DNA from: Advenella sp. S44 | GTDB taxonomy: Bacteria > Pseudomonadota > Gammaproteobacteria > Burkholderiales > Burkholderiaceae_B | NCBI RefSeq assembly: GCF_002810445.1 | Contig: NZ_NEXS01000001.1 | Coordinates: 620,001 to 684,000, forward strand | Reading direction: 5' to 3' | Length of the DNA stretch: 64,000 bases | In this document: piece after piece, positions 1 through 64,000 of the stretch | Layout: each line of letters begins with the position of its first letter | How positions within the stretch are numbered: the stretch's first letter is position 1 | Position numbers and translations under genes: made by a program | Notes under the pieces: model-generated | Databases searched by the model: none | What the model saw: only the letters and a program-made list of their open reading frames with translations | What the model was told of the DNA's origin: nothing

Positions 1-489
1 CTCAAACCGGACGGCGTTTTTGTCGCAGCCGAAACGCAGGATGGCTCTATCCTGGTGAAACAGCTCAAAGAATTTGGCATCGAAACTAAAGTTTTCGGGG
101 TCGGTTCATGGGGTACATCCGACTTTATCGGTTTGACCGGAGAAGCCTCGGAAGGCATTTATGCTGCGGTGCCTTATGTGTCCAACATGGAGGGCGAGCG
201 CAATGCGGGGTTTGTGAAAGATTACGAACAGCAATACCAGCAGTTGCCCGGCAAGTATGATGCCTCCGGCTATAACGCCATGAATATCCTGATGCAGGCG
301 ATTGAGCGGGCGGGCACAGACGAGCCGGAAAAAATCCGCGACGCACTGTATGAAACAGACTATAAAGCGCCTAACGGACGGTTCCAGTTTACCGACAAAG
401 GCGAAGGATACGGATTTGACACCGTGCTTGTGCAAATCCGGGGCGGCACAACACATGTGGTCACCCAGGCACGGACCGAAAAGCCGTAA
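1..489 (+). CDS. ABC transporter substrate-binding protein, branched-chain amino acid type (5' truncated)
   Basis: This is the C-terminal 162 residues of a periplasmic type I solute-binding protein; the reading frame is open from base 1, so the gene starts before the window. The visible part has the pattern of the second lobe and hinge of Leu/Ile/Val-type receptors, including an ASGYNAMNIL stretch and a final FDTVLVQIRGG segment. It is followed 30 bp later by LivH, LivM, LivG and LivF homologues on the same strand, so it is the receptor of that importer. The ligand cannot be read from the sequence. Because the operon leads directly into nicotinate-degradation genes, a pyridine carboxylate or a breakdown product is as plausible as an amino acid (inference). 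Confidence 0.85.
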   Translation, partial: LKPDGVFVAAETQDGSILVKQLKEFGIETKVFGVGSWGTSDFIGLTGEASEGIYAAVPYVSNMEGERNAGFVKDYEQQYQQLPGKYDASGYNAMNILMQAIERAGTDEPEKIRDALYETDYKAPNGRFQFTDKGEGYGFDTVLVQIRGGTTHVVTQARTEKP

Positions 490-519
490 ATACATCGGAT
501 CACGAAATAAGGAATCGGT

Positions 520-1392
520 ATGGAGTTATTACCGCAATATATTGCCAACGGGCTGGTCATTGGGTCTTTTTATGCACTGTCGGCGTTGGGCCTGACATTG
601 ATATTGGGGTTGATGCGCGTTGTCAATTTCGCGCATGGCGAGCTGTACATGGTGGGCGGCGTCATGGGATGGTGGGCCACCACGCGGCTGGGGCTTGATT
701 TCTTTTCCGGGCTGCTGCTGGTTGCAGTGGTACTGGGCACGTTTGGCTGGCTGATTGATCGGTTTCTGATTGAACGGATCCGCGATCAGGGCGAAGAGCC
801 CGGAATCCTGCTCACTATCGGGCTTTCGATATTCCTGGCCAATACCGCTTTACTGCTGGTTGGTACCGCGCCGCTGAAAATTGAATCGGCGGTGGCAGGC
901 GGGCCGCTATTTCTGGGGCCGATTGTGCTGACCAAGGCCCGGATGTTTGCCGTCGGGGTCAGTATCGTGTTGATGGTCGTCACGTATCTTGTCATCCAGA
1001 AAACGCGGCTGGGTCGTGCGATGCGCGCAACGTTCCAGGATCCGATGGCGGCAAAACTGGTTGGTATCCGAACTGCCAATATCTATGCAGGCACTTTTGC
1101 TATGGGCACAGTAATCGCATCCATGGCGGGCATGTTGCTAGGATCAATTTATTCGACCCAGGTCTCCATTGGCGGACTGGTCAGTATGAAGGCGTTTGTG
1201 GTTGTTGTTCTAGGCGGAATGGGCAGCTTTGCCGGCGCGATTGTTGGCGGATTGTTGCTTGGTCTGGCCGAAGCGCTGTGGGGTGGCTATGTTGCTACCG
1301 GCTGGGTGGATATTATTGGTTTTATTCTTGTGATTCTGACCCTGCTGTTTCGCCCTTACGGATTGTTTGTTAAACGCGCGGAGAGAGCATGA
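520..1392 (+). CDS. livH: ABC transporter permease, LivH family
   Basis: A 290-residue inner-membrane protein made almost wholly of hydrophobic segments, the normal length for LivH permeases of the hydrophobic-amino-acid uptake (HAAT) family. The N-terminus (ANGLVIGSFYALSALGLTL) and the VNFAHGELYMVGG segment are family hallmarks. The start is supported by an AGGAA ribosome site 9 bp upstream. Its stop overlaps the LivM start by 4 bp (ATGA), implying translational coupling. The symbol reflects the family; the transported compound may not be a branched-chain amino acid. Confidence 0.9.
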   Translation: MELLPQYIANGLVIGSFYALSALGLTLILGLMRVVNFAHGELYMVGGVMGWWATTRLGLDFFSGLLLVAVVLGTFGWLIDRFLIERIRDQGEEPGILLTIGLSIFLANTALLLVGTAPLKIESAVAGGPLFLGPIVLTKARMFAVGVSIVLMVVTYLVIQKTRLGRAMRATFQDPMAAKLVGIRTANIYAGTFAMGTVIASMAGMLLGSIYSTQVSIGGLVSMKAFVVVVLGGMGSFAGAIVGGLLLGLAEALWGGYVATGWVDIIGFILVILTLLFRPYGLFVKRAERA

Positions 1393-2384
1393 CTATTCAA
1401 CGCAATTGCCTGGCGGCATTCATGCTGCTGGCGGCAGTACTGCCATTTATCGTACATGACCAGTATATTCTGCATGTGGCTATTATTGTGATGTTCTATG
1501 CAGTTCTGGCCACAAGCCTCAATCTCGTGGTCGGCTATGTCGGTGAGTTTTCCCTTGGGCACACGGCCTTTTTGGGGACCGGCGCCTATGCGGCTGCGTT
1601 GCTATCGACCCAGGCCGGCTGGCCCCTGTGGGCAACGATTCCGGCAGCCGGGCTGTGCGCGGCGATTATGGGAACGATCATTGGTGCGATCACATTGCGA
1701 TTGCACGGTCCGTTTTTCGTCATTATCACCTTGTCATTCTCGGAAGTGCTGCGTCTGATCGCCAATAACTGGGTCGCCGTCACCAAAGGGCCCATGGGAA
1801 TTGCCGGAATCCCTCAGCCGGCGTTCCTGGCGCAGATCGACAATTTGGCGGGCAAACACTTTTATTATGGCGTTGCTTGGCTGCTGTTGGCCATTGCCCT
1901 TTACCTGGCATATCGCTTTGTGAACTCCAATGCCGGTCGTGCTGCCGTGGCGGTCCGCGAGAACCGGTACGTTGCGCAGTCTATCGGCATTCGTCCGCTG
2001 AACTATTCCATGATGGCGCTGGTGCTGGGTGCGTTCCTGAGCGGCACTGCTGGCGGATTTTACGCTCATTACATCTCATTTGTCGGGCCGGAAATGTTCC
2101 GTTTCGCGTTCATGGTCACCATGATCACGATGGTGCTCATCGGTGGCAAGGGCACGCTGATCGGGCCCCTGGTTGGCGCCTTGCTGGTCACATTCCTTGA
2201 AGAGTATCTGAGAGAGGCGCAGGAATTGCGATTGTCATTGTTCGGCCTGATCGTTATTGCAATTGTGCTGTTCTTGCCCAAGGGCATCATGGGGTTTGTT
2301 ACCCATCGTCGCGAAAAGCGCGAACAGAACCACGCAACGTCAGTAGGCGCGCCTATCGGCGGGACAAAAAGGAGGTCGGCATGA
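1389..2384 (+). CDS. livM: ABC transporter permease, LivM family
   Basis: A 331-residue polytopic membrane protein, the second permease of the LIV-type importer. Family features include the SLNLVVGYVGEFSLGHTAFLG segment early in the protein (split here as SLNLVVGYVG, then EFSLGHTAF) and a charged cytoplasmic tail ending in REKREQNH and beyond. It overlaps livH upstream and livG downstream by 4 bp each, so the four genes form one tightly coupled operon with the preceding receptor gene. Confidence 0.9.
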   Translation: MTIQRNCLAAFMLLAAVLPFIVHDQYILHVAIIVMFYAVLATSLNLVVGYVGEFSLGHTAFLGTGAYAAALLSTQAGWPLWATIPAAGLCAAIMGTIIGAITLRLHGPFFVIITLSFSEVLRLIANNWVAVTKGPMGIAGIPQPAFLAQIDNLAGKHFYYGVAWLLLAIALYLAYRFVNSNAGRAAVAVRENRYVAQSIGIRPLNYSMMALVLGAFLSGTAGGFYAHYISFVGPEMFRFAFMVTMITMVLIGGKGTLIGPLVGALLVTFLEEYLREAQELRLSLFGLIVIAIVLFLPKGIMGFVTHRREKREQNHATSVGAPIGGTKRRSA

Positions 2385-3190
2385 TGAACACGCAGGCGCA
2401 AAATGCGCAGGCCAGTGGCGCACTGCAAGTTAACGGGCTATGCAAGTCATTCGGCGGCATACATGCTGTCAGAGACATCAGTTTCAATGTAAAACGCGGA
2501 GAGATTGTCGGGCTGATCGGGCCTAACGGTGCGGGAAAGACGACATGCTTCAATCTGATTACGGGTTTCTATGCGCCTTCCTCGGGCACGGTTCATTTCG
2601 ATGAACAGGAGGTGACCGGCGAAAAACCGTATAGCATGGCGCGGCGCGGCATCGTGCGCAGTTTTCAGAAAACCAATATCCTCAAAACGCTCTCGGTCTT
2701 TGAAAATGTGCTGACCGGTCATTACATGGAGGCACGCCAGCCGATATGGAAAACGTTTTTCCCGACTGCGAAGGTTCGGCAGACCGAAGCTGACATCCGA
2801 GATAGCGCTGCACGTATTGTCAACACCATCGGCTTGGGCAGGCATATGAATGTGCCGGCAGCCCAGCTGTCTTGCGGCGACTTGCGTTTGCTGGAAGTGG
2901 CGCTGGCCCTGGCGGCAAAGCCCAGAATCCTGATGCTGGACGAGCCTGCAGCCGGACTCAATAGCCATGAGGCCCGCGAGTTTGGCGAGGTACTCAGAAA
3001 ACTGGTGGGTGATCTGGTCGAGTCCATTTTGCTGGTCGAGCACAATATGGGCCTGGTCATGAGCGTTTCTGATCGGGTCGTTGTCATGCATTTCGGTCAG
3101 AAGCTGGCCGAGGGAACGCCAGAGCAGGTGCAAAAAAACGCCAAAGTGGTGGAAGCCTATCTGGGAACAAGCGCCAAGGAGCAATCATGA
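2381..3190 (+). CDS. livG: ABC transporter ATP-binding protein, LivG family
   Basis: A 269-residue nucleotide-binding subunit that would energise the LivHM channel. Walker A is GPNGAGKT at residues 47-54 and Walker B is ILMLDEP. The signature is LSCGDLRLLEVALAL, where the glutamine that usually follows LSxG is an aspartate. A ribosome site GGAGG precedes the ATGATG start, and the gene overlaps LivM by 4 bp. The C-terminal extension after the H-loop (LVEHNMGLVM) matches LivG rather than LivF. Confidence 0.92.
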   Translation: MMNTQAQNAQASGALQVNGLCKSFGGIHAVRDISFNVKRGEIVGLIGPNGAGKTTCFNLITGFYAPSSGTVHFDEQEVTGEKPYSMARRGIVRSFQKTNILKTLSVFENVLTGHYMEARQPIWKTFFPTAKVRQTEADIRDSAARIVNTIGLGRHMNVPAAQLSCGDLRLLEVALALAAKPRILMLDEPAAGLNSHEAREFGEVLRKLVGDLVESILLVEHNMGLVMSVSDRVVVMHFGQKLAEGTPEQVQKNAKVVEAYLGTSAKEQS

Positions 3191-3954
3191 ATGCAATAGC
3201 ATTGGAACAAGACACTTCAATGGATAGCCACAGCGCGCCGGCAACGCCGATACTTGAGATCAAAGACCTGCATGTCAGCTATGGCAAAACCCAGGCACTG
3301 CATGGCGTGAATCTGACCGTTAAGCAGGGCGAAGTGATTGCCTTGATCGGCGCCAATGGCGCCGGAAAAAGTACAACGCTGCGCGCCATTTCCGGGCTGC
3401 TCAAGCCGACCCAAGGGCAGATTATTTATCAGGGGAATTCCATCGCCGGCGTCGCGGCCGATCGCATCGTGGCCCAGGGTATCGCTCAGTCGCCGGAGGA
3501 ACGCCATATTTGGCCGACCATGACGGTGTACGAGAACCTGACTTTGGGCGCGTACCTTTGCAAGAAAGAATCAGAAGTGGAGCGGCGCGTGACGCTGGTG
3601 TATCACCGGTTCCCGCGCCTGAAGGAAAGGCATCGCCAACTGGCCGGAACGCTTAGCGGTGGCGAACAGCAAATGCTGGCTATCGGCCGCGCGCTGATGT
3701 CGGAACCTTCACTATTGCTGCTGGATGAGCCCAGTCTCGGGCTGAGCCCGCGAATGGCTGAGGAAGTATTTGAGTTTGTCCGCGAAATTAATGCGCATGG
3801 GGTCACCGTTATGCTGGTTGAACAGAATGTTTATAACGCGCTGTCGGTCTCTACAAGGGCTTATGTTTATGAAACCGGCAAAGTGGTTGCAGAACGGGAG
3901 GCCGCGGGCCTGCTGGATGATCCCGAGCTGCTGAGCGCCTATCTTGGGGCCTGA
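3187..3954 (+). CDS. livF: ABC transporter ATP-binding protein, LivF family
   Basis: A 255-residue second ATPase of the LIV-type importer. It has Walker A GANGAGKST, signature LSGGEQQMLAIGRAL and Walker B LLLLDEPSLGLSP. The N-terminus carries about 20 extra residues before the first beta strand (ILEIKDLHVSYG). It overlaps livG by 4 bp. After its stop there is only a 110-bp gap before nicC, on the same strand, which suggests functional linkage between this importer and the nicotinate pathway. Confidence 0.92.
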   Translation: MNAIALEQDTSMDSHSAPATPILEIKDLHVSYGKTQALHGVNLTVKQGEVIALIGANGAGKSTTLRAISGLLKPTQGQIIYQGNSIAGVAADRIVAQGIAQSPEERHIWPTMTVYENLTLGAYLCKKESEVERRVTLVYHRFPRLKERHRQLAGTLSGGEQQMLAIGRALMSEPSLLLLDEPSLGLSPRMAEEVFEFVREINAHGVTVMLVEQNVYNALSVSTRAYVYETGKVVAEREAAGLLDDPELLSAYLGA

Positions 3955-3967
3955 CAGGCACGACTTG

Positions 3968-4004
3968 CGGAGACTATCTCCGTATATTCGTGAATTAATT
4001 AAAT
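3968..4004 (+). promoter_or_regulatory. Spacer upstream of nicC with small hairpin and candidate TetR operator
   Basis: The gap between livF and nicC holds a tight hairpin, CGGAGA-cta-TCTCCG at 3968-3982, followed by the AT-rich palindrome-containing motif ATTAATTAAAT at 3994-4004. The same 11 bases recur at 8739-8749 beside the start of the TetR gene that ends the cluster. This makes it a candidate operator for that regulator and a likely control point for nicC transcription. No run of T follows the hairpin, so termination there is doubtful. Confidence 0.4.
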
Positions 4005-4064
4005 GGTTATTTAATAAATGGTATGTGCTGATCAGCATATGTGATTGAAACTGGAGTGAAATAC

Positions 4065-5294
4065 ATGTCGAAAACTTTGAAAGTAGGAATCATCGGAGGC
4101 GGTATCGGCGGCGCCGCGTTGGCAAGGGCGTTGCAATTGCACGGAATAAACGCCTATGTTTTTGAAAAGGCGCCGGCATTTGGTGAAATTGGGGCCGGTG
4201 TACAGATGACGCCCAACGCGGTCAAAGTGCTCAGGGCATTGGGACTACAGAACGATCTTGATCGAATCGGCTTTTTGCCCAAGGCGATGGTAGGCCGCAA
4301 CTGGGACGATGCGCGCGAATTATTCCGTACCCCATTACAACAGATATGCCGTGACAATTTCGGCGCCGACTTTCATCATGTTCATCGCGCGGACCTGCAT
4401 GCCATCCTGTGCAAGGACATTCCGACAGACCAGGTCAGATTCAACACGATTTGCACAGGCATCACGCAAGACGCCGATTCGGCCACGGCGCATTTTGATG
4501 ATGGCTCAAGCTTTGAGGCCGATATTATCGTCGGGGCGGACGGCATTCATTCGGCCGTGCGCGATTCACTCTGGGGCAAAGACCAGGCCAGCTTCACAGG
4601 CCATATGTGCTGGCGCGCCCTGGTGCCGGTAGAGCAGCACCCACTGCCTTTCGTGAGCCCGGACGCGTCGTTCTGGTTTGGCCCCAAGGCGCATATTGTG
4701 ACCTACTACGTCAAGGGTGGCGCCGCTGTCAATATCGTCGCAGTCAATGAAAGTGCAGACTGGGTCGCGGAATCGTGGACTGAACCCAGTACCCGTGAAG
4801 AACTGCTGGCCGCCTATGAAGGCTGGCATCAGGACATTATCGACCTGCTTGAGCGTACCGATCCGGACCAGACATTCAAATGGGGGCTGTTCGATCGTGA
4901 TCCCATGGCGCAGTGGGCAAAAGGCCGCGCCACCCTGCTGGGAGACGCCGCGCACCCCATGCTGCCTTTCCTCTCGCAGGGCGCGGCCATGGCACTGGAA
5001 GATGCGTTTGTGCTGGCCGAAATGATCGCCCATTTCCCGACGGACCACGAAGCGGCCCTGCGATGCTATGAGGCTGAGCGGCTTGCGCGTACCGCGCGGG
5101 TGCAGCTTGAGGCGCGCGAGCGTGGTCGTACCTATCATCTGTCTACGCCCGAAGAGCAGCGTGCGCGTGATGAAGCGCTCAGGAAGCAGCAGGCAGAAAA
5201 TCCCAATGCGGTCGGCATCAAGGCCGAGTGGGTTTATGAATACGATGCCACCCGTTGTAAAGAGCGTATCGGTGCGGAGGAACCGGTTGCCTGA
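4065..5294 (+). CDS. nicC: FAD-dependent monooxygenase, 6-hydroxynicotinate 3-monooxygenase (NicC) type
   Basis: A 409-residue flavoprotein hydroxylase of the PHBH/salicylate hydroxylase fold. The FAD-binding GxGxxG is GGGIGGAAL near residue 10. The second flavin motifs are IIVGADGIHSAVR and LLGDAAHPMLPFLSQGAAMALED. Overall pattern and gene context match NicC, which decarboxylates and hydroxylates 6-hydroxynicotinate to 2,5-dihydroxypyridine using NADH and O2. I chose ATG 4065 because GGAG lies 8 bp upstream; an in-frame GTG at 4041 lacks such a site. It heads the nicC-nicD-nicX-nicF run. A salicylate-hydroxylase-like activity on a related ring is the main alternative. Confidence 0.82.
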   Translation: MSKTLKVGIIGGGIGGAALARALQLHGINAYVFEKAPAFGEIGAGVQMTPNAVKVLRALGLQNDLDRIGFLPKAMVGRNWDDARELFRTPLQQICRDNFGADFHHVHRADLHAILCKDIPTDQVRFNTICTGITQDADSATAHFDDGSSFEADIIVGADGIHSAVRDSLWGKDQASFTGHMCWRALVPVEQHPLPFVSPDASFWFGPKAHIVTYYVKGGAAVNIVAVNESADWVAESWTEPSTREELLAAYEGWHQDIIDLLERTDPDQTFKWGLFDRDPMAQWAKGRATLLGDAAHPMLPFLSQGAAMALEDAFVLAEMIAHFPTDHEAALRCYEAERLARTARVQLEARERGRTYHLSTPEEQRARDEALRKQQAENPNAVGIKAEWVYEYDATRCKERIGAEEPVA

Positions 5295-5413
5295 GCCAGT
5301 GTTGAGTTGTCCCGTATGCCCGGCGATCGACATGGGCAGGAATAACAATGCAGCAATGGCAGCGTTGACGCCGGTCATCCTGTGCCGGCAATGACTATTA
5401 GGAAACGAATTCG

Positions 5414-6244
5414 ATGACAAATACTTATCTTTATGGCGCCAATGTCTGGGCCAATGACATCCGGCAGCATTATCTGCGTTTTGGCGGTCAGTCCGACGGC
5501 CGGGATGCGCGCGACCCGGTAATCGTGATTCCGGGTATTACCAGCCCGGTAGAAACGTGGCGGTTTGTCGCAGAGCGCCTGGGGCGTCACTTTGATACCT
5601 ACGTGCTGGATGCACGCGGCCGGGGCCTGAGCCAGGCCACGGATGATCTGGACTACAGCCTGGACGCAATGGCGGCAGACGTGATTGCATTTGTGAAGGC
5701 CCTAAGCCTGCCATCTTGTTCGATTGTGGGCCATTCCATGGGAGGCCGCATCGGCATACGCGTCGCCGGGCAGCGGCCTGCAGGCATCAAGCGTCTGGTC
5801 GCCGTGGACCCACCTGTCTCGGGCCCTGGTCGGCGACCGTATCCGGCAAAGCTTGAATGGTATGTGGACTCAATCAGGCAGGCTCAGCGCGGAATAAGTG
5901 TTGAACAGATGCGCCAATATTGCCCGACCTGGACCGAAGAGCAATTGCGGCTACGGGCGCAGTGGCTGCATACCTGCAACGAGCGCGCCATTACGGAAAG
6001 TTTTCACGCATTCCAGACCGATGATATTCATGCAGACTTTGCCCGTATTGACGTTCCCGTCCTGTTGATGGCTGCAGAACGCGGCGATGTCATTCGTGAT
6101 TCAGATATGAACGAGTTGCTTCAGTTGCTGCCCTCAATGCAACACGTGCGCGTAAAAGATGCAGGGCACATGATTCCTTGGGATAACGAACCGGGGTTCT
6201 ATCAGGCCTTCGGGGATTTTCTGGGACGTCCTCTGGACGAGTGA
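5414..6244 (+). CDS. nicD: N-formylmaleamate deformylase (alpha/beta hydrolase, NicD)
   Basis: A 276-residue alpha/beta hydrolase. The nucleophile elbow is GHSMGG (Ser in VGHSMGGRIG), with an acid in the LLMAAERGD region and a C-terminal histidine in DAGHMIPWD. The N-terminus, with the pattern GANVxANxIRQHYLRFGG, is characteristic of NicD, which hydrolyses N-formylmaleamate to maleamate and formate. The start has AGGAAA upstream. It lies between nicC and nicX, the enzymes that make its precursor and its substrate, which supports the assignment. Confidence 0.88.
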   Translation: MTNTYLYGANVWANDIRQHYLRFGGQSDGRDARDPVIVIPGITSPVETWRFVAERLGRHFDTYVLDARGRGLSQATDDLDYSLDAMAADVIAFVKALSLPSCSIVGHSMGGRIGIRVAGQRPAGIKRLVAVDPPVSGPGRRPYPAKLEWYVDSIRQAQRGISVEQMRQYCPTWTEEQLRLRAQWLHTCNERAITESFHAFQTDDIHADFARIDVPVLLMAAERGDVIRDSDMNELLQLLPSMQHVRVKDAGHMIPWDNEPGFYQAFGDFLGRPLDE

Positions 6245-6280
6245 AAAACGGAATTTATACGACAGATACTGGGAGGTATT

Positions 6281-7342
6281 ATGGCTGTCCGCGATACAGA
6301 TTTGATCCAAGCCTGGATCAATGTACTGAAATTGTCAAAACTTGCAAAAGGAGATGCGGTCACCGTGCTGACCAGTGATCACACCCATCCGCAGACGCTG
6401 CGTTGCGCCATTACTGCGGCGACCATGCTGGGGGCGGTGGTCAGTCGCCTGGATCTGCCGCCGGTGAATGCAGAAAAATCATTAAGCCGCGATCCACTGG
6501 CCTATCTTGGCACGACTCCGCTCACCGGCAATCGCCCGGCAATCGCCGCGCTCAAGGCCAGTGATCTGGTCCTGGACCTGATGACATTGCTTTTTTCTCC
6601 CGAGCAGCATGAGATTTTGCAAGGGGGCGGAAAAATCCTGCTGGCTGTGGAGCCGCCAGAGGTGCTTTTACGAATGGTGCCCACGCAAGAAGATCATGTG
6701 CGTACCCAGGCAGCTGCAGCGCTTCTGAAACAGGCCCGCCAAATGCGGGTGACTTCTGCAGCCGGAACTGATTTGCGCTGTCCGCTGGGGCAGTATCCCT
6801 GCGTGTCGGAATATGGCTTCGTCGATGAGCCGGGTCGCTGGGACCATTGGCCTAGCGGCTTTACCTTCACCTGGCCCAATGAAGGAGAAACGCAAGGCAC
6901 GATCGTGCTGTCAAAAGGCGATATTCTGTTGCCCATGAAGTCCTATGTCGGCGAGACCATTACCTTGACGGTGAAAAACGGCTTTGTGACAGATATCAGC
7001 GGCGGGGTCGAAGCACAAATGCTATCGGAGTACATTGAATCCTTTGACGACCCGGAAGCCTACGCAATTTCGCATATCGGCTGGGGTTTGCAGAAACGCG
7101 CCTACTGGTCTACGCTGGGCCTGTACGACAGGGAAGCAACGATAGGCATGGATGCACGCGCGGTCAGCGGCAACTTCCTGTTTTCACTGGGCCCGAACAA
7201 TGAAGCGGGCGGCAGTCGAACCACGGCGTGTCATATCGATGTGCCGATGAGGCGATGCGACGTCTACCTGGACGATTTGCAGGTGGTTGCCGATGGCAAA
7301 GTGGTTGAATCCACGTTATTGCAATCTGAGGCAGTATCATGA
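6281..7342 (+). CDS. nicX: 2,5-dihydroxypyridine 5,6-dioxygenase (NicX)
   Basis: A 353-residue non-haem iron ring-cleavage dioxygenase, unrelated in fold to the classical extradiol enzymes and distantly related to M29 aminopeptidases. It opens 2,5-dihydroxypyridine to N-formylmaleamate. His265 (in SHIGWG), His318 and Asp320 (in CHIDVP) fall at exactly the residue numbers described as iron ligands in Pseudomonas putida NicX. GGGAGG precedes the ATG by 6 bp. The stop overlaps the nicF start by 4 bp. Confidence 0.93.
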   Translation: MAVRDTDLIQAWINVLKLSKLAKGDAVTVLTSDHTHPQTLRCAITAATMLGAVVSRLDLPPVNAEKSLSRDPLAYLGTTPLTGNRPAIAALKASDLVLDLMTLLFSPEQHEILQGGGKILLAVEPPEVLLRMVPTQEDHVRTQAAAALLKQARQMRVTSAAGTDLRCPLGQYPCVSEYGFVDEPGRWDHWPSGFTFTWPNEGETQGTIVLSKGDILLPMKSYVGETITLTVKNGFVTDISGGVEAQMLSEYIESFDDPEAYAISHIGWGLQKRAYWSTLGLYDREATIGMDARAVSGNFLFSLGPNNEAGGSRTTACHIDVPMRRCDVYLDDLQVVADGKVVESTLLQSEAVS

Positions 7343-7971
7343 GTGAGAACCAGGTCTTTGAACGACAGGGCTTTGGCGCAGAAATGGAATTGGCCCCGCC
7401 TTTCGGATTGCTTATCATCGACTTTGTGAATGGTTTTGCCGACCCCGATATTTTTGGCGGCGGCAATATCACAAGTGCAATTGAGTCCACACGACCGCTT
7501 CTGCAGCAAGCAAGGGAAAGTGGCTGGCCGGTGGCCCATAGCCGCATCGTGTTTGCGGATGACGGTGCCGATCATAATATTTTCAGCAGAAAAGTGCCCG
7601 GCATGCTGACGCTAAAAGAGCATAGTCACGCCAGTGCAATTGTGCCGGAACTGGAACCTGCGCCAGGCGAATTGGTCGTACGCAAGACGGTGCCATCGGC
7701 GTTCTTTGGTACAACGCTGGCGGCGTGGCTTACGCAGCACGGGGTCAGCACATTGCTGGTGGCCGGTTGCGTAACCAGTGGCTGCGTGCGTGCCAGTGTC
7801 GTGGACGCGATGTCGCTGGGTTTTACGCCACTGGTGGTGTCCGACTGCGTGGGCGACCGGGCGATCGGCCCGCACGATGCCAGTTTGTTTGACATGCAGC
7901 AGAAGTACGCGATGATTATGGACAGACAGGCTGCGCTGGACTTTTGTCGTTCGGCCATGTCACCCGATTAA
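7339..7971 (+). CDS. nicF: Maleamate amidohydrolase (isochorismatase-like, NicF)
   Basis: A 210-residue cysteine hydrolase of the isochorismatase superfamily. The catalytic triad is visible as Asp28 (LLIIDFVNGF), Lys116 (VVRKTVPSAFFGT) and Cys149 (GCVTSGCVRASVVDA). NicF converts maleamate to maleate and ammonia, the last dedicated step before maleate isomerisation to fumarate. It is translationally coupled to nicX by a 4-bp overlap. The gene ends 40 bp before a strong terminator, marking the end of the catabolic operon. No maleate isomerase (nicE) is present in the window. Confidence 0.9.
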   Translation: MSENQVFERQGFGAEMELAPPFGLLIIDFVNGFADPDIFGGGNITSAIESTRPLLQQARESGWPVAHSRIVFADDGADHNIFSRKVPGMLTLKEHSHASAIVPELEPAPGELVVRKTVPSAFFGTTLAAWLTQHGVSTLLVAGCVTSGCVRASVVDAMSLGFTPLVVSDCVGDRAIGPHDASLFDMQQKYAMIMDRQAALDFCRSAMSPD

Positions 7972-8011
7972 GGCACAAACCAACGCTCGCAGCGAGCCTG
8001 CGCCGGGAATG

Positions 8012-8038
8012 AAAGCCTGCCCGGCCGCAGGCTTTTTT
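8012..8038 (+). terminator. Rho-independent terminator after nicF
   Basis: A perfect 9-bp stem AAAGCCTGC / GCAGGCTTT encloses a 6-base loop and runs into a T tract (TTTTTT). It lies just past nicF and touches the stop codon of the convergent TetR gene, so it probably ends the nic transcript. Confidence 0.9.
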
Positions 8039-8729
8039 ATTCCGCTTCCAATCCTCCCACCATAAACCGCGTCACCTGATCAATCAACTCGTTCGTATCG
8101 TTCACATCGTAGCGTCCTTTGGGCGCCATCTCTTCCATCCTGTGAGTGTCGGAAAACGCATATAAATAGGTGCCGATCATGAAGGTCACGCGCCAGCAGG
8201 CGTCCAGCTCACTCAGCTTTGGCAGCGCTTTTCTCAATACCGCCACATAGCGCTGAGTAGAGCCGCCGTAGGCCTCGGACCGCAGCGAGTACGAAATTTC
8301 CGAGGGCTCGGTATGCAAACGTGCCTGAAGCCTAAGAAAGGCGCGACCCTGATACGTATCACGCAGGGACAGGACCGGCTCAAGGAAGGTTCTGACGATA
8401 TCGCTCACTTGAGGGGTCTTCTGCCGCTCCAGTGCTTCCAGGCGCTCTACGCGTTCGCGGGACACCATTTCGCCTCTGCGCAAAAAGACCGCCTGGAAGA
8501 GCCCGAATTTTGAGCCGAAGTAATAGCTGATCAACGCCTGGGTCACATTTGCCTGATCGGCAATCTCGCGCAAGGCGGTGCCCGCATAACCTTTATCTGA
8601 AAAAATGACTTCGGCGGCATCCAGAATTTCGTCGCGCACAACGCTGGCTCCTTCGGGACGGCCGGGACCATTGATTTTCCGAGCTCGTCTTACGGACGTT
8701 TTTCTTGCAAGCTGCTCTGTTTTTTTCAT
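8037..8729 (-). CDS. TetR/AcrR family regulator, probable nic-cluster regulator
   Basis: A 230-residue one-component regulator. A basic N-terminal extension (about 30 residues) precedes a TetR DNA-binding domain: DEILDAAEVIFSDKGYAGTALREIA, then the helix-turn-helix around NVTQALISYYFGSK (written here in two parts). It is convergent with nicF and shares the terminator region. P. putida also places a TetR regulator (NicS) with its nic genes, so a role as repressor of nicCDXF is likely but inferred. The ATTAATTAAAT motif 10 bp upstream of its start and upstream of nicC is a plausible shared operator. The ribosome site is weak. Confidence 0.8.
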   Translation of the reverse strand: MKKTEQLARKTSVRRARKINGPGRPEGASVVRDEILDAAEVIFSDKGYAGTALREIADQANVTQALISYYFGSKFGLFQAVFLRRGEMVSRERVERLEALERQKTPQVSDIVRTFLEPVLSLRDTYQGRAFLRLQARLHTEPSEISYSLRSEAYGGSTQRYVAVLRKALPKLSELDACWRVTFMIGTYLYAFSDTHRMEEMAPKGRYDVNDTNELIDQVTRFMVGGLEAE

Positions 8730-9112
8730 AATTGATCGATTAATTAAATATTGGTTTATATCTGTTCTTCGCGCCTTGGCTCGCCAGCGAGCTCATGCAC
8801 CATAAAATATCATAAATTGTCCGACGTGAATACACATCGGGCAAATGCGCACCGCTCGCGTGCGCGTTCGGTTGCATTACGACGACAGCAAAGCGGACGC
8901 ATGCCGGCTGAAATATCCCGTCTTCTGTTGTTATGAGCGGCGTGTAGGCCCGTCTTTACGGCAGCGTGTATACCCGCCTTTATCGTAGGTGCGACAACAC
9001 GGACGACATATTTCGTTTATGATTTCCCCATGGTGTGCACATCTGTCGCTTTTGCCTTGTGCACGGCAAAGTAATGTAAACATTATCGCAATAGCATCAA
9101 AAGGAAGCAGGT
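8730..9112. promoter_or_regulatory. Divergent intergenic region between TetR gene and SDR gene
   Basis: This 383-bp gap contains the promoters of two divergent genes. Visible elements are the candidate operator ATTAATTAAAT at 8739-8749, AT-rich sequence at 8800-8820 (ATCATAAATT, half of the palindrome seen at 15053-15067), and an AAGGAAG ribosome site for the SDR. I see no open frame worth calling. Confidence 0.45.
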
Positions 9113-9937
9113 ATGAATCTGGAAATAGCGGGCAAGTGGGCCCTGGTTTGTGGTGCCAGCAAAGGGTTAGGATTTGGCTGTGCCAAAGCACTGGTCGATA
9201 ATGGCGTCAATGTTGTGATTAATGCAAGGCGCGCCGAGGTGCTGGAGCAAGCCGCCGGTGAGCTGACCAATTTGGCCGAGACCGCTGCCAAACGTGATGG
9301 ATTCACTGCAGCCAGGGTTATTGCGGTTGCCTGCGATATCACGACGCCCGAGGGGCGCGAGGCGGTATTCAGTGCAGCCGGCGGGCCTGGGAAGGATTTT
9401 GATATTGTGTTAACCAATGCGGGTGGCCCGCCCCCTGGCGATTTTCGCCAATGGGATCGGGATGCCTGGATAAAAGCGATTGACGCGAATATGCTGACTC
9501 CGATAGAGCTTATCAAGGCAACCGTTGACGGTATGGCAACACGGGGCTTCGGGCGTATCGTCAATATCACCTCTAGTGCAGTCAAGGCGCCTATCGATAT
9601 TCTGGGGCTATCCAATGGCGCACGATCCGGCCTCACAGGATTTGTGGCCGGTGTGGCGCGTTCCAGCATCGCAGCAAAAGGCGTGACCATAAACAATATA
9701 CTGCCTGGAAAATTTGCAACCGATCGTCTGGAAGACACGTTGAAAGCAGCGGCATCTAAATCCGGCAAGGATATGGACGCCATCAGACAGTCCCAGCAAG
9801 CGGTGGTGCCGGCCAAACGGTTTGGCCATCCCGATGAGTTCGGCGCCTTGTGTGCTTTTTTATGCAGCCAGCACGCCGGTTATATCACGGGGCAGAACAT
9901 GCTGATTGACGGCGGCATGTATACGGGAACGTTTTGA
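9113..9937 (+). CDS. SDR-family oxidoreductase with atypical active site
   Basis: A 274-residue Rossmann-fold protein of the short-chain dehydrogenase superfamily. The cofactor motif is GASKGLGFG near residue 15, and LTNAGG and the catalytic-strand serine in NITSS are present. Where classical SDRs have YxxxK, 13 residues after that serine, the sequence reads SNGAR, so both the tyrosine and lysine are missing. A divergent SDR subgroup annotated as BKR-like is known to look like this. The C-terminal YITGQNMLIDGGMYTG is normal. It stands alone, so I cannot suggest a substrate. Confidence 0.85.
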   Translation: MNLEIAGKWALVCGASKGLGFGCAKALVDNGVNVVINARRAEVLEQAAGELTNLAETAAKRDGFTAARVIAVACDITTPEGREAVFSAAGGPGKDFDIVLTNAGGPPPGDFRQWDRDAWIKAIDANMLTPIELIKATVDGMATRGFGRIVNITSSAVKAPIDILGLSNGARSGLTGFVAGVARSSIAAKGVTINNILPGKFATDRLEDTLKAAASKSGKDMDAIRQSQQAVVPAKRFGHPDEFGALCAFLCSQHAGYITGQNMLIDGGMYTGTF

Positions 9938-10055
9938 TATTCAGCGTTGTGCACCGCTAACCGGCCATTGAGCCGGGCTGGGCCTCGTCATAGGGCAGGA
10001 CCGGCCCCGCTACTGAGCGGTACCGGCTGCGCCGCTTACAACAACTGTACCGATC

Positions 10056-10865
10056 CTATTTTGCCGAAAACGCCGGCTCCAGCCCGTTCTTTTTTATTGT
10101 TTCTACCGCCGCCGCAGAAGTCAGATACTTAATCAGCTCGTTGGCGCCTTGCGGGTTACGTGCGTGCGTGGTCACACCGGCAGAAAAAATTGTCGCCTTC
10201 TGCAGAGCGGGTGGCAGCACGCCAACATAATCGGCCCCCTTGATCGGCAGCAGTTCGCTGACTTGTTGCAGACCGAGAGCGGCATCGCCGCGGGCCACAA
10301 CCGCACCGACGCGTTCGGAAACAATGCGTTTGCTCTTTGGTTTGACCTGGGCTTGGATACCCAGTTTCTTTATCAGTTCTTTTTCATAATAGGTGCCGCT
10401 GGCGCTGGCGGAATAAGCGATGGATGGAGCGGCCAGCAGGGCGCGTTTGACTGCATCGGCGCTGCTGATATCCGGCTTGGCAGCGCCTTTTTGGACAGAA
10501 ATGCCGATAAGCGAGCGAACCAGATCCACCTGGCTGTCCTTGACGACCTGTCCTTTATCGACCAGCTGATCCAGTGATTTGCGGGCCAGGATCACCATGT
10601 CTGCCGGTTCCTGTCGGTCCAGTCTGGCAGGAATGGAATCGGTCGCGCCGCCCATCGATGAACCATGGATAATATCAACCTGATAGCCCGACTGTTTTTC
10701 AAATTGCGGCGCAAGCGCTTCGACGGAAGAGGCAAAGCCGCCCGAAGAGATGACCGTGACGGTATTTTTTTGCGCGCCACCTGGCAGATGACCGCAGGCG
10801 GCGAGCGCCGCAGATAACGCAATTGCTGCTAGCACGGCACGACGGCGCGGGAAGTTTATTTGCAT
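10056..10865 (-). CDS. ModA-like substrate-binding lipoprotein
   Basis: A 269-residue protein with an N-terminal signal peptide and lipobox LAAC (Cys24), then a type II periplasmic binding fold. The order of segments (VTVISSGGFASSVEALAPQF, an SSMGG substrate loop, ADMVIL, ALGLQQVSELL) resembles ModA-family receptors. No cognate permease or ATPase adjoins it, so it may be an orphan receptor, and molybdate specificity is not established. AAGGAG precedes the ATG. The final LxPAF segment is usual for the family. Confidence 0.75.
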   Translation of the reverse strand: MQINFPRRRAVLAAIALSAALAACGHLPGGAQKNTVTVISSGGFASSVEALAPQFEKQSGYQVDIIHGSSMGGATDSIPARLDRQEPADMVILARKSLDQLVDKGQVVKDSQVDLVRSLIGISVQKGAAKPDISSADAVKRALLAAPSIAYSASASGTYYEKELIKKLGIQAQVKPKSKRIVSERVGAVVARGDAALGLQQVSELLPIKGADYVGVLPPALQKATIFSAGVTTHARNPQGANELIKYLTSAAAVETIKKNGLEPAFSAK

Positions 10866-11165
10866 AATATTTTCTCCTTGGGATATTGTTAGAGCGTCAC
10901 TGTTTTTATAGAGCCGACAACTGTCAGCGCGAATCCGAGTTTAATTGCAGTTGTCATAATCTCGGGTTCGATTGCATGATAATCACAAAAGAAATAAAAA
11001 TTTACACGGTTGCCGTTTCTTCGTCACAGCAGGTCACCGCACGAACCACGAGGCGAGCCATTGGCAACAAAAGCCTGCCGACTGTCAGCACTGGCGCGTG
11101 TTGCGTATAGGGCTGTGTCAGATTCCGGACGCCTGCCGTTGTCTTTCATATGATCCTCATACAAA
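10866..11165. other. Intergenic spacer with no recognisable gene
   Basis: Upstream of the ModA-like gene and downstream of the lactate permease, this stretch is AT-rich at 10975-11010 and probably carries the promoter of the leftward ModA-like gene. Short open frames here have no recognisable protein pattern. Confidence 0.4.
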
Positions 11166-11202
11166 TTTGGCCGCCTGGTCTTTTCAGACTCAGGCGGCCA
11201 AA
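11166..11202 (-). terminator. Hairpin downstream of lactate permease
   Basis: A perfect 12-bp inverted repeat, TTTGGCCGCCTG / CAGGCGGCCAAA, with a 13-base loop, starts 20 bp beyond the permease stop. Read leftwards it is followed by only a short AAATTTGT, so termination efficiency is uncertain. Confidence 0.6.
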
Positions 11203-11221
11203 TCCTCGGCAAGCGGGACAG

Positions 11222-12919
11222 TTATTTGCTGATCAGTGGATCAGTGAAATCAAAGGTATAGAACGCCAACATGGCGATAATACCGGTGAAAACGAGATAG
11301 TAAATGGTGGGTTGAATGGTTTTGCGAAGTGTATCTCCTTCACGACCCAGCAAACCGACGGTGGCCGATGCCGCCACCACATTATGGATGGCAATCATAT
11401 TGCCCGCTGCCGCCCCAACCGCTTGAACTGCAATCATCATGGCCGTCGATACGCCCAACTGCTGGGCCACATTGAACTGAAAGTCAGCCAGCATCAGGTT
11501 CGAAGCGGTGTTGGAACCGGTAATAAACGCACCAAGCGCACCCATGGCAGGTGCGAAGAAGGGATAAACGCTGCCCACGGAATTGGCGACAAATTGAGCC
11601 ATGGCAACCGGCATTGAGACTAGGTCCGCTGCGTTGACGCCTGAGTTGATGAGGATTCGCACCATGGGGATGGTAAAAACCAGGACGAAGCCGGCGCCAA
11701 GAATCGTGCGGCAAGACTCGCCAACGGCAGCCTTGACATCATTGGCGCGCATGCGGTGCAGGAAAATCGTAATGATCACCACAAAAATCAGGATCCCGCC
11801 AGGCAGATACAGCGGTTCCAGCGTACCCGACACCTTGTCCTCTCCCATGATATTGCTCCATCCGAACGTCACGGAATTGAGCGCCTGTTGGATTGGCTCG
11901 ACGGTGCGGGAGATCACCAGAAAGACCGCCAGAAGAACATAGGGCAGCCAGCCATTGAAGGTAGAAATTGGCTTTTTCCCGACCGTTTCTACAGGCTGAA
12001 CATCAATATTACCGATCCACGATGCCGGCCACCGACTGGATTCAGGAAAGTCCCAAACCTCGCGAGGAATCAGAAAACCGCGCTTGGCAGCAGGAATGAC
12101 AATCGCCAATCCGACCAGTGCGCCGATCATTGAAGGGAATTCGGGGCCAAGAAAAACACCTGCCAGCATATAGGGAACGACAAAGCAGACTCCCACGAAC
12201 AGGGCAAACGGTGTAATGGCAAGGCCTTCTTTCCACGAGCGGTTTGCGCCAAAGGCCCGCACCATGATGGTGACCATGATCAGCGGCATTAATACGCCAA
12301 CGATGCCATGGGTCAGCGCCACTTCCGAAGTGATCAGGCGGAAATACGTCTCCCATGAAGAGCCTTGCGCCACCAGCTGTTCGGTAATGCCGGCTTTATC
12401 GACCCCGCCCGATACGCCAACGACGATCGGGGTGCCGACTGCGCCAAACGAAACCGGCGTCGATTGAATCATCATGCCGACGACCACCGCCGCCAGCGCC
12501 GGAAAGCCAAGCACGACCATCAGCGGTGCGGCTACAGCCGCCGGCGTACCGAACCCCGAGGCGCCTTCAATAAAGCAGCCGAACAGCCATGCAACAATCA
12601 GCGCCTGTACGCGGCGATCGGGGCTGATATCCGAGAATCCCTTGCGGATCGCTGTGATGCCGCCCGAGTGTTTCAATGTATTGAGTAGAAGAATGGCGCC
12701 GAAAATAATCCACAATATGGAGGCCGTCAGGATCAGGCCCTGCAAAGCCGAAGCGACAACGCGGTTGACGCTCATTTGCCACGCAGTAAGCGCGATGACA
12801 GTGGTGACAACGAAGACGATCGGCATGACGACTTTGGCGGTCATTCTGAATCCGATCAATAGCACTCCGGCCAGTATAAGCGGCAGAAATGCGAGTAAGG
12901 CAAGCATAGTATTGCTCAT
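11222..12919 (-). CDS. lldP: L-lactate permease (LctP/LldP family)
   Basis: A 565-residue polytopic membrane protein, the family length for proton-coupled lactate permeases (TC 2.A.14). Family segments include [32 protein letters not shown], and near the end [16 protein letters not shown] and [13 protein letters not shown]. These match LldP-type transporters of lactate and glycolate. AAGGAG precedes the ATG by 7 bp. No lactate dehydrogenase or lldR neighbour is visible, so it may act as a stand-alone transporter. Confidence 0.92.
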
Positions 12920-13192
12920 TAATTGCTCCTTTTTTGCGAATCATTTTTCTGAGATGTTATCGATTTCCTGCTCCGTACACCGGATCATATCGCCACATCT
13001 TAGCTGGCGCATATGAACATGGTTGTCCCGACCATGTCCGCGTTGACGATAACGCAGCCAAATGTACTGCCATAGTAACCTGAATATATGCGAGAACTTT
13101 TGAGTGAGGCATAAAACTGACGCTGAACTTAATAGTGCCGACTGCTGCAAGGCTTACGTCGGCCGGTTCTGCAACGCAGAATTTGGTTTGCC
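12920..13192. other. Upstream region of lactate permease
   Basis: This 270-bp stretch contains the presumed promoter of the leftward permease gene. No clear regulator-binding palindrome or gene was found. Confidence 0.4.
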
Positions 13193-13273
13193 TTCGTAGG
13201 CGAGTCGCACGGCAATGCGCTTGTCTTCTTCAAAAGTCCACAGTTCCTTGATCAGGCGATAGTCTAGTTCTCT
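13193..13273 (-). pseudogene. Remnant of a DUF1348 / NTF2-like protein gene
   Basis: Reading leftwards, 27 consecutive codons give RELDYRLIKELWTFEEDK followed by RIAVRLAYE. This matches the central part of DUF1348 proteins (NTF2-like fold, about 150 residues), whose typical form is LDYRLIKELWAF..NRIAVRFAYEW. An in-frame stop lies 3 codons upstream, and after AYE the frame drifts to unrelated sequence and stops 12 codons later. No other part of the domain is visible nearby, so this is a decayed fragment, not a small gene. Confidence 0.7.
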
Positions 13274-14191
13274 GACTCATTGAGCAGATATTGGCGCGCC
13301 AGTAAATGGGAAATGGCGCATTTATATGCCGGTTCGAGGCGGTGCCGCCTTGATTCGTATCAATAACAAAGGCACGCGGCATGCGCGATATCGGGTTCTT
13401 GAGCTTGGTGGTTTACTTTGTACGCTTGCCTTTTTTATTGCGCCGATATGTATCGTTCTGTCAGGCGCGATCGAAGTGGGTAAACGTCTGCGTACGTGAG
13501 GCGCTCGCCGGTGGGGCGGCCAAACGGCATAGATACAAGTTGGGAAGCAGGGCGCATCGCTGATGCAATCACCAGGCCTTGTAACGGTCTGGCATCACGA
13601 AAAACGCGAGGCACCGAACAACTTGACGGTCCAGAGCAGGTCGATATCCACAGTGGCGCCGGGTTTGGTTTGATGATTGACCGCGCCGACAACGACTGCG
13701 CAGAATATCGCGAGAGTTTTGCGCGGCAAGTGTGCCGGCGTGCAAGAAAAGATGGCGGCCCCAATGGAAGGTTACCCGTGCCCGGGAATATCATTGTGCC
13801 GCCTGTCAGGGTTTTGTTTAACGTGCCACTCGCTGACTTACACACTGTTCTTCCCGGTTCCGTTAAATGACATCGTTGGGCGGTGCGATTAGGACCGGGA
13901 CAAACGTGATCTAAGCGCTCTCCTGACCAGCGTCATGCTGACGTCGAAATGCTAATCAGCATGCAAAAATGCCGGGGGTCGGGCAAAGATCAGTTCAATC
14001 ATAAGGGGAGCCTCGACTGTCGTGCATGAACAGAAGATTACCATTTGATCATTAATGCATTTGCGATGGCCTGCAACGCCTGGATAGCGGTCAAGCCATC
14101 GCAGCTGCAGGGCTTTCGGTCTCTGCAGGCAGGCGCCGATAGGCTTGCGGATGCTGATGCGCTTGATCCGCGCTGTGTGGTCGCAAGGCCG
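13274..14191. other. Non-coding or decayed DNA, no recognisable gene
   Basis: This stretch of about 900 bp has several overlapping short open frames on both strands, none with a convincing family match, start signal or neighbour. One leftward frame, 13770 to 13594, has protein-like composition (for example HLPRKTLAIFCAVVVGAV and later VDIDLLWTVKLFG) but no start codon, and stops abruptly. With the adjacent DUF1348 remnant, the region is best read as gene decay. Confidence 0.5.
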
Positions 14192-14515
14192 CTAGTTGCG
14201 CGTGTCCACGACCACTTCACTGAGCTGCAATATCGGAGCCAGGTCGGTATAGTTCGGGATGTCACCCAGAATCTCGGCGGCGTGCGGCCCGAATCCAGCC
14301 TGAAAGTCTTCAGCCGTGTCACAGAAAATATGACACATGCCGATATAGGTTGGGGGATCATCCGGCGTGCCGCCGGCGAGGCCCCGCTCTATCGTGTAAA
14401 ACCGGCAACGGTCGCCCATGCGCTCCTTGACCAGGGGCAAATGCTTGTCACGGTAGTAATCGTGGTCAAAGCGCGCCCCGGGGGCGTTGGGATACATCAC
14501 ACTGACTTTAATCAT
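14192..14515 (-). CDS. EthD family protein
   Basis: A 107-residue small alpha/beta ferredoxin-like protein of the EthD family. It begins MIKVSVMYPN, has the family HDYYRDKHLPLVKERMG segment and the C-terminal DIPNYTDLAPILQLSE. Such proteins, named from the ethyl tert-butyl ether degradation cluster, are dimeric and often catabolism-linked, with unknown biochemistry. GGAGA lies upstream of the ATG. The motif GATTAATTA at 14538-14546, about 22 bp upstream of the start, resembles the nic-region operator candidate. Confidence 0.85.
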   Translation of the reverse strand: MIKVSVMYPNAPGARFDHDYYRDKHLPLVKERMGDRCRFYTIERGLAGGTPDDPPTYIGMCHIFCDTAEDFQAGFGPHAAEILGDIPNYTDLAPILQLSEVVVDTRN

Positions 14516-14651
14516 TACAGCGTCTCCTCTGTTGATGGATTAATTATTTTTTGTATCTTAGCGCATAACGCCAGGCATTTTGGGGATTGTAAGAGCCCAG
14601 ATGGCTTTGTTGTTTGATGCGGATCAAGGCAACAAACGCTGGTCATGCGCG

Positions 14652-14891
14652 TTAATGCAGGCCGACAAACTGTTCTGCTGCTTGTTGTGTCAGCTTGCGC
14701 AGCAGTCGTTCTGCCTGTTGTTCTGTGGCGCCTTCATGTCGCAGATTCCGGATGAAAACGGACAGCGAGGCATCGACCAGTTTGAGTCGTTCATGGGCGT
14801 CGGGCGCGAACTCCAGCCCGGACAGATGTTGAACGTTACCATTATCAAGACGCCGCCATCCGTTGGCTGCAAATTTGGGCAGAGTACTCAT
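14652..14891 (-). CDS. Small hypothetical protein, 79 residues
   Basis: A short protein beginning MSTLPKFAANGWRRLDNGNV, rich in charged residues and helix-formers, with the C-terminal half (LSVFIRNLRHEGATEQQAERLL) likely an alpha-helical pair. No signal peptide or membrane segment is seen. The start at 14891 is supported by an AAGGAAG ribosome site, so it is probably real. I do not recognise the family. It is monocistronic, leftward, between the EthD gene and the ABC operon. Confidence 0.55.
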   Translation of the reverse strand: MSTLPKFAANGWRRLDNGNVQHLSGLEFAPDAHERLKLVDASLSVFIRNLRHEGATEQQAERLLRKLTQQAAEQFVGLH

Positions 14892-15033
14892 GAGCGGCTT
14901 CCTTGTATATGAAGAGGGGCACGCCTCTGTGACAGGCGGCAGACAGTTCATTGTACCCAGTTAACCGGATTGGGACAGGCGGCAGACATAAAAGAAAGCA
15001 ACAAGACGCCAACAGCCGAACGTGACCAGACAC

Positions 15034-15083
15034 TGGCAGATTTATGGTGATCATCATAAATTATGATTAGACCTGATCTGCCA
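15034..15083. promoter_or_regulatory. Nested palindromes upstream of ABC operon (candidate operator)
   Basis: An outer inverted repeat TGGCAGAT / ATCTGCCA (15034-15041 and 15076-15083) brackets a 15-base palindrome ATCATAAATTATGAT at 15053-15067, centred within 2 bp of the outer repeat. It lies 53 bp upstream of the ABC transporter start, where an activator or repressor would bind. The LysR regulator encoded at the end of the operon is one candidate (inference). Confidence 0.5.
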
Positions 15084-15135
15084 ATGCTTATATTGTTACG
15101 AATTCATGACAACACATAATATCAAGGAGACAATC

Positions 15136-16452
15136 ATGAAATTGCGACAGGGCAGTCTGCTGGCCGTTTTGATGGCCGCGTCGGTTACGACATATGCCGG
15201 GACGGTTACCGTCATTACTTCGTTTCCGAAGGAGCTGACACAAGCGTATAAATCCGCATTCGAAAAAGCAAATCCTGACATCAAGCTTGAGATTCTCAAT
15301 AAAAATACCGTTTCAGGGATCGCCTATGTTCGTGAAACAGCCGAGGGCCGGCGTCCCGAGGTGTTCTGGGCCAGCGCCCCGGATGCGTTTGAAGTGCTTG
15401 GCGCGGCAGGGTTGCTGGAAAAAGCATCGGACGTTGCCAATCCCGAGATCCCGGACAAAATAGGCAGCTTTCCCATCAATGATCCCAGCGGATTGTTCTA
15501 TGGTCAGGCGTTGGCTGGTTACGGCATTATGTACAACACCCGGTTGTTGAAAGTCAAGAAGCTGACCCCGCCGGCGAGTTGGGATGATCTGCTCAAGCCC
15601 GAGTGGTTTGGCAATGTCGGCATGACATCGCCATCGCGTTCCGGCACCCAGCACCTGACTGTGGAAACCATTCTTCAGGGCGAGGGATGGGATAAAGGCT
15701 GGAATACGATCCTCAGGATGGCCGGCAATAGCAAAACACTGACTGACCGGTCCTTTGGCGTGCCTGATGGCGTGAACAACGGGCAGTTTGGCGCCGGGCC
15801 GGTGATTGACTTCTTTGGTCTTTCAAGCAAATTTTCGAAATTTCCGGTGGAGTTTGTCTATCCTGACGAGACGGCCATTGTGCCGGCCAATATTGCGCTG
15901 ATCAAAGCGGCGAAAAATACCGAAGAAGGAAAAAAATTCATTCGTTTTGCACTCTCGGAAGAAGGACAGGCTCTGCTATTGAAACCGGAAATCTCCCGTT
16001 TACCCGTATTGCCCTATGCCAAGATGAGTGATATTCCAGACGGCTATCCCGATCCACAGGTACTGGCCGAAAAAAGTAAGGTCCATTTTGATACCGAGCT
16101 CTCCCAGCAGCGGTACTTTGTCGTGCAGTCTTTGTTCGATCAAACCATCACGTTCCGACATAAGGAACTGCAGAATGCGACCAAGGCGATTCTGGATGCG
16201 CAGAGCAAGTTGGCAGATAAACCCAGCGACAAGGGACAGGCCTTGCTGGATGAAGCCAAAAAACTGGCGTGGGCTCCTTTGATCAGCGATAAGCAGGCCG
16301 TGTCCGATTCAGTACAGAAAATCTTCCAGGGTGACAAGAAAGATTCCAGTGTGAGCCAGGCTTTATCCAAACTGCAGGGTCAGTGGAACAGTGAAGCCGA
16401 AGCCAACTATCGCAAGGCGACAGAGCTGGCCAGGCAGGCTGCCTCATCGTAA
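15136..16452 (+). CDS. ABC transporter substrate-binding protein, iron(III)/AfuA-like type
   Basis: A 438-residue exported type II binding protein. The signal peptide covers about residues 1-21 and ends at TTYAG. The mature start VTVITSFPKELTQAYKSAF and later SPSRSGTQHLTVETILQGEG are typical of the AfuA-like receptor group, whose members bind ferric iron or phosphate-bearing organic anions. The C-terminal ~100 residues are helical and longer than in simple iron-binding receptors. ATG 15136 has AAGGAGA upstream; an ATG at 15106 lacks one. It is the first gene of an importer operon. Confidence 0.82.
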   Translation: MKLRQGSLLAVLMAASVTTYAGTVTVITSFPKELTQAYKSAFEKANPDIKLEILNKNTVSGIAYVRETAEGRRPEVFWASAPDAFEVLGAAGLLEKASDVANPEIPDKIGSFPINDPSGLFYGQALAGYGIMYNTRLLKVKKLTPPASWDDLLKPEWFGNVGMTSPSRSGTQHLTVETILQGEGWDKGWNTILRMAGNSKTLTDRSFGVPDGVNNGQFGAGPVIDFFGLSSKFSKFPVEFVYPDETAIVPANIALIKAAKNTEEGKKFIRFALSEEGQALLLKPEISRLPVLPYAKMSDIPDGYPDPQVLAEKSKVHFDTELSQQRYFVVQSLFDQTITFRHKELQNATKAILDAQSKLADKPSDKGQALLDEAKKLAWAPLISDKQAVSDSVQKIFQGDKKDSSVSQALSKLQGQWNSEAEANYRKATELARQAASS

Positions 16453-16476
16453 GACGCATGCTGGATTTGAACAATG

Positions 16477-16503
16477 AGCCATCCGGAATGCTTTCGGATG
16501 GCT
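16477..16503 (+). other. Intercistronic hairpin between receptor and permease genes
   Basis: A perfect 9-bp inverted repeat AGCCATCCG / CGGATGGCT with a 9-base loop lies in the gap before the permease. No T tract follows. In many ABC operons such stem-loops stabilise the receptor mRNA relative to downstream genes; that role here is inference. Confidence 0.55.
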
Positions 16504-16519
16504 GGCGGACGATGGATTT

Positions 16520-18226
16520 ATGTCGACACATAATATGAAATTTCCCCCGGGTCTGACGCTGGTGGCGCTGGGCGTGCTCGGGTTCCTGTTGCTGTTTCTG
16601 GCCGTTCCGGTAGGAAATGTCTTTTATACGGCATTCTCCAATGCCGATGGCAGCTTCACAATGGGTCATTTTGGCTCATTCTTTCAGCAGCCTTTATTGA
16701 AAGAATCCTTCTTCAATAGTCTGTATGTTTCGGTTATGTCAGTGGTTTTTGCTTCGCTGATTGCTATTCCATTGGCGTATCTGACCGTACGCTTTCGGTT
16801 TCGTGGGGCATTGATCATCCAGACATTGGGTGTGTTGCCACTTATCATGCCGCCGTTTGTCGGTGCGGTAGCGCTGCAACTTCTGTTTGGAACGTCGGGT
16901 ACCGTCAATTTGCTGTTGCAGGACTGGTTTGACGTCTCAATCCCCATCATGGATGGGCTCAATGGCGTGATTTTCGTTGAGTCCCTGCATTACTTCCCCT
17001 TCATTCTTCTGAATCTGACCGTGGCGATGCGCAATATCGACGGCGCCATGGAAGAGGCTGCGCTCAATCTGGGTTCTCGTGGCTGGCGACTGTTCCGGCG
17101 GATTATTTTCCCGCTGGCATTGCCCGGCTATGTGGCTGGCGCCTCGCTGGTATTTGTCAAGGTTTTTGACGATCTGGGCACGCCGCTGGTGCTCGGTATT
17201 ACCAATATGCTGGCGCCACAGGCATATCTGCGCATCACCCAGGTGGGTATTGACGATCCGCTGGGATACGTGATCAGCGTCCTGATGATTGTTTTTTCCA
17301 TCCTCGCCTTGTGGTTGTCGGCTGGTGTCCTGCGCAATAAAGATTATTCCACCCTTCAAAAGGGCGGCAGCTCGATCCAGCAGCGCAAACTGGGACGTTG
17401 GGAAAGTGTGCTGGCCTATGCCTGGATTGCACTTGTGCTATTGCTGGTGCTGTCGCCGCACATTGGTGTCCTGTTGCTTTCGTTTGCCACGGTATGGAGT
17501 TATGCGCCTTTACCTGACGGCTACACGCTGAGTCACTACGCAGAGGTCTTCAGCAATTCGAATGACATGATGGTCAATACCCTGCTGTACTGCGGCCTGG
17601 CGGCGGGGATTGATGTCATTCTCGGAACCGCGATTGCTTATCTGATTTTCAGAACACGCATCCCAGCCCGGCGCTGGCTGGACTGGCTGGCATCCGCTGC
17701 GCTCGCCGTTCCTGGCATTGTGCTGGCCATTGGTTATTTGCGCACCTTTCGTGGCGTGGAGCTTCCTGGCACCGATACGGTACTGACATCGACCTGGATT
17801 GTCATTATGCTGGCCTATTCGGTACGACGGTTGCCATATGCGCTGCGGGCCTGCGTGGCTGCCTTGCAGCAGATCAACGTGTCACTTGAAGAAGCTGCCG
17901 CGTCGGTCGGCGCAAGGCGGCACCGCATCATTCGTCGGGTCGTGGTGCCGCTGATGGCCGGAGGAATGCTGGCGGGCTTTGTGACCAGTTTTATTACTGC
18001 GGCGGTAGAATTGTCGGCAACCATCATGCTGGTCAGTCGCGATAGCGATGCGCCAATGAGCTATGGCATTTATCTGTTTATGCAGAGTGCATCCGGCAGA
18101 GGCCCCGGCGCAGCGCTGGGTGTACTTGCCATCGTGGTTGTCGCCATAGGCACCTATGCCTCGCATTTAATTGTAGAGCGTGCCTCGCGGCGTACGCGTT
18201 CGCTACATGCAATCGAACAGGAATGA
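16520..18226 (+). CDS. ABC transporter permease, iron(III)/AfuB type, fused double domain
   Basis: A 568-residue inner-membrane protein with two tandem binding-protein-dependent permease domains, as usual for iron(III)-type importers such as FbpB. Two EAA loops are visible, one at EEAALNLGSRGWRLFRRIIFP (split in the middle at GSRG) and one at EEAAASVGARRHRIIRRVV. Around 12 hydrophobic segments are apparent. It sits between the receptor and ATPase genes on the same strand. No clear Shine-Dalgarno is seen, only a GGCGGACG stretch. Confidence 0.88.
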   Translation: MSTHNMKFPPGLTLVALGVLGFLLLFLAVPVGNVFYTAFSNADGSFTMGHFGSFFQQPLLKESFFNSLYVSVMSVVFASLIAIPLAYLTVRFRFRGALIIQTLGVLPLIMPPFVGAVALQLLFGTSGTVNLLLQDWFDVSIPIMDGLNGVIFVESLHYFPFILLNLTVAMRNIDGAMEEAALNLGSRGWRLFRRIIFPLALPGYVAGASLVFVKVFDDLGTPLVLGITNMLAPQAYLRITQVGIDDPLGYVISVLMIVFSILALWLSAGVLRNKDYSTLQKGGSSIQQRKLGRWESVLAYAWIALVLLLVLSPHIGVLLLSFATVWSYAPLPDGYTLSHYAEVFSNSNDMMVNTLLYCGLAAGIDVILGTAIAYLIFRTRIPARRWLDWLASAALAVPGIVLAIGYLRTFRGVELPGTDTVLTSTWIVIMLAYSVRRLPYALRACVAALQQINVSLEEAAASVGARRHRIIRRVVVPLMAGGMLAGFVTSFITAAVELSATIMLVSRDSDAPMSYGIYLFMQSASGRGPGAALGVLAIVVVAIGTYASHLIVERASRRTRSLHAIEQE

Positions 18227-18230
18227 AAAG

Positions 18231-19316
18231 ATGAAGAAAGTCAGTGTTGAATGCCGGGATATCCGCTTGTCCTATGGCAATACGGAAGTACTCAAAAATA
18301 TCAACATATTGATCGAACCTGGTGAGTTCTTCGCCTTGCTCGGACCTTCAGGCTCGGGCAAATCAACTTTGCTCAGGCTGATCGCCGGGTTCAATCAGCA
18401 CAATGCCGGCCAGCTTCTGGTTGACGGAAAGGACATTAGTACGATTCCTCCGCACAGGCGCAATATCGGCATGGTGTTCCAGAGCTATGCGCTATGGCCG
18501 CACATGACGGTGTGGGATAACGTCGCTTTCGGTCTGGTTGAGCGTAAACTGCCAAAAGCCGAAATCCGCGAACGGGTTGAAGCTGCGCTGGCGCTGGTAA
18601 GCCTGTCCACGTTTGCAAGACGCAGGCCCAATGAATTGTCCGGGGGGCAACAGCAGCGAGTAGCCCTGGCGCGGACTATTGTGATTGAGCCACAGGTGTT
18701 GCTTCTGGACGAACCGTTGTCCAATCTGGATAAGAAACTGCGGGTACAAATGCGGCGCGAGTTGCTCTCCCTGCAGCGACGGTTGGGTATTACCACAATT
18801 TTTGTGACACATGACCAGGAGGAGGCCATGACAACCGCCGACAGAATGGCGGTGCTGGACAAAGGGGTTGTTCAACAGACAGGTAGTCCGGCGACACTGT
18901 TCGATTTTCCGGCTAACCGGTTTGTTGCCAACTTCGTGGGAACGATGAATGTGCTCGAAGGGGCCGTGCGGGCGCGCAATTACTCCGGTGTGACCCTGAG
19001 TGTCGAAGGGGTTGGCGACCTGGCGATTCCTGTCCATGACGATATCCCGGAAGGAGATCGCCTTGCTGCCAGCTTCCGGCCGCATTCAGTGCGGATTGAT
19101 GCCGCCGGCGGCAATGCCGATGCACATTATCTCTGGCTGCCAGGCGTTGTTGAGGAGCGCGAGTTTCTGGGGGAGTTTGTCCGCTATGCCGTGCGGGTAG
19201 GAGAGCAGCGCGTGACCGCTGACCAGTCGCATTTTGCCGGACTAAGCCAGTTTCAGATCGGCACACCCGTAGCGCTAGGGCTGGAACCGTCCCAGATTCG
19301 TCTGCTGTCAGCCTGA
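18231..19316 (+). CDS. ABC transporter ATP-binding protein, iron(III)/AfuC type
   Basis: A 361-residue ATPase with Walker A GPSGSGKST, Q-loop in GMVFQSYALWPHMT, signature LSGGQQQRVALART, Walker B VLLLDEPLSNLD, and a C-terminal TOBE-like region of about 120 residues. It is of the CUT1/MalK-like size class. I take ATG 18231, 4 bp after the permease stop and preceded by AGGAATGAAAAG; earlier in-frame ATGs at 18180 and 18207 fall inside the permease gene. It completes the importer. Confidence 0.92.
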   Translation: MKKVSVECRDIRLSYGNTEVLKNINILIEPGEFFALLGPSGSGKSTLLRLIAGFNQHNAGQLLVDGKDISTIPPHRRNIGMVFQSYALWPHMTVWDNVAFGLVERKLPKAEIRERVEAALALVSLSTFARRRPNELSGGQQQRVALARTIVIEPQVLLLDEPLSNLDKKLRVQMRRELLSLQRRLGITTIFVTHDQEEAMTTADRMAVLDKGVVQQTGSPATLFDFPANRFVANFVGTMNVLEGAVRARNYSGVTLSVEGVGDLAIPVHDDIPEGDRLAASFRPHSVRIDAAGGNADAHYLWLPGVVEEREFLGEFVRYAVRVGEQRVTADQSHFAGLSQFQIGTPVALGLEPSQIRLLSA

Positions 19317-19321
19317 GAACA

Positions 19322-20236
19322 ATGGAGATATATCAGATTCGCGCGTTTGTGACGGTTGCCCGCCTGGGCAACCTGACCCGTGCGGCCGAGGCATTGTTCC
19401 TGACGCAGCCTGCGGTTTCCGGTCAGATCAAGGCGCTGGAGCAGGATTTGGGCGTGGCGTTGTTTGAACGCACGTCCGGCAAGCTGGTGCTTTCCAAGGC
19501 CGGGAGCCGTTTGTTTCCGACCGCTGAGCAATTGCTCAATACCAGCGTGCAACTCAAATCCCAGGCGCAACAGTTCCAGGGAGAGCTGCAAGGCGAAATG
19601 GTACTGGGCATTCCCGGAGAGCAGGCACAGTTTCTCAGGCTTGGTGAATTGGTGTCTGCGGTTGTGGGTTCGCTGCCGCTGATTGAACTCAAAACGGTCA
19701 TTCAACCATCGGAAGAACTGATAGAGCAAATCCGGTCAGGCAAGCTGATGATGGCGATGGTCATCGCGACGCACCCCTTGCCGGATCTTTTCTGGATGGC
19801 GCTCAGGACGGTACGCTATCGTATTGTGATGCCCAATGAGATGGCCGAGGATCTCAGGCATGCGGGATGGAAAGAGTTGGCCCAGTTGCCTTGGCTGGAT
19901 GGCAGTCCCGGCTCGCATACCCATCTGATGTTGCGTGCGCTGTTTGAGCGATATGGCCTGGCGCCCAGGATTGTGATGCAGAACGCGGACATGGCCAATG
20001 CAGACGTATTGGTGCGTGCCGGTGCGGGCTGCGCGTTGATCCGGGAGGATATTGCCATCGCCGGAGCGGGGCGCCGCGAATTTACCGTCTGGGGGCACAC
20101 CCAGCTTGATGCCACGCTTGGATTTGTTGCATCACAGAACAATATTGTCGATCCGATTGTTGTAGCGCTGATTTCACTGATCCGGACTGTATGGACCGGA
20201 ACGTCAGGGATGCAACCCGCCGCAGCCAAGGAGTAA
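19322..20236 (+). CDS. LysR-family transcriptional regulator
   Basis: A 304-residue LysR regulator. The winged helix-turn-helix occupies residues 1-60: MEIYQIRAFVTVARLGNLT, then AAEALFLTQPAVSGQIKALE. A substrate-binding effector domain follows. It starts 5 bp after the ABC ATPase stop, so it is co-transcribed with the importer and probably senses the imported compound. This position, at the end of the operon and not divergent, is less usual for LysR proteins. Confidence 0.9.
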   Translation: MEIYQIRAFVTVARLGNLTRAAEALFLTQPAVSGQIKALEQDLGVALFERTSGKLVLSKAGSRLFPTAEQLLNTSVQLKSQAQQFQGELQGEMVLGIPGEQAQFLRLGELVSAVVGSLPLIELKTVIQPSEELIEQIRSGKLMMAMVIATHPLPDLFWMALRTVRYRIVMPNEMAEDLRHAGWKELAQLPWLDGSPGSHTHLMLRALFERYGLAPRIVMQNADMANADVLVRAGAGCALIREDIAIAGAGRREFTVWGHTQLDATLGFVASQNNIVDPIVVALISLIRTVWTGTSGMQPAAAKE

Positions 20237-20247
20237 CCCCATGGCAA

Positions 20248-21489
20248 TCAAGTCGGCGTTCCTGCTGGTACGGGCTTGATTTCCGTATCCGGCAACAGTG
20301 CGGCGACAATACCCAGTAGTGGCAGATAGGCGCAAACGCTATACACATAGGAAATGCTTGTGGTGTCGGCCAGATGTCCCAACGCTGCTGCACCGACGCC
20401 GCCCATGCCAAACGCGAAGCCGAAGAACAGACCGGCAATCATGCCGGTTTTACCGGGCACCAGTTCCTGGGCATAGACGACAATGGCGGAAAACGCCGAT
20501 GCCAGGATCAGACCGATAACGACAATGAGGATGCCGGTCCAGAACAGATTGGCGTGCGGCAGCAACAGGGTAAAGGGGGCGACACCCAGAATGGACGCCC
20601 AAATGACCCGCTTGCGGCCGATGCGATCGCCGATCGGCCCACCTGCGATGGTGCCGACAGCGACGGCAGCAAGAAAAATGAATAAATAAAGCTGGGACGT
20701 ACGTATCGACAGGGAAAATTTCTCCATCAGATAAAACGTCAGGTAGCTGCTCATGGAAGCCATGTAGAAATATTTTGAGAAAATCAGCACGCCCAGGACA
20801 GCCAGAGCCGCGATGATTTTATTGCGCGGCAGTACAATCGCGTTAGCCGAGCGTTTGGTGCGCAGGACAAGCAGACCCCGGTTGCGCTCATACCAGCGTC
20901 CGATCTGCAGCAGCACCACCATGGCCAATAGGGCGGCCAGTGAAAACCAGGCAACACTACCCTGACCACGAGGCAGGATGATCAGCGCAGCAAACAGGGG
21001 CCCCAGGGCGGAGCCAACATTACCGCCTACCTGAAACAAAGATTGCGCCAGTCCATGTTGCCCGCCCGAGGCCATGCGGGCAATGCGCGAGGATTCCGGA
21101 TGAAATATCGATGATCCGGTTCCCACCAGAACGGCGGCCAGCAGCAGAAACGGAAAGGAAGGAGCGACCGACAACAGTAACAGGCCCAGCAGTGTTGAGC
21201 CCATGCCTATCGTCAGCGAATAGGGCTGCGGGTGTTTATCGGTGTAATGGCCGATAAGCGGCTGCAATAGTGACGCCGTGATCTGATAGACCAGCGTGAT
21301 CAGGCCGATTTGAGCAAAACTGAGGCTGAAGTCGTCCTTGAGCATCGGATAAATGGCCAGCAGGATCGACTGGATCATGTCGTTCATCATATGGGCGACA
21401 CTGATCGCGCCAAGCACCTTGAAGGCAGTGCTGTTTTCTGGCTGGGAGGGGCGTATGGCGGTGGATTCTATCGACATTGCATTCAACAT
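20248..21489 (-). CDS. fsr: MFS efflux pump, fosmidomycin-resistance (Fsr) family
   Basis: A 413-residue, 12-segment major facilitator protein. The conserved stretches NDMIQSILLAIYPML, GTGSSIFHPESSRIARMASG, FSKYFYMASMSSYLTFYLM and VYAQELVPGKTGMIAGLFFG are the same as those of E. coli Fsr, which exports fosmidomycin and related antimicrobials. I prefer ATG 21489 or 21477 over an upstream in-frame start at 21546, which would overlap the divergent regulator. It converges with the LysR gene at 20236. Confidence 0.9.
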   Translation of the reverse strand: MLNAMSIESTAIRPSQPENSTAFKVLGAISVAHMMNDMIQSILLAIYPMLKDDFSLSFAQIGLITLVYQITASLLQPLIGHYTDKHPQPYSLTIGMGSTLLGLLLLSVAPSFPFLLLAAVLVGTGSSIFHPESSRIARMASGGQHGLAQSLFQVGGNVGSALGPLFAALIILPRGQGSVAWFSLAALLAMVVLLQIGRWYERNRGLLVLRTKRSANAIVLPRNKIIAALAVLGVLIFSKYFYMASMSSYLTFYLMEKFSLSIRTSQLYLFIFLAAVAVGTIAGGPIGDRIGRKRVIWASILGVAPFTLLLPHANLFWTGILIVVIGLILASAFSAIVVYAQELVPGKTGMIAGLFFGFAFGMGGVGAAALGHLADTTSISYVYSVCAYLPLLGIVAALLPDTEIKPVPAGTPT

Positions 21490-21521
21490 ATATATGACAT
21501 TCGCAATCGATAAGTGTAGCC

Positions 21522-22358
21522 GTGCTAGAATTATTGAAAGTGCCAATTTTCGTCGAGAAAGTGACAGTGAGCGCCCAACTTCGCAGAAGTATCAACGCAG
21601 AAGATTACCAGGACATTGCCCCTGCAGTGGCAGCCATGTCCAAGGAGTTTGCCCTTGGCACGAGAACGGCCGTTCATTCGCATCGGCGTGCGCAATTGCT
21701 TTTTGCCTCGCGTGGGGTGATCCGCGTAAGCACCGACAAAGGTTACTGGCTGCTCCCGCCGCTGCGTGCCTTGTGGGTCCCGCCCAATGTCCCGCACACC
21801 ACTATGGCTGTGTCCCATGTGGATATGCGTACCCTTTATGTTGACGCGAACGCCGCACGTGCGTTGTGGGCCGATTGCCAGGTCATCGAGGTCAGCAATC
21901 TTATGCGCGAGTTGATTCTGAGCCTGACCGCGGAGCCGGTCATTTATTCGCAGAACGAACGGGGCGGCCGAATTGCCGCGCTGATTCTGTCGGAACTGCC
22001 GTCAGCGCAAACGGTGGCTACCCGGATTCCGTGGCCCAGGGACCGTCGGCTGATATCGATCTGTACCGCTATCATGGATCAGCCCGGGCTGAATCGCCCG
22101 CTTGGGGCATGGGCTGATGCGGTCGGCGCCAGCGAGCGTACGCTGATACGATTATTTCAGTCGGAATTGGGAATGAATTACCGCCAGTGGCTGCAGCAGG
22201 TCAGGCTGGCCGACGCCGTATGCAGGCTATCGATGGGGCAGTCTATTGCGACAATTGCACGGGAGCTGGGCTATCACAGTCCAAGCGCGTTCAGTGCCAT
22301 GTTCCGTCGGGCGCTTGGCATCCCGCCCAATATCTATCTGCAAACCGCCCGGGCGTAA
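21522..22358 (+). CDS. AraC-family transcriptional regulator
   Basis: A 278-residue regulator with an N-terminal cupin-like sensor (HSHRRAQLLFASRGVIRV, LPPLRALWVPPNVPHTT) and a C-terminal double helix-turn-helix (GASERTLIRLFQSELGMNYRQW, written across two helices, and ELGYHSPSAFSAMFRRALG). It is divergent from fsr with a 32-bp gap and likely controls that pump. The start is uncertain: the first codon is GTG at 21522 and another GTG at 21567 is possible. Confidence 0.88.
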   Translation: MLELLKVPIFVEKVTVSAQLRRSINAEDYQDIAPAVAAMSKEFALGTRTAVHSHRRAQLLFASRGVIRVSTDKGYWLLPPLRALWVPPNVPHTTMAVSHVDMRTLYVDANAARALWADCQVIEVSNLMRELILSLTAEPVIYSQNERGGRIAALILSELPSAQTVATRIPWPRDRRLISICTAIMDQPGLNRPLGAWADAVGASERTLIRLFQSELGMNYRQWLQQVRLADAVCRLSMGQSIATIARELGYHSPSAFSAMFRRALGIPPNIYLQTARA

Positions 22359-22386
22359 CTGGTGCGGTCGTCCGCTATCACAGTCG

Positions 22387-23034
22387 TTATTGCGGGGGAG
22401 TGGGGCAGCGTTGTGATTCCAGTTCATCCAGCGATTGTTCGCGCAGCGTCTGTGGAAATGCCTCGGTCATGGTTTGCAGAGCGCTGAAAATGCGCTCCCA
22501 GCCTTCTTCCGTTCTTATAGGGACGCCCAGGAAGCGGCTTTCGGTCTTGGCGCGTAGCATCAAATAAAGCACACCGGCAAGCATGATGCTCACGGTCGCA
22601 GGCATATCAATTTGCGGCGCTAGGCCATCGACGCGATCGATGAAAGCACGGGCCGCCTTTTCCCGTCGCTGGGCAAGCTTTGACGTGACCTCATTGAGTT
22701 CCACCAGTTCCCAGCGGCGAACTTCGCGCAAGGTGTCGTTGCCGGCCAGCGCATCCACCTGGGCCCGCAACATGGACAGCACAAGCTGTTGAGGCGTCTG
22801 GGCACTGGATTCGTCGTTTCCCAGCATGCCGCTATGGCCGGTCCAGAAATCCTGCTCCTGCATCCATGTCAAGAGCAGTCCGTCCAGGCCGTTGAAGTAG
22901 CGATAAATCAGTTCTTTGCTCACACCTGCGCGGCGCGCGATGGCGTTGACCCCAATGCCTCCCATGCCGGCTTCGCGGATTTGCGCTTCCAGAGCCTGGA
23001 GAATCTGCTGTTCTGTTTGCTGACGACGGGACAT
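22387..23034 (-). CDS. TetR-family transcriptional regulator
   Basis: A 215-residue regulator. The N-terminal DNA-binding region runs from about residue 7 (EQQILQALEAQIREAGMGG) through IARRAGVSKELIYRYFNGLDGLL, a typical TetR helix-turn-helix. The ligand-binding C-terminal domain is helical. It is divergent from the hglS-like gene, and an inverted repeat at 23132-23156 lies between them. Regulation of 2-oxoadipate or lysine breakdown is therefore the simplest hypothesis. Its 3' end is 28 bp from the convergent AraC gene. Confidence 0.87.
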   Translation of the reverse strand: MSRRQQTEQQILQALEAQIREAGMGGIGVNAIARRAGVSKELIYRYFNGLDGLLLTWMQEQDFWTGHSGMLGNDESSAQTPQQLVLSMLRAQVDALAGNDTLREVRRWELVELNEVTSKLAQRREKAARAFIDRVDGLAPQIDMPATVSIMLAGVLYLMLRAKTESRFLGVPIRTEEGWERIFSALQTMTEAFPQTLREQSLDELESQRCPTPPQ

Positions 23035-23131
23035 AAAAATCCAGAGTGTATGAAAACTGCATCAGTGATGCCGATAACCCATTCTACAAGAGAAAAACAG
23101 TACCGGCCGGCAGTTTGATTGGGCTATACTA

Positions 23132-23156
23132 AAAAGTGACTTTATGGTCACATTTT
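23132..23156. promoter_or_regulatory. Candidate TetR operator upstream of hglS
   Basis: An inverted repeat, with arms AAAAGTGAC and GTCACATTTT separated by 5 bases, lies directly after a TATACT hexamer (23125-23130) that could be a -10 box. Its position would let a repressor block transcription toward hglS. Confidence 0.5.
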
Positions 23157-23283
23157 GCATGTTCTCATGCGGCCCATCCGGCCCCATCCGAAAAATCCCG
23201 AACAACCTATTTCATGGCCCGGATAGGGTTGATATCCCTGTTTTTATATTTGTCCCAACTGAAATTGAAAGAGTACACCTGTT

Positions 23284-24660
23284 ATGGAAAATAATCGTTT
23301 CGTCTCTACCGACGAAATCCGCACCCGATTTTCAACGGCCATGTCCGATATGTACGGCCTGGAAGTGCCGCTTTATCGCGATCTGCTTGAGCTGGTCGCC
23401 GACGTGAATGCGCAGACGCTTGGGGCCGATCCGCAATTGCAGACGCAATTGAATGAGTCGGGTGAAATCCAGCGCCTGAACCTGGAGCGACATGGCGCGA
23501 TTCGTCTGGGCACGGCCGCCGAGCTGGCTGGCATTCGACGGGTTTTTTCCGTCATGGGGCTGTACCCCGTTGGTTATTACGATCTGTCGGTGGCCGGAGT
23601 GCCGGTTCATGCGACAGCTTTTCGGCCTCTGAGTGACGCGTCGCTGGCTGCCAATCCATTTCGTGTATTCACGTCTTTGCTGCGCCTGGAGTTGATTGAT
23701 GATGAAGCCCTGCGCGCCAAGGCCGCCGAGATTTTACAGAAGCGTTCCATTTTTGGTCCTCGTGTGCTGCAGCTTACAGAACAGTTTGAAACTGAAGGTG
23801 GGTTAAACACGACTGACGCTGACGAGTTCGTAAGAGAAGCGACTGATATCTTCCGCTGGCACAGCGAGGCAACGGTCAGTATTGAAACCTACAATCAGCT
23901 GTTGGCCGCTCACCGGTTGATTGCAGATGTGGTTTGCTTCAAGGGTCCGCATATCAATCACCTGACGCCACGCACGCTGGAGATTGACGCGGCTCAAAAG
24001 GAAATGGTCCGTCGTAATATTCCGGCCAAAGAATCGATAGAGGGGCCGCCAGGCCGTCGTCACCCGATCCTGTTGCGCCAGACCAGCTTTAAGGCGCTGC
24101 AGGAAAATGTGACGTTTGGTTCCGGGGCGCAGAAGGCGGTTGGCGCCCATACGGCGCGCTTTGGCGAAATTGAACAGCGAGGACTGGCGCTGACGCCTAA
24201 GGGACGCGAGCTGTATGACCAGTTGCTGTTGCGTGCTCGGCAGTCAGGGCAGCAGGGAGGCGACACGTATGAGCAGCGGCTGGAAAGCGCGTTCAGCGAG
24301 TTTCCTGATGACCTGCCGACGATCCGCAAAAACGGTCTGGGCTATTTCCGCTACAGTCTGACACAAAAAGGACTTACCGCCGCACAAGCCCTGGCGGGCA
24401 CCACCGGTGATATCAATGCCTTGATCGACGGTGGCCTTGTGCATGCCGAACCCATTATTTACGAAGATTTTCTGCCCGTCAGTGCCGCCGGTATTTTCCA
24501 GTCCAATCTGGGCGGCGATGATCAGAAGAGCTACAAGGCCAGTGCGGCCCGTGCGGCATTTGAAGAAGCGCTGGGTGCCGCAGTCAACGATGAATTTGCC
24601 TTGTACGAACAAGCCCAGCAGCGGTCGCTGGATGCCATTGCGCGGCACTTGCAAAAATAA
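23284..24660 (+). CDS. hglS: 2-oxoadipate dioxygenase/decarboxylase (HglS, DUF1338)
   Basis: A 458-residue member of the DUF1338/YdcJ family, a divergent vicinal-oxygen-chelate fold enzyme. P. putida HglS uses Fe(II) to convert 2-oxoadipate to D-2-hydroxyglutarate in lysine catabolism. Its metal and substrate residues are visible at matching positions: His70 and Arg74 (RHGAIRLG), His226 (GPHINHLTPR) and a glutamate at 295 (FGEIEQRG), one residue off the reference numbering. Length also fits. The leader from the candidate promoter is about 130 nt. A Glu295 assignment would need alignment. Confidence 0.88.
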   Translation: MENNRFVSTDEIRTRFSTAMSDMYGLEVPLYRDLLELVADVNAQTLGADPQLQTQLNESGEIQRLNLERHGAIRLGTAAELAGIRRVFSVMGLYPVGYYDLSVAGVPVHATAFRPLSDASLAANPFRVFTSLLRLELIDDEALRAKAAEILQKRSIFGPRVLQLTEQFETEGGLNTTDADEFVREATDIFRWHSEATVSIETYNQLLAAHRLIADVVCFKGPHINHLTPRTLEIDAAQKEMVRRNIPAKESIEGPPGRRHPILLRQTSFKALQENVTFGSGAQKAVGAHTARFGEIEQRGLALTPKGRELYDQLLLRARQSGQQGGDTYEQRLESAFSEFPDDLPTIRKNGLGYFRYSLTQKGLTAAQALAGTTGDINALIDGGLVHAEPIIYEDFLPVSAAGIFQSNLGGDDQKSYKASAARAAFEEALGAAVNDEFALYEQAQQRSLDAIARHLQK

Positions 24661-25080
24661 GCGGGACAGTTCGCCGGTCATGATGTTCTGACCGCCCGCC
24701 CGGCCAGGCAGCGCTGCGTGACCGTTGCCTGGCCGGGCTGCGAGACATCCGGCGGCTTCAACCCGGCGGCCCCGTGCTGATATGGTTCCCCTCGATGGAC
24801 CTCGCTTGTACGCAATTGACAATAAAATAAGGATGAACAAGAATACATCTTATTAGCAGTTATGCTACAATTTTCTGTTGTCAAATCAATCATTTCGTTA
24901 CCATCGGGCAGCCTGCCCTGGGCGCCGCTGACGTACTCGTGTCAGTTGCAGCATTAATGCAGGTAGCGCGTACCCTGCTGGCGCGGGTTTTATACGGTAT
25001 ATCTGTGCCGTGTTGCAGCACCGCCATGCGCTGTTGGGATTAACCTTTTACAGTTAGAAGCTGAAGCGGAGTCATTTTTC
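24661..25080. promoter_or_regulatory. Intergenic region upstream of siderophore importer
   Basis: This 420-bp gap carries the promoter of the iron importer. The AT-rich part at 24815-24895 includes an imperfect inverted repeat, AATAAGGATG and CATCTTATT, with a 10-base loop. A convincing Fur box (GATAATGATAATCATTATC-like) is not seen, although iron control would be expected. The hglS side has no clear terminator. Confidence 0.4.
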
Positions 25081-26016
25081 ATGCAATTTTGGAAGTCTCA
25101 AGTTCGTCGCGGGTTGTTAGGAGGCGTCATGGCGCTGGCTGCCGTTGTGTCGTCACAGTCGCACGCTTTTCCGTTAACCGTTGATCATGCGAGCGGGAAA
25201 ACCGCCATTGAAGCCGAGCCAAAGAAAACCGTCGTCTTTGATCTGGCGTCGCTCGATACCATGCATGCGCTGGGTGTGGAGGCTTCTGCCGTGCCAGAGG
25301 CCAAGTATGTCAATCAGCTGGCTGCCTATGCAGAAAAATCGGTGCCCAAGGTCGGCTCGCTGTTTGAGCCCAATTACGAAGCCGTCAATGCCCTGACTCC
25401 AGACCTCATTATCGTCGGTGGACGTTCGGCCCCCAAGTACGCCGACCTGAGCAAACTGGCGCCGACCATTGATATGACCGTGGACACCAAAGATCTGCTG
25501 GGCAGCGTCAAAAAGAACACGTTGAAACTGGCCGAGGTATTCAATAAACAGGACATGGCGACCGAACAGCTTGCCAAACTGGACAAGTCCATTGCGGCGC
25601 TTAAAGAAAAGGCCGGTAAGGCCGGTTCGGGACTGATTATTCTGACCACAGGCGGCAAAATCAGTGCCTACGGTCCGGGTTCCCGCTTTGGCATTCTGCA
25701 TGACGCCTTCGGCTTTGCCGCTGCGGCCCCGAATCTGTCTACCTCCAATCACGGACAGGCGGTGTCCTTTGAATTCATTCATAAGACCGATCCACAGTGG
25801 CTTTTTGTGATTGACCGGGATGGCGCGATCGGCCGTGAAGGCGTAGCCGCCAGCAAGTTGCTCGATAACGAGCTGATTCATAAAACCACCGCATGGAAAA
25901 AGAAGCAGATCGTATATCTGAACGCCATGGATTGGTACTTGCTGGGTAGCGCCGGCCTGACTGCCATGCAACAGAATGTGGACCAACTGTCTAAAGCGCT
26001 GGACGGCCAGCAGTAG
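25081..26016 (+). CDS. Siderophore ABC transporter substrate-binding protein (YclQ/FatB-like)
   Basis: A 311-residue receptor with a signal peptide (about 29 residues, ending SHAF) and the class III binding-protein fold with a long helix linking two lobes. Segments PKVGSLFEPNYEAVNALTPDLIIVGGRS (split at FEPN) and WLFVIDRDGAIG are typical of the YclQ/CeuE/FatB group, which binds petrobactin or other catecholate siderophores. Unlike lipoprotein forms of Gram-positives it has no lipobox. It leads a four-gene importer operon. Confidence 0.88.
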   Translation: MQFWKSQVRRGLLGGVMALAAVVSSQSHAFPLTVDHASGKTAIEAEPKKTVVFDLASLDTMHALGVEASAVPEAKYVNQLAAYAEKSVPKVGSLFEPNYEAVNALTPDLIIVGGRSAPKYADLSKLAPTIDMTVDTKDLLGSVKKNTLKLAEVFNKQDMATEQLAKLDKSIAALKEKAGKAGSGLIILTTGGKISAYGPGSRFGILHDAFGFAAAAPNLSTSNHGQAVSFEFIHKTDPQWLFVIDRDGAIGREGVAASKLLDNELIHKTTAWKKKQIVYLNAMDWYLLGSAGLTAMQQNVDQLSKALDGQQ

Positions 26017-26073
26017 CATGGGACAGTCGCAGGCGGCCGCGTCATTGATCGTTGACGCCATTGTGGGTCTTTT

Positions 26074-27075
26074 ATGAGCGGTTACGCCCAGGAGCGCAGA
26101 AGCGACAGGCGGGTCGGGCCGGTATTGACCGGCATACTGCTATTGCTTTTGTGCTCTTTGTTTCTGCTCAGCCTGTTTCTGGGCGCGGGCGACATGTCGG
26201 TTACCGCATTGCTGCGCTTCGATAGCGAAGCCTGGCAATTGCTGCTGATCAGCCGCTTGCCGCGCGCGATCGCATTGGTGCTGGCTGGCACATCACTGGC
26301 CGTCGCAGGCCTGATCATGCAAATGCTGGTGCGCAACCGGTTTGTTGAACCGTCCACAGCCGGGACCGTTGAGTCTGCCACAATGGGCATTCTGGCGGTC
26401 ACCTTGCTGGCGCCAGGTATACCTGTATTGGGCAAAATGCTGGTGGCATCGCTGTTTGCGCTGGCGGGCACCTGCCTGTTTTTGCTGATCCTGCGACGCA
26501 TCCCCCTGCGTTCGGCCTTTCTGGTCCCGGTCGTGGGGCTGGTCCTGGGCGGGGTCATACAGTCCGTCACCACGTTCTTTGCTTATCAGCATGATCTGCT
26601 GCAGGCGCTGCATACGTGGACAATGGGCGATTTTTCCGGCGTTCTGCGCGGTCGATATGAACTGTTATGGGTGGCTTTCGCGCTCTCCTGCACAGCCTAT
26701 TTTGCTGCCGATCGCTTTACGGTGCTGGGCATGGGCGATCAGTTCACGACCAATCTCGGGCTCAATTATAAGCGCCTGATGTTCGTGGGCATGGTGATCG
26801 TTTCTGCCATCAGTGCTGTCGTCGTGGTAACGGCAGGCGGTATTCCATTCCTGGGCCTGCTGGTCCCCAATGTGGTCAGTCTGCTATTTGGCGACAATAT
26901 GCGTCGCTCGCTGCCCTGGGTGGCCTTTCTGGGCGCCTTGTTCGTGCTGGCCTGCGATATTGTCGGCCGCCTGATTATTTATCCGCATGAAATTCCTATC
27001 GGTACTGTGGTGGGCGTGGTCGGCAGTGGTTTGTTCCTGTATCTTCTTCTGAACCGGCGGTCGCGTTTTGGTTAA
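26074..27075 (+). CDS. Iron-siderophore ABC transporter permease (FecCD family)
   Basis: A 333-residue permease with about nine hydrophobic segments. It has SRLPRAIALVLAGTSLAVAG, the normal N-terminal FecCD signature, and GGIPFLGLLVPNVVSLLFG near the C-terminus. Length and motifs match YclN-type siderophore permeases. It overlaps the second permease by 8 bp. The ribosome site is weak. Confidence 0.9.
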   Translation: MSGYAQERRSDRRVGPVLTGILLLLLCSLFLLSLFLGAGDMSVTALLRFDSEAWQLLLISRLPRAIALVLAGTSLAVAGLIMQMLVRNRFVEPSTAGTVESATMGILAVTLLAPGIPVLGKMLVASLFALAGTCLFLLILRRIPLRSAFLVPVVGLVLGGVIQSVTTFFAYQHDLLQALHTWTMGDFSGVLRGRYELLWVAFALSCTAYFAADRFTVLGMGDQFTTNLGLNYKRLMFVGMVIVSAISAVVVVTAGGIPFLGLLVPNVVSLLFGDNMRRSLPWVAFLGALFVLACDIVGRLIIYPHEIPIGTVVGVVGSGLFLYLLLNRRSRFG

Positions 27076-28024
27076 GCTGACACCTGCTTCCCGACTTTAT
27101 ATCCTTGGCTTTCTGGCGCTGCTGTCGGTGCTTGCCTTCATGACCCTGGGGGCCAACGGACACTGGGATTTCGTGCTGTCGTTTCGCGCCGGAAAGCTGG
27201 CCGCGATGTTACTGGTGGCGTTTGCCGTTGCAGTATCGTCCGTGCTGTTTCAGACGATCACGCATAACCGTATCCTGACGCCTTCCATCATGGGATTCGA
27301 TGCCCTGTACACCCTGATCCAGGCTATCGTGATTTTCTGGTTCGGCCTGACCACGGGCAGCCAGTGGGGCATGACGGGCAAGTTCGTGTTCGAAGTTTGC
27401 GTCATGACTGTCTTTGCATGCCTGCTGTTCCAGTGGATTTTCTCTGGGGCATCGCATAGCCTGCATCTGCTCCTGCTGGTGGGGATCGTATTCGGATTGC
27501 TATTTCGCAGCCTGTCGGGACTGATGGTCAGGATGATTGATCCTAACGAGTTTCTGTTCCTGCAGGACAAAATGTTCGCCAGCTTCAATTCTATCCGCAC
27601 CAATCTGTTGCTGGCATCGACCGTTATGGTAGGGCTGGCCGCAGTGATCGGCTGGCGATTGCGCCAGGCCTATGATGTGCTTTCGCTCGGACGCGAGGTG
27701 GCGATCAACCTGGGGATCCATTACCGCAAAACGCTTTGGCTCACGCTTGTGCTGATCGCCGTCATGGTGTCGGTATCAACGGCGCTGGTGGGCCCCGTGA
27801 CGTTCTTCGGATTGTTGGTCAGCAATCTGGCATACATGATTATGCAGACCGACAGGCATAAATATACGGTACCGGCTGCGGTGCTGCTGGGAATTATTGC
27901 ATTGGTAGGCGGCCAGACCGTGCTGGAGCATGGCCTGGCCTTAAATACCACCGTCAGCGTGGTGATTGAGTTTGCCGGAGGACTGATGTTTATCGCGCTG
28001 ATCGTGCGCAAGGGACAACGATGA
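27068..28024 (+). CDS. Iron-siderophore ABC transporter permease, second subunit (FecCD family)
   Basis: A 318-residue permease similar in plan to the preceding gene. It has FRAGKLAAMLLVAFAVAVSS and later GPVTFFGLLVSNLAYMIM. The start is a TTG at 27068 overlapping the upstream gene by 8 bp, implying coupling and possibly lower translation. The two permeases would form the heterodimeric channel. Confidence 0.88.
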   Translation: MVKLTPASRLYILGFLALLSVLAFMTLGANGHWDFVLSFRAGKLAAMLLVAFAVAVSSVLFQTITHNRILTPSIMGFDALYTLIQAIVIFWFGLTTGSQWGMTGKFVFEVCVMTVFACLLFQWIFSGASHSLHLLLLVGIVFGLLFRSLSGLMVRMIDPNEFLFLQDKMFASFNSIRTNLLLASTVMVGLAAVIGWRLRQAYDVLSLGREVAINLGIHYRKTLWLTLVLIAVMVSVSTALVGPVTFFGLLVSNLAYMIMQTDRHKYTVPAAVLLGIIALVGGQTVLEHGLALNTTVSVVIEFAGGLMFIALIVRKGQR

Positions 28025-28779
28025 TAAAGGTCAATGGTGTCACCAAAGACTACGCAACGCTGCGCGTGGTCGATGATGTTTCAATTGAAATTGCGCAAGG
28101 GGGCGTCACTTCCATTGTCGGTCCCAATGGCGCAGGTAAATCCACATTGCTGGGAATGATCAGTCGTCTTCTGCCGATGTCTGCCGGTACCGTTCAGGTG
28201 GGCGGGCTGGATATCACGCGAACCGATACGGCCGAACTGGCCCGGCATCTGTCCATTCTGCGCCAGGACAATCATCTTCCCTTGCGGCTGACCGTACAGG
28301 ATGTGGTGGCGTTTGGCAGATATCCGCATACGCATGGACGTCTGACGGTACAGGATCGCAGTCACATTGAACGGGCTATTGCTTATCTGAATCTTCAGGG
28401 ACTGGAGCAACGCTTTCTTGACGAGCTCTCCGGCGGGCAGCGTCAGCGCGCCTTTATTGCAATGGTGTTATGCCAGGATACTGAATACGTATTGCTGGAT
28501 GAGCCGTTGAACAGTCTGGACATGAAAAACGCCGTGGATATCATGAAGGTGGTGCGGCGAGCTGCCGACGAACTGCGCAAGACGGTCGTTCTGGTGCTGC
28601 ACGATATCAACTTTGCGTCCTGCTATTCAGATATGATTATCGGCATGCGCAACGGCAGGGTGCTGCACCAGGGACCACCGCAAGCGTTTATCCAGCCGCC
28701 GGTACTGAAGGACTTGTACGGGCTGGATGTGGTGGTGCATGAGTGGCAGAACAACCGGATCTGCGTGCATTACACCTGA
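28021..28779 (+). CDS. Iron-siderophore ABC transporter ATP-binding protein
   Basis: A 252-residue ATPase of the FepC/YclP class: Walker A GPNGAGKST, Q-loop RQDNHLPLRLTVQDVV, signature LSGGQRQRAFIAMVL, Walker B YVLLDEPLNSLD and H-loop LVLHDINFASCYSD. It overlaps the upstream permease by 4 bp and closes the importer operon. Confidence 0.92.
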   Translation: MIKVNGVTKDYATLRVVDDVSIEIAQGGVTSIVGPNGAGKSTLLGMISRLLPMSAGTVQVGGLDITRTDTAELARHLSILRQDNHLPLRLTVQDVVAFGRYPHTHGRLTVQDRSHIERAIAYLNLQGLEQRFLDELSGGQRQRAFIAMVLCQDTEYVLLDEPLNSLDMKNAVDIMKVVRRAADELRKTVVLVLHDINFASCYSDMIIGMRNGRVLHQGPPQAFIQPPVLKDLYGLDVVVHEWQNNRICVHYT

Positions 28780-28885
28780 TACCGCGCCCGGCTGCGCAAG
28801 CCTGCGCGCCAAGGCCGTAGCGGGGCCACAAAAAAGCGATTCGCGGCCCGCGTCGTCACGGCAGTCAAAGATAGCCGCTATCGGC

Positions 28886-31363
28886 TCAAGAGACCGAATC
28901 AGGACGTGGCAGGTCCTCTGCAGCGTTACTCTCCTCTTCGTCCGGTACGCGTTGCTCCAGCTCATTGCCCAGTACATCTTCAGAGCCGCCACGGCGCGGC
29001 GCCAGCGGGCGCGGCGTATGCCCGGCCGCCGGTGCCTTGCCTTTCGGCGGTGTTTCGCGGTCGGCCTGACGCCCCAGATCGACTTTCGCCGGGGGCGCGT
29101 TGCCATCCTTGTCCTGACCAAAATAAATCACGGTATGCGGATAAGGCAGCTCGATATTGGCCGCATTGAAGTGTTTTTTGACTAGGCGGTTATAACCGCG
29201 TTGCACTGCCCATTGCATGCCAGGCGTGGTTTTGATCAACACCCGGATGGTGACGCCGCGCTCATTAATCGCAGTCACACCAGGAATCGTGATTTCTTCC
29301 AGAATTTCGGGCGACAGGATTTCATCGTGCATCAATTCGGCAAAGGCGGCGCGCAGATGCTCGATGGCGTCGTCCACATTTTCCCTGTGTGCGACGGTGT
29401 ATTCGCCCATGTGATAGGAGAAATCACGCATGTGGTTAGCTACAACGTCGACCGACGAGAACGGAATCAGGTGATAGCCGCCGTCCATGGTACGGATGCC
29501 TACTGAGCGGATGGTCATTTTCTCCACGGTGCCGAAAACGCCTCCGGCCTCGACCACGTCATTAACGTTCATGCCGTTTTCCAGCTGAATGAAAATGCCC
29601 GTGATAATGTCCTGCACCAGCTTTTGCGCGCCAAACCCAATCGCCAGGCCGACCACACCAGCGCCAGCAATCAGCGGGCCGATATTAATGCCGATTTGCG
29701 AGAGCAGTATCAGGATCGTCATCGTGACGATCACAATCAGGGCCGCATTGCGAAACAGCGACAGCAGCGTTTTTTCGCGCGCGCTTGGCGCCCGGTTGCC
29801 GGTGCCGCTGAGCCTGCTTTCGATGATGCTCGCAATAACCGTCCATGCCAGCGCCGCAACAAGCAGGATAATAGCCACATGTACTGCGACGCTTATGGTT
29901 GCGCGACCGGGCTCGGACATGACCCAGGCAGAAAGGTCAAAAGCATGCCACGCATCCAGTACAAACAGCAGTACGATGACAAGCGTGATCAGGCGTAGTC
30001 CTTTAACGGTCGCCGGCACATACGAGTTGATCCGTGCTTCCAGTAGCGGCAACCTGCTGCGCATCTCGTCAGATAACCGAATCGGATGGCTCAGGACGGC
30101 GGTCAGGATGGCCGAGATCAGCAACCCCGCGACAATTGCCACAATGCTCTGGATTGTGGCCCGAGCCATGAACGGCAGGGCATCGACCGGGTCAACCTGA
30201 CTGACGACAAGCAGGACGGTGAAATAAATTATGGCCAGAATATGCCAGACACGGGCGAGCAGACGCAACAAGGTTGCAAAAAAACCGGTGGACGTCTGAT
30301 TGGCGCGTTTCACAACACGTTCACGTATCAGCAATCGATTATTCCACACGACCCGCACGGCGTAGATATACATACCAAGCATAATGAGCAGGCCGACCAG
30401 ATTACCCAGCGCGGGGGTAAACAGCGCGGTAATGACCGGCACCACAACCAGCAGGCCGTACCCAATGATGCCGATCAGACTGCAAAGCCAGCCGTTCCAA
30501 TATACAGCGACCTCGTCGTCCATGACAAACAGTCGCAATTGCGGGAAACGTGTCGCAAATACCATGCGAACCAGCGACTTGGCGATTTCGACAGCGATAA
30601 ATGCATTGACAAAGAGTGATTCGAAAGTGCCCACTGCTGCACCGGGGCCCGCTACCGCCAGTGCAACACTATAGCCGACAACAGCCGCCAGCACGATGGC
30701 AACTACATCGACAATGAGCGCCGCGATGACGGCTGCAATTTTACGCAATGTTGCCGGGCGCGCAAGGCGCGATCGCCTTTCTACGGCAGGGGGCTGCCCC
30801 GCCCAGCGGTTGATAATCGCAAAGGCACGCGCCGCCAGTAAACGCAATAAGATAAAGGCGATAATCGTCGCGCCAATGACCATGGCAAAATTGAGCAACG
30901 CTGACTTCCAGCCTGCCATGTCGGCACCTGTACTTTCGCCGCGCGCCACGGCGCTGATCGCTGCTGCGGCGTCGCCCATGTCATTGAGTAGCTTGGTCAG
31001 GAAAAACTGGGTACTGTCGGCGACCCGCCGGGGCAAGGAGTTGTCGGGGGTGTCGACTGCAGATGCGTCTTGCGCGGCGCTTGCGGTATTTGCAGATGGC
31101 GCTTGTGCCCGCAGTTGCTCAATAAGTTGATTACGAGTCTTTTCGTTTTCCAGCAAGTCGGCCAGCTGTGCCGATGAGGCCGGCGTCGCGTCGGTTTCGG
31201 TAGCAGGCAGGATTTGGGCACTGGCGGTATTGGCAAACAGCAGTACTGCGGCGAACAAAAAAAGGGGGAGTAGCAAACTGAAGAAGAACGTGGGCAATCG
31301 TCCAATGGCACTCGCATCCCTTGGCCTGTATTTCTGCGACCCTGTCGCGAACCGTTCAAACAC
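28886..31363 (-). CDS. Large MscS-family mechanosensitive channel (YbiO/MscM-like)
   Basis: An 825-residue membrane protein that would gate under osmotic stress. It has an N-terminal signal-like hydrophobic segment, a periplasmic helical region of about 100 residues, several transmembrane segments, and a C-terminal MscS core containing GAGVVGLAIGFGAQKLVQD (the pore helix) and NVNDVVEAGGVFGTVEKM. I prefer the GTG start at 31363, since an AAGGAGG lies 7 bp upstream; an upstream in-frame ATG at 31426 has none. The C-terminal 70 residues are low-complexity and charged. A 12-of-14 match to the palindrome ATGACAATTGTCAT is at 31420-31433. Confidence 0.9.
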   Translation of the reverse strand: MFERFATGSQKYRPRDASAIGRLPTFFFSLLLPLFLFAAVLLFANTASAQILPATETDATPASSAQLADLLENEKTRNQLIEQLRAQAPSANTASAAQDASAVDTPDNSLPRRVADSTQFFLTKLLNDMGDAAAAISAVARGESTGADMAGWKSALLNFAMVIGATIIAFILLRLLAARAFAIINRWAGQPPAVERRSRLARPATLRKIAAVIAALIVDVVAIVLAAVVGYSVALAVAGPGAAVGTFESLFVNAFIAVEIAKSLVRMVFATRFPQLRLFVMDDEVAVYWNGWLCSLIGIIGYGLLVVVPVITALFTPALGNLVGLLIMLGMYIYAVRVVWNNRLLIRERVVKRANQTSTGFFATLLRLLARVWHILAIIYFTVLLVVSQVDPVDALPFMARATIQSIVAIVAGLLISAILTAVLSHPIRLSDEMRSRLPLLEARINSYVPATVKGLRLITLVIVLLFVLDAWHAFDLSAWVMSEPGRATISVAVHVAIILLVAALAWTVIASIIESRLSGTGNRAPSAREKTLLSLFRNAALIVIVTMTILILLSQIGINIGPLIAGAGVVGLAIGFGAQKLVQDIITGIFIQLENGMNVNDVVEAGGVFGTVEKMTIRSVGIRTMDGGYHLIPFSSVDVVANHMRDFSYHMGEYTVAHRENVDDAIEHLRAAFAELMHDEILSPEILEEITIPGVTAINERGVTIRVLIKTTPGMQWAVQRGYNRLVKKHFNAANIELPYPHTVIYFGQDKDGNAPPAKVDLGRQADRETPPKGKAPAAGHTPRPLAPRRGGSEDVLGNELEQRVPDEEESNAAEDLPRPDSVS

Positions 31364-31552
31364 TACGCTACCTCCTTGTTCGATAAGTGAGTCACGGGCA
31401 GGCAGCGACAACACTTCTGATGACAATTGCTATATGTAGCGTGTCATTTATTGATTAGCACGTTGCAAGATGCAATGCTCGTTGGTTGTGGCAGACCTGC
31501 CCGGATACCATACGGTAACACGATTGTTATATTGAATGAAAGTGGCGCATGA

Positions 31553-32287
31553 CTAGCGTCCGCCCGCCAGATCAATAAATGATCCGGTGACATATGACGC
31601 GTCTTCGGAAAGCAGCCAGGCAATGGCTGAAGCGACCTCTTCGGGCTGGCCGCCACGCAACATGGGGATCTGGCTGCTGATGCGATCCACCCGGCCGGGT
31701 TCGCCTGCGTCAGCATGAATATCGGTATAGATAAAGCCGGGTCGAACACAGTTGACACGGATCCCCCGGGGAGCCAGTTCCAGCGATAGGTCACGGGTAA
31801 ATACATCCACGGCACCTTTGGAGGCTGCATAATCCACGTATTCGCCAGGGGAACCGGTGCGCGAGGCTACCGACGAGACGTTGACAATCGCGCCGCCCGA
31901 TGCCATGCGCTTGACGGCTTCTCTGCTGCATAAGAAATAGCTGGTCACATTGGTGGTGAGCATCTTATTGATACGCTCGGCATCCATCTCGGTCACTTGC
32001 ATTTGCTTGAACAACACACCGACATTATTCACCAGATGAGTGACCGGGCCGAGCAGTTCGTCCATTTCTGCAAACAGCCTCATAACCTGCGTTTCTTCGG
32101 ATACGTCTGCACCAATGGCGATGCACGGTACTTGAAATTGCGCCTTGATATCTGCGACCAGCGCTTCGGCGGCTTGCTCGTTACGATGATAATTAATGCA
32201 AATGCGATAGCCTCTGGCCGCGAGGTATTTTGCGGTCGCAGCTCCGATGCCGCGACTTGCACCGGTGATCAAAGCGGTTTTGTCCAT
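31553..32287 (-). CDS. SDR-family oxidoreductase
   Basis: A 244-residue classical SDR. It has the cofactor motif TGASRGIGAA, NNVG, a catalytic serine in VNVSSVASR, and YAASKGAVD as the YxxxK motif, ending with a SFIDLAGGR C-terminus. ATG 32287 is supported by AGGAGA; a longer frame upstream to 32452 lacks SDR character. Resembles FabG/glucose-dehydrogenase-like members, substrate unknown. It probably is transcribed with the neighbouring VOC gene, or separately. Confidence 0.88.
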   Translation of the reverse strand: MDKTALITGASRGIGAATAKYLAARGYRICINYHRNEQAAEALVADIKAQFQVPCIAIGADVSEETQVMRLFAEMDELLGPVTHLVNNVGVLFKQMQVTEMDAERINKMLTTNVTSYFLCSREAVKRMASGGAIVNVSSVASRTGSPGEYVDYAASKGAVDVFTRDLSLELAPRGIRVNCVRPGFIYTDIHADAGEPGRVDRISSQIPMLRGGQPEEVASAIAWLLSEDASYVTGSFIDLAGGR

Positions 32288-32384
32288 CCCGTTCTCCTGT
32301 TTCACATGTGTCATGAGCTCATGATAGTACAGGGCGGCACGGTCAGCAGTAAAGCGGCTGTGAACCCACCGGTGACACGGAAAA

Positions 32385-32819
32385 TTACAATGGCTCGGCC
32401 GGCTGCATGGCAATAATCCATTCCAGGCCAAAACGATCTTTGAGTATGCCAAAGCACGGAGAGAAAAAGGTTTCTCCCAGTGGCATGGTTACGCTGCCGC
32501 CATCGGCCAGCGCGGTGAACATTTGCGTTGCCTCTTCTTTGTTGACCGGAATAACAGACAAGGCGAAGCCACCCCGGGTGCTGTCGGTACCGCAGCCATC
32601 GGAGGCCATGACCAGACTGCTGCCGATCCGAAAACTGGCATGCATGATCTTTTCGTCAAAATCGGGGGGAACGGCACCTGGTGGTGGTGGCTCTGGACTT
32701 TCGCTGAAACGCATCATCGTATCGAGCTGGGCGCCGATCGCATTCTTGTAAAAGTTCAAGGCTTCTTCGCAGCGGCCGCCGAAAAAAAGATAAGGAACGA
32801 TAGAGGTCTGGTTCATCAT
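32385..32819 (-). CDS. VOC-superfamily protein, PhnB-like
   Basis: A 144-residue member of the glyoxalase/bleomycin-resistance (vicinal oxygen chelate) superfamily. PYLFFGGRCEEALNFYKNAI and CFGILKDRFGLEWIIAMQP are the typical start and end of PhnB/YjdN-like proteins, which often sit in AraC/anti-stress contexts with unknown chemistry. Two consecutive ATGs are available (32819 and 32816). Its leftward neighbour 97 bp away is the SDR gene. Confidence 0.85.
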   Translation of the reverse strand: MMNQTSIVPYLFFGGRCEEALNFYKNAIGAQLDTMMRFSESPEPPPPGAVPPDFDEKIMHASFRIGSSLVMASDGCGTDSTRGGFALSVIPVNKEEATQMFTALADGGSVTMPLGETFFSPCFGILKDRFGLEWIIAMQPAEPL

Positions 32820-33037
32820 GTTTTCTCGTGTGATGTGGCTCGTCTGACTATAAACCGGCGCCACCGTGATTTTGAAAGAGGGCTGTGTGAAAAAAGGGTT
32901 TCTATTGCAGTTGTCTATTGCAGTTGATTATTGCTTTCATCAAATACATTGGTCTATTTCGTTCATTCATTATGTTCATCTATTGTGTACTTTATTTGCA
33001 CTCAATTGCGACGATATCTCATGAGTTTTCGAACCGA

Positions 33038-33541
33038 TCAGCCGCTGGCCGAGGCGGCGGCCTGCTGCAATTGGTCAATATCCAGCCTTTTCATCGTCAA
33101 CAAGGCCTCCATGACAGCCTGGGCGCGGACCGGATCGGTTAGCAGTGCAGGCAGGATAGCCGGCACGATCTGCCAGGATAAGCCGTAGCGATCTTTGAGC
33201 CAGCCGCACTGCTGGGCAGTCGGATCTCCCCCTTCGTTTAATGCTGTCCAGTAACTGTCCAACTCTTGCTGTGACTCGCAATGGACCTGCAGCGAGATGG
33301 ACTCATTGAACTTGAATAGCGGGCCGCCGTTGAGTGCAGTGAAGGGTAAGCCGGCAAGCTCAAATGCGACAGTGAGCACGCTACCTTCGGGTTTGCCGCT
33401 GATTTCGGCCATTTTCGTGCCAAGATAGTGGGTAATCTGGGTAATTCGCGAGTCAGGAAAAATGCCGGTATAAAATTGGGCCGCAGCTTCGGCCTGGTCA
33501 TCAAACCAAAGGCAAGGTGAAATTTTCGAAGTAATTTTCAT
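33038..33541 (-). CDS. VOC-superfamily protein, 3-demethylubiquinone-methyltransferase-like (PhnB type)
   Basis: A 167-residue protein of the same broad superfamily as the previous gene but a different subfamily. The conserved SPCLWFDDQAEAAAQFYTGIF start, FTALNGGPLFKFNESISLQV core and CGWLKDRYGLSWQIVP end identify the PF06983-type VOC proteins. AGGG lies upstream of its ATG. No enzymatic role is assigned to this subfamily with certainty. Confidence 0.88.
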   Translation of the reverse strand: MKITSKISPCLWFDDQAEAAAQFYTGIFPDSRITQITHYLGTKMAEISGKPEGSVLTVAFELAGLPFTALNGGPLFKFNESISLQVHCESQQELDSYWTALNEGGDPTAQQCGWLKDRYGLSWQIVPAILPALLTDPVRAQAVMEALLTMKRLDIDQLQQAAASASG

Positions 33542-33787
33542 GTTTCATCCCTATTGTCCACAGCACGATGGCGACTGAAATAAGAAGGACCAGGAAAAGG
33601 TCGCCGCCCGATTCCGCCAGTTGATGCACAAAGGCAGTATGCGCAAGAACATATCGCCGGTAAATAGGCAGATGCGTCATTCTGCAAGGGCAGATACGGC
33701 AGTGCCTCCAGGCTACGGCAGCCGGAAAATGCGCCGGGTATTGCCTGCGGGCGTCACTTGAACCGATACCAGGCGAGCGCCCCGTTT

Positions 33788-35788
33788 TTACTGACCTCGC
33801 GGATTGGCGCGCGCCAAGTATCGGTACACCGTGCTGCGGTGCAATCCCAGCTCTCTGGCAGTTTTGCTGATGTTGCCGCGGTTCCTGGACAGCGCCTGGT
33901 TTATGCGCTGCATCTGTAAATCTCTCAGGCTGATCTCGGGCAAGGCGTTGTGCGAAGGCGTTGCGGGCGTGCCTGAGAATGACGAGCCGTCGGCGCGCTT
34001 GCCGCCTCCCGTTGCCTGCGTTCGGGCCGGCGGCAGGTCTGTGTGCGCCTTCGCAGCCGGATCCGTGCATGCTGCAAATGGCAGAGGCGATTGTTCCAGA
34101 AGGTGGCAAGGCAAAGATTGCGGATGGATAATGCTGCCGGCGGGCAAAAATGCGGCCAGTGTCTTGAGCACAGATCGCAGTTGCCTGTAATTGCCGGGCC
34201 AATGATAGGAGCAAAGAATATCCAGCGCATGGTCGTCAAAGATCAGGCTGGGTATGTTTTCATGGCGCCTGAGTTCTGCGCAGATAAAAGTTCGCAGATC
34301 GGCACGCTGGCGCAGCGCTGGCAATTGGACCAGATGATCCTGAATCCGGTAATAAAGATCCTGGCGAAAATGCTCCTCCCGGGTCAGCGCATCAGGTTGT
34401 TTATTGGTTGCGCTGACCAGACCGAACTGGACCGGCCACGCCTTATCGGAACCCAGCGGTTGCACGACACGTTCCTGCAGCACCCGTAGCAAGCGCGATT
34501 GCAATTGCAATGGCATATCGCCAATCTCATCAAGGAAAAGTACGCCGCCATTGGCTTGGCGCAGACGCCCGTGCGAGCCGTTGCGCTGTGCACCGGTAAA
34601 CGCGCCAGGCTCGTAGCCGAAAAGTTCGGCTTCAATGAGACTCTCAGGCAGAGCGGCGCAATTGATGGCGACAAACGGACCGTCCCGCCAGCGGCTATGG
34701 GCATGCAGGTGACGGGCAAACACTTCCTTGCCGGTGCCCGTCTCACCCAGTAGCAGGATACCCAGATCGGCGTCGATTGCCTGGGTGCTGCGGCGCAACT
34801 GTTGCTCCAGTGCGGGTTCCAGTACAGGCAGGGCATGCGCGGGCACCGGGACGCCACGATTCTTCGCGGGTGCTGTTTTCGCAGCAGGCGCACCGGGAGG
34901 GTCATTATGCAGAGGCGGCCAGGTGCTACGGGTCGCTATGCCAATGGATTCAAAGTGCAGGGTGGCATACAGGCAGGTTCCGTCGGCACAATAGCTGGCC
35001 TCGGGCTGCGCGTGCAGTCGTTTCCAGGCAGGTAGCCATTCGTCCACGGGCGCATCCAGCAGAGCTGCCAGCGGAACCTGCAACAGATCGGCCGCTGCGT
35101 CATTGGCGCCCACAATGATCTGGTCTGCGACCAGCAGTGTGCCGCATTGCAGAGGGTCTATTGGCGCGCGTTGCCGTTGAAATTGTAATCGTGCAATATG
35201 TCTGCCTGCCAAATCCAGGAGCCGATTGCCGATCTGGCGGGCGGCGATTCGGACCAGATCGCCGGTGTAGTCTGGCAGTGTATGGGCATCGCCGGAAATA
35301 TCCAGTACGCCCAGGATCTCACCACGTGGCGAGCGGATCGGCGCGGCATGACAACTCAGGATCCGGTTGCGGGGAAGAAAGTGTTCCTGGCCATGTACCT
35401 GAATAAAGGCGTTCTCGATCAGCGCGGTGCCGATCGCATTAGTGCCCCGATGGTCTTCGGCCCAGCTGGCCCCCGGACGCAGGGTGACCTGATCGGCTTT
35501 GTGAAGAAACGCGTTGTTGCCCGTGGCGTGCAGGATGACGCCGCTGGCATCCGAGAGCAGAACAATGCCCTGTGCCTGCGCCGCGATGCCGCTGGCAGTG
35601 GCGATGTGCGGTGCAGCCGTCTCCAGCAGGCTGGCATATTGGTCCAGGCGGGAATTGAGTTCCGCCCGGTCCAGCAGAATGGGTTCATGTGCCAGCGTAT
35701 CCACCTGTTTTTCACAACGTTCCCACGAGCGCTGGATCAGCGTATTGGGCTGTGCGGTACCGGCAGAGTTCAGCGAGTGATGCAACAT
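33788..35788 (-). CDS. acoR: Sigma-54-dependent activator AcoR
   Basis: A 666-residue enhancer-binding protein. The order is an N-terminal GAF-like sensor (about residues 50-270), a central AAA+ domain with Walker A GETGTGKE, Walker B VLFLDEIGDM, and the sigma-54-contacting GAFTGA loop, and a C-terminal Fis-type helix-turn-helix (NISKTARELGLHRSTVYRYL). AcoR activates acetoin/aldehyde catabolism. AGGAGG sits 5 bp before ATG 35788. It is divergent from acoD, whose promoter carries a sigma-54 element, so the regulatory pair is coherent. Confidence 0.92.
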   Translation of the reverse strand: MLHHSLNSAGTAQPNTLIQRSWERCEKQVDTLAHEPILLDRAELNSRLDQYASLLETAAPHIATASGIAAQAQGIVLLSDASGVILHATGNNAFLHKADQVTLRPGASWAEDHRGTNAIGTALIENAFIQVHGQEHFLPRNRILSCHAAPIRSPRGEILGVLDISGDAHTLPDYTGDLVRIAARQIGNRLLDLAGRHIARLQFQRQRAPIDPLQCGTLLVADQIIVGANDAAADLLQVPLAALLDAPVDEWLPAWKRLHAQPEASYCADGTCLYATLHFESIGIATRSTWPPLHNDPPGAPAAKTAPAKNRGVPVPAHALPVLEPALEQQLRRSTQAIDADLGILLLGETGTGKEVFARHLHAHSRWRDGPFVAINCAALPESLIEAELFGYEPGAFTGAQRNGSHGRLRQANGGVLFLDEIGDMPLQLQSRLLRVLQERVVQPLGSDKAWPVQFGLVSATNKQPDALTREEHFRQDLYYRIQDHLVQLPALRQRADLRTFICAELRRHENIPSLIFDDHALDILCSYHWPGNYRQLRSVLKTLAAFLPAGSIIHPQSLPCHLLEQSPLPFAACTDPAAKAHTDLPPARTQATGGGKRADGSSFSGTPATPSHNALPEISLRDLQMQRINQALSRNRGNISKTARELGLHRSTVYRYLARANPRGQ

Positions 35789-35803
35789 CGTAGCCTCCTG
35801 ATG

Positions 35804-35851
35804 TGTTGCAAAAACAGGCAGTTGTCGCGTATGTTGCGCGCCTGCTGTTGC
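35804..35851. promoter_or_regulatory. Candidate AcoR upstream activating sequences
   Basis: The hexamer TGTTGC occurs three times, at 35804-35809, 35832-35837 and 35846-35851, between acoR and the sigma-54 promoter. Enhancer-binding proteins usually bind repeated sites 100-200 bp upstream of the promoter, which these would fit. The functional assignment is inference. Confidence 0.3.
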
Positions 35852-35945
35852 TATGGGCGACACTTTCTTGCTTTGTTGTGCGTGCCACGCGCAATGCGTC
35901 AAACTATTCTACTGCAAAACCCGGTTTTGCTTGCTGCGGACCAAC

Positions 35946-35960
35946 TGGCATGAACTTTGC
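35946..35960 (+). promoter_or_regulatory. Sigma-54 (-24/-12) promoter for acoD
   Basis: TGGCATGAACTTTGC matches the sigma-54 consensus (TGGCAC-N5-TTGC) with the diagnostic GG and GC dinucleotides 10 bp apart. It lies about 70 bp before the acoD ATG and beyond the divergent acoR, and the activator encoded next door is sigma-54-dependent. Confidence 0.88.
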
Positions 35961-36030
35961 TTAGGAATTCCCAAGCACGAGGCTTTCAGGCCCGAGCCAT
36001 TTCAAAAAATGATTATTCAGGAGATAAGAC

Positions 36031-37554
36031 ATGAATCTGTCCGATTTGAAGCAGTTTGGCATTGATACCGAGTACCCGTTTAAAACAAAGTACGGTAACT
36101 ATATTGGCGGCAAGTGGGTCGAGCCGGCGTCGGGCGAATACTTTCAGAATATTTCTCCGGTGAACGGCCAGGTGTTTTGCGAAGTGCCGCGTTCCAGCGC
36201 CGATGATATCGAGCAGGCGGTGGACGCAGCGCATGCTGCAAGAGGCGCCTGGGCTCAGACTTCACCGACCGAAAGATCGAATCTGCTGCTGAAGATGGCA
36301 GATCGCATGGAGCAAAATCTGAAAACACTGGCCGTGGCCGAGACCATTGATAATGGCAAGCCGCTGCGAGAAACCATGGCGGCCGATCTGCCATTGGCCG
36401 TTGACCACTTGCGCTATTTTGCCGGGTGCATCCGGGCGCAGGAGGGCGGGATTTCCGAAATTGATAGCACAACGGTGGCTTATCATTTTAATGAGCCATT
36501 GGGCGTGGTCGGGCAAATTATTCCATGGAACTTCCCGATCCTGATGGCGATATGGAAACTGGCGCCGGCGCTGGCTGCTGGTTGCTGCATCGTTCTCAAG
36601 CCGGCAGAGCAGACACCGGCTTCGATACTCGTATTGACCGAAATCATCGGTGACTTGTTCCCTGCTGGTGTGATCAATATTGTGAACGGCTATGGCAAAG
36701 AGGCCGGCAATGCGCTGGCCACCAACAAGCGTATCGCTAAAATTGCATTCACCGGTTCCACCGCCACAGGCAAACATATTTTGCATGCGGCTGCCGATAA
36801 TCTGATTCCATCCACCGTTGAGCTGGGTGGTAAAAGCCCGAATGTGTTTTTTGCCGATGTCATGGATCAGTCGGACGACTATCTGGACAAGGCGCTTGAA
36901 GGCCTTTCCATGTTCGCGCTCAACCAGGGCGAAGTGTGCACATGCCCTTCGCGCATTCTGATTCAGGATTCTATTTACGATCAGCTGATTGAAAAAGCGG
37001 TCAAGCGAGTTCAACGCATCAAGACCGGCAACCCGCTGGATATGAATACCATGGTAGGTGCGCAGGCCTCGCAGGCACAGATGGACAAGATCATGGGTTA
37101 CATCGATATCGGTCGGCAGGAAGGGGCGGCATGCCTGACCGGTGGCGAGCGCAGTCGCGTACAAAGCCTGGAAGACGGATATTACGTGATGCCTACCATG
37201 CTTTCGGGCAAGAACGACATGCGGATCTTCCAGGAGGAAATTTTCGGGCCGGTCGCCTCGGTGACTACATTCCGCGATGAAGAAGAAGCGCTGGCGATTG
37301 CCAATGACACCTACTACGGCCTGGGCGCGGGCGTATGGACCCGCGACGGTTCACGCGCTTATCGCATGGGTCGGGGCATTGAAGCGGGTCGGGTCTGGAC
37401 CAATTGCTATCACTTATATCCGGCCCATGCTGCATTTGGTGGATATAAACAATCCGGTATCGGTCGGGAGACTCACAAAATGGCATTGTCCAATTACCAG
37501 CAGACAAAATGCCTGCTGGTAAGCTACAGTCCAAAGGCCCTGGGCTTTTTCTGA
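36031..37554 (+). CDS. acoD: Aldehyde dehydrogenase (AcoD/ExaC type)
   Basis: A 507-residue NAD-dependent aldehyde dehydrogenase that would oxidise acetaldehyde and similar short aldehydes in the cytosol. The catalytic cysteine is in [11 protein letters not shown]; the cofactor region [20 protein letters not shown] and C-terminal [11 protein letters not shown] are family features. Length and motifs fit AcoD/ExaC/AldB. It is transcribed from the sigma-54 promoter at 35946 under AcoR (inference). AGGAGA precedes the ATG. Confidence 0.93.
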
Positions 37555-37592
37555 TGCTTCGTGTCCGGACCGTTTCGCGGTTCGAGCAATAG

Positions 37593-37633
37593 TGACCGGT
37601 ACAGGCCACGCACACGCGGACCTGTACCGGTCA
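37593..37633. terminator. Perfect 13-bp inverted repeat after acoD
   Basis: TGACCGGTACAGG and CCTGTACCGGTCA pair exactly around a 15-base loop, 38 bp after the acoD stop. No T tract follows, so it is either a factor-dependent terminator or another structural element. The rest of the 317-bp gap (37555-37871) holds only the promoter of the next operon. Confidence 0.5.
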
Positions 37634-37871
37634 TCGATTCTGCGCGCCACCTCCCGCCCCTGTCGAGATACTAATTTGCAAAGCAGCGCGTTATGGAAAA
37701 CGGCGCTACGGCCAAATTCGAAATCGCGGTATTAATCACGACCGTCATAACATTGCTATACTGAAGACAATAACGCAAGTCTGGTTTGCCTGCATCGGGC
37801 CGATACTGCGCCGGTGACGGGTTTCACAATGGTGGTTTTTTGTTTGGCAACGAACGGTAAGGATAGCTGCG

Positions 37872-38336
37872 ATGATTACACTTGAAATTAATGGTTCGAA
37901 GCATGAGGTTGATCTGCCGGGCGAGACGCCCATTCTTTGGGCGCTGCGGGATACCCTTGGATTTACCGGTACGAAATTTGGCTGTGGCATGTCGCTTTGC
38001 GGCGCCTGTACGATCCATCTTGACGGCGAGCCGATACGATCCTGTGTGACGCCGATCACCGCTGCTGTCGGCAAACGTATCGTAACGATAGAAGCTCTGG
38101 AAAATGATGAGATGGGCAAGGCGGTGCAGCACGCCTGGGTTCAAATGGGCGTGCCCCAATGTGGGTTCTGTCAAACCGGCCAGGTGATGTCTGCCACCGC
38201 ATTGCTCAAGAAGACGCCCACGCCGACGGACGCCGAGATTGATGCGGCCATGAGTGGTAATCTTTGCCGCTGTGGTACATACACACGCATCCGCAGTGCC
38301 ATCAAAAACGTCGCACAGTCCGGAGACGTAAAATGA
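37872..38336 (+). CDS. Molybdenum hydroxylase small subunit, [2Fe-2S] (IorA/NicA type)
   Basis: A 154-residue ferredoxin-like subunit with two [2Fe-2S] clusters. The N-terminal set is [20 protein letters not shown] with a fourth Cys in IRSC; the C-terminal set is [11 protein letters not shown] and CRCGTYTRI. This is the standard IorA/CoxS/NicA subunit that passes electrons from the molybdenum centre. It lacks a signal peptide, so it would travel with the Tat-exported large subunit. It overlaps the next start by 4 bp. Confidence 0.9.
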
Positions 38337-40672
38337 ACGCTCGTGATAATGCATTTGCCATTGCTGCTGCCGATACGCAAATCAGCAATATCAGTCGCCG
38401 CAAGATGCTCAAGGGCTTGGCCCTGGGTGGATTCGTACTGGCTGTTGGCGTGCCGTTACGCACGTTTGCCGAAGGCGAAGAACAGAAGGGTCCCAAGAAA
38501 TATGGCGCAGATGCCATGCCGCATGGCGCTGTCGATAGCCCGCTGGTGTTCGTAGCGATAGCTGCTGACGGCGCTGTCACCATTCTTTGCCACCGGGCCG
38601 AAATGGGACAGGGCGTCAGAACCAGCCTGCCTATGGTTGTTGCCGACGAGATGGAAGCAGATTGGGAACGGGTGACAGTCAGGCAGGCCTGGGCGGAAGA
38701 AGCGCGCTTTGGCAATCAGGATACCGACGGCTCACGCAGTGTACGGCACTTCTTTATGCCGATGCGACGCGTGGGCGCAGCCGCAAGGGCAATGCTTGTT
38801 GCTGCGGCGGCCAGCCAGTGGGATGTACCCGAATCTGAAGTGCAGGCAAAGAACCATGAGCTGATCCACACGCCAACGGGAAAAAAGCTGGGTTTCGGTG
38901 AAGTCGCGCAGAAAGCGGCGCAGCTTGAAGTGCCTTCGACAGACAAACTGAAACTGAAGCAGGCAGACCAATTTCGCTATATTGGCAAAGGGCGAACGCC
39001 GCTGGCCGATGGCATGGATATTGTCACGGGGCGCGCGCAATACGGTCAGGATATCCGGTTTGACGATATGTTATATGCTGTGGTGGCGCGTCCACCGGTC
39101 TTCGGCGGCAAGCTGGTCAACGTAGACGATGCTGCAGCGCTGAAGGTGCCGGGCGTGGTCAAAGTGGTTACCCTGGCCGGTTCACCTCCGCCGGCAATGT
39201 TCAATCCGCTCGGCGGGGTCGCGGTCATTGCCACCAACACCTGGGCTGCGATCGCCGGGCGCAAGGCGTTGAAAATAGAGTGGGAAGGCGGGCCGAACGC
39301 ATCCTATGATTCGGCTGAGTACCGCAAGCAGCTTGAAGCATCGGTACGCAAGCCGACAGAGAAGGCCGTGCGCAATGATGGTGATACGATGGCGGCGCTC
39401 GATAGCGCAGACAAACGCATTGACGCCGAGTATTATGTGCCGCATCTTGCCCAGGCTCCAATGGAGACGCCCGTTGCGACCGTTCGGATTGTCGATGGCA
39501 AATGTGAAGCCTGGGCCAGCGTTCAGGCGCCTCAGGCAACACATGACATGCTGACTAAATGGCTTGAGCTTGCGCCGGGAAACGTCAAGGTCAATCAGAC
39601 TCTGCTGGGTGGCGGTTTTGGTCGCAAGTCCAAGCCGGATTTTGTGGTTGAAGCCGGGCTGCTGTCCAAGGCAATGGATGGCAAGCCGGTGAAGGTCACC
39701 TGGACGCGCGAAGATGACATTCAGCATTCCTATTACCATACCGTATCGGTTGAACATCTGGAAGCGGGCCTGGACGCGCAAGGCAAGGTGACCGCGTGGC
39801 TGCATCGAACCGCGGCGCCGTCCATCGGCTCTACATTTGCCGACACCGGGCAGCAGTCGGCCGGGGAACTTGGAATGGGGGCGGCCAACGTGCCGTTTGC
39901 CATACCCAACGTGCGGGTCGAGAATCCGGAAGCGCAGGCGCATACCCGCATCGGCTGGTTCCGTTCGGTTTCCAATATTCCGCGCGCATTTGCCATCCAG
40001 TCTTTCGTGTCAGAAATGGCTGCTGAACTGGACAAGGATCACAGGGACTTCCTGCTGGATCTGATCGGACCTACCAGGAAAATCGATCCGGCTGATCTTT
40101 CTGACGCATGGAACCATGATGAGTCGCCCGAAAAATATCCCGTGGATACGGGTCGCCTGCGCCATGTGATTGAAGTGGTCACGAACGAAGCGGGCTGGGG
40201 TAAGTCGGCCGACAAAGGGCGGGCCATGGGACTTGCGGCGCACTACAGCTTTGTTACCTATGTGGCAACGGTGGTTCATGTTGAGGTTTCCGACCAGGGC
40301 CAGATATCGATTCCACGCATCGACGTAGCGGTCGATTGTGGCCCGCAAGTCAATCCTGAGCGTATCCGTTCCCAGATTGAAGGCGCGACCGTCATGGGAG
40401 TAAGCCTGGCGACGCTGGGAGAAATCAGCTTCAAAAACGGCGCTGCGGAGCAAAGTAATTTTCATGATTACCGTATCACATCCATGATGAGCGCGCCTCG
40501 CGAGATACATGTTCATCTGGTGGGCAACGATGATTATGACGCACCGCTTGGCGGGGTAGGCGAACCGGGCACACCACCGGTGTCGGCTGCCTTGTGTAAT
40601 GCCATTTTCGCAGCAACGGGCAAGCGCATCCGCAGTCTGCCCATTGGTAATCAGTTGCAGCAGAAAACGTAA
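38333..40672 (+). CDS. Molybdopterin-binding aldehyde/N-heterocycle oxidoreductase large subunit (IorB type), Tat-exported
   Basis: A 779-residue molybdenum hydroxylase large subunit of the isoquinoline 1-oxidoreductase (IorB) type. It begins with a twin-arginine signal ([18 protein letters not shown]), so it acts in the periplasm. [14 protein letters not shown] and the catalytic-glutamate segment [14 protein letters not shown] are visible. There is no FAD subunit and no cytochrome domain, unlike P. putida NicB, so electrons must leave through a separate carrier. Substrate could be an aldehyde or an N-heterocycle such as nicotinate; the context does not decide this. ATG 38333 overlaps the small-subunit stop. 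Confidence 0.88.
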
Positions 40673-40810
40673 GCGGCAGGCAAGATATGCGGCGGCTCAG
40701 GAGGGAGTGTAAGTTGCCTTCTTACCGCCTTTTGATCTATGCCGACCTCTTATCGAGTTGAGAACTCAATGGAGTGAGACAAATGCGAGAGGCTTCAGGC
40801 CTCCCGTTTC

Positions 40811-41455
40811 CTATTGCTTTGCAAACAGGCGACTGTGTTTGTCATATTGCTGCAACTGTTCTTCAGTATCAATGTCGATGAGGCAACCGGGGTCCTCAAC
40901 GGGGAGCAGTGTCATCGCATCGGGATTACGACGAATGATACTGCGTGCGCCTTCGTCGCCTGCTACAGCTAGCAGCTCATATTCGAACTCGCAGGAAAAA
41001 CCCACGGGATGGCCTTGCCTGCCGTTAAATTGGGGCCTGACGATCCGCTCACCCTGATGCAGGCAGGCTGCGATTGCCTGTACCGTGTCCGCACGAATAA
41101 AAGGCATATCGGCCAGCGCAACGATCCAGCCAATTTGCGCCGGGCTGTGGCGCACGGCGCAACGCAGTGAGGCGCTCATCCCGTCACTGGCATCGGCGCA
41201 GTGAATCACGTTTACGGACAGGCCCTGCAGCGCATCGCGCAGCGCCTGCTCGTGAGGTCCACACACAACTGAGATATTTGGGATATGCTGCAATAGCGTA
41301 TGACAAACGGCATAGACCATGGGCGTGCCATCAGCCAGCGATGCGAGAGGTTTATAGCGCTGGCCGGTACGATCGAAACGGCTTCCCTGGCCGGCAGCCA
41401 GAACCAGGGCGACAATATCGGGGGCGCCGGGCAGGTTGTCGTGCTCAGGCATCAT
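40811..41455 (-). CDS. MobA-like nucleotidyltransferase for molybdenum cofactor (MocA type)
   Basis: A 214-residue NTP-transferase with the N-terminal LVLAAGQGSRF nucleotide loop and ALADMPFIRADTVQ metal-binding stretch. It resembles MocA/MobA-like proteins that attach CMP to molybdopterin for xanthine-oxidase-family enzymes. Convergent with the Mo hydroxylase large subunit and 5 bp downstream of the XdhC-like gene, it is a likely maturation factor for that enzyme. Confidence 0.85.
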   Translation of the reverse strand: MMPEHDNLPGAPDIVALVLAAGQGSRFDRTGQRYKPLASLADGTPMVYAVCHTLLQHIPNISVVCGPHEQALRDALQGLSVNVIHCADASDGMSASLRCAVRHSPAQIGWIVALADMPFIRADTVQAIAACLHQGERIVRPQFNGRQGHPVGFSCEFEYELLAVAGDEGARSIIRRNPDAMTLLPVEDPGCLIDIDTEEQLQQYDKHSRLFAKQ

Positions 41456-41460
41456 GGCGC

Positions 41461-42480
41461 TCAGGCCGCATATTCCGACGGATTAGACTTGGCATGGGAA
41501 ACGTCAAAACTATCTGGCAACATCAGACCGTTTTTAACGGCAATCACTTCGGCCATGACGCTGACCGCGATCTCGGCGGGCGATTTGCTGCCGATGTATA
41601 CCCCGATCGGCCCGCGCAGTCGAGCCAGTTGTTCCGGCGTCAAGTCGAAGTGTTCGGCCAGCCTCTGACGGCGACTCTGATTGTTGCGCCGGGAGCCGAT
41701 GGCGCCTACGTAAAACGCATTTGACCCCAGCGCTTCCAGCAATGCCAGGTCATCCAGTTTGGGATCATGCGTGAGCGCAATAATGCAACTGCGCCGGTCC
41801 GGCCGAAATGCGGTCACAACATCGTCGGGCATATCGGCCAATACTGTGGCACCCGGCACCGACCAGCCGTTACGATACTCTATGCGTGGATCGCAGACAG
41901 TGACGGCAAAGCCGCTGAACAAGGCCATGGTGGCCACATATTCGGTCAGTTGCCCGGCGCCGATCAGCAGCATGCGAAATTCCGGCCCGAACGTATTTTT
42001 CAGAACGCTATCGTCAATGCTCAGTGGCGATGGCTGCTGGATTGGCCGCTGCGCCACGGTGCCGGTATCAAGGCTGACGGTGCGTTGCATTAACTGGCCT
42101 TGTTCCAGCGCTGTGACCAGTTCCTGCAGTGAAGCGGCATCAGGATTGAACTCCAGCAGGATTTCCAGCGTGCCGCCGCAAGGCAGGCCAAAGCGATAGG
42201 CTTCCTCGGCCGTCACACCGTATCGAACAAGACAGGGTGGCGCGCCATTGATAAGCACGGTTTTTTCGCTGCCGCCGGTATAGCGATAAATCAGGTCGTC
42301 TTCGATACAACCGCCGGAAACAGATCCGACTACGGCGCCATCTTCGCACAGGGCCATGACTGATCCAAGAGGCCGCGGCGACGATCCCCAGGTGCGAATC
42401 ACTGTGGCCAGCAAGGCCTTTTTCCCTTCCCGGCGCCACGCACAAAGTTTGCGAAGTACAAGGACATCAAGATTTTCCAT
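41461..42480 (-). CDS. XdhC-family molybdenum cofactor insertion/sulphuration protein
   Basis: A 339-residue XdhC/CoxI-type protein that binds sulphurated molybdopterin and delivers it to Mo hydroxylases. N-terminal ATVIRTWGSSPRPLGSVMAL and a Rossmann-like C-terminal half (LLIGAGQLTEYVATMALFSG, then ALTHDPKLDDLALLEAL, and the end YIGSKSPAEIAVSVMAEVIAV split here) are visible. ATG 42480 is chosen over a TTG 6 bp upstream. It precedes and is co-transcribed with the MobA-like gene, both reading toward the Mo hydroxylase. Confidence 0.87.
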   Translation of the reverse strand: MENLDVLVLRKLCAWRREGKKALLATVIRTWGSSPRPLGSVMALCEDGAVVGSVSGGCIEDDLIYRYTGGSEKTVLINGAPPCLVRYGVTAEEAYRFGLPCGGTLEILLEFNPDAASLQELVTALEQGQLMQRTVSLDTGTVAQRPIQQPSPLSIDDSVLKNTFGPEFRMLLIGAGQLTEYVATMALFSGFAVTVCDPRIEYRNGWSVPGATVLADMPDDVVTAFRPDRRSCIIALTHDPKLDDLALLEALGSNAFYVGAIGSRRNNQSRRQRLAEHFDLTPEQLARLRGPIGVYIGSKSPAEIAVSVMAEVIAVKNGLMLPDSFDVSHAKSNPSEYAA

Positions 42481-42521
42481 TACCAATGCCTGTTCTGTTT
42501 ATCTGCCATGTTGGCGTGTTG

Positions 42522-42535
42522 ATGACAATTGTCAT
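42522..42535. promoter_or_regulatory. 14-bp palindrome upstream of the xdhC-like gene
   Basis: ATGACAATTGTCAT is a perfect palindrome 41 bp upstream of the leftward XdhC-like start. An identical copy is at 49142-49155 upstream of the ABM monooxygenase gene, and a 12-of-14 copy at 31420 upstream of the MscS gene. This suggests a shared regulator. Confidence 0.55.
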
Positions 42536-42607
42536 GACATCTGATTGTAATGCAATCGGCAGAGCTAAGCACCGTGGCTGCAACAATAGCGCTGTGCATC
42601 AGCGACG

Positions 42608-42850
42608 GTGCAGCAACAGAAGCGCGGACCTTCCGCCGCCGAATTGAACGCATTTGCGACAGAATTGAGCGTCCTTGCCGCAGCTTTAAGCGTTCTTATC
42701 ACCGGACTAAATGTTCTTGTCATCCGGCTAAACGCTCCTGCAAAATTAAACGCTCTGGTCACCGAATTCAGATTTAATGTCGTGAGCCATCCGCACTGCG
42801 CCATAAAAATCAGGCAGTGCCGGGCTGTGGCTTGCGTAGTGGCGCCCTGA
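42608..42850 (+). CDS. Possible small heptad-repeat protein (80 residues)
   Basis: This frame opens with GTG at 42608 and encodes a run of seven-residue units, ELNAFAT, ELSVLAA, ALSVLIT, GLNVLVI, RLNAPA, KLNALVT, EFRF. Leucine at position 2 and a hydrophobic residue at position 5 recur while leucine codons vary (ttg, ttg, tta, cta, cta, tta), which hints at selection on the protein. The start has no convincing ribosome site, and the opposite strand also reads through, so expression is unproven. If real it would form an amphipathic helix or coiled coil. Confidence 0.3.
   Translation: MQQQKRGPSAAELNAFATELSVLAAALSVLITGLNVLVIRLNAPAKLNALVTEFRFNVVSHPHCAIKIRQCRAVACVVAP
42641..42784 (+). repeat. Degenerate 21-bp tandem repeat array
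   Basis: About seven units begin at 42641, 42662, 42683, 42704, 42725, 42743 and 42764, each 21 bp except one of 18 bp. The core recurring element is (G)AATTGAACG, varying to CTTTAAGCG, CTAAATG and CTAAACG. There are no unique spacers, so it is not CRISPR. It lies between the xdhC-like gene and the cytochrome gene. Confidence 0.7.
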
Positions 42851-43014
42851 GGGCGCCGATTTTACCATGCCGTTGTCATTTGAGGCAAAGCGCAATTCAT
42901 CGGTTGTACCGGCTCAAATAAAAGCATATCATTTGATCTATATCATTGACTAATCAACCAAAGCATGGTCTGAGCGATGATCTTATCCGAATTCTTCCCA
43001 ACAAGAGAAAAGCA
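42851..43014 (+). promoter_or_regulatory. Promoter region of cytochrome/PQQ dehydrogenase operon with FNR/Anr-like box
   Basis: TTGAT-CTAT-ATCAT at 42933-42946 matches the FNR/Anr consensus (TTGAT-N4-ATCAA) at 9 of 10 conserved bases, centred about 75 bp before the cytochrome ATG. A start site near 42981 would put the box near -41.5, the usual activating position. Start site is not known. Confidence 0.55.
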
Positions 43015-43806
43015 ATGAAAACTAAACTGACACACACTGCTGCTGCAGTCGCGTGTGCGGCTGCCTTCGGCTTTGCTGGCCTGGCAAATGCAAATGCAAA
43101 CACGGCAGCGGCAGAATCACAAGCCGCGGACACGACAGCCGGGGCGACTTCACCGACACTGATCGCCAAAGGGGCCAGCGACACAATGACGCCGTTTCTT
43201 GTGGATGCCGATGGGTTTACTTTGTATACGCTGAGCGAAGAAGGTAAAGACAAATGTGATGAAGCCTGTATGAAACACTGGACGCCAGTGGTTTCTGAGG
43301 GTCGTCCGCTAGGCCGCGACATTTTGCCCGGCCTGCTGGATACCGAGAAAAACGACAAGGGTGCGTCTCAGGTCAATTACGGCGGGCTCGCCCTGTATCG
43401 TTTTGACGGCGACAAGAAACCGGGCGATATGAACGGGCAGGGATTTTCAGACGTGGGCGTAATGGTTACCGTGCTGGGCACGGTCGAAAAGCCTGAAGCG
43501 GCCGGTGAGAACGTTGAAGCGACGCCAGAACTGATGGCCGCCGGCGCAAAAGTCTATAGCGGTACGTGCGCCGCATGCCACGGTGCGGAAGGTCAGGGCG
43601 CGTTCGGCACGAAGCTGGCCGGATTCGACCGGCTGGCCAACGCACCTGCGCTGCTCAGTACGATCATCCATGGCCTAAACAGTATGCCGGCTCTGGGCGG
43701 TCAGTTCAATGATGAACAGGTTGCTGCCGTTGCCACTTACGTTCGCAACAGCTGGGGTAACAGCTATGGCGGTGTTTCAGCGGAGCAGGCCAAAGCGGCA
43801 CGCTGA
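43015..43806 (+). CDS. Periplasmic COG4315-like domain fused to cytochrome c
   Basis: A 263-residue exported protein with a signal peptide (about 25 residues, ending LANAN). Residues around 50-155 resemble COG4315-type domains with the Yx(FWY)xxD pattern: FTLYTLSEEGKDKC, CMKHWTPV, and LYRFDGDKKPGDMNGQG. A C-terminal class I cytochrome c follows, with haem motif CAACH and a likely distal methionine in NSMPALGG. It would accept electrons in the periplasm, presumably from the adjacent PQQ dehydrogenase 79 bp downstream. The fusion is unusual. ATG 43015 is chosen as the start of the signal peptide. Confidence 0.85.
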   Translation: MKTKLTHTAAAVACAAAFGFAGLANANANTAAAESQAADTTAGATSPTLIAKGASDTMTPFLVDADGFTLYTLSEEGKDKCDEACMKHWTPVVSEGRPLGRDILPGLLDTEKNDKGASQVNYGGLALYRFDGDKKPGDMNGQGFSDVGVMVTVLGTVEKPEAAGENVEATPELMAAGAKVYSGTCAACHGAEGQGAFGTKLAGFDRLANAPALLSTIIHGLNSMPALGGQFNDEQVAAVATYVRNSWGNSYGGVSAEQAKAAR

Positions 43807-43885
43807 ACGATAGGTTTGATCCAATGTCGCGATGTCTCTGTCATGAACCGCGACCCGTAACGAATATTGAAGAATAGGACACAAA

Positions 43886-45676
43886 ATGAAAATCCATAGG
43901 CTTTTGGCTGTCTCTGCCGCTGTGATGTTTGCCTGCGCGGCTCAGGCACAAGTGAATATCGAAGATTACAAACCCATTTCCAATGAGCAGATTCTGAAAC
44001 CGGCAGACGGGGACTGGCCGAGCTGGCGCCGTACGATTGATAACCAGGGTTATAGCCCGCTTGACCAGGTCAATAAAAAGAACGTGAAGCAACTGGATCT
44101 GGCCTGGGCATGGTCAATGCCTGTCGGCGGCTTGCAGGAAACGGCTCCGCTAGTGCATGACGGCATCATGTTTCTCGGCATGAATCGTAGCCATGTGCAG
44201 GCACTGGATGCCACAACGGGCGATCTGATCTGGGAATACACCCAGCCGCTGCCCAAATTTACGGGTGGCTATCATGATGCCCAGGCCAATCGTCAGCGCA
44301 ACTCATTGGCACTATACGAAGACAAGGTCTACCTGACCACGCCGGACGCCAAACTGGTCGCACTGGAAGCCAAAACCGGCAAGAAGCTGTGGGAAGTCCA
44401 GGTTAACGAATGGGAAAAAGGCTACAGCTTTACGGCTGGTCCAATGGTCGTTGACGGCAAAGTCTTTACCGGAACCTCCGGTTGCAGTATTACCGGCACG
44501 GCAGGTGGTTGCTATATTACGGCCCATGATGCCGAAACAGGCAAAGAACTGTGGCGTCTGAACACCATTGGCGATCCTGCTGTCGACGACAGTTGGGGGG
44601 GCCTGGCCAAGGAAAACCGCTGGGGCGGCTCGCCCTGGATCACAGGCTCTTACGATCCAAAACGCAAAATGCTGTTCTGGGGTGTAGGTATGCCGATTCC
44701 ATATCCATCCATTCTGCGAGGCAGTGGCGACGGCGATGCACTTTACACCAGCTCCACGCTGGCCATCGACGCGGAAACCGGCAAAGTCAAATGGCATTAT
44801 CAGCATATGCCCAATGACGACTGGGATCTGGACAGTCCGTTTGAGCGCGTGCTTGTAGAAAGCCAGATCGCGCCATCCAAGGATGAAGTGACCTACATGA
44901 GCAAGGATGTGGAATCAGGCAAGAAATATGATGTGATTGCGTCTGTTCCCGGCAAGTACGGCACCGCCTTTGTGCTGGATCGCGATACCGGCAAGCTGCT
45001 GTGGGCTCGCGACACGGTATATCAGAACGTGATCAAGGGATTCACCGAAGACGGCAAGGTCATTACCAATACCGATTTGAAAGCCAAATCCATCGACGAA
45101 ACGGTCAAGGTCTGCGGCGGGCGCGACCTGGGTAAATTGTGGATGACAGCGGCCTACAGCCCGCTGACCAACGCCCTGTACGTTCCGGTCAGCTCTTCCT
45201 GCAAGGAGCTCACACCCAAGCCGATAGAGCTGCGTACCGGCGAATCTGTCGGCGCTCAGGCTTCAGGTGCTGTTTCGTTTGCGCCTGGTGAAGATAGCGT
45301 GGGCCGCGTGTATGCGGTTGATGTGAAAACCGGCAAGTTCCTGTGGGTCAAAAAGCAGAAACCGATTTTCAGTTCTGGTGTATTGACTACCGGTGGCGGT
45401 CTGCTCTTTACCGGCGACAGTATGCGTGAGTTTGCGGCTTATGATCAGAACAGCGGGGATAAGCTGTGGTCAATCCGCCTGAATACCTCGATCGGCGGCT
45501 TCCCCATGACCTACAGCGTCGATGGCAAGCAGTACATTGCCGTTGTAACCGGCCCGAACGCTCAGACACCGCCAGCGGCGATTCTGAGTCCAGAGCTGAA
45601 AAACGTTGTTGATTCCGGTCATTCGGTATTTGTGTTTGCACTTGACGATGTAAAGGCCGAGAACAGCAAGAAATAA
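43886..45676 (+). CDS. PQQ-dependent alcohol dehydrogenase (quinoprotein)
   Basis: A 596-residue periplasmic quinoprotein with a signal peptide (about 21 residues, ending AQAQ) and repeated beta-propeller tryptophan-docking motifs (for example DATTGDLIWEY, EAKTGKKLWE, DAETGKELWR, DRDTGKLLWAR). No haem motif is present, so it needs an external cytochrome, supplied by the gene upstream. Type I quinoproteins usually have a calcium-ligand Asn in GTGNPxPW; here the equivalent is GVGMPIPYP, with Met for Asn. The vicinal Cys pair of classic methanol/ethanol enzymes is not seen. Substrate is unknown; alcohol is the family default. Confidence 0.88.
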   Translation: MKIHRLLAVSAAVMFACAAQAQVNIEDYKPISNEQILKPADGDWPSWRRTIDNQGYSPLDQVNKKNVKQLDLAWAWSMPVGGLQETAPLVHDGIMFLGMNRSHVQALDATTGDLIWEYTQPLPKFTGGYHDAQANRQRNSLALYEDKVYLTTPDAKLVALEAKTGKKLWEVQVNEWEKGYSFTAGPMVVDGKVFTGTSGCSITGTAGGCYITAHDAETGKELWRLNTIGDPAVDDSWGGLAKENRWGGSPWITGSYDPKRKMLFWGVGMPIPYPSILRGSGDGDALYTSSTLAIDAETGKVKWHYQHMPNDDWDLDSPFERVLVESQIAPSKDEVTYMSKDVESGKKYDVIASVPGKYGTAFVLDRDTGKLLWARDTVYQNVIKGFTEDGKVITNTDLKAKSIDETVKVCGGRDLGKLWMTAAYSPLTNALYVPVSSSCKELTPKPIELRTGESVGAQASGAVSFAPGEDSVGRVYAVDVKTGKFLWVKKQKPIFSSGVLTTGGGLLFTGDSMREFAAYDQNSGDKLWSIRLNTSIGGFPMTYSVDGKQYIAVVTGPNAQTPPAAILSPELKNVVDSGHSVFVFALDDVKAENSKK

Positions 45677-45767
45677 GGTTGCGAACGACGTTGCGTGACG
45701 GTGTTCTGCTTTCACGCAAGTTCGTGTAACCAGAGACAAACAGCGTTTTGTCGCTAGCCGATGTTGT

Positions 45768-45804
45768 TAAAAAAGGGTGAGCCTTCAGGGGCTCATCCTT
45801 TTTT
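45768..45804 (+). terminator. Rho-independent terminator after PQQ dehydrogenase
   Basis: A run of A, then GGGTGAGCC and GGCTCATCC around a short loop, then TTTTTT: a clear stem with a T tract, ending the cytochrome/PQQ dehydrogenase operon; it may act in both directions. Confidence 0.85.
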
Positions 45805-45895
45805 GTGGCGGTTGGCCCGTCGTACAAGCGATGAAGAGGGGGTTACGTGCAGGCCAATGCGGCAATACTGTTCCGCAGGCAAATCCATAAGGCAT

Positions 45896-47059
45896 TCAAA
45901 GGCTTGCCGACAGTTTCCTTAGAAAGTTCTCGCAGTCATTCAATTGTGAAAACTCCACGAATTCGTCGGGTTTGTGTGCCTGCTCGATCAGCCCCGGGCC
46001 ACAAACGATGGTAGGAATGCCCAATTGCTGGAACAGTCCGGCTTCGGTGCCGTAGGCGACCTTGCGTGTTTCATGGTCTTGCGTCAGTGCCCGAACCAGC
46101 TCGGTAATGGCTGCTTGTTCAGAGGCTTCAAGCGGTGGGGCGCTGGCGTCAGCACTGATATCGATGCGCGCCTCGGGAAATTCTTTTTGCATGCGTGGTA
46201 GCAACTCGTTGCTTACATACTCTTGAATTTTGGCCTGAATTTGCTCGCCGGGCATGCCAGGCAAATTACGAAATTCATAATTGAACTCACATTCGCCAGG
46301 GATCGTATTGACGGCAATGCCGCCCTGGATCATATTGGTGGTGATGGTCGAATACGCCACGTCGTAGTGCTTGTCATAAGGGCCGGTATCACGATAGTGA
46401 TCGGCAAGGTCGCGAATGTGGCAGATTAGCCGGGCCGCATGTTCGATAGCATTGCAGCCGACGGGCGTGAGCGACGAGTGTGCCGCCTTGCCGTGAATGC
46501 GGCAGGTAAACAGATTAATTCCCTTGTGTGCAACCACAACCCGCATGCCCGTAGGCTCGCCGACCACACACCCATCTATTTTCTGATTGCGTTTTTGCAG
46601 TTCCTTGAGCATGAACGGTGCGCCCGCACAACCGACTTCTTCGTCGTAGGAAAAGGCCAGGTGGATGGGTTTGCTACGCTTTTGCTGCAGGAATTCGGGT
46701 ACCAGGGCCATTGCAGTCGCAATAAATCCTTTCATATCGCAGGTGCCGCGACCATAGAAGCGATCTTGCGAGGGCAACAGCACAAACGGATCACTGTTCC
46801 AGTCCTGCCCGTCCACCGGCACCACGTCGGTGTGTCCCGATAGCGCGACGCCGCCCTGCGTTTGTCCGTCAGATGCCGGCAGGGTGGCAAACAGATTGGC
46901 CTTGGCGCCCTTGTCATCGGTGGTAAGCCAGCTATCGACGCCTTGGGCGGACAGGGCATCGCGAATGGTTTCGATTAAACCCATATTGGAGTTGCGACTG
47001 GTAGTGTCTATGCCGACCAGAGTGGCAAGCCATTCTTCTTTGGTGATCGTGGTTGTCAT
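45896..47059 (-). CDS. argE: Acetylornithine deacetylase-like M20 peptidase
   Basis: A 387-residue zinc-dependent amidohydrolase of the M20/ArgE family. GHTDVVPVDGQDW, GTCDMKGFIATAM, and YDEEVGCAGA mark the metal-binding and catalytic regions; a C-terminal AYGTEAGLFQQLGIPTIVCGPG follows. ArgE would remove the acetyl group from N-acetylornithine, but M20 paralogues in catabolic regions may use other N-acyl amino acids. ATG 47059 is preceded by AAGGACA. It is divergent from the MHS transporter gene, which may import its substrate. Confidence 0.85.
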   Translation of the reverse strand: MTTTITKEEWLATLVGIDTTSRNSNMGLIETIRDALSAQGVDSWLTTDDKGAKANLFATLPASDGQTQGGVALSGHTDVVPVDGQDWNSDPFVLLPSQDRFYGRGTCDMKGFIATAMALVPEFLQQKRSKPIHLAFSYDEEVGCAGAPFMLKELQKRNQKIDGCVVGEPTGMRVVVAHKGINLFTCRIHGKAAHSSLTPVGCNAIEHAARLICHIRDLADHYRDTGPYDKHYDVAYSTITTNMIQGGIAVNTIPGECEFNYEFRNLPGMPGEQIQAKIQEYVSNELLPRMQKEFPEARIDISADASAPPLEASEQAAITELVRALTQDHETRKVAYGTEAGLFQQLGIPTIVCGPGLIEQAHKPDEFVEFSQLNDCENFLRKLSASL

Positions 47060-47202
47060 GCGATATTGTCCTTGATGCAGGTTAAGGTGTATGGAAAAAC
47101 CACAGAATCGGCGTTTTTCCACATTAACCATTCTTGCGCGCTTGTGCTGGGTGTCATTACAAAGTATTTTAATTTCTATTCTAACCGGTAAAGGACTTCT
47201 TC

Positions 47203-48501
47203 ATGCAACCCACCAAGGTTTCGGTGCGCAACCTGACTGCTGCGGTTATCGGCAATGCGCTGGAATGGTACGATTTTCTTGTCTTCGCTTTCATGACGCC
47301 GATTATCGCCAGGCTTTTCTTTCCTGTGGACCCATCTGCCAAAAGCGGCGACCTTAACGATATTCTCATGACCACAGCCATTTTTGGTGTGGGTTTTTTC
47401 ATGAGGCCGGTCGGTGGGGTGATCCTTGGCATGTACGGCGACAGAAAAGGCCGGAAGGCCGCGATGGTGCTGGTGACCTCGCTGATGGCCATATCAATGG
47501 CGATCATTACCTTTTCCCCAACTTACCAGACTGCTGGCATTCTGGCCCCGATTCTGATTCTGATCGCGCGCCTGGTCCAGGGTTTTTCTGCCGGCGGCGA
47601 ATTTGGTACGGCAACGGCATTGCTGATTGAAATGGCGCCGCCGGGCAAACGCGGCTTCTACGGTTCATGGCAAATGACCGGTCAGATGATCGGTCTGCTC
47701 ATTGGCGCGGCCGCCGGCACCCTGATGACCGTGTATTTCACCCAGGAGGAAATTGAAGCCTGGGCCTGGCGCATTCCGTTTTTTGTGGGGCTCATTATCA
47801 TTCCGGTGGCAGTTTATATCCGGCAACGACTGGACGAAACCGAAGTGTTTCGCAATGCCAAGAAACAGGAGGCTGCTGATGGCCGCCGTATCACGATTGG
47901 CGAACTGCTGGTCAATGCCTGGCGCGAAACCGTGCTTGGTATCGGGCTTGTGGCTGCGGCTACCGTGACTGTCTACATCACGTTTACCTATCTGGTAACG
48001 TTCGCAACAAAGATACTGAATTTGCCATTGCAGGAAACGTTTGAAGTGCAGATGCTGGGGGCGTTGTGGGTGGTTATTCTGACGCCTTTGATGGGCATCC
48101 TGTCAGATCGCATTGGTCGCAGCAAGCTGTTGATTGGCTCACTGGCACTGTATTTCGTGATTTTGTTTCCCATCTATTCCTGGCTTACGGCAGCGCCAAC
48201 CATTTCCAAACTGATCGTGGTGCAACTGGCTACCGGCTTGTGTGCGGCTGCATTTTTCGCGGTGTTCAGCACAGTGATGGCCGTATTGTTTCCCACCCGA
48301 GTGCGCTCGCTGGGCCTGTCCATCTCGTATAACCTGGCGGTCATGCTCATTGGCGGGTTCGCGCAGTTCATCGTTACCTGGCTGATCCAGCAGACAGGCT
48401 CGCCCATGGCTCCAACCTATTATGTGATGTTCGGGGTTGGTCTGGGTCTTGTTGCCGCGATTATACTGGGCAAACGCGCTGACGGCGAGGTGACGCACTG
48501 A
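47203..48501 (+). CDS. MFS transporter, metabolite:H+ symporter (MHS) family
   Basis: A 432-residue, 12-segment transporter. The motifs GNALEWYDFLVFAFMTP, GDRKGRKAAM and LVQGFSAGGEFGTATALLIE are typical of the MHS family (ProP, KgtP, CitA, ShiA). The transported solute is a carboxylate or betaine in most members. The AAGGAC site precedes the ATG by 9 bp. Divergence from the ArgE-like gene suggests an N-acylated amino acid as a hypothesis. Confidence 0.9.
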   Translation: MQPTKVSVRNLTAAVIGNALEWYDFLVFAFMTPIIARLFFPVDPSAKSGDLNDILMTTAIFGVGFFMRPVGGVILGMYGDRKGRKAAMVLVTSLMAISMAIITFSPTYQTAGILAPILILIARLVQGFSAGGEFGTATALLIEMAPPGKRGFYGSWQMTGQMIGLLIGAAAGTLMTVYFTQEEIEAWAWRIPFFVGLIIIPVAVYIRQRLDETEVFRNAKKQEAADGRRITIGELLVNAWRETVLGIGLVAAATVTVYITFTYLVTFATKILNLPLQETFEVQMLGALWVVILTPLMGILSDRIGRSKLLIGSLALYFVILFPIYSWLTAAPTISKLIVVQLATGLCAAAFFAVFSTVMAVLFPTRVRSLGLSISYNLAVMLIGGFAQFIVTWLIQQTGSPMAPTYYVMFGVGLGLVAAIILGKRADGEVTH

Positions 48502-48534
48502 TCACAATTGCCTGCCAATAGCTGGCAAGATGAA

Positions 48535-48573
48535 TGACAAAGGCCACATGGTAGCGATCATGTGGCCTTGTCA
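48535..48573 (+). terminator. Hairpin terminator after MHS transporter
   Basis: TGACAAAGGCCACATG and CATGTGGCCTTGTCA form a long near-perfect stem, with one unpaired A and an 8-base loop, starting 34 bp after the stop. It is followed by TTTCAGG, so a short T run is present. It may serve both convergent transcripts. Confidence 0.75.
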
Positions 48574-48723
48574 TTTCAGGTGTGGCACGTTACATCGTTG
48601 AGATTACTATTTTTATAGTCAAGCTTACCGTCTGCGCGGAGCCGGCCGCGTGCGGCGCACGGCATCGCAAAAGCAGGCGCTACGCCATGGCCGCAAGGGA
48701 CGTGTTGCAGCCACGGCATGCTC

Positions 48724-49113
48724 TCAAATGACCAGGTCGGTCCGCACCGGCTTCCATACCTGAATCTGCCGGGGCTGGTCCAGCAGCTCAGGCAGGGTGT
48801 CCCAGAATGCCTTGCGGTAAGGCCTGTGCATCTGCACATTCAACACATCTTCCCGATCCAGCCAGGTTTCATAAAGCATATAAGTTGCGTCTGCGCACGG
48901 ATCCTGATGCAGTACTGCATTGACGAATGTGTCCTCATCACGCATGGCATCAAGCACCGGTTCCAGCAACCCAAGAAACTGCGCTTGCACGCCTGTTTTC
49001 AGATGGAAAATAATGACATAAGTCTCTTCTGTCGGTTGGCTTCTGGACGAGACGAGCGTACGGTGATTTGTTTTTTTGTGTAAATCAGCACTTGATGCAG
49101 ACAGGTTGGTCAT
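48724..49113 (-). CDS. Antibiotic biosynthesis monooxygenase (ABM) domain protein
   Basis: A 129-residue protein with a ferredoxin-like ABM/YgiN domain from about residue 30 (TYVIIFHLKTGVQAQFLGLL, LYETWLDREDVLNVQMHRP, then WDTLPELLDQPRQ). These small dimeric proteins act on quinones or reactive aromatics, or have unknown roles. The N-terminal 28 residues are an unusual polar extension. AGGAA precedes the ATG. The palindrome ATGACAATTGTCAT at 49142 lies 28 bp upstream. Confidence 0.85.
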   Translation of the reverse strand: MTNLSASSADLHKKTNHRTLVSSRSQPTEETYVIIFHLKTGVQAQFLGLLEPVLDAMRDEDTFVNAVLHQDPCADATYMLYETWLDREDVLNVQMHRPYRKAFWDTLPELLDQPRQIQVWKPVRTDLVI

Positions 49114-49481
49114 GCGATATTCCTAATATTTTTATCGTGCAATGACAATTGTCATTGAGCGGACAGTGTGCCGTGATTGGCACGGTAGCTTTCACTTTGC
49201 TGCAAAACGCGCCTTGTGTCCATTACCCGCAAGGTAATGGTTTCTTGTTAAGGAACACGTTATGCTTTGTCGAACTGGCCGCTTTGGCCTGTGCGGTGCC
49301 CCATTTGGCGCGGGATCACTGAGCGGAGAAGTACCCGTTGGAGAGCCAGTGCTCGGCGCTCCACGTGGTGAAGACCGACTTGGCGTCGAACAGCGTAGCG
49401 CAGGCCCATTTGGGCCAAACCCGCTTACCGGCCTGGAATCTATCGACACGCTGGCACCGGCCACTTACACCTGCGAATATC
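49114..49481. promoter_or_regulatory. Intergenic region with palindrome and hairpin, divergent from ABM gene
   Basis: This 368-bp gap includes the palindrome ATGACAATTGTCAT at 49142-49155 (inside AATGACAATTGTCATT) and a perfect hairpin CCATTACC / GGTAATGG at 49220-49240 with a 5-base loop. Leftward, 49510-49316 reads through with protein-like composition (for example TLFDAKSVFTTWSAEHWLSNG) but no convincing start, perhaps another remnant. I do not recognise it. Confidence 0.45.
49142..49155. promoter_or_regulatory. 14-bp palindrome upstream of ABM monooxygenase gene
   Basis: Identical to the palindrome upstream of the xdhC-like gene, ATGACAATTGTCAT, and lying between the divergent ABM and XRE genes. 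The XRE regulator is one candidate binder. Confidence 0.55.
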
Positions 49482-50297
49482 ATGACACATACGACCGTTG
49501 GAGAACTCATACGCGACTGGCGGCTGCGACGGCGCTATAGTCAATTGGCCCTGGCCTGTCTGGCCAATATTTCTGCCAGACATCTGAGCTTCATGGAGAC
49601 GGGCAGGGCCAAGCCTAGCCGGCAGATGCTTCTGTTGCTCTCGGAATATCTTGAAATCCCGTTGCGCCAACGTAATGAAATGCTGCTTTGCGCCGGATAT
49701 GCCCCACATTATGCCGAACATGCGATGGACGACGCGCCACTGCAACAAGCGCACAGTGCGATCAAAACGCTGCTGAGTGCGCATGAGCCTTTTCCCGCCA
49801 TGGCGGTCGATGGACATTGGAATCTGGTGCACGCCAATCATAGCTTGTCGTTATTGCTTGGCGGCGTTGCCCCCGAGTTGTTGGAGCCGCCCGTTAATGT
49901 CCTTCGGCTGGGCTTGCATCCGCTGGGGCTGGCATCGCGCATTCTCAATTTCGGTCAGTGGCGTGCCCATTTGCTGCAGCGCTTGCGACGGCAGTATGAA
50001 CAGACGGCGGATCCGTGGTTGCTTGCGCTGTACGACGAATTGGTCGCCTATCCCACCCCGGACGGCGTGTCAGACCTCTCGCCAGTCGATCATGTCATCG
50101 CGGTGCCTTTGCAATTGGAGACAAGCCAAGGTGTGTTGTCTTTGCTTAGCGCCTCCATGACCTTCGGCACCCCGCTGGAGGTGGCGCTGTCGGAGCTGGT
50201 GATGGAAATATTTCTGCCGGCCAATCCCGATTCTGTCGTGATCCTGCGCAATCTGGCTTTGCCTGCAGAAGAAGTGGTTGACCTTAATGTAGGTTGA
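49482..50297 (+). CDS. XRE-family regulator with MmyB-like ligand domain
   Basis: A 271-residue regulator with an N-terminal Cro/C1 helix-turn-helix (RRRYSQLALACLANISARHL, followed by SFMETGRAKPSRQML) and a C-terminal MmyB/MLTR-type ligand-binding domain (FPAMAVDGHWNLVHANHSL and PVDHVIAVPLQLE are typical). Family members regulate neighbouring short-chain dehydrogenases or monooxygenases in response to a small hydrophobic ligand. ATG 49482 begins the usual MTHTTVGELIRDWR; earlier in-frame starts would add 48 residues of low family likeness. It is divergent from the ABM gene. Confidence 0.88.
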   Translation: MTHTTVGELIRDWRLRRRYSQLALACLANISARHLSFMETGRAKPSRQMLLLLSEYLEIPLRQRNEMLLCAGYAPHYAEHAMDDAPLQQAHSAIKTLLSAHEPFPAMAVDGHWNLVHANHSLSLLLGGVAPELLEPPVNVLRLGLHPLGLASRILNFGQWRAHLLQRLRRQYEQTADPWLLALYDELVAYPTPDGVSDLSPVDHVIAVPLQLETSQGVLSLLSASMTFGTPLEVALSELVMEIFLPANPDSVVILRNLALPAEEVVDLNVG

Positions 50298-50344
50298 GGT
50301 TTTACACTGCCATCGTCATTTATTCTTTTACCCGGAGTGATTAG

Positions 50345-51238
50345 ATGAAGACCCCGCTCACAGATTACAAAATCGATCTGAATGCGTATTTCGACAGAAT
50401 CGATTACACAGGACCCACAGACCCAACGCTGGAAACGCTTGCGGCGCTCCAGTTGCAACACCAGAAATCCATTCCATTTGAAAATCTTGATCCATTTCTG
50501 AACCGGCCGGTCCTGATCGACCTGCCCAGTCTTGAACAAAAACTCGTATTTGGTCAACGCGGGGGATACTGCTACGAGCAGAATTTGCTGTTCTCTCATG
50601 TGCTGCATCGCCTGGGCTTTGTCGTATCCAATCTGGTGGCGCGCGTGTTGTGGGATGTAGATGACGATACCGTGACTGCCCGCTCCCACATGCTGTTGCA
50701 TATCCGGCTGGATCATCGTCCCTATATTGTTGACGTGGGGTTTGGCGGCAATTCAATACCCACGCCCATGGTGATGAATCGGGAGAGCGTACAGCAAACC
50801 CGTCATGGCACTTATCGCTGTCAGCTCATTGATGGAGAATACTGGCTACAGGTGCATACCCGCACAGGCTGGCGCAACATGTACCGGTTTGATTTGACCC
50901 GCCAGCTTCCCGTGGATTATATCGCGCCGAACTACTACACATCGACGCATGAGGATTCGCATTTTCGTTATTCGATTTTTGCGGCCAGAATTTTCGCCAA
51001 CGGACGCTATACGCTGCGTGACAATCTGCTGACCACGCGTTATGAGGATGGACAAACCGAGCAGACCGTGCTGAAAAATGCGCAAGCGGCGCAAGCCGTT
51101 TTGTACGACGTATTCGGTATTCGCGTGCCCGATACGGCGGCGTTCGAACAAAGATGGGAGCAACTAGCCCACGGGTGGGAAGTGAGCGCCGGGTCCGCTG
51201 TCAGACAGCCGGTCCAGGTGGTTGCGCAAGGGGCATGA
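50345..51238 (+). CDS. nat: Arylamine N-acetyltransferase
   Basis: A 297-residue enzyme that transfers acetyl groups from acetyl-CoA to arylamines or hydrazines. The catalytic triad is visible: Cys in RGGYCYEQN, His in ARSHMLL and Asp in IVDVGFGG. Length is 10-15 residues longer than typical at the C-terminus. GGAG precedes the ATG. The 3' end overlaps the convergent soxR gene by 75 bp, so both genes share coding DNA. Confidence 0.93.
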
Positions 51239-51625
51239 GGCGATAGACAGGCAACCACACCCGATGCATTCAGTCAGCTGGTCGCGCAGACTGGTCAGTG
51301 TCAGGATGCGTTCGGTCAGATCATCATGCCAGACCTGGGACATGCGCTCCCAGTCGGCGGCGCTCGGCGTTCTGCCGCTGGGCAGCGTGGCGAATGCCTC
51401 GGCCACTTGCGTCAATGGAATGCCCACCCGCTGCGCAACTTTGAGGATGGCCACCCGTCGCAGCACTTCGCGTTTGTAGCGGCGCTGGTTGCCGCTATTT
51501 CTTACGCTGGCGATCAGCCCTTTGCGTTCGTAAAAGTGCAACGCAGATATCGCCACACCGCTGCGCCGTGCGACCTCGCCGACCGACAGCAGTTTCCCAT
51601 GTTCTTCGATTGTGATCTTTGGCAT
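51164..51625 (-). CDS. soxR: Redox-sensitive MerR-type regulator SoxR
   Basis: A 153-residue MerR-family sensor. The N-terminal winged helix has the [20 protein letters not shown] motif; the C-terminal [2Fe-2S] set [12 protein letters not shown] carries four cysteines as in SoxR. It senses redox-cycling compounds. It overlaps the nat gene by 75 bp in the convergent direction. A soxbox-like site lies directly upstream at 51639-51656, so autoregulation is likely. Confidence 0.93.
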
Positions 51626-51638
51626 GCCCGCTCCCGGA

Positions 51639-51656
51639 CCTCAAGTAAAGTTTGGG
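51639..51656. promoter_or_regulatory. SoxR box
   Basis: CCTCAAGTAAAGTTTGGG matches the 18-bp SoxR-binding consensus (CCTCAAGTTAACTTGAGG-like), with a perfect left arm and 4 of 6 in the right arm. It lies 13 bp upstream of soxR, consistent with autoregulation. Confidence 0.75.
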
Positions 51657-51882
51657 TATTATATCTGTGATTGGCCCCTTCGGGATCGTGCCGCGCGGGG
51701 GTGAACCCATCAGCGTTGCGCTGGTGTGACCGTACGGCACGACGATCTGAAGCCCCTGTTTCTTTCAGGGTCTATAGGTTTCAAAAACATGATCCACATC
51801 AAGAAGTGGGCGGATGCCAGTGGCAACAATGCCCAGAATGCTGCAAAATAGCAGTTGTAATTAGAACAAAGCGATTGAGAAT

Positions 51883-52881
51883 ATGGCCGATCCGGTGACC
51901 GCGCAATTTGCGGAAATCATCAGTAATATGACGTTTGAAAAGGTGCGGGCTTCGGTCCTGGAACAGATTCGCTGGCGTGTGCTCGATGTCCTGGCGGTGG
52001 CGCTGACGATGAATATTAATTCAGCGGACGGCGAGCCAGGGCAGCAGGCGTGGGGAGCCGTCTTGTCAGATGCGCCGCAGGTCGATCACAATGCCCTGCG
52101 ATATTTGCAGGTTCATCCCGTTTTGTCGGCACTGGCCAATGGCGCCATGCTTGATTTGCAGCCGCACAGGCCGCAAGCGCACGGGGGGGCCGCCTCGCTT
52201 GATGCGGCGATCATTCCCGCTGCGTGGGCGCAGGTAGAGGCTTGTCAGGGTAGCGGACAGTTGCTCATGAACGCGCTGGCCGCTGGTTACACGGCAACAG
52301 AATTGTTAAGTGGCCTTGAACGCAGCAATGGCAATCACGAATGGGACGCGGGCGTCTCCAGTGGAACGGTGGGCGCAGCGGCGGCCGTAGCCAGGGCCCG
52401 TAATCTGCCAGCGCCTGCGGTGCTCAATGCAGTCGGCTTCGCTGCCACACAGGCCGCACAGTTGGCGGGAAATGCGACCACAGCCTCGCGCGTAACGGCA
52501 GGCCCAGGTTTTTATCGCCCAAGCCGTGATGCCGCAGATCTGCCCGGCCCAGGCCGAGCGGCAATGGATGGAGTGTTGTGTGCCCAAATGGCCGCGCTTG
52601 GCGCTCGCTGTCCGAATGCGATGATTGATCAATTGCAGGCGGCCATAGGTACTGTCAACTGTCTCTCGGTCATGACTGATGCCTGGTCCGCCGATACCCA
52701 GCGGCTTGCGGCAAAGGTAAAGAAGGAAGCCATAGAGACTTTCCGAAAGCGGGTCTCGGCGGTGATCAGCCCCAGTGAAACCCAGATGTTTATCAATGTG
52801 GTACAACGTCTGGAGCACGTAGCGCCGGGCGAACTGATGTTGCATCTGATTAGCCGGATCCGTTCGCGTCTGGATTCCTGA
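51883..52881 (+). CDS. MmgE/PrpD-like protein, short form
   Basis: A 332-residue protein whose first ~200 residues resemble MmgE/PrpD (2-methylcitrate dehydratase-family) proteins: IRWRVLDVLAVALT, LANGAMLDLQPHRPQAHGG, NALAAGYTATELLSGLERS. Family members are about 450-500 residues, so the C-terminal domain is reduced or lost, and the last ~100 residues fit poorly. No frameshift is obvious. The ribosome site is weak. I am unsure of its catalytic activity. Confidence 0.6.
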   Translation: MADPVTAQFAEIISNMTFEKVRASVLEQIRWRVLDVLAVALTMNINSADGEPGQQAWGAVLSDAPQVDHNALRYLQVHPVLSALANGAMLDLQPHRPQAHGGAASLDAAIIPAAWAQVEACQGSGQLLMNALAAGYTATELLSGLERSNGNHEWDAGVSSGTVGAAAAVARARNLPAPAVLNAVGFAATQAAQLAGNATTASRVTAGPGFYRPSRDAADLPGPGRAAMDGVLCAQMAALGARCPNAMIDQLQAAIGTVNCLSVMTDAWSADTQRLAAKVKKEAIETFRKRVSAVISPSETQMFINVVQRLEHVAPGELMLHLISRIRSRLDS

Positions 52882-53013
52882 GTTCGCGACACACCCGCAT
52901 ATCATGATATACTAAATGTATACGTTTCATATAATGCGTTCCGTAACGGGACCACTGTATAGTGGCGTGGCCTTGGTGGTCGCGCCATTTTTATTTTCAA
53001 TAGCGGACAAATC

Positions 53014-53274
53014 ATGGGTATTGTAAAAATTTCCGATCAGATGCATGAAAACCTGCGTCTTGCCAGTACGGCGCTAAGCCGTTCCATCAACGCCCAGGCC
53101 GAGCACTGGATGCGCATCGGTATGCTGGCTGAAATGTATCCCGATCTGGACCACAGCGATCTTTGTCGTTTGCTGGTGCAGGCAGGGCAGTCTGGTTCAC
53201 TGGATCTGGGCGCTATCTCTACGATGAACACCACGTCGATTCGCGCCGGCGCACGCTCAGGAGCACGCCAATGA
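53014..53274 (+). CDS. ParD-like protein
   Basis: An 86-residue protein of the ParD_like family (PF11903). Its N-terminal half (KISDQMHENLRLASTALSRS) resembles ribbon-helix-helix antitoxins, followed by SINAQAEHWMRIGMLAEMYP. No toxin gene is adjacent; instead its stop overlaps the start of a methionine aminopeptidase gene by 4 bp. The function of the family is unknown. The ribosome site is weak. Confidence 0.82.
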   Translation: MGIVKISDQMHENLRLASTALSRSINAQAEHWMRIGMLAEMYPDLDHSDLCRLLVQAGQSGSLDLGAISTMNTTSIRAGARSGARQ

Positions 53275-54062
53275 GCGGCCGCGTTTCCATCAAAAGTGAG
53301 CAGGACATCGCCAAGGCACGTATTGCCGGCGGGCTTGCCGCCGATGTGCTGCACATGATTGCTCCCCATGTCAAACCGGGCGTTACCACCGATGATCTGG
53401 ACCGTTTGTGCAACGATTATATTGTGAACGTTCAGAACACCATCCCGGCCAACGTCGGTTATCACGGTTTTCCCAAAACCATTTGTACCTCGGTCAACCA
53501 TGTTATCTGTCATGGTATTCCGTCAGATAAAGTATTGCGCAATGGCGATATCATCAATATTGACGTCGCCATTATCAAGGACGGCTGGTACGGAGACACC
53601 AGTCGCATGTATTTTGTAGGCGAACCCGGTCCGCTGGCCAGGCGCCTTGTTCATACGACCTATGAGGCCATGGTGGCCGGGATCCGCCAGGTACGTCCTG
53701 GTGCAACTCTGGGCGACGTAGGATATGCCATTCAGAATGTCGCCCATCGCGAAGGCTTCAGTATTGTGCGCGAATACTGCGGTCACGGTATCGGCCAGAT
53801 TTATCACGACGATCCGCAGGTGCTGCACTATGGCCGTCGGGGCGAAGGGCTCAGGCTGCAGGAAGGCATGATGTTCACCATTGAACCCATGATCAATTCA
53901 GGCAAACGGCACTCGCGGCAGCTTGCCGACGGCTGGACCGTGGTGACTAAAGACCATTCGCTGTCGGCGCAGTGGGAGCATATGGTCGTGGTCACGGCCA
54001 ACGGGTTTGAAGTGCTCACACCCTGGCCGGAAGATGTAGAGGGATACGAGGCCATTCGTTGA
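53271..54062 (+). CDS. map: Type I methionyl aminopeptidase
   Basis: A 263-residue metalloprotease that removes N-terminal methionine from nascent proteins. The family pattern is complete: YHGFPKTICTSVNHVICHGIP, metal-ligand aspartates in NIDVAIIKDGWYGDTSRMYF (split at KDG), a histidine in YCGHGIGQIYH, and glutamates in FTIEPMI and WEHMVVV. ATG 53271 overlaps the ParD-like stop. As many bacteria carry a second map next to rpsB-tsf, this may be a paralogue; that cannot be checked here. Confidence 0.93.
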   Translation: MSGRVSIKSEQDIAKARIAGGLAADVLHMIAPHVKPGVTTDDLDRLCNDYIVNVQNTIPANVGYHGFPKTICTSVNHVICHGIPSDKVLRNGDIINIDVAIIKDGWYGDTSRMYFVGEPGPLARRLVHTTYEAMVAGIRQVRPGATLGDVGYAIQNVAHREGFSIVREYCGHGIGQIYHDDPQVLHYGRRGEGLRLQEGMMFTIEPMINSGKRHSRQLADGWTVVTKDHSLSAQWEHMVVVTANGFEVLTPWPEDVEGYEAIR

Positions 54063-54085
54063 GTGTCTGTCGCGCAAAAAGACAA

Positions 54086-54127
54086 GCCCCCGTCGATCGT
54101 TGCCGTTTCGGGCAGACGACGGGGGGC
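54086..54127 (+). terminator. GC-rich hairpin after map
   Basis: GCCCCCGTCG and CGACGGGGGGC pair around a 21-base loop, 24 bp after the map stop. No T tract follows, so it is a weak or factor-dependent terminator at best. Confidence 0.5.
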
Positions 54128-54814
54128 AATACACCTCCAAGAGATAGGATTTGGCTTTCGTAGGTGTATGTCTATATATTAATTGATCCATTTATCTTGC
54201 CAAATAGCAGCGCCGGGCCTTTTTGTAACGAAAAGGAACCTTGGCAAGAGAAGACTTCAATAAACGTAGTCAGCATCCCTCCGAGGTCTACGCACTGTCG
54301 TCAGACCCGCGTCTCTGGTCCTGGCAGGGCAACCGACACAACAATTAGAATAAAGACGCTGTGCCAGACGATGCCTAACGTGGCCGCTTTGCCGCGTTAT
54401 AAAGTCAATTGAAGTGGATTAGGCGAACTTGCAAACGGTATAAAAAGAAATGCGCTGACCTGTTCTGTCCAAAACTGAAGCTTGGCTGGTATCTTCGATC
54501 AGGTAAGTCACGAATATTTCAGTTGTGGTAAATAGTGCCCGCCCGTCATAACGCATATTTCTGTGTCACGCCGCCTAAAAGTATCGGTACAGAATTCGTA
54601 ACATTTGCGTTCGATATCCGTAATTGTTTGCAGTAGTATGAATTAACGCTGATGGCCGGATCGGGCCGCACAACAGAATGTCGCCAACTCTGGACAGGCG
54701 CAGCAGACAGCCAAAAAATGATAATACAGACTGCTTGTTTATAACTCTCTTATTGGTTACGCGCATCGCGGTGTAGCCCTGCTTGGTTTCACGTAGCAAA
54801 GTCAAGGAGATAAC
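54128..54814. other. Long intergenic region with nested stem-loop
   Basis: This 687-bp stretch has no convincing gene. A nested structure is at 54196-54248: outer arms CTTGCCAA / TTGGCAAG bracketing an inner hairpin CCTTTT / AAAAGG. A leftward frame at 54847-54575 has no start signal or family match. The final 30 bp contain the CAAGGAG ribosome site for the next gene. A small RNA in this gap is possible but unproven. Confidence 0.4.
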
Positions 54815-55870
54815 ATGATAGAAACTGAAATTACCAACGAACGTCATCGAGTATCCTGGGGAAGCATCTTTGGGGGCATGGTTGCCACTTTGGCGATCTC
54901 TGCCCTGCTATCGTTGTTGGGGGCCGGCCTCGGGCTCAGCTCGATAGATATTGCCAACACAGACGTAGCGGACGGTATTGGAACCGGCACGCTGGTATAT
55001 ACAGCGGTATCAGTCCTGCTCAGTTTCGCAGCCGGCGGTTATATCGCTGGGCGCCTGACCAGCATAGAAGGCGCCGTACATGGTTTCCTGGCATGGGCAA
55101 TATCGGTATTGGTTGCGTTTATATTAAGTGGAATGCTGATCAGTTCAACTCTCAGTACGGTGTCCAGTGCAGTCGGCACGGTCGCATCGGCCACCGGCAG
55201 CGTGGTTTCGGGCACTGCATCAGCCGTCGGCAAGGGAGTCTCAGAAGCGTCTTCAATGGTGAAAGATTCATTCGAAGAGCTCGATGTGGATATGGGCACG
55301 CAAGCGCAACGTGCGTCTTCCGACGTACAGAACGTACTTGTTCAAAGCCGCATACCGGAGCTACAGCCCGGGTATCTGGAAGACCAGTTGAAAGCCGTCA
55401 GGAATGATGTGGCCCAGGCTGGCAAAAAAGCGATTGCCAATCCCGACGACATTGACGCAATCACCAAGCAATTGATGGACAAGGTCAAAGCCAGGGGCGA
55501 AGCACTAAGCCAGAAAATTGATAAAGAGGAGCTTTCAACCGCATTTGTCAATGTCAATGGCATGAGCCGGCCAGAAGCTGATCAGGCTGCGGACGAGGTC
55601 ATCCAGACTCGGGATGAAGCAGTCAAATCATTCCAGGAAGGATTGGATGCGTTGAACAAAAACGTTGAACAAATGAAGGTCAAACTTGAAGAGGCAAAAC
55701 AACAAGCGCTTGAACAGGCTGAAAGGGCCAAGGAAGCCGCCGCAAAAGCAGCGATCTGGTCATTCGTCTCTTTGGTTATCGCAGCAATCATTTCCTCCAT
55801 TCTCGGACATATCGGCGCAATCAACACCCGTCGTCGTCATGCCGTTGTCGTTGACCGCGAAATACGCTAA
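54815..55870 (+). CDS. Membrane protein with coiled-coil region, unknown function
   Basis: A 351-residue protein. Residues about 13-110 hold three or four hydrophobic segments rich in Gly, Ser and Ala (including FGGMVATLAISALLSLLG and AAGGYIAGRLTSIEG); this recalls YrzE-like (TIGR04086) membrane proteins. A Ser/Ala/Val-rich linker, then a long charged helical region at about 150-310 (EQMKVKLEEAKQQALEQAER), and a final hydrophobic helix with a basic tail follow. A strong AAGGAG site precedes the ATG. It stands alone, and I do not recognise a function. Confidence 0.75.
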   Translation: MIETEITNERHRVSWGSIFGGMVATLAISALLSLLGAGLGLSSIDIANTDVADGIGTGTLVYTAVSVLLSFAAGGYIAGRLTSIEGAVHGFLAWAISVLVAFILSGMLISSTLSTVSSAVGTVASATGSVVSGTASAVGKGVSEASSMVKDSFEELDVDMGTQAQRASSDVQNVLVQSRIPELQPGYLEDQLKAVRNDVAQAGKKAIANPDDIDAITKQLMDKVKARGEALSQKIDKEELSTAFVNVNGMSRPEADQAADEVIQTRDEAVKSFQEGLDALNKNVEQMKVKLEEAKQQALEQAERAKEAAAKAAIWSFVSLVIAAIISSILGHIGAINTRRRHAVVVDREIR

Positions 55871-55906
55871 AACGATAGCGAGAAAATAACGTAGCAAAGA
55901 AGTGTC

Positions 55907-55949
55907 ATGTGCTTATGCATCGGTTCGGTGACCGACTGCATAAGCACAT
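55907..55949. terminator. Long hairpin after the coiled-coil membrane protein
   Basis: ATGTGCTTATGCA and TGCATAAGCACAT pair exactly, with TCGGT / ACCGA extending the stem inside (one bulged C) and a 6-base loop, giving an 18-bp stem. It begins 36 bp after the stop; the following TTTGTGTTGG is only moderately T-rich. Confidence 0.7.
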
Positions 55950-56119
55950 TTGTGTTGGTATGGGCACAACGGCAAATGTCACGCTTTTTCATAAAGGTCA
56001 ATAACGTAATCTATTGACTTATAAACGGTCGTGTTCTAGTATAGATTGCATCAAGACAGGCGCGTGCGTTTGTTCGCTATGGCAGTCGTCATACAAACTG
56101 CGGCATCCAGGAAGGGAAT

Positions 56120-57130
56120 ATGAGTTCACAGGACAAAACGAAAATCTGCGTCATTGGCGCCGGCGCTATCGGCGGGTATCTGGGAGTGAGACTGGCCAAT
56201 AGCGGCGCTCTGGTAAGCGTGCTGGCCCGGGGCCAGACTTTGCAATCCATAAAAGAGCGTGGCTGGATACTGGAGGATGGACAGCAGCGGATGGTGGCCA
56301 AGGTTAACGCGGCATCAGACGCCGCAGAACTCGGTCCGCAAGATATCGTTATTATCAGCGTCAAGGCCCATGCGCTGGCCGACATTGCCGCCATGGTGCC
56401 TGCTCTGTGCCATGCACAGACAATGATCATTCCGGCCGTTAACGGGATTCCATGGTGGTTTACGCAAGGCCTGGACAATGCTGATTTGCCTGGGCAATTG
56501 GACGCCCTGGATCCGCAAGGTTTAATCGCCCACGCTGTGGATACGCAACGGATCATCGGCTGCGTGGTGTATCCGTCCTGCTATAGCCCCGAACCCGGCG
56601 TGTCGCATCATAGCTCGGGTAACCGGCTGGTGTTCGGCGAAATTAGTCGTCATGCGCAAGCAGCAGATCCGGCAAGAGTGGATCATGTAGTCAGTCTGTT
56701 TAGCGCAGCAGGCCTGGCGGCAGAGAAAACACCGGACATTCGTACTGCTGTCTGGGAAAAGCTATTGGGCAACGCCTGTTTCAATCCGGTAAGCATGCTT
56801 ACCGGCTCGTCAACCGATTTGATGATCGACGACGCGGATATTAACCGTCTGTTTGTCGCCCTGATGACCGAAGTCATCGCGGTGGGCGCGGCAATGAACA
56901 TACGCGTAAGCGTGACACCACAGCAGCGTCTGGCGGTGACGCGCAAGCTTGGCGGCGTCAAGACCTCGATGTTGCAGGATGCAGAAGCGGGACGTCCGGT
57001 CGAAATAGATGCCATCCTGGGAGCGTTTGTTGAACTGGCTGCCGGGCTGGGGATAGCGACACCAACGGCAGACACTATCTATGCACTGGCACGTATGCGG
57101 GCCCGAACCTTCGGATTGCTTAAACATTAA
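56120..57130 (+). CDS. Ketopantoate reductase-family (PanE/ApbA) protein
   Basis: A 336-residue NADPH-dependent reductase of the ApbA/PanE family. The cofactor motif is IGAGAIGGYLG, near residue 13, with the catalytic lysine region WEKLLGNACFNPVS and a C-terminal helical domain. True PanE makes pantoate; many paralogues in catabolic clusters reduce other 2-keto acids. AGGAAGG precedes the ATG. It is followed in 8 bp by the two-subunit dehydratase genes, so a joint catabolic role is likely. Confidence 0.85.
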   Translation: MSSQDKTKICVIGAGAIGGYLGVRLANSGALVSVLARGQTLQSIKERGWILEDGQQRMVAKVNAASDAAELGPQDIVIISVKAHALADIAAMVPALCHAQTMIIPAVNGIPWWFTQGLDNADLPGQLDALDPQGLIAHAVDTQRIIGCVVYPSCYSPEPGVSHHSSGNRLVFGEISRHAQAADPARVDHVVSLFSAAGLAAEKTPDIRTAVWEKLLGNACFNPVSMLTGSSTDLMIDDADINRLFVALMTEVIAVGAAMNIRVSVTPQQRLAVTRKLGGVKTSMLQDAEAGRPVEIDAILGAFVELAAGLGIATPTADTIYALARMRARTFGLLKH

Positions 57131-57138
57131 GAGACATA

Positions 57139-58008
57139 ATGGCCATTACATTTGAAACGATAAAACAGGTGACCGCGCAGCTTTATGAGCGGTCACTCAA
57201 GCAAATCCCGGACGACACCCGCCAGGCGCTGGTGCAGGCGGGCTTTCGCGAAACCAATGAGACCGGTCGCCGAACGCTGCAAATTATGGTCCAAAGTGCA
57301 GATGCGGCTCGCAGTAACCAGTCACTGGTCTGTTCCGACTCCGGCGTGCCGGTTTATTTTATACAGATCGGCACGCAGGCGCGATTTGCGGGGAATGTGA
57401 AACAGGCCATTGAAGAAGGGTTCGCGGATCTGGTGGCCACGACCAATCCGCCATTGTTGCCGCATGTGACCAATCCCCTAACGCTTGAGCGCGGCTACCA
57501 GGGCAAGGGCATGCCTATTACCACGTTCGATCTGGTGGACGGCGCCGACTTTATCGACATTACCTGTTCTCCCAAAGCGTTGGGCTCGGGGCGCTGGGCG
57601 GCACTGGAAATATTCAGTTTTCCCGATCTGGCGACCATAGAAAACTTCGTCATGGAAACGGTTGTGAAGGCCGGGTCGCAACCCTGTCCGCCAGTGGTCA
57701 TTGGCGTTGGCATTGGCGGCTCGTTCGATTATGCGGCCAAGATGGCCAAGGAAGCGACGCTGCGAAAAATAGGCACAGTCAATACAGAACCCATTCTGGT
57801 CGACATGGAAGCCCGGTTGCTGGAGCGCATTAACAAAACCGGATTCGGTCCCATGGGTACGGGCGGTGATAGCACGTCCATGGCGGTGCATATCAACTAC
57901 TGCGCCGGCCATGGTTTTACGCCGGTCGCGGTCTGCTTTAACTGCTGGATCAATCGCCGAACGCGGGCGCGTTGTTATAACGACGGTCGTATCGAAATGA
58001 TGGAGTAA
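57139..58008 (+). CDS. Class I fumarase/L(+)-tartrate dehydratase, alpha subunit
   Basis: A 289-residue protein equal to the N-terminal half of class I fumarases. The cysteines for a labile [4Fe-4S] cluster are visible in VCSDSGVP and ITCSPK, with further Cys in QPCPP and CFNCW. GVGIGGSFDYAAKMAKEA is a family signature. It hydrates fumarate or dehydrates tartrate; the substrate cannot be decided here. It is translated with the beta subunit 6 bp downstream, and both are in an operon with the PanE-like gene. Confidence 0.88.
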   Translation: MAITFETIKQVTAQLYERSLKQIPDDTRQALVQAGFRETNETGRRTLQIMVQSADAARSNQSLVCSDSGVPVYFIQIGTQARFAGNVKQAIEEGFADLVATTNPPLLPHVTNPLTLERGYQGKGMPITTFDLVDGADFIDITCSPKALGSGRWAALEIFSFPDLATIENFVMETVVKAGSQPCPPVVIGVGIGGSFDYAAKMAKEATLRKIGTVNTEPILVDMEARLLERINKTGFGPMGTGGDSTSMAVHINYCAGHGFTPVAVCFNCWINRRTRARCYNDGRIEMME

Positions 58009-58014
58009 ACAGAG

Positions 58015-58608
58015 ATGGCCATTACCACGCATCGCATGACGTTCCCGCTGACTGCCGAAGATGCCCGTACACTGCAAGCGGGCGACCAGGTCATTATTGA
58101 TGGTGAGATCATCATTACTGCCGGTCTGCCCACACACGCGCGTTTTCTGGATTGCCTGGATGGCAAGGATTCTTTTCCGATGGATCTGCATGGCGCCTCC
58201 CTGTTCCACCTGGGTAGTTATAGCCAGGAAACCGCCGGGAAATTTGAGATTCTGTATATCAATCCGACCACAAGCACCCGGTTCAATCCGCATATGCCCC
58301 GGCTGATTCGCGAACTGCAACTACACGCGACCGGAGGCAAGGGCGGCCTGGATCAGGCCAGCGCCCGTGCCATGCAAGAGGCTGGCTGCGTTTATCTGTC
58401 TTTTCTGGGGGGCGGCTGTACATTACTGAGCCAAGCTATCCAGGAAGTGCTGGAGGTGGGCTGGACCGACATGCTCACCCACTATCGCGTGGTGCGCCTG
58501 AAGGTAAAAGGCCTGGGGCCGGTAACTGTGGGTATCGACGCACATGGCAACAACCTGTATGCGCAGATTCACGAAGCGGCGCAGCAACAACTTAGCAAAG
58601 GGGCTTAG
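58015..58608 (+). CDS. Class I fumarase/L(+)-tartrate dehydratase, beta subunit
   Basis: A 197-residue protein matching the C-terminal swivelling domain of class I fumarases. It has TARDLQAGDQV-like start residues (EDARTLQAGDQVIIDGEI, in which G and D are conserved), HATGGKGG and the final LGPVTVGIDAHGNNLY region. It supplies the second half of the active site formed with the alpha subunit. Confidence 0.88.
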   Translation: MAITTHRMTFPLTAEDARTLQAGDQVIIDGEIIITAGLPTHARFLDCLDGKDSFPMDLHGASLFHLGSYSQETAGKFEILYINPTTSTRFNPHMPRLIRELQLHATGGKGGLDQASARAMQEAGCVYLSFLGGGCTLLSQAIQEVLEVGWTDMLTHYRVVRLKVKGLGPVTVGIDAHGNNLYAQIHEAAQQQLSKGA

Positions 58609-58694
58609 TACTATCGGCAATCGCATGTATTTCGGGCAGGCTAAAATAACAATAATAAACAGGCCCGCAAGCATGATGCGACAGGAGGACGATA

Positions 58695-59057
58695 ATGAAA
58701 AAAGACCGGATCCAGACCAAGCGTGTCTACGACGAACCGCAAGATAACGATGGTTATCGGGTGCTGGTAGATCGGCTATGGCCGCGAGGAATAAAAAAAG
58801 AAGATCTGAAACATGATCTTTGGCTCAAGGACGTCGCGCCCAGCGCGCCGTTGCGTAAATGGTTTCACGAGAACAAGGACCAGTGGACGGAATTTACCAA
58901 ACGCTACTGCGCTGAACTGGACGAGGAACCAGATGCCGTGCAGCAACTGATAGACAGATTGCGCCAGCGGCGCGTGACCCTTCTGTATGCGGCAAAAGAC
59001 GAGCAGCACAACAATGCAAATGTGTTACGGAACTACTTGCTTGCTTATGTGAAATAA
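58695..59057 (+). CDS. DUF488 family protein
   Basis: A 120-residue protein of the DUF488 family. RVLVDRLWPRGIKKEDLKHD and the YAAKDEQHNNANVLRNYL end are conserved family stretches. The family's function is unknown. AGGAGG is 9 bp before the ATG. It has its own ribosome site 86 bp after the dehydratase beta gene and may be in the same transcript. Confidence 0.88.
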   Translation: MKKDRIQTKRVYDEPQDNDGYRVLVDRLWPRGIKKEDLKHDLWLKDVAPSAPLRKWFHENKDQWTEFTKRYCAELDEEPDAVQQLIDRLRQRRVTLLYAAKDEQHNNANVLRNYLLAYVK

Positions 59058-59062
59058 GCTCA

Positions 59063-59111
59063 AAACACTCCCAATAACGCCGTCTATGACGGTGGCTATT
59101 GGGAGTGTTTA
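59063..59111 (+). terminator. Hairpin terminator after DUF488 gene
   Basis: AAACACTCCCAATA and TATTGGGAGTGTTT form a perfect 14-bp stem just after the stop. It has A-rich and T-rich flanks, so it can act in both directions; the leftward gcd gene ends nearby. Confidence 0.8.
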
Positions 59112-59199
59112 TCGAAGCGGTTTACAGAGACTGTTTTATAGAAGCTGTTTGGCAATGCGTTGATGCCAGGCAGAACTATCAGCCGCGTTGGTTCATCTG

Positions 59200-61680
59200 C
59201 TATTGCTCCTTGCGTGCATCATCCGGCAACGCATAGGCAATAATGTAGTCGCCCCGGTCAGGAGACTGCCTGGCTCCGCCTGCGTTAATCAGAATATACT
59301 GCTTGCCGGTCTTTGGAGACACGTAAGACATGGGCCCGGACTGGCTCCCGACGGGCAGACGGGATTTCCAGATTTCCTTGCCGGTGGCCGAATCATAGGC
59401 GCGCAGGTAAAAGTCTTGCGTACCCGCAAAAAATAGCAATCCGGCCTGGGTCGCCAGCGATGGGCCCAGTGTGGGCATGCCCACAGGAATAGGCATGCCC
59501 ATGCGGATGCCCAGTGGCCCGGTGTCCTGCACTGTCCCGACGGGCACCTGCCAAACGATCTTGCGGGTTTTCAGATCAATGGCGGTCATGGTGCCGAAAG
59601 GCGGCTTCTGGCAGGGAACCCCCAACTGGGACAGGAAGCGTTCACGCATGGCGCCGTAGGGCGTCCCATCCTGGGGAACAACACCCATCTCGATACCGCT
59701 GGCACCAGCTGCTACTTGGTCGCGCGGGATCATGTAATTGGCCAGACCCAGCCGCATGTCATTGACAAACATATAGTTGGTGGTCGGATCCACCGAGACG
59801 CCGCCCCAGTTCATGCCGCCCAGAGAACCCGGAAACTGCAGTGCACGATCTTCGCCGGGTGGCGTGTATACGCCCTCGTGACGCATGCCCTTGAACTGGA
59901 TCCGGCACAGCAATTGATCAAACGCCGTGGCGCCCCACATATCGGATTCTTTTAAGGTCTGGTTACCGATGGAGGGCATGCCCACCGAGAAGGGCTGGGT
60001 TGCGGAATAACGCTCGCCTTCGAGATTGCCTTGGGGCACCGGTTTTTCCTGAACTTGCGCCAATGGCTGGCCGCTTACGCGGTCCAGCATGAAGATTTCG
60101 CCCTGTTTGGTCACTTGCACCAGCGCAAAGTGCGTACCGCCCTTGCCGTCGGGAATGTCATAAAGCAGCGGTTGTGCCGGCAGGTCGAAATCCCATAAGT
60201 CGTGGTGGGTGGTCTGGAAATGCCAGCGGACCTTGCCGGTTTTGACATCGAGCGCGACAATCGAAGAACTGTATTTATCATCCAGTTCGGTGCGCTGGCC
60301 CGCGTAAAAATCCGGTGTGGCGTTGCCGGTAGGCAAATAGGCCAGGCCCAACTTGGGATCATAGGACATGGCGGACCACACGTTCGGTGTGCCACGGGTA
60401 TAGGTCTGTCCTTCCGGTGGTGCGCCGGTGATTTCAGGATTGCCCGGGTCCCAGGCCCATTCGAGGTTGCCCGAAATGACGTTGAAGGCACGCACCACGC
60501 CCGGTGGCTCGTCCACGGCAAAGTTGTCGGCCACGCGTCCGCCTACAATTACCAGGTTGCCAGCGACCAGTGGTGGAGACGTTTGTTGATAGTAGCCCTC
60601 TTTGACTTCGCCCATGCCCACCTTCAGGTCCACCGTGCCCATATTGCCAAATTCCGTGCAGGGTTGGCCATTATCGGCATTGATTGCAATCAGACGAGCA
60701 TCGGTGGTGGGCAAAAACAGACGTCGCGCGCAGCTGACCGCGTTGGCGGGCTGGCTATCCGGCGTCGTGCCGTCCGGACCAGTGCCATCCGGTGCAGCGG
60801 TCCCCTGATCCTTGGCCAGTTCCGCGCTTTGTGCGCTGGCCTGCGCGATCGTGTCAACGCTGGCGGTAGCGTCGAAATAACCCAGGCCACGGCAACGCTG
60901 CCAATTAGGCGCTGTGGCTTTTGAATCGTAGCGCCATTTTTCCTTGCCGGTATCGACATCCAGTGCCAGCACCTTGCTGTAGGGGGTACACACATACAGG
61001 GTATCGCCGATCTGCAACGGTGTATTCTGGTCTTCGGCGCCCGATCCGGTACTTTGCGGGATATCGCCCGTGTGGGCTGTCCATGCCACTTCCAGCTTGC
61101 CGATATTGTTCTTGTTGATCTGATCTGTGGCGACAAAACGTGTACCACTCGTGGTGTTGCCCCAGTGCTCCCAGTTTGTGGACTTGTCATCGGTATTGAC
61201 TTTGGTGACCGTGGCAACGGTATCTGCCTGGATAACCGATTTGGGAAAGAAGAAGAGGGCGAAGGTCGCGACAATGCCGATGGTCAACGCAATGCTGGCC
61301 CATCGCGTAACACGGCAGGGCGATTTGCCCTGCGCGCGGCGAAGTGTCGGGACGACCAGTGTGACCAGCAAGGCCAGCACGGCGAAGGCAAAGATACGCG
61401 CCACCAGTGGCCAGAACTCCCAGCCGGCCTCCCACACCGCCCAGACGATGGTGGCAATAAACGCGATCGCATAAAGCCAGGCGCCGACAAGATTGCGTTT
61501 CATAATCAGATAGCCTGACAGCAGCAACGCCAATCCCATGAGGATGTAATACACGCTGCCGCCCAGCACTGCAAGCCAGGCACCCGCGCCGGCCATAAAG
61601 ACGCCACACAGAATTATGAGTACACCCACCAGTGTCAGGCCGATACCGGCAATGCCGGATACGGGTTTGCGATCATCCAT
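59200..61680 (-). CDS. gcd: Membrane-bound PQQ-dependent glucose/quinate-type dehydrogenase
   Basis: An 826-residue quinoprotein with an N-terminal membrane domain (about residues 10-150, five hydrophobic segments, for example GIGLTLVGVLIILCGVFMAG) and a C-terminal periplasmic PQQ beta-propeller with many GxxxW docking motifs. This plan is that of Gcd-type enzymes of the glucose/quinate/shikimate family, which oxidise sugars or cyclic acids and reduce ubiquinone. ATG 61680 has GAGGGG upstream. The gene is 167 bp downstream of the PqqU-like TonB receptor on the same strand. Quinate or shikimate dehydrogenase activity is a real alternative. Confidence 0.9.
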   Translation of the reverse strand: MDDRKPVSGIAGIGLTLVGVLIILCGVFMAGAGAWLAVLGGSVYYILMGLALLLSGYLIMKRNLVGAWLYAIAFIATIVWAVWEAGWEFWPLVARIFAFAVLALLVTLVVPTLRRAQGKSPCRVTRWASIALTIGIVATFALFFFPKSVIQADTVATVTKVNTDDKSTNWEHWGNTTSGTRFVATDQINKNNIGKLEVAWTAHTGDIPQSTGSGAEDQNTPLQIGDTLYVCTPYSKVLALDVDTGKEKWRYDSKATAPNWQRCRGLGYFDATASVDTIAQASAQSAELAKDQGTAAPDGTGPDGTTPDSQPANAVSCARRLFLPTTDARLIAINADNGQPCTEFGNMGTVDLKVGMGEVKEGYYQQTSPPLVAGNLVIVGGRVADNFAVDEPPGVVRAFNVISGNLEWAWDPGNPEITGAPPEGQTYTRGTPNVWSAMSYDPKLGLAYLPTGNATPDFYAGQRTELDDKYSSSIVALDVKTGKVRWHFQTTHHDLWDFDLPAQPLLYDIPDGKGGTHFALVQVTKQGEIFMLDRVSGQPLAQVQEKPVPQGNLEGERYSATQPFSVGMPSIGNQTLKESDMWGATAFDQLLCRIQFKGMRHEGVYTPPGEDRALQFPGSLGGMNWGGVSVDPTTNYMFVNDMRLGLANYMIPRDQVAAGASGIEMGVVPQDGTPYGAMRERFLSQLGVPCQKPPFGTMTAIDLKTRKIVWQVPVGTVQDTGPLGIRMGMPIPVGMPTLGPSLATQAGLLFFAGTQDFYLRAYDSATGKEIWKSRLPVGSQSGPMSYVSPKTGKQYILINAGGARQSPDRGDYIIAYALPDDARKEQ

Positions 61681-61847
61681 TGTATTCCCCTCTTGAAACA
61701 GACAACTTAACAACAATTATTCTGGGGCCGCGAGGTTGCCGGTCGCGTCATGTAACGCAAGTCCGTGACCAACGCCGCAGTTGGCGCGCATGACCCGACC
61801 GGCAGTGCGATGCCGTTTGCAGCGGGCGCCGATAAGTCATTCTAACG

Positions 61848-64000
61848 CTAAAATTGATAACTGACACTCAGACCTGCGGTCCAGTTTCTGCCGGGCGCAG
61901 GCTCGTAATAACGGTTGTTTGCATCGTTGATGATGACAGATCCGGCATAACGTGCTTTGAAAACGTTATCGAGTCGCGCGAAAGCATTCAGTGTCCAGTG
62001 ATCCTGTTTCCAGGTGTAGCCCGTGTGCAGGCCGGTTACGACAGCAGACGCCGTAGACTCGCTGTTTTGATCGTTCACGTACACTTTGCCCAGGTAGTCG
62101 ACATCAATGCCGCCGTTCCATCCCTGTTCCGGTTGCCACGCCAGCGACGCCGATGCCGTGTTGCGGGCAATACCCGGAATCAGGTTGCCTGCGCCAATTT
62201 CCGGGTTGCTGTCCGAGCAGGGTCCCGAGCAGAAGTCGTCGCGATAACGTGCGTGCAGGTAGGTATAAGACAGGCGCGTGTACAGATCGCGGTAAAGCTG
62301 AGCATTCCAGGCCAGTTCGACCCCGTCGCGCAAGGTGCGTCCCGCATTCTGATAGGTGGTTCGTCCGCCCGAGGCGCCGGCGTTGACAATCTCATCCTTG
62401 GTATAAGTGCGAAAAACGGCGGCAGTCAGTTCTCCGTTGCCGACGTTAGCCTTCAGCCCTGCCTCCAGCGTGGTATTGATTGACGGCTTCAGGCCAAAGT
62501 TAAGGCCAGGCTCGTCATCGCTGCGGTAGGATAATTCGTTGAAAGTGGGCGTCTCAAAGCCGCGGCCTGCTGTGACATAGAATGACAGGTCTGGCGTTGC
62601 CTGAAAATTCAACGCAACTACAGGCAGCAATTTGCTGTAGTTGGCGGTTCCACTATCGTCTGCGTTGCCTGGCGTGATATAGCGGTCAGACGACTTAAAG
62701 TGGACGTTGCTGTAGCGCAGGCCGGCATCCAGTGTCCATTGCTCGGCAAAGTTCCACGATGCCTGTATGTAGGGATCCAGGTTCCAGACATTGTTGATTT
62801 CGTTGCGACGCAGATTGCCTTGAACGCCAAGCTGATCGCCAATGAAGTTTTCGTAGCCCTTGCGCGCTTCGCGCATCGTATCCCAGGCCACGCCTGCCAC
62901 CAGGGTGAGAGGCCTGTCGGCCAGGGAAACACGGGACGTCAGTCGGATGTCCGCGCCCCCGTATTGCCTTTTAAGCCAGATCACGCCGCCTGAATGCGAT
63001 GGCGCCCGTTGAGGGGCGATCGGAATGGACAGAAACTGTCGGGTTTCACGCTGGCCGTAATAGCCCATGACGCGCAGATCGGTCCGGTCCGATAGCGCCT
63101 GCTCATAGACCAGCCCGCCCTGAGTCTGCTTGGTGGTTTTGCGTACGTTATAGGTTTTGGCGTTGGGAGACGAAGAGCGCGGATCGTTATCGAATTCTTC
63201 ACGTGTCAGCCCCTGCGGATCCTGCGCCGATACATCGACATGATTGAGCAGCAGGCTCAGGTGGCCGGTGTCGCCCACGCGCATGCCGAGTTTGGCGTTG
63301 ACCTGGTTTTTCTCGGCCCTGCTGTGCTCTCGATAGCCGTCTGTGCTGAAGTGATTGGTGCTAAGCACATAGTCAATGGCGCCGGGTCCGTCGCCGCGCG
63401 ACCCTGCGGCTTTCATGCCATAACGCTGTTGCCCGTCGCTGCCGGCGGCAAAAGACGGGGTCAGGGTGAGCGGCCCGTCACCGGTTTCGGTCTCGGTCAG
63501 CAGCACACCGCCTGACGAGTTGCCATAGAGCGTGGAAAATGGGCCTCGCAACACCTCGGCCGATGCAATGGAGGACAGGTCAATATTTGAGGTCTGTCCC
63601 TGTCCATCAGGCATGGTGGCCGGAATGCCATCTACATAAAGGCGAATGCCGCGTACGCCAAATGCCGAGCGAGCGCCGAAGCCGCGAATACCCACTTGCA
63701 AGTCCTGCGCATAGTTTTGCCTGTTGCGCACCGTGAGCCCCGGTATCCCGCGCAAGCCTTCGGAAAGATTGACCTGCAACTGGTTCGAGCGGATTTGCGC
63801 GCCATCAATGACGCTGACCGAAGCCGGGATTTCGCTTGTGGGGCGGTCCATACGGGTGCTGACAGCCATAATGGGTGACAACTGGGTGACGGGCGCGTCA
63901 GCGGACGACTCCGGTTCAGCGGTGACCGCTTCTGCGGGCGCGGTTACCGGCTGGGCCACGGCGGCGCATGTGCCGGCGAACAGCGAAAAAAGACATCCGG
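61848..64000 (-). CDS. pqqU: TonB-dependent receptor, PqqU (YncD)-like, 5' truncated
   Basis: More than 700 residues of a TonB-dependent outer-membrane receptor; the start lies beyond the window, since in-frame signal-peptide-like residues (LFAGTCAAVAQP) precede position 63959. The plug has NRQNYAQDL, GIRGFGARSAFGVRGIRLYVDG and MPDGQGQTSN. The barrel ends YYEPAPGRNWTAGLSVSYQF. These stretches, and internal ones such as GRGFETPTFNELSY, GGRTTYQNAG and IPGIARN, are nearly the same as those I recall from E. coli YncD, now known as PqqU, the TonB-dependent importer of PQQ. Context beside a PQQ enzyme supports this strongly. Confidence 0.82.
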   Translation of the reverse strand, partial: GCLFSLFAGTCAAVAQPVTAPAEAVTAEPESSADAPVTQLSPIMAVSTRMDRPTSEIPASVSVIDGAQIRSNQLQVNLSEGLRGIPGLTVRNRQNYAQDLQVGIRGFGARSAFGVRGIRLYVDGIPATMPDGQGQTSNIDLSSIASAEVLRGPFSTLYGNSSGGVLLTETETGDGPLTLTPSFAAGSDGQQRYGMKAAGSRGDGPGAIDYVLSTNHFSTDGYREHSRAEKNQVNAKLGMRVGDTGHLSLLLNHVDVSAQDPQGLTREEFDNDPRSSSPNAKTYNVRKTTKQTQGGLVYEQALSDRTDLRVMGYYGQRETRQFLSIPIAPQRAPSHSGGVIWLKRQYGGADIRLTSRVSLADRPLTLVAGVAWDTMREARKGYENFIGDQLGVQGNLRRNEINNVWNLDPYIQASWNFAEQWTLDAGLRYSNVHFKSSDRYITPGNADDSGTANYSKLLPVVALNFQATPDLSFYVTAGRGFETPTFNELSYRSDDEPGLNFGLKPSINTTLEAGLKANVGNGELTAAVFRTYTKDEIVNAGASGGRTTYQNAGRTLRDGVELAWNAQLYRDLYTRLSYTYLHARYRDDFCSGPCSDSNPEIGAGNLIPGIARNTASASLAWQPEQGWNGGIDVDYLGKVYVNDQNSESTASAVVTGLHTGYTWKQDHWTLNAFARLDNVFKARYAGSVIINDANNRYYEPAPGRNWTAGLSVSYQF

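Follow-up and report, generated by a model that had tools for sequence, protein, structure and literature searches.

Is the PQQ receptor gene of Advenella sp. S44 next to a PQQ-dependent dehydrogenase gene for a functional reason, and does this organism depend on PQQ taken up from outside? The two genes lie at the end of the window, that is, the whole stretch of 64,000 nucleotides analyzed here (C16:620001-684000; the genome comprises 4.3 Mb in 17 contigs), with pqqU upstream and the dehydrogenase gene downstream on the minus strand (Table 1). The original prediction, made from the letters of the window, described a same-strand pair separated by 167 bp, and this layout is borne out if the dehydrogenase is read from the ATG at 61680. 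The first start codon of this frame is a TTG at 61716; the ATG is preceded by a ribosome-binding-site-like A/G-rich run, largely kept in four other Advenella genomes, which places the start there and sets the gap at 167 bp. The pqqU gene is slightly truncated by the window, and its likely ATG (MSSPPLKPAVLAGC...) opens an N-terminus that looks signal-peptide-like by eye. Beyond the window, an IclR-type regulator gene is located divergently upstream of pqqU.

Table 1. Coordinates of the gene pair and of other features mentioned in the text
Feature	Sequence	Coordinates	Strand	Remarks
pqqU (PqqU/YncD-family TonB-dependent outer-membrane receptor)	window	61848..64000	-	stop 61848; frame open through window end; likely ATG L003:4035, ~34 bases beyond window end
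Membrane-bound PQQ-dependent dehydrogenase (glucose/quinate/shikimate family, TIGR03074)	window	59200..61680	-	stop 59200; profile match, tree
pqqU-dehydrogenase intergenic stretch, 167 bp	window	61681..61847	-	ORF ends
Gene with c-type cytochrome motif, then alcohol-type PQQ dehydrogenase	window	42946-45676		
Alcohol-type PQQ dehydrogenase	window	43886-45676	+	596 aa
Stretch searched for terminator- and promoter-like sites	L003	1-5400		5.4 kb
Weak promoter-like match	L003	2558-2529	pqqU strand	inside pqqU
Weak promoter-like match	L003	1868-1840	pqqU strand	pqqU end
Methanol/carbon-fixation island	L032	8549-12454		C11 ~108-130 kb, with the next two rows
Methanol/carbon-fixation island	L032	13747-19691		
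Methanol/carbon-fixation island	L002	9-9799		
TetR-type gene, Bordetella	L190	11719-12401		overlaps listed pqqU frame by 4 bp
yncE divergent beside pqqU, E. coli	L028	2964-6369		
pqqU in pieces, Advenella G097	L174	5489-7621		two frames
pqqU split, G226 (other genus)	L187	5898-8014		two frames
pqqC near pqqU, Pantoea	L096	1092-1769		~7-8 kb from pqqU
pqqC near pqqU, Pantoea	L107	126-812		~7-8 kb from pqqU

The assignment of the receptor to the YncD type, already made in the original prediction, is confirmed by profile, structure and identity comparisons. Against the NCBIfam PqqU model NF041535 it scores 904.5 bits (E 4e-272), below the equivalog cut-off of 1200 bits; no genome in the family sample of 268 reaches this value, which presumably suits enteric sequences. 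The best PDB matches, 6v81 (E 4e-225) and 9c4o (2e-224), are both YncD/PqqU, while the next solved receptor follows at 2e-13. Over the full length, the protein is 51-52% identical to E. coli PqqU, and no second strong PqqU match was obtained in the genome. Among the named genomes, the nearest copies are those of Advenella kashmirensis W13003 (86%) and A. incenata (88%). The gene context differs from that of E. coli, where pqqU adjoins the divergent yncE instead of a PQQ dehydrogenase gene. A divergent yncE, encoding a PQQ-like-domain protein, is found beside pqqU in many other Enterobacteriaceae loci as well.

The PQQ-contact residues of E. coli PqqU are largely retained. Of the 12 contacts counted in PMC12124388, the 11 named ones were compared, with position 477 used for the asparagine that is printed there as both N477 and N447. 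Nine are identical in the receptor (Gln84, Gln121, Lys274, Arg304, Gln308, Arg365, Asn477, Tyr481, and Arg536); Tyr99 is replaced by Phe and Gln310 by Leu. The signature proposed for PqqU, Tyr99 (or Phe, Trp), Arg304, and Arg365 (PMC12124388), is present as Phe99, Arg304, and Arg365, and seven of the eight contacts outside it are identical, the exception being Gln310, whose change to Ala left growth wild-type-like in E. coli (PMC12124388). We extended the comparison to 19 further pqqU copies from gene pairs, two broken copies being excluded. Gln84, Gln121, Lys274, Arg304, Gln308, Arg365, Tyr481, and Arg536 are invariant in all 19, whereas position 99 is Phe or Tyr, position 310 is Gln or Leu, and position 477 deviates in two copies. 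Judged by identity and contact residues, the receptor is PqqU.

The dehydrogenase matches TIGR03074 over nearly the entire model (1070.7 bits, cut-off 832.65, profile positions 2-783 of 783). The earlier label "gcd-type" thus stands at the level of the family and fails at the level of orthology. The window enzyme is 39-40% identical to E. coli Gcd, whereas true Gcd orthologues from the same bacterial family reach 58-60%. In a tree of 67 family members, built by a quick method and with some long branches, it falls into a clade of 16 with a support of 100, separate from the Gcd orthologues. Further, the enzyme and 34 other copies of its clade have no histidine aligned with His262 or His775 of Gcd; one position holds Arg in one alignment and Trp in another, and the other position is a gap. 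Trp404, Asp466, Lys493, and Asp730 are retained in the enzyme and its clade (the Gcd numbering and the part played by its two histidines are taken as given here). Given the separate clade, the low identity, and the missing histidines, "Gcd" is the wrong name for this protein on sequence grounds. In all, 35 of the 105 dehydrogenase copies in the family sample, counted among the best candidates per genome, were assigned to it, copies outside the tree being placed by their best BLAST match (at least 49% to a clade representative).

An operon of the two genes is plausible, and their co-transcription likely, since they share a strand, the gap is short, and no terminator-like site was found on the pqqU strand of the 5.4 kb searched. 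In five Advenella genomes the gap measures 167, 164, 45, 162, and 173 bp; some 30 bases before the dehydrogenase ATG are largely conserved, and the middle of the gap is variable and absent in one genome. Two weak promoter-like matches occur on the pqqU strand, one inside pqqU and one at its end, and both strands of the 5.4 kb contain seven such matches, with 3.1 expected. Tighter same-strand pairs are seen in G213 and G125, with 6 bp and 29 bp between the listed frames, respectively.

The original prediction reported no PQQ synthesis genes in the window. They are elsewhere in the genome, on contig C11, where PqqB, PqqC, PqqD, and PqqE score above the NCBIfam cut-offs and a pqqA frame of 24 residues, recognized by eye, is located just upstream; according to genome-wide profile searches, the single copies of PqqC and PqqD are both on this contig. 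The E. coli importer thus differs in its setting, as E. coli lacks pqq synthesis genes (PMC12124388), whereas the host of the window has them. A complete pqq operon combined with receptor-independent dehydrogenase activity had been named as evidence against the original prediction, and its first half, pqqABCDE, is what the genome contains.

With the dehydrogenase next to pqqU, the PQQ dehydrogenase genes of this genome number five, the others being two further membrane-type and two alcohol-type ones. One alcohol-type gene is found in the window, and the gene before it carries a c-type cytochrome motif. The alcohol-type enzyme has a W-D-L-D motif, in which the presumed catalytic Asp is followed two positions later by another Asp, a feature that we take to mark lanthanide-type PQQ enzymes. 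The pqqABCDE genes of C11 belong to an apparent methanol/carbon-fixation island with mox-like genes, RbcL-, CbbX-, and phosphoribulokinase-like frames (several of these names were given by eye), transketolase, aldolase, and glutathione-dependent formaldehyde dehydrogenase. An MxaF-like methanol dehydrogenase gene with a W-D-Y-A motif and an MxaI-like small subunit gene, both recognized by eye, lie about 14 kb from the pqq genes. Advenella kashmirensis is presumably the present name of Tetrathiobacter kashmirensis. Calvin-cycle, PQQ-synthesis, and methanol dehydrogenase genes were described in Tetrathiobacter kashmirensis (PMC3669393).

The linkage of pqqU with a membrane PQQ dehydrogenase gene recurs in the bacterial family. 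With matches at E 1e-120 or better, and with only the best candidates of each genome scored (up to four for PqqU and three for the dehydrogenase), PqqU was found in 117 of the 268 family genomes sampled, the dehydrogenase in 69, and both in 54. The two genes lie within 0.8 kb of each other in 17 of these 54 genomes; if genes were placed at random in genomes of 4.9 Mb, 0.12 such cases would be expected. The counts of dehydrogenase copies and of adjacencies may be too low, as only best candidates were scored and fragmented assemblies may hide adjacency. The pairing is therefore not due to chance, and, given its recurrence, the gene pair is very probably functionally meaningful. In the remaining 37 genomes with both genes, pqqU and the dehydrogenase are not adjacent. 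Nor is the pair adjacent in any of the six further genomes with both genes found class-wide among the best two or three candidates per genome; at two candidates per genome, this search missed one of the three membrane enzymes of the window genome itself.

The 17 adjacent pairs come from eight genera and show four arrangements. The enzyme is downstream of pqqU on the same strand in six Advenella genomes and G125, and upstream on the same strand in four Bordetella genomes, G213, and G258; the genes are convergent in G143, G145, and G226, and divergent in G233. The genera of these genomes were deduced from contigs that also occur among the named loci. Three enzyme clades take part: that of the window enzyme (14 pairs), Gcd (G143 and G145), and the clade of the C8 paralogue (G213). 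In the tree, 14 of the 16 window-clade members are located beside pqqU, a proportion that we rejected as biased because adjacent cases had been fetched on purpose. In a fuller set, window-clade copies of pqqU-bearing genomes are adjacent in 14 of 29 cases, while for the other clades the figure is three of 57 (Fisher p 6e-6, without correction for relatedness); counted by genus, the values are 6/13 and 2/15. Six more window-clade copies occur in genomes without a PqqU match.

Among 80 PqqU loci of named genomes, some of them short, nine have a membrane dehydrogenase gene in the fetched flank, and four Alcaligenaceae cases overlap the family sample. A Gcd orthologue is directly downstream of pqqU on the same strand in four of the nine, all from Enterobacterales: Erwinia typographi, Winslowiella iniecta, Serratia ureilytica, and Rahnella perminowiae (L088, L092, L104, and L112). 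These loci share order and strand with the window but differ in the enzyme, which is 71-73% identical to E. coli Gcd. In Bordetella (L179-L182, L190), a dehydrogenase-tetR-pqqU cluster on one strand contains an enzyme of the window clade (52-54% identity), in reversed order and with a TetR-type gene in between (two loci, L179 and L181, were examined for the latter); no PqqC match was obtained in the genomes with this cluster. In L190, the TetR-type gene and the listed pqqU frame have 4 bp in common. This regulator is a candidate for a switch responding to PQQ or to the substrate of the enzyme.

A comparison of 20-kb stretches showed that the surroundings of the pair vary from genus to genus, the dehydrogenase and pqqU being the common element. 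TctC-type binding proteins, of which these bacteria have many, are shared as well, as are a CoA transferase and transporter genes; no clue to the substrate was found among the shared neighbors in these stretches. In G226 and G233, a gene beside pqqU resembles, on visual inspection, that of a pseudouridine synthase. A second receptor, adjoining another dehydrogenase clade (L198 and L200), was considered as a PQQ importer and rejected, since its best match is ZnuD, at a score below the ZnuD cut-off; a third frame put to this test (L201) gave no match.

The linkage does not track the loss of PQQ synthesis, as PqqC is present in seven of the 17 adjacent-pair genomes of the family sample and missing from ten. 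Of the nine paired loci in the named set, PqqC scores above the cut-off in six genomes, including all four enteric pqqU-gcd genomes, and does not in three, one of them a metagenome assembly. Among ten genomes of the window genus, pqqU, the enzyme, and pqqC occur together in six, one of which has a broken pqqU, and all three are missing from the other four at the thresholds used. The broken pqqU (G097) is in pieces in two frames; pqqC is kept, and the C-terminus of the dehydrogenase deviates from its relatives. Thus, if the break is not a sequencing error, a producer can lose the importer; such an error may be present both here and in G226, where pqqU is split in two frames and pqqC is present.

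Other combinations of importer, enzyme, and synthesis genes were also observed. Of 41 PqqU-bearing genomes that appear to be Achromobacter, 38 have no match to a membrane PQQ dehydrogenase, and none has a PqqC match among the matches listed; this group seems to possess the importer without an evident enzyme of the membrane dehydrogenase family. In two Pantoea genomes, pqqC is located about 7-8 kb from pqqU. Synteny of pqqU with biosynthesis genes was described in four Burkholderiales genomes (PMC12124388).

These data bear differently on the possible reasons for the pairing. The original prediction suggested that the organism may depend partly or wholly on scavenged PQQ, the operon existing because the cofactor cannot be made. 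The window by itself, lacking pqqC and pqqD, would agree with this, and the ten paired genomes without PqqC indicate that such dependence may fit relatives like Allopusillimonas soli; with pqqA, B, C, D, and E together on C11, close to the MxaF-like methanol dehydrogenase gene, it is almost certainly wrong for Advenella sp. S44 and, as far as genes can tell, refuted there. It is also very improbable that the receptor has drifted to another ligand, for instance a siderophore, and retains its neighborhood as inherited baggage. The score below the equivalog cut-off and the changes Tyr99Phe and Gln310Leu could be read in this way, but the distance between the match to E. coli PqqU and that to the next solved receptor, the nine identical contacts of 11 tested, and the occurrence of the linkage in different orders all argue for PQQ. 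The last of these agrees with the claim of the original prediction that the pairing is independent support for the ligand, since the association with a PQQ enzyme recurs across genera.

Common descent is a further possibility. The genes could be neighbors by inheritance in a few lineages, with neither a functional tie nor a common transcript; adjacency indeed runs within genera (all six Advenella genomes with both genes, four Bordetella), involves mostly one enzyme clade, and is missing from the majority of the genomes with both genes. Nevertheless, four arrangements and three enzyme clades would require several independent joinings, the starred branches of the tree, in which adjacent rows are over-sampled, force at least seven changes of the adjacency label (gains and losses together), and in the 20-kb stretches each genus has its own surroundings of the pair, with only a few gene families shared. 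We therefore regard descent alone as improbable.

The explanation that we favor, and consider highly likely, is that PqqU serves the recapture and scavenging of PQQ, to the benefit of apo-dehydrogenases in the periplasm and chiefly of the adjoining one, in a host that is predicted to make PQQ as well. It builds on the observed gene identities, contact residues, presence of pqqABCDE, and recurrence of the linkage. Powered by TonB, PqqU would carry external PQQ, or PQQ leaked from the cell, across the outer membrane, and thus raise the amount of periplasmic PQQ available to apo-dehydrogenases, foremost to the neighboring membrane-bound quinoprotein, whose gene is probably co-transcribed with pqqU. 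The periplasmic substrate of this quinoprotein would be a sugar, sugar acid, or polyol, and the electrons would presumably go to ubiquinone. A sugar-oxidizing role fits with, and is not proved by, the uptake of sugars only after periplasmic conversion to sugar acids in Advenella mimigardefordensis (Meinert 2017, cited in PMC5812351). As PQQ synthesis genes are present in the host, import would not be an absolute need and would serve recapture and opportunistic scavenging. Weighing against this explanation are the receptor score below the NF041535 cut-off, the 37 of 54 genomes with non-adjacent genes, the absence of adjacency in the six class-wide genomes, and the broken pqqU of G097.

In P. 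aeruginosa, PA2289 neighbors PA2290, which we take to be gcd. PA2289 is OptQ, a TonB receptor (PMC5971595). Recapture by PQQ producers was already proposed in PMC12124388. That survey examined the synteny of pqqU with biosynthesis genes, and the part of it consulted here reports none with a dehydrogenase gene; no report of the pqqU-dehydrogenase linkage was found by title or abstract in the literature searched. What is apparently new here, and of moderate novelty, is this recurrent linkage and the enzyme clade lacking His262 and His775.

One could further speculate that this clade differs in the way it binds or obtains PQQ and receives the cofactor by its own recapture route across the outer membrane, and that this is why it was joined to pqqU more than once, among producers as well as non-producers. 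We consider this rather unlikely; if true, PqqU would be more than a general scavenger, namely the partner of a single class of enzymes. It is difficult to predict the substrates of TonB receptors from sequence, and linkage to a PQQ enzyme in several gene orders provides independent support, in this case for PQQ as the cargo of PqqU homologues outside enteric bacteria. As producers keep the importer beside a PQQ enzyme, the recapture idea becomes testable in Advenella.
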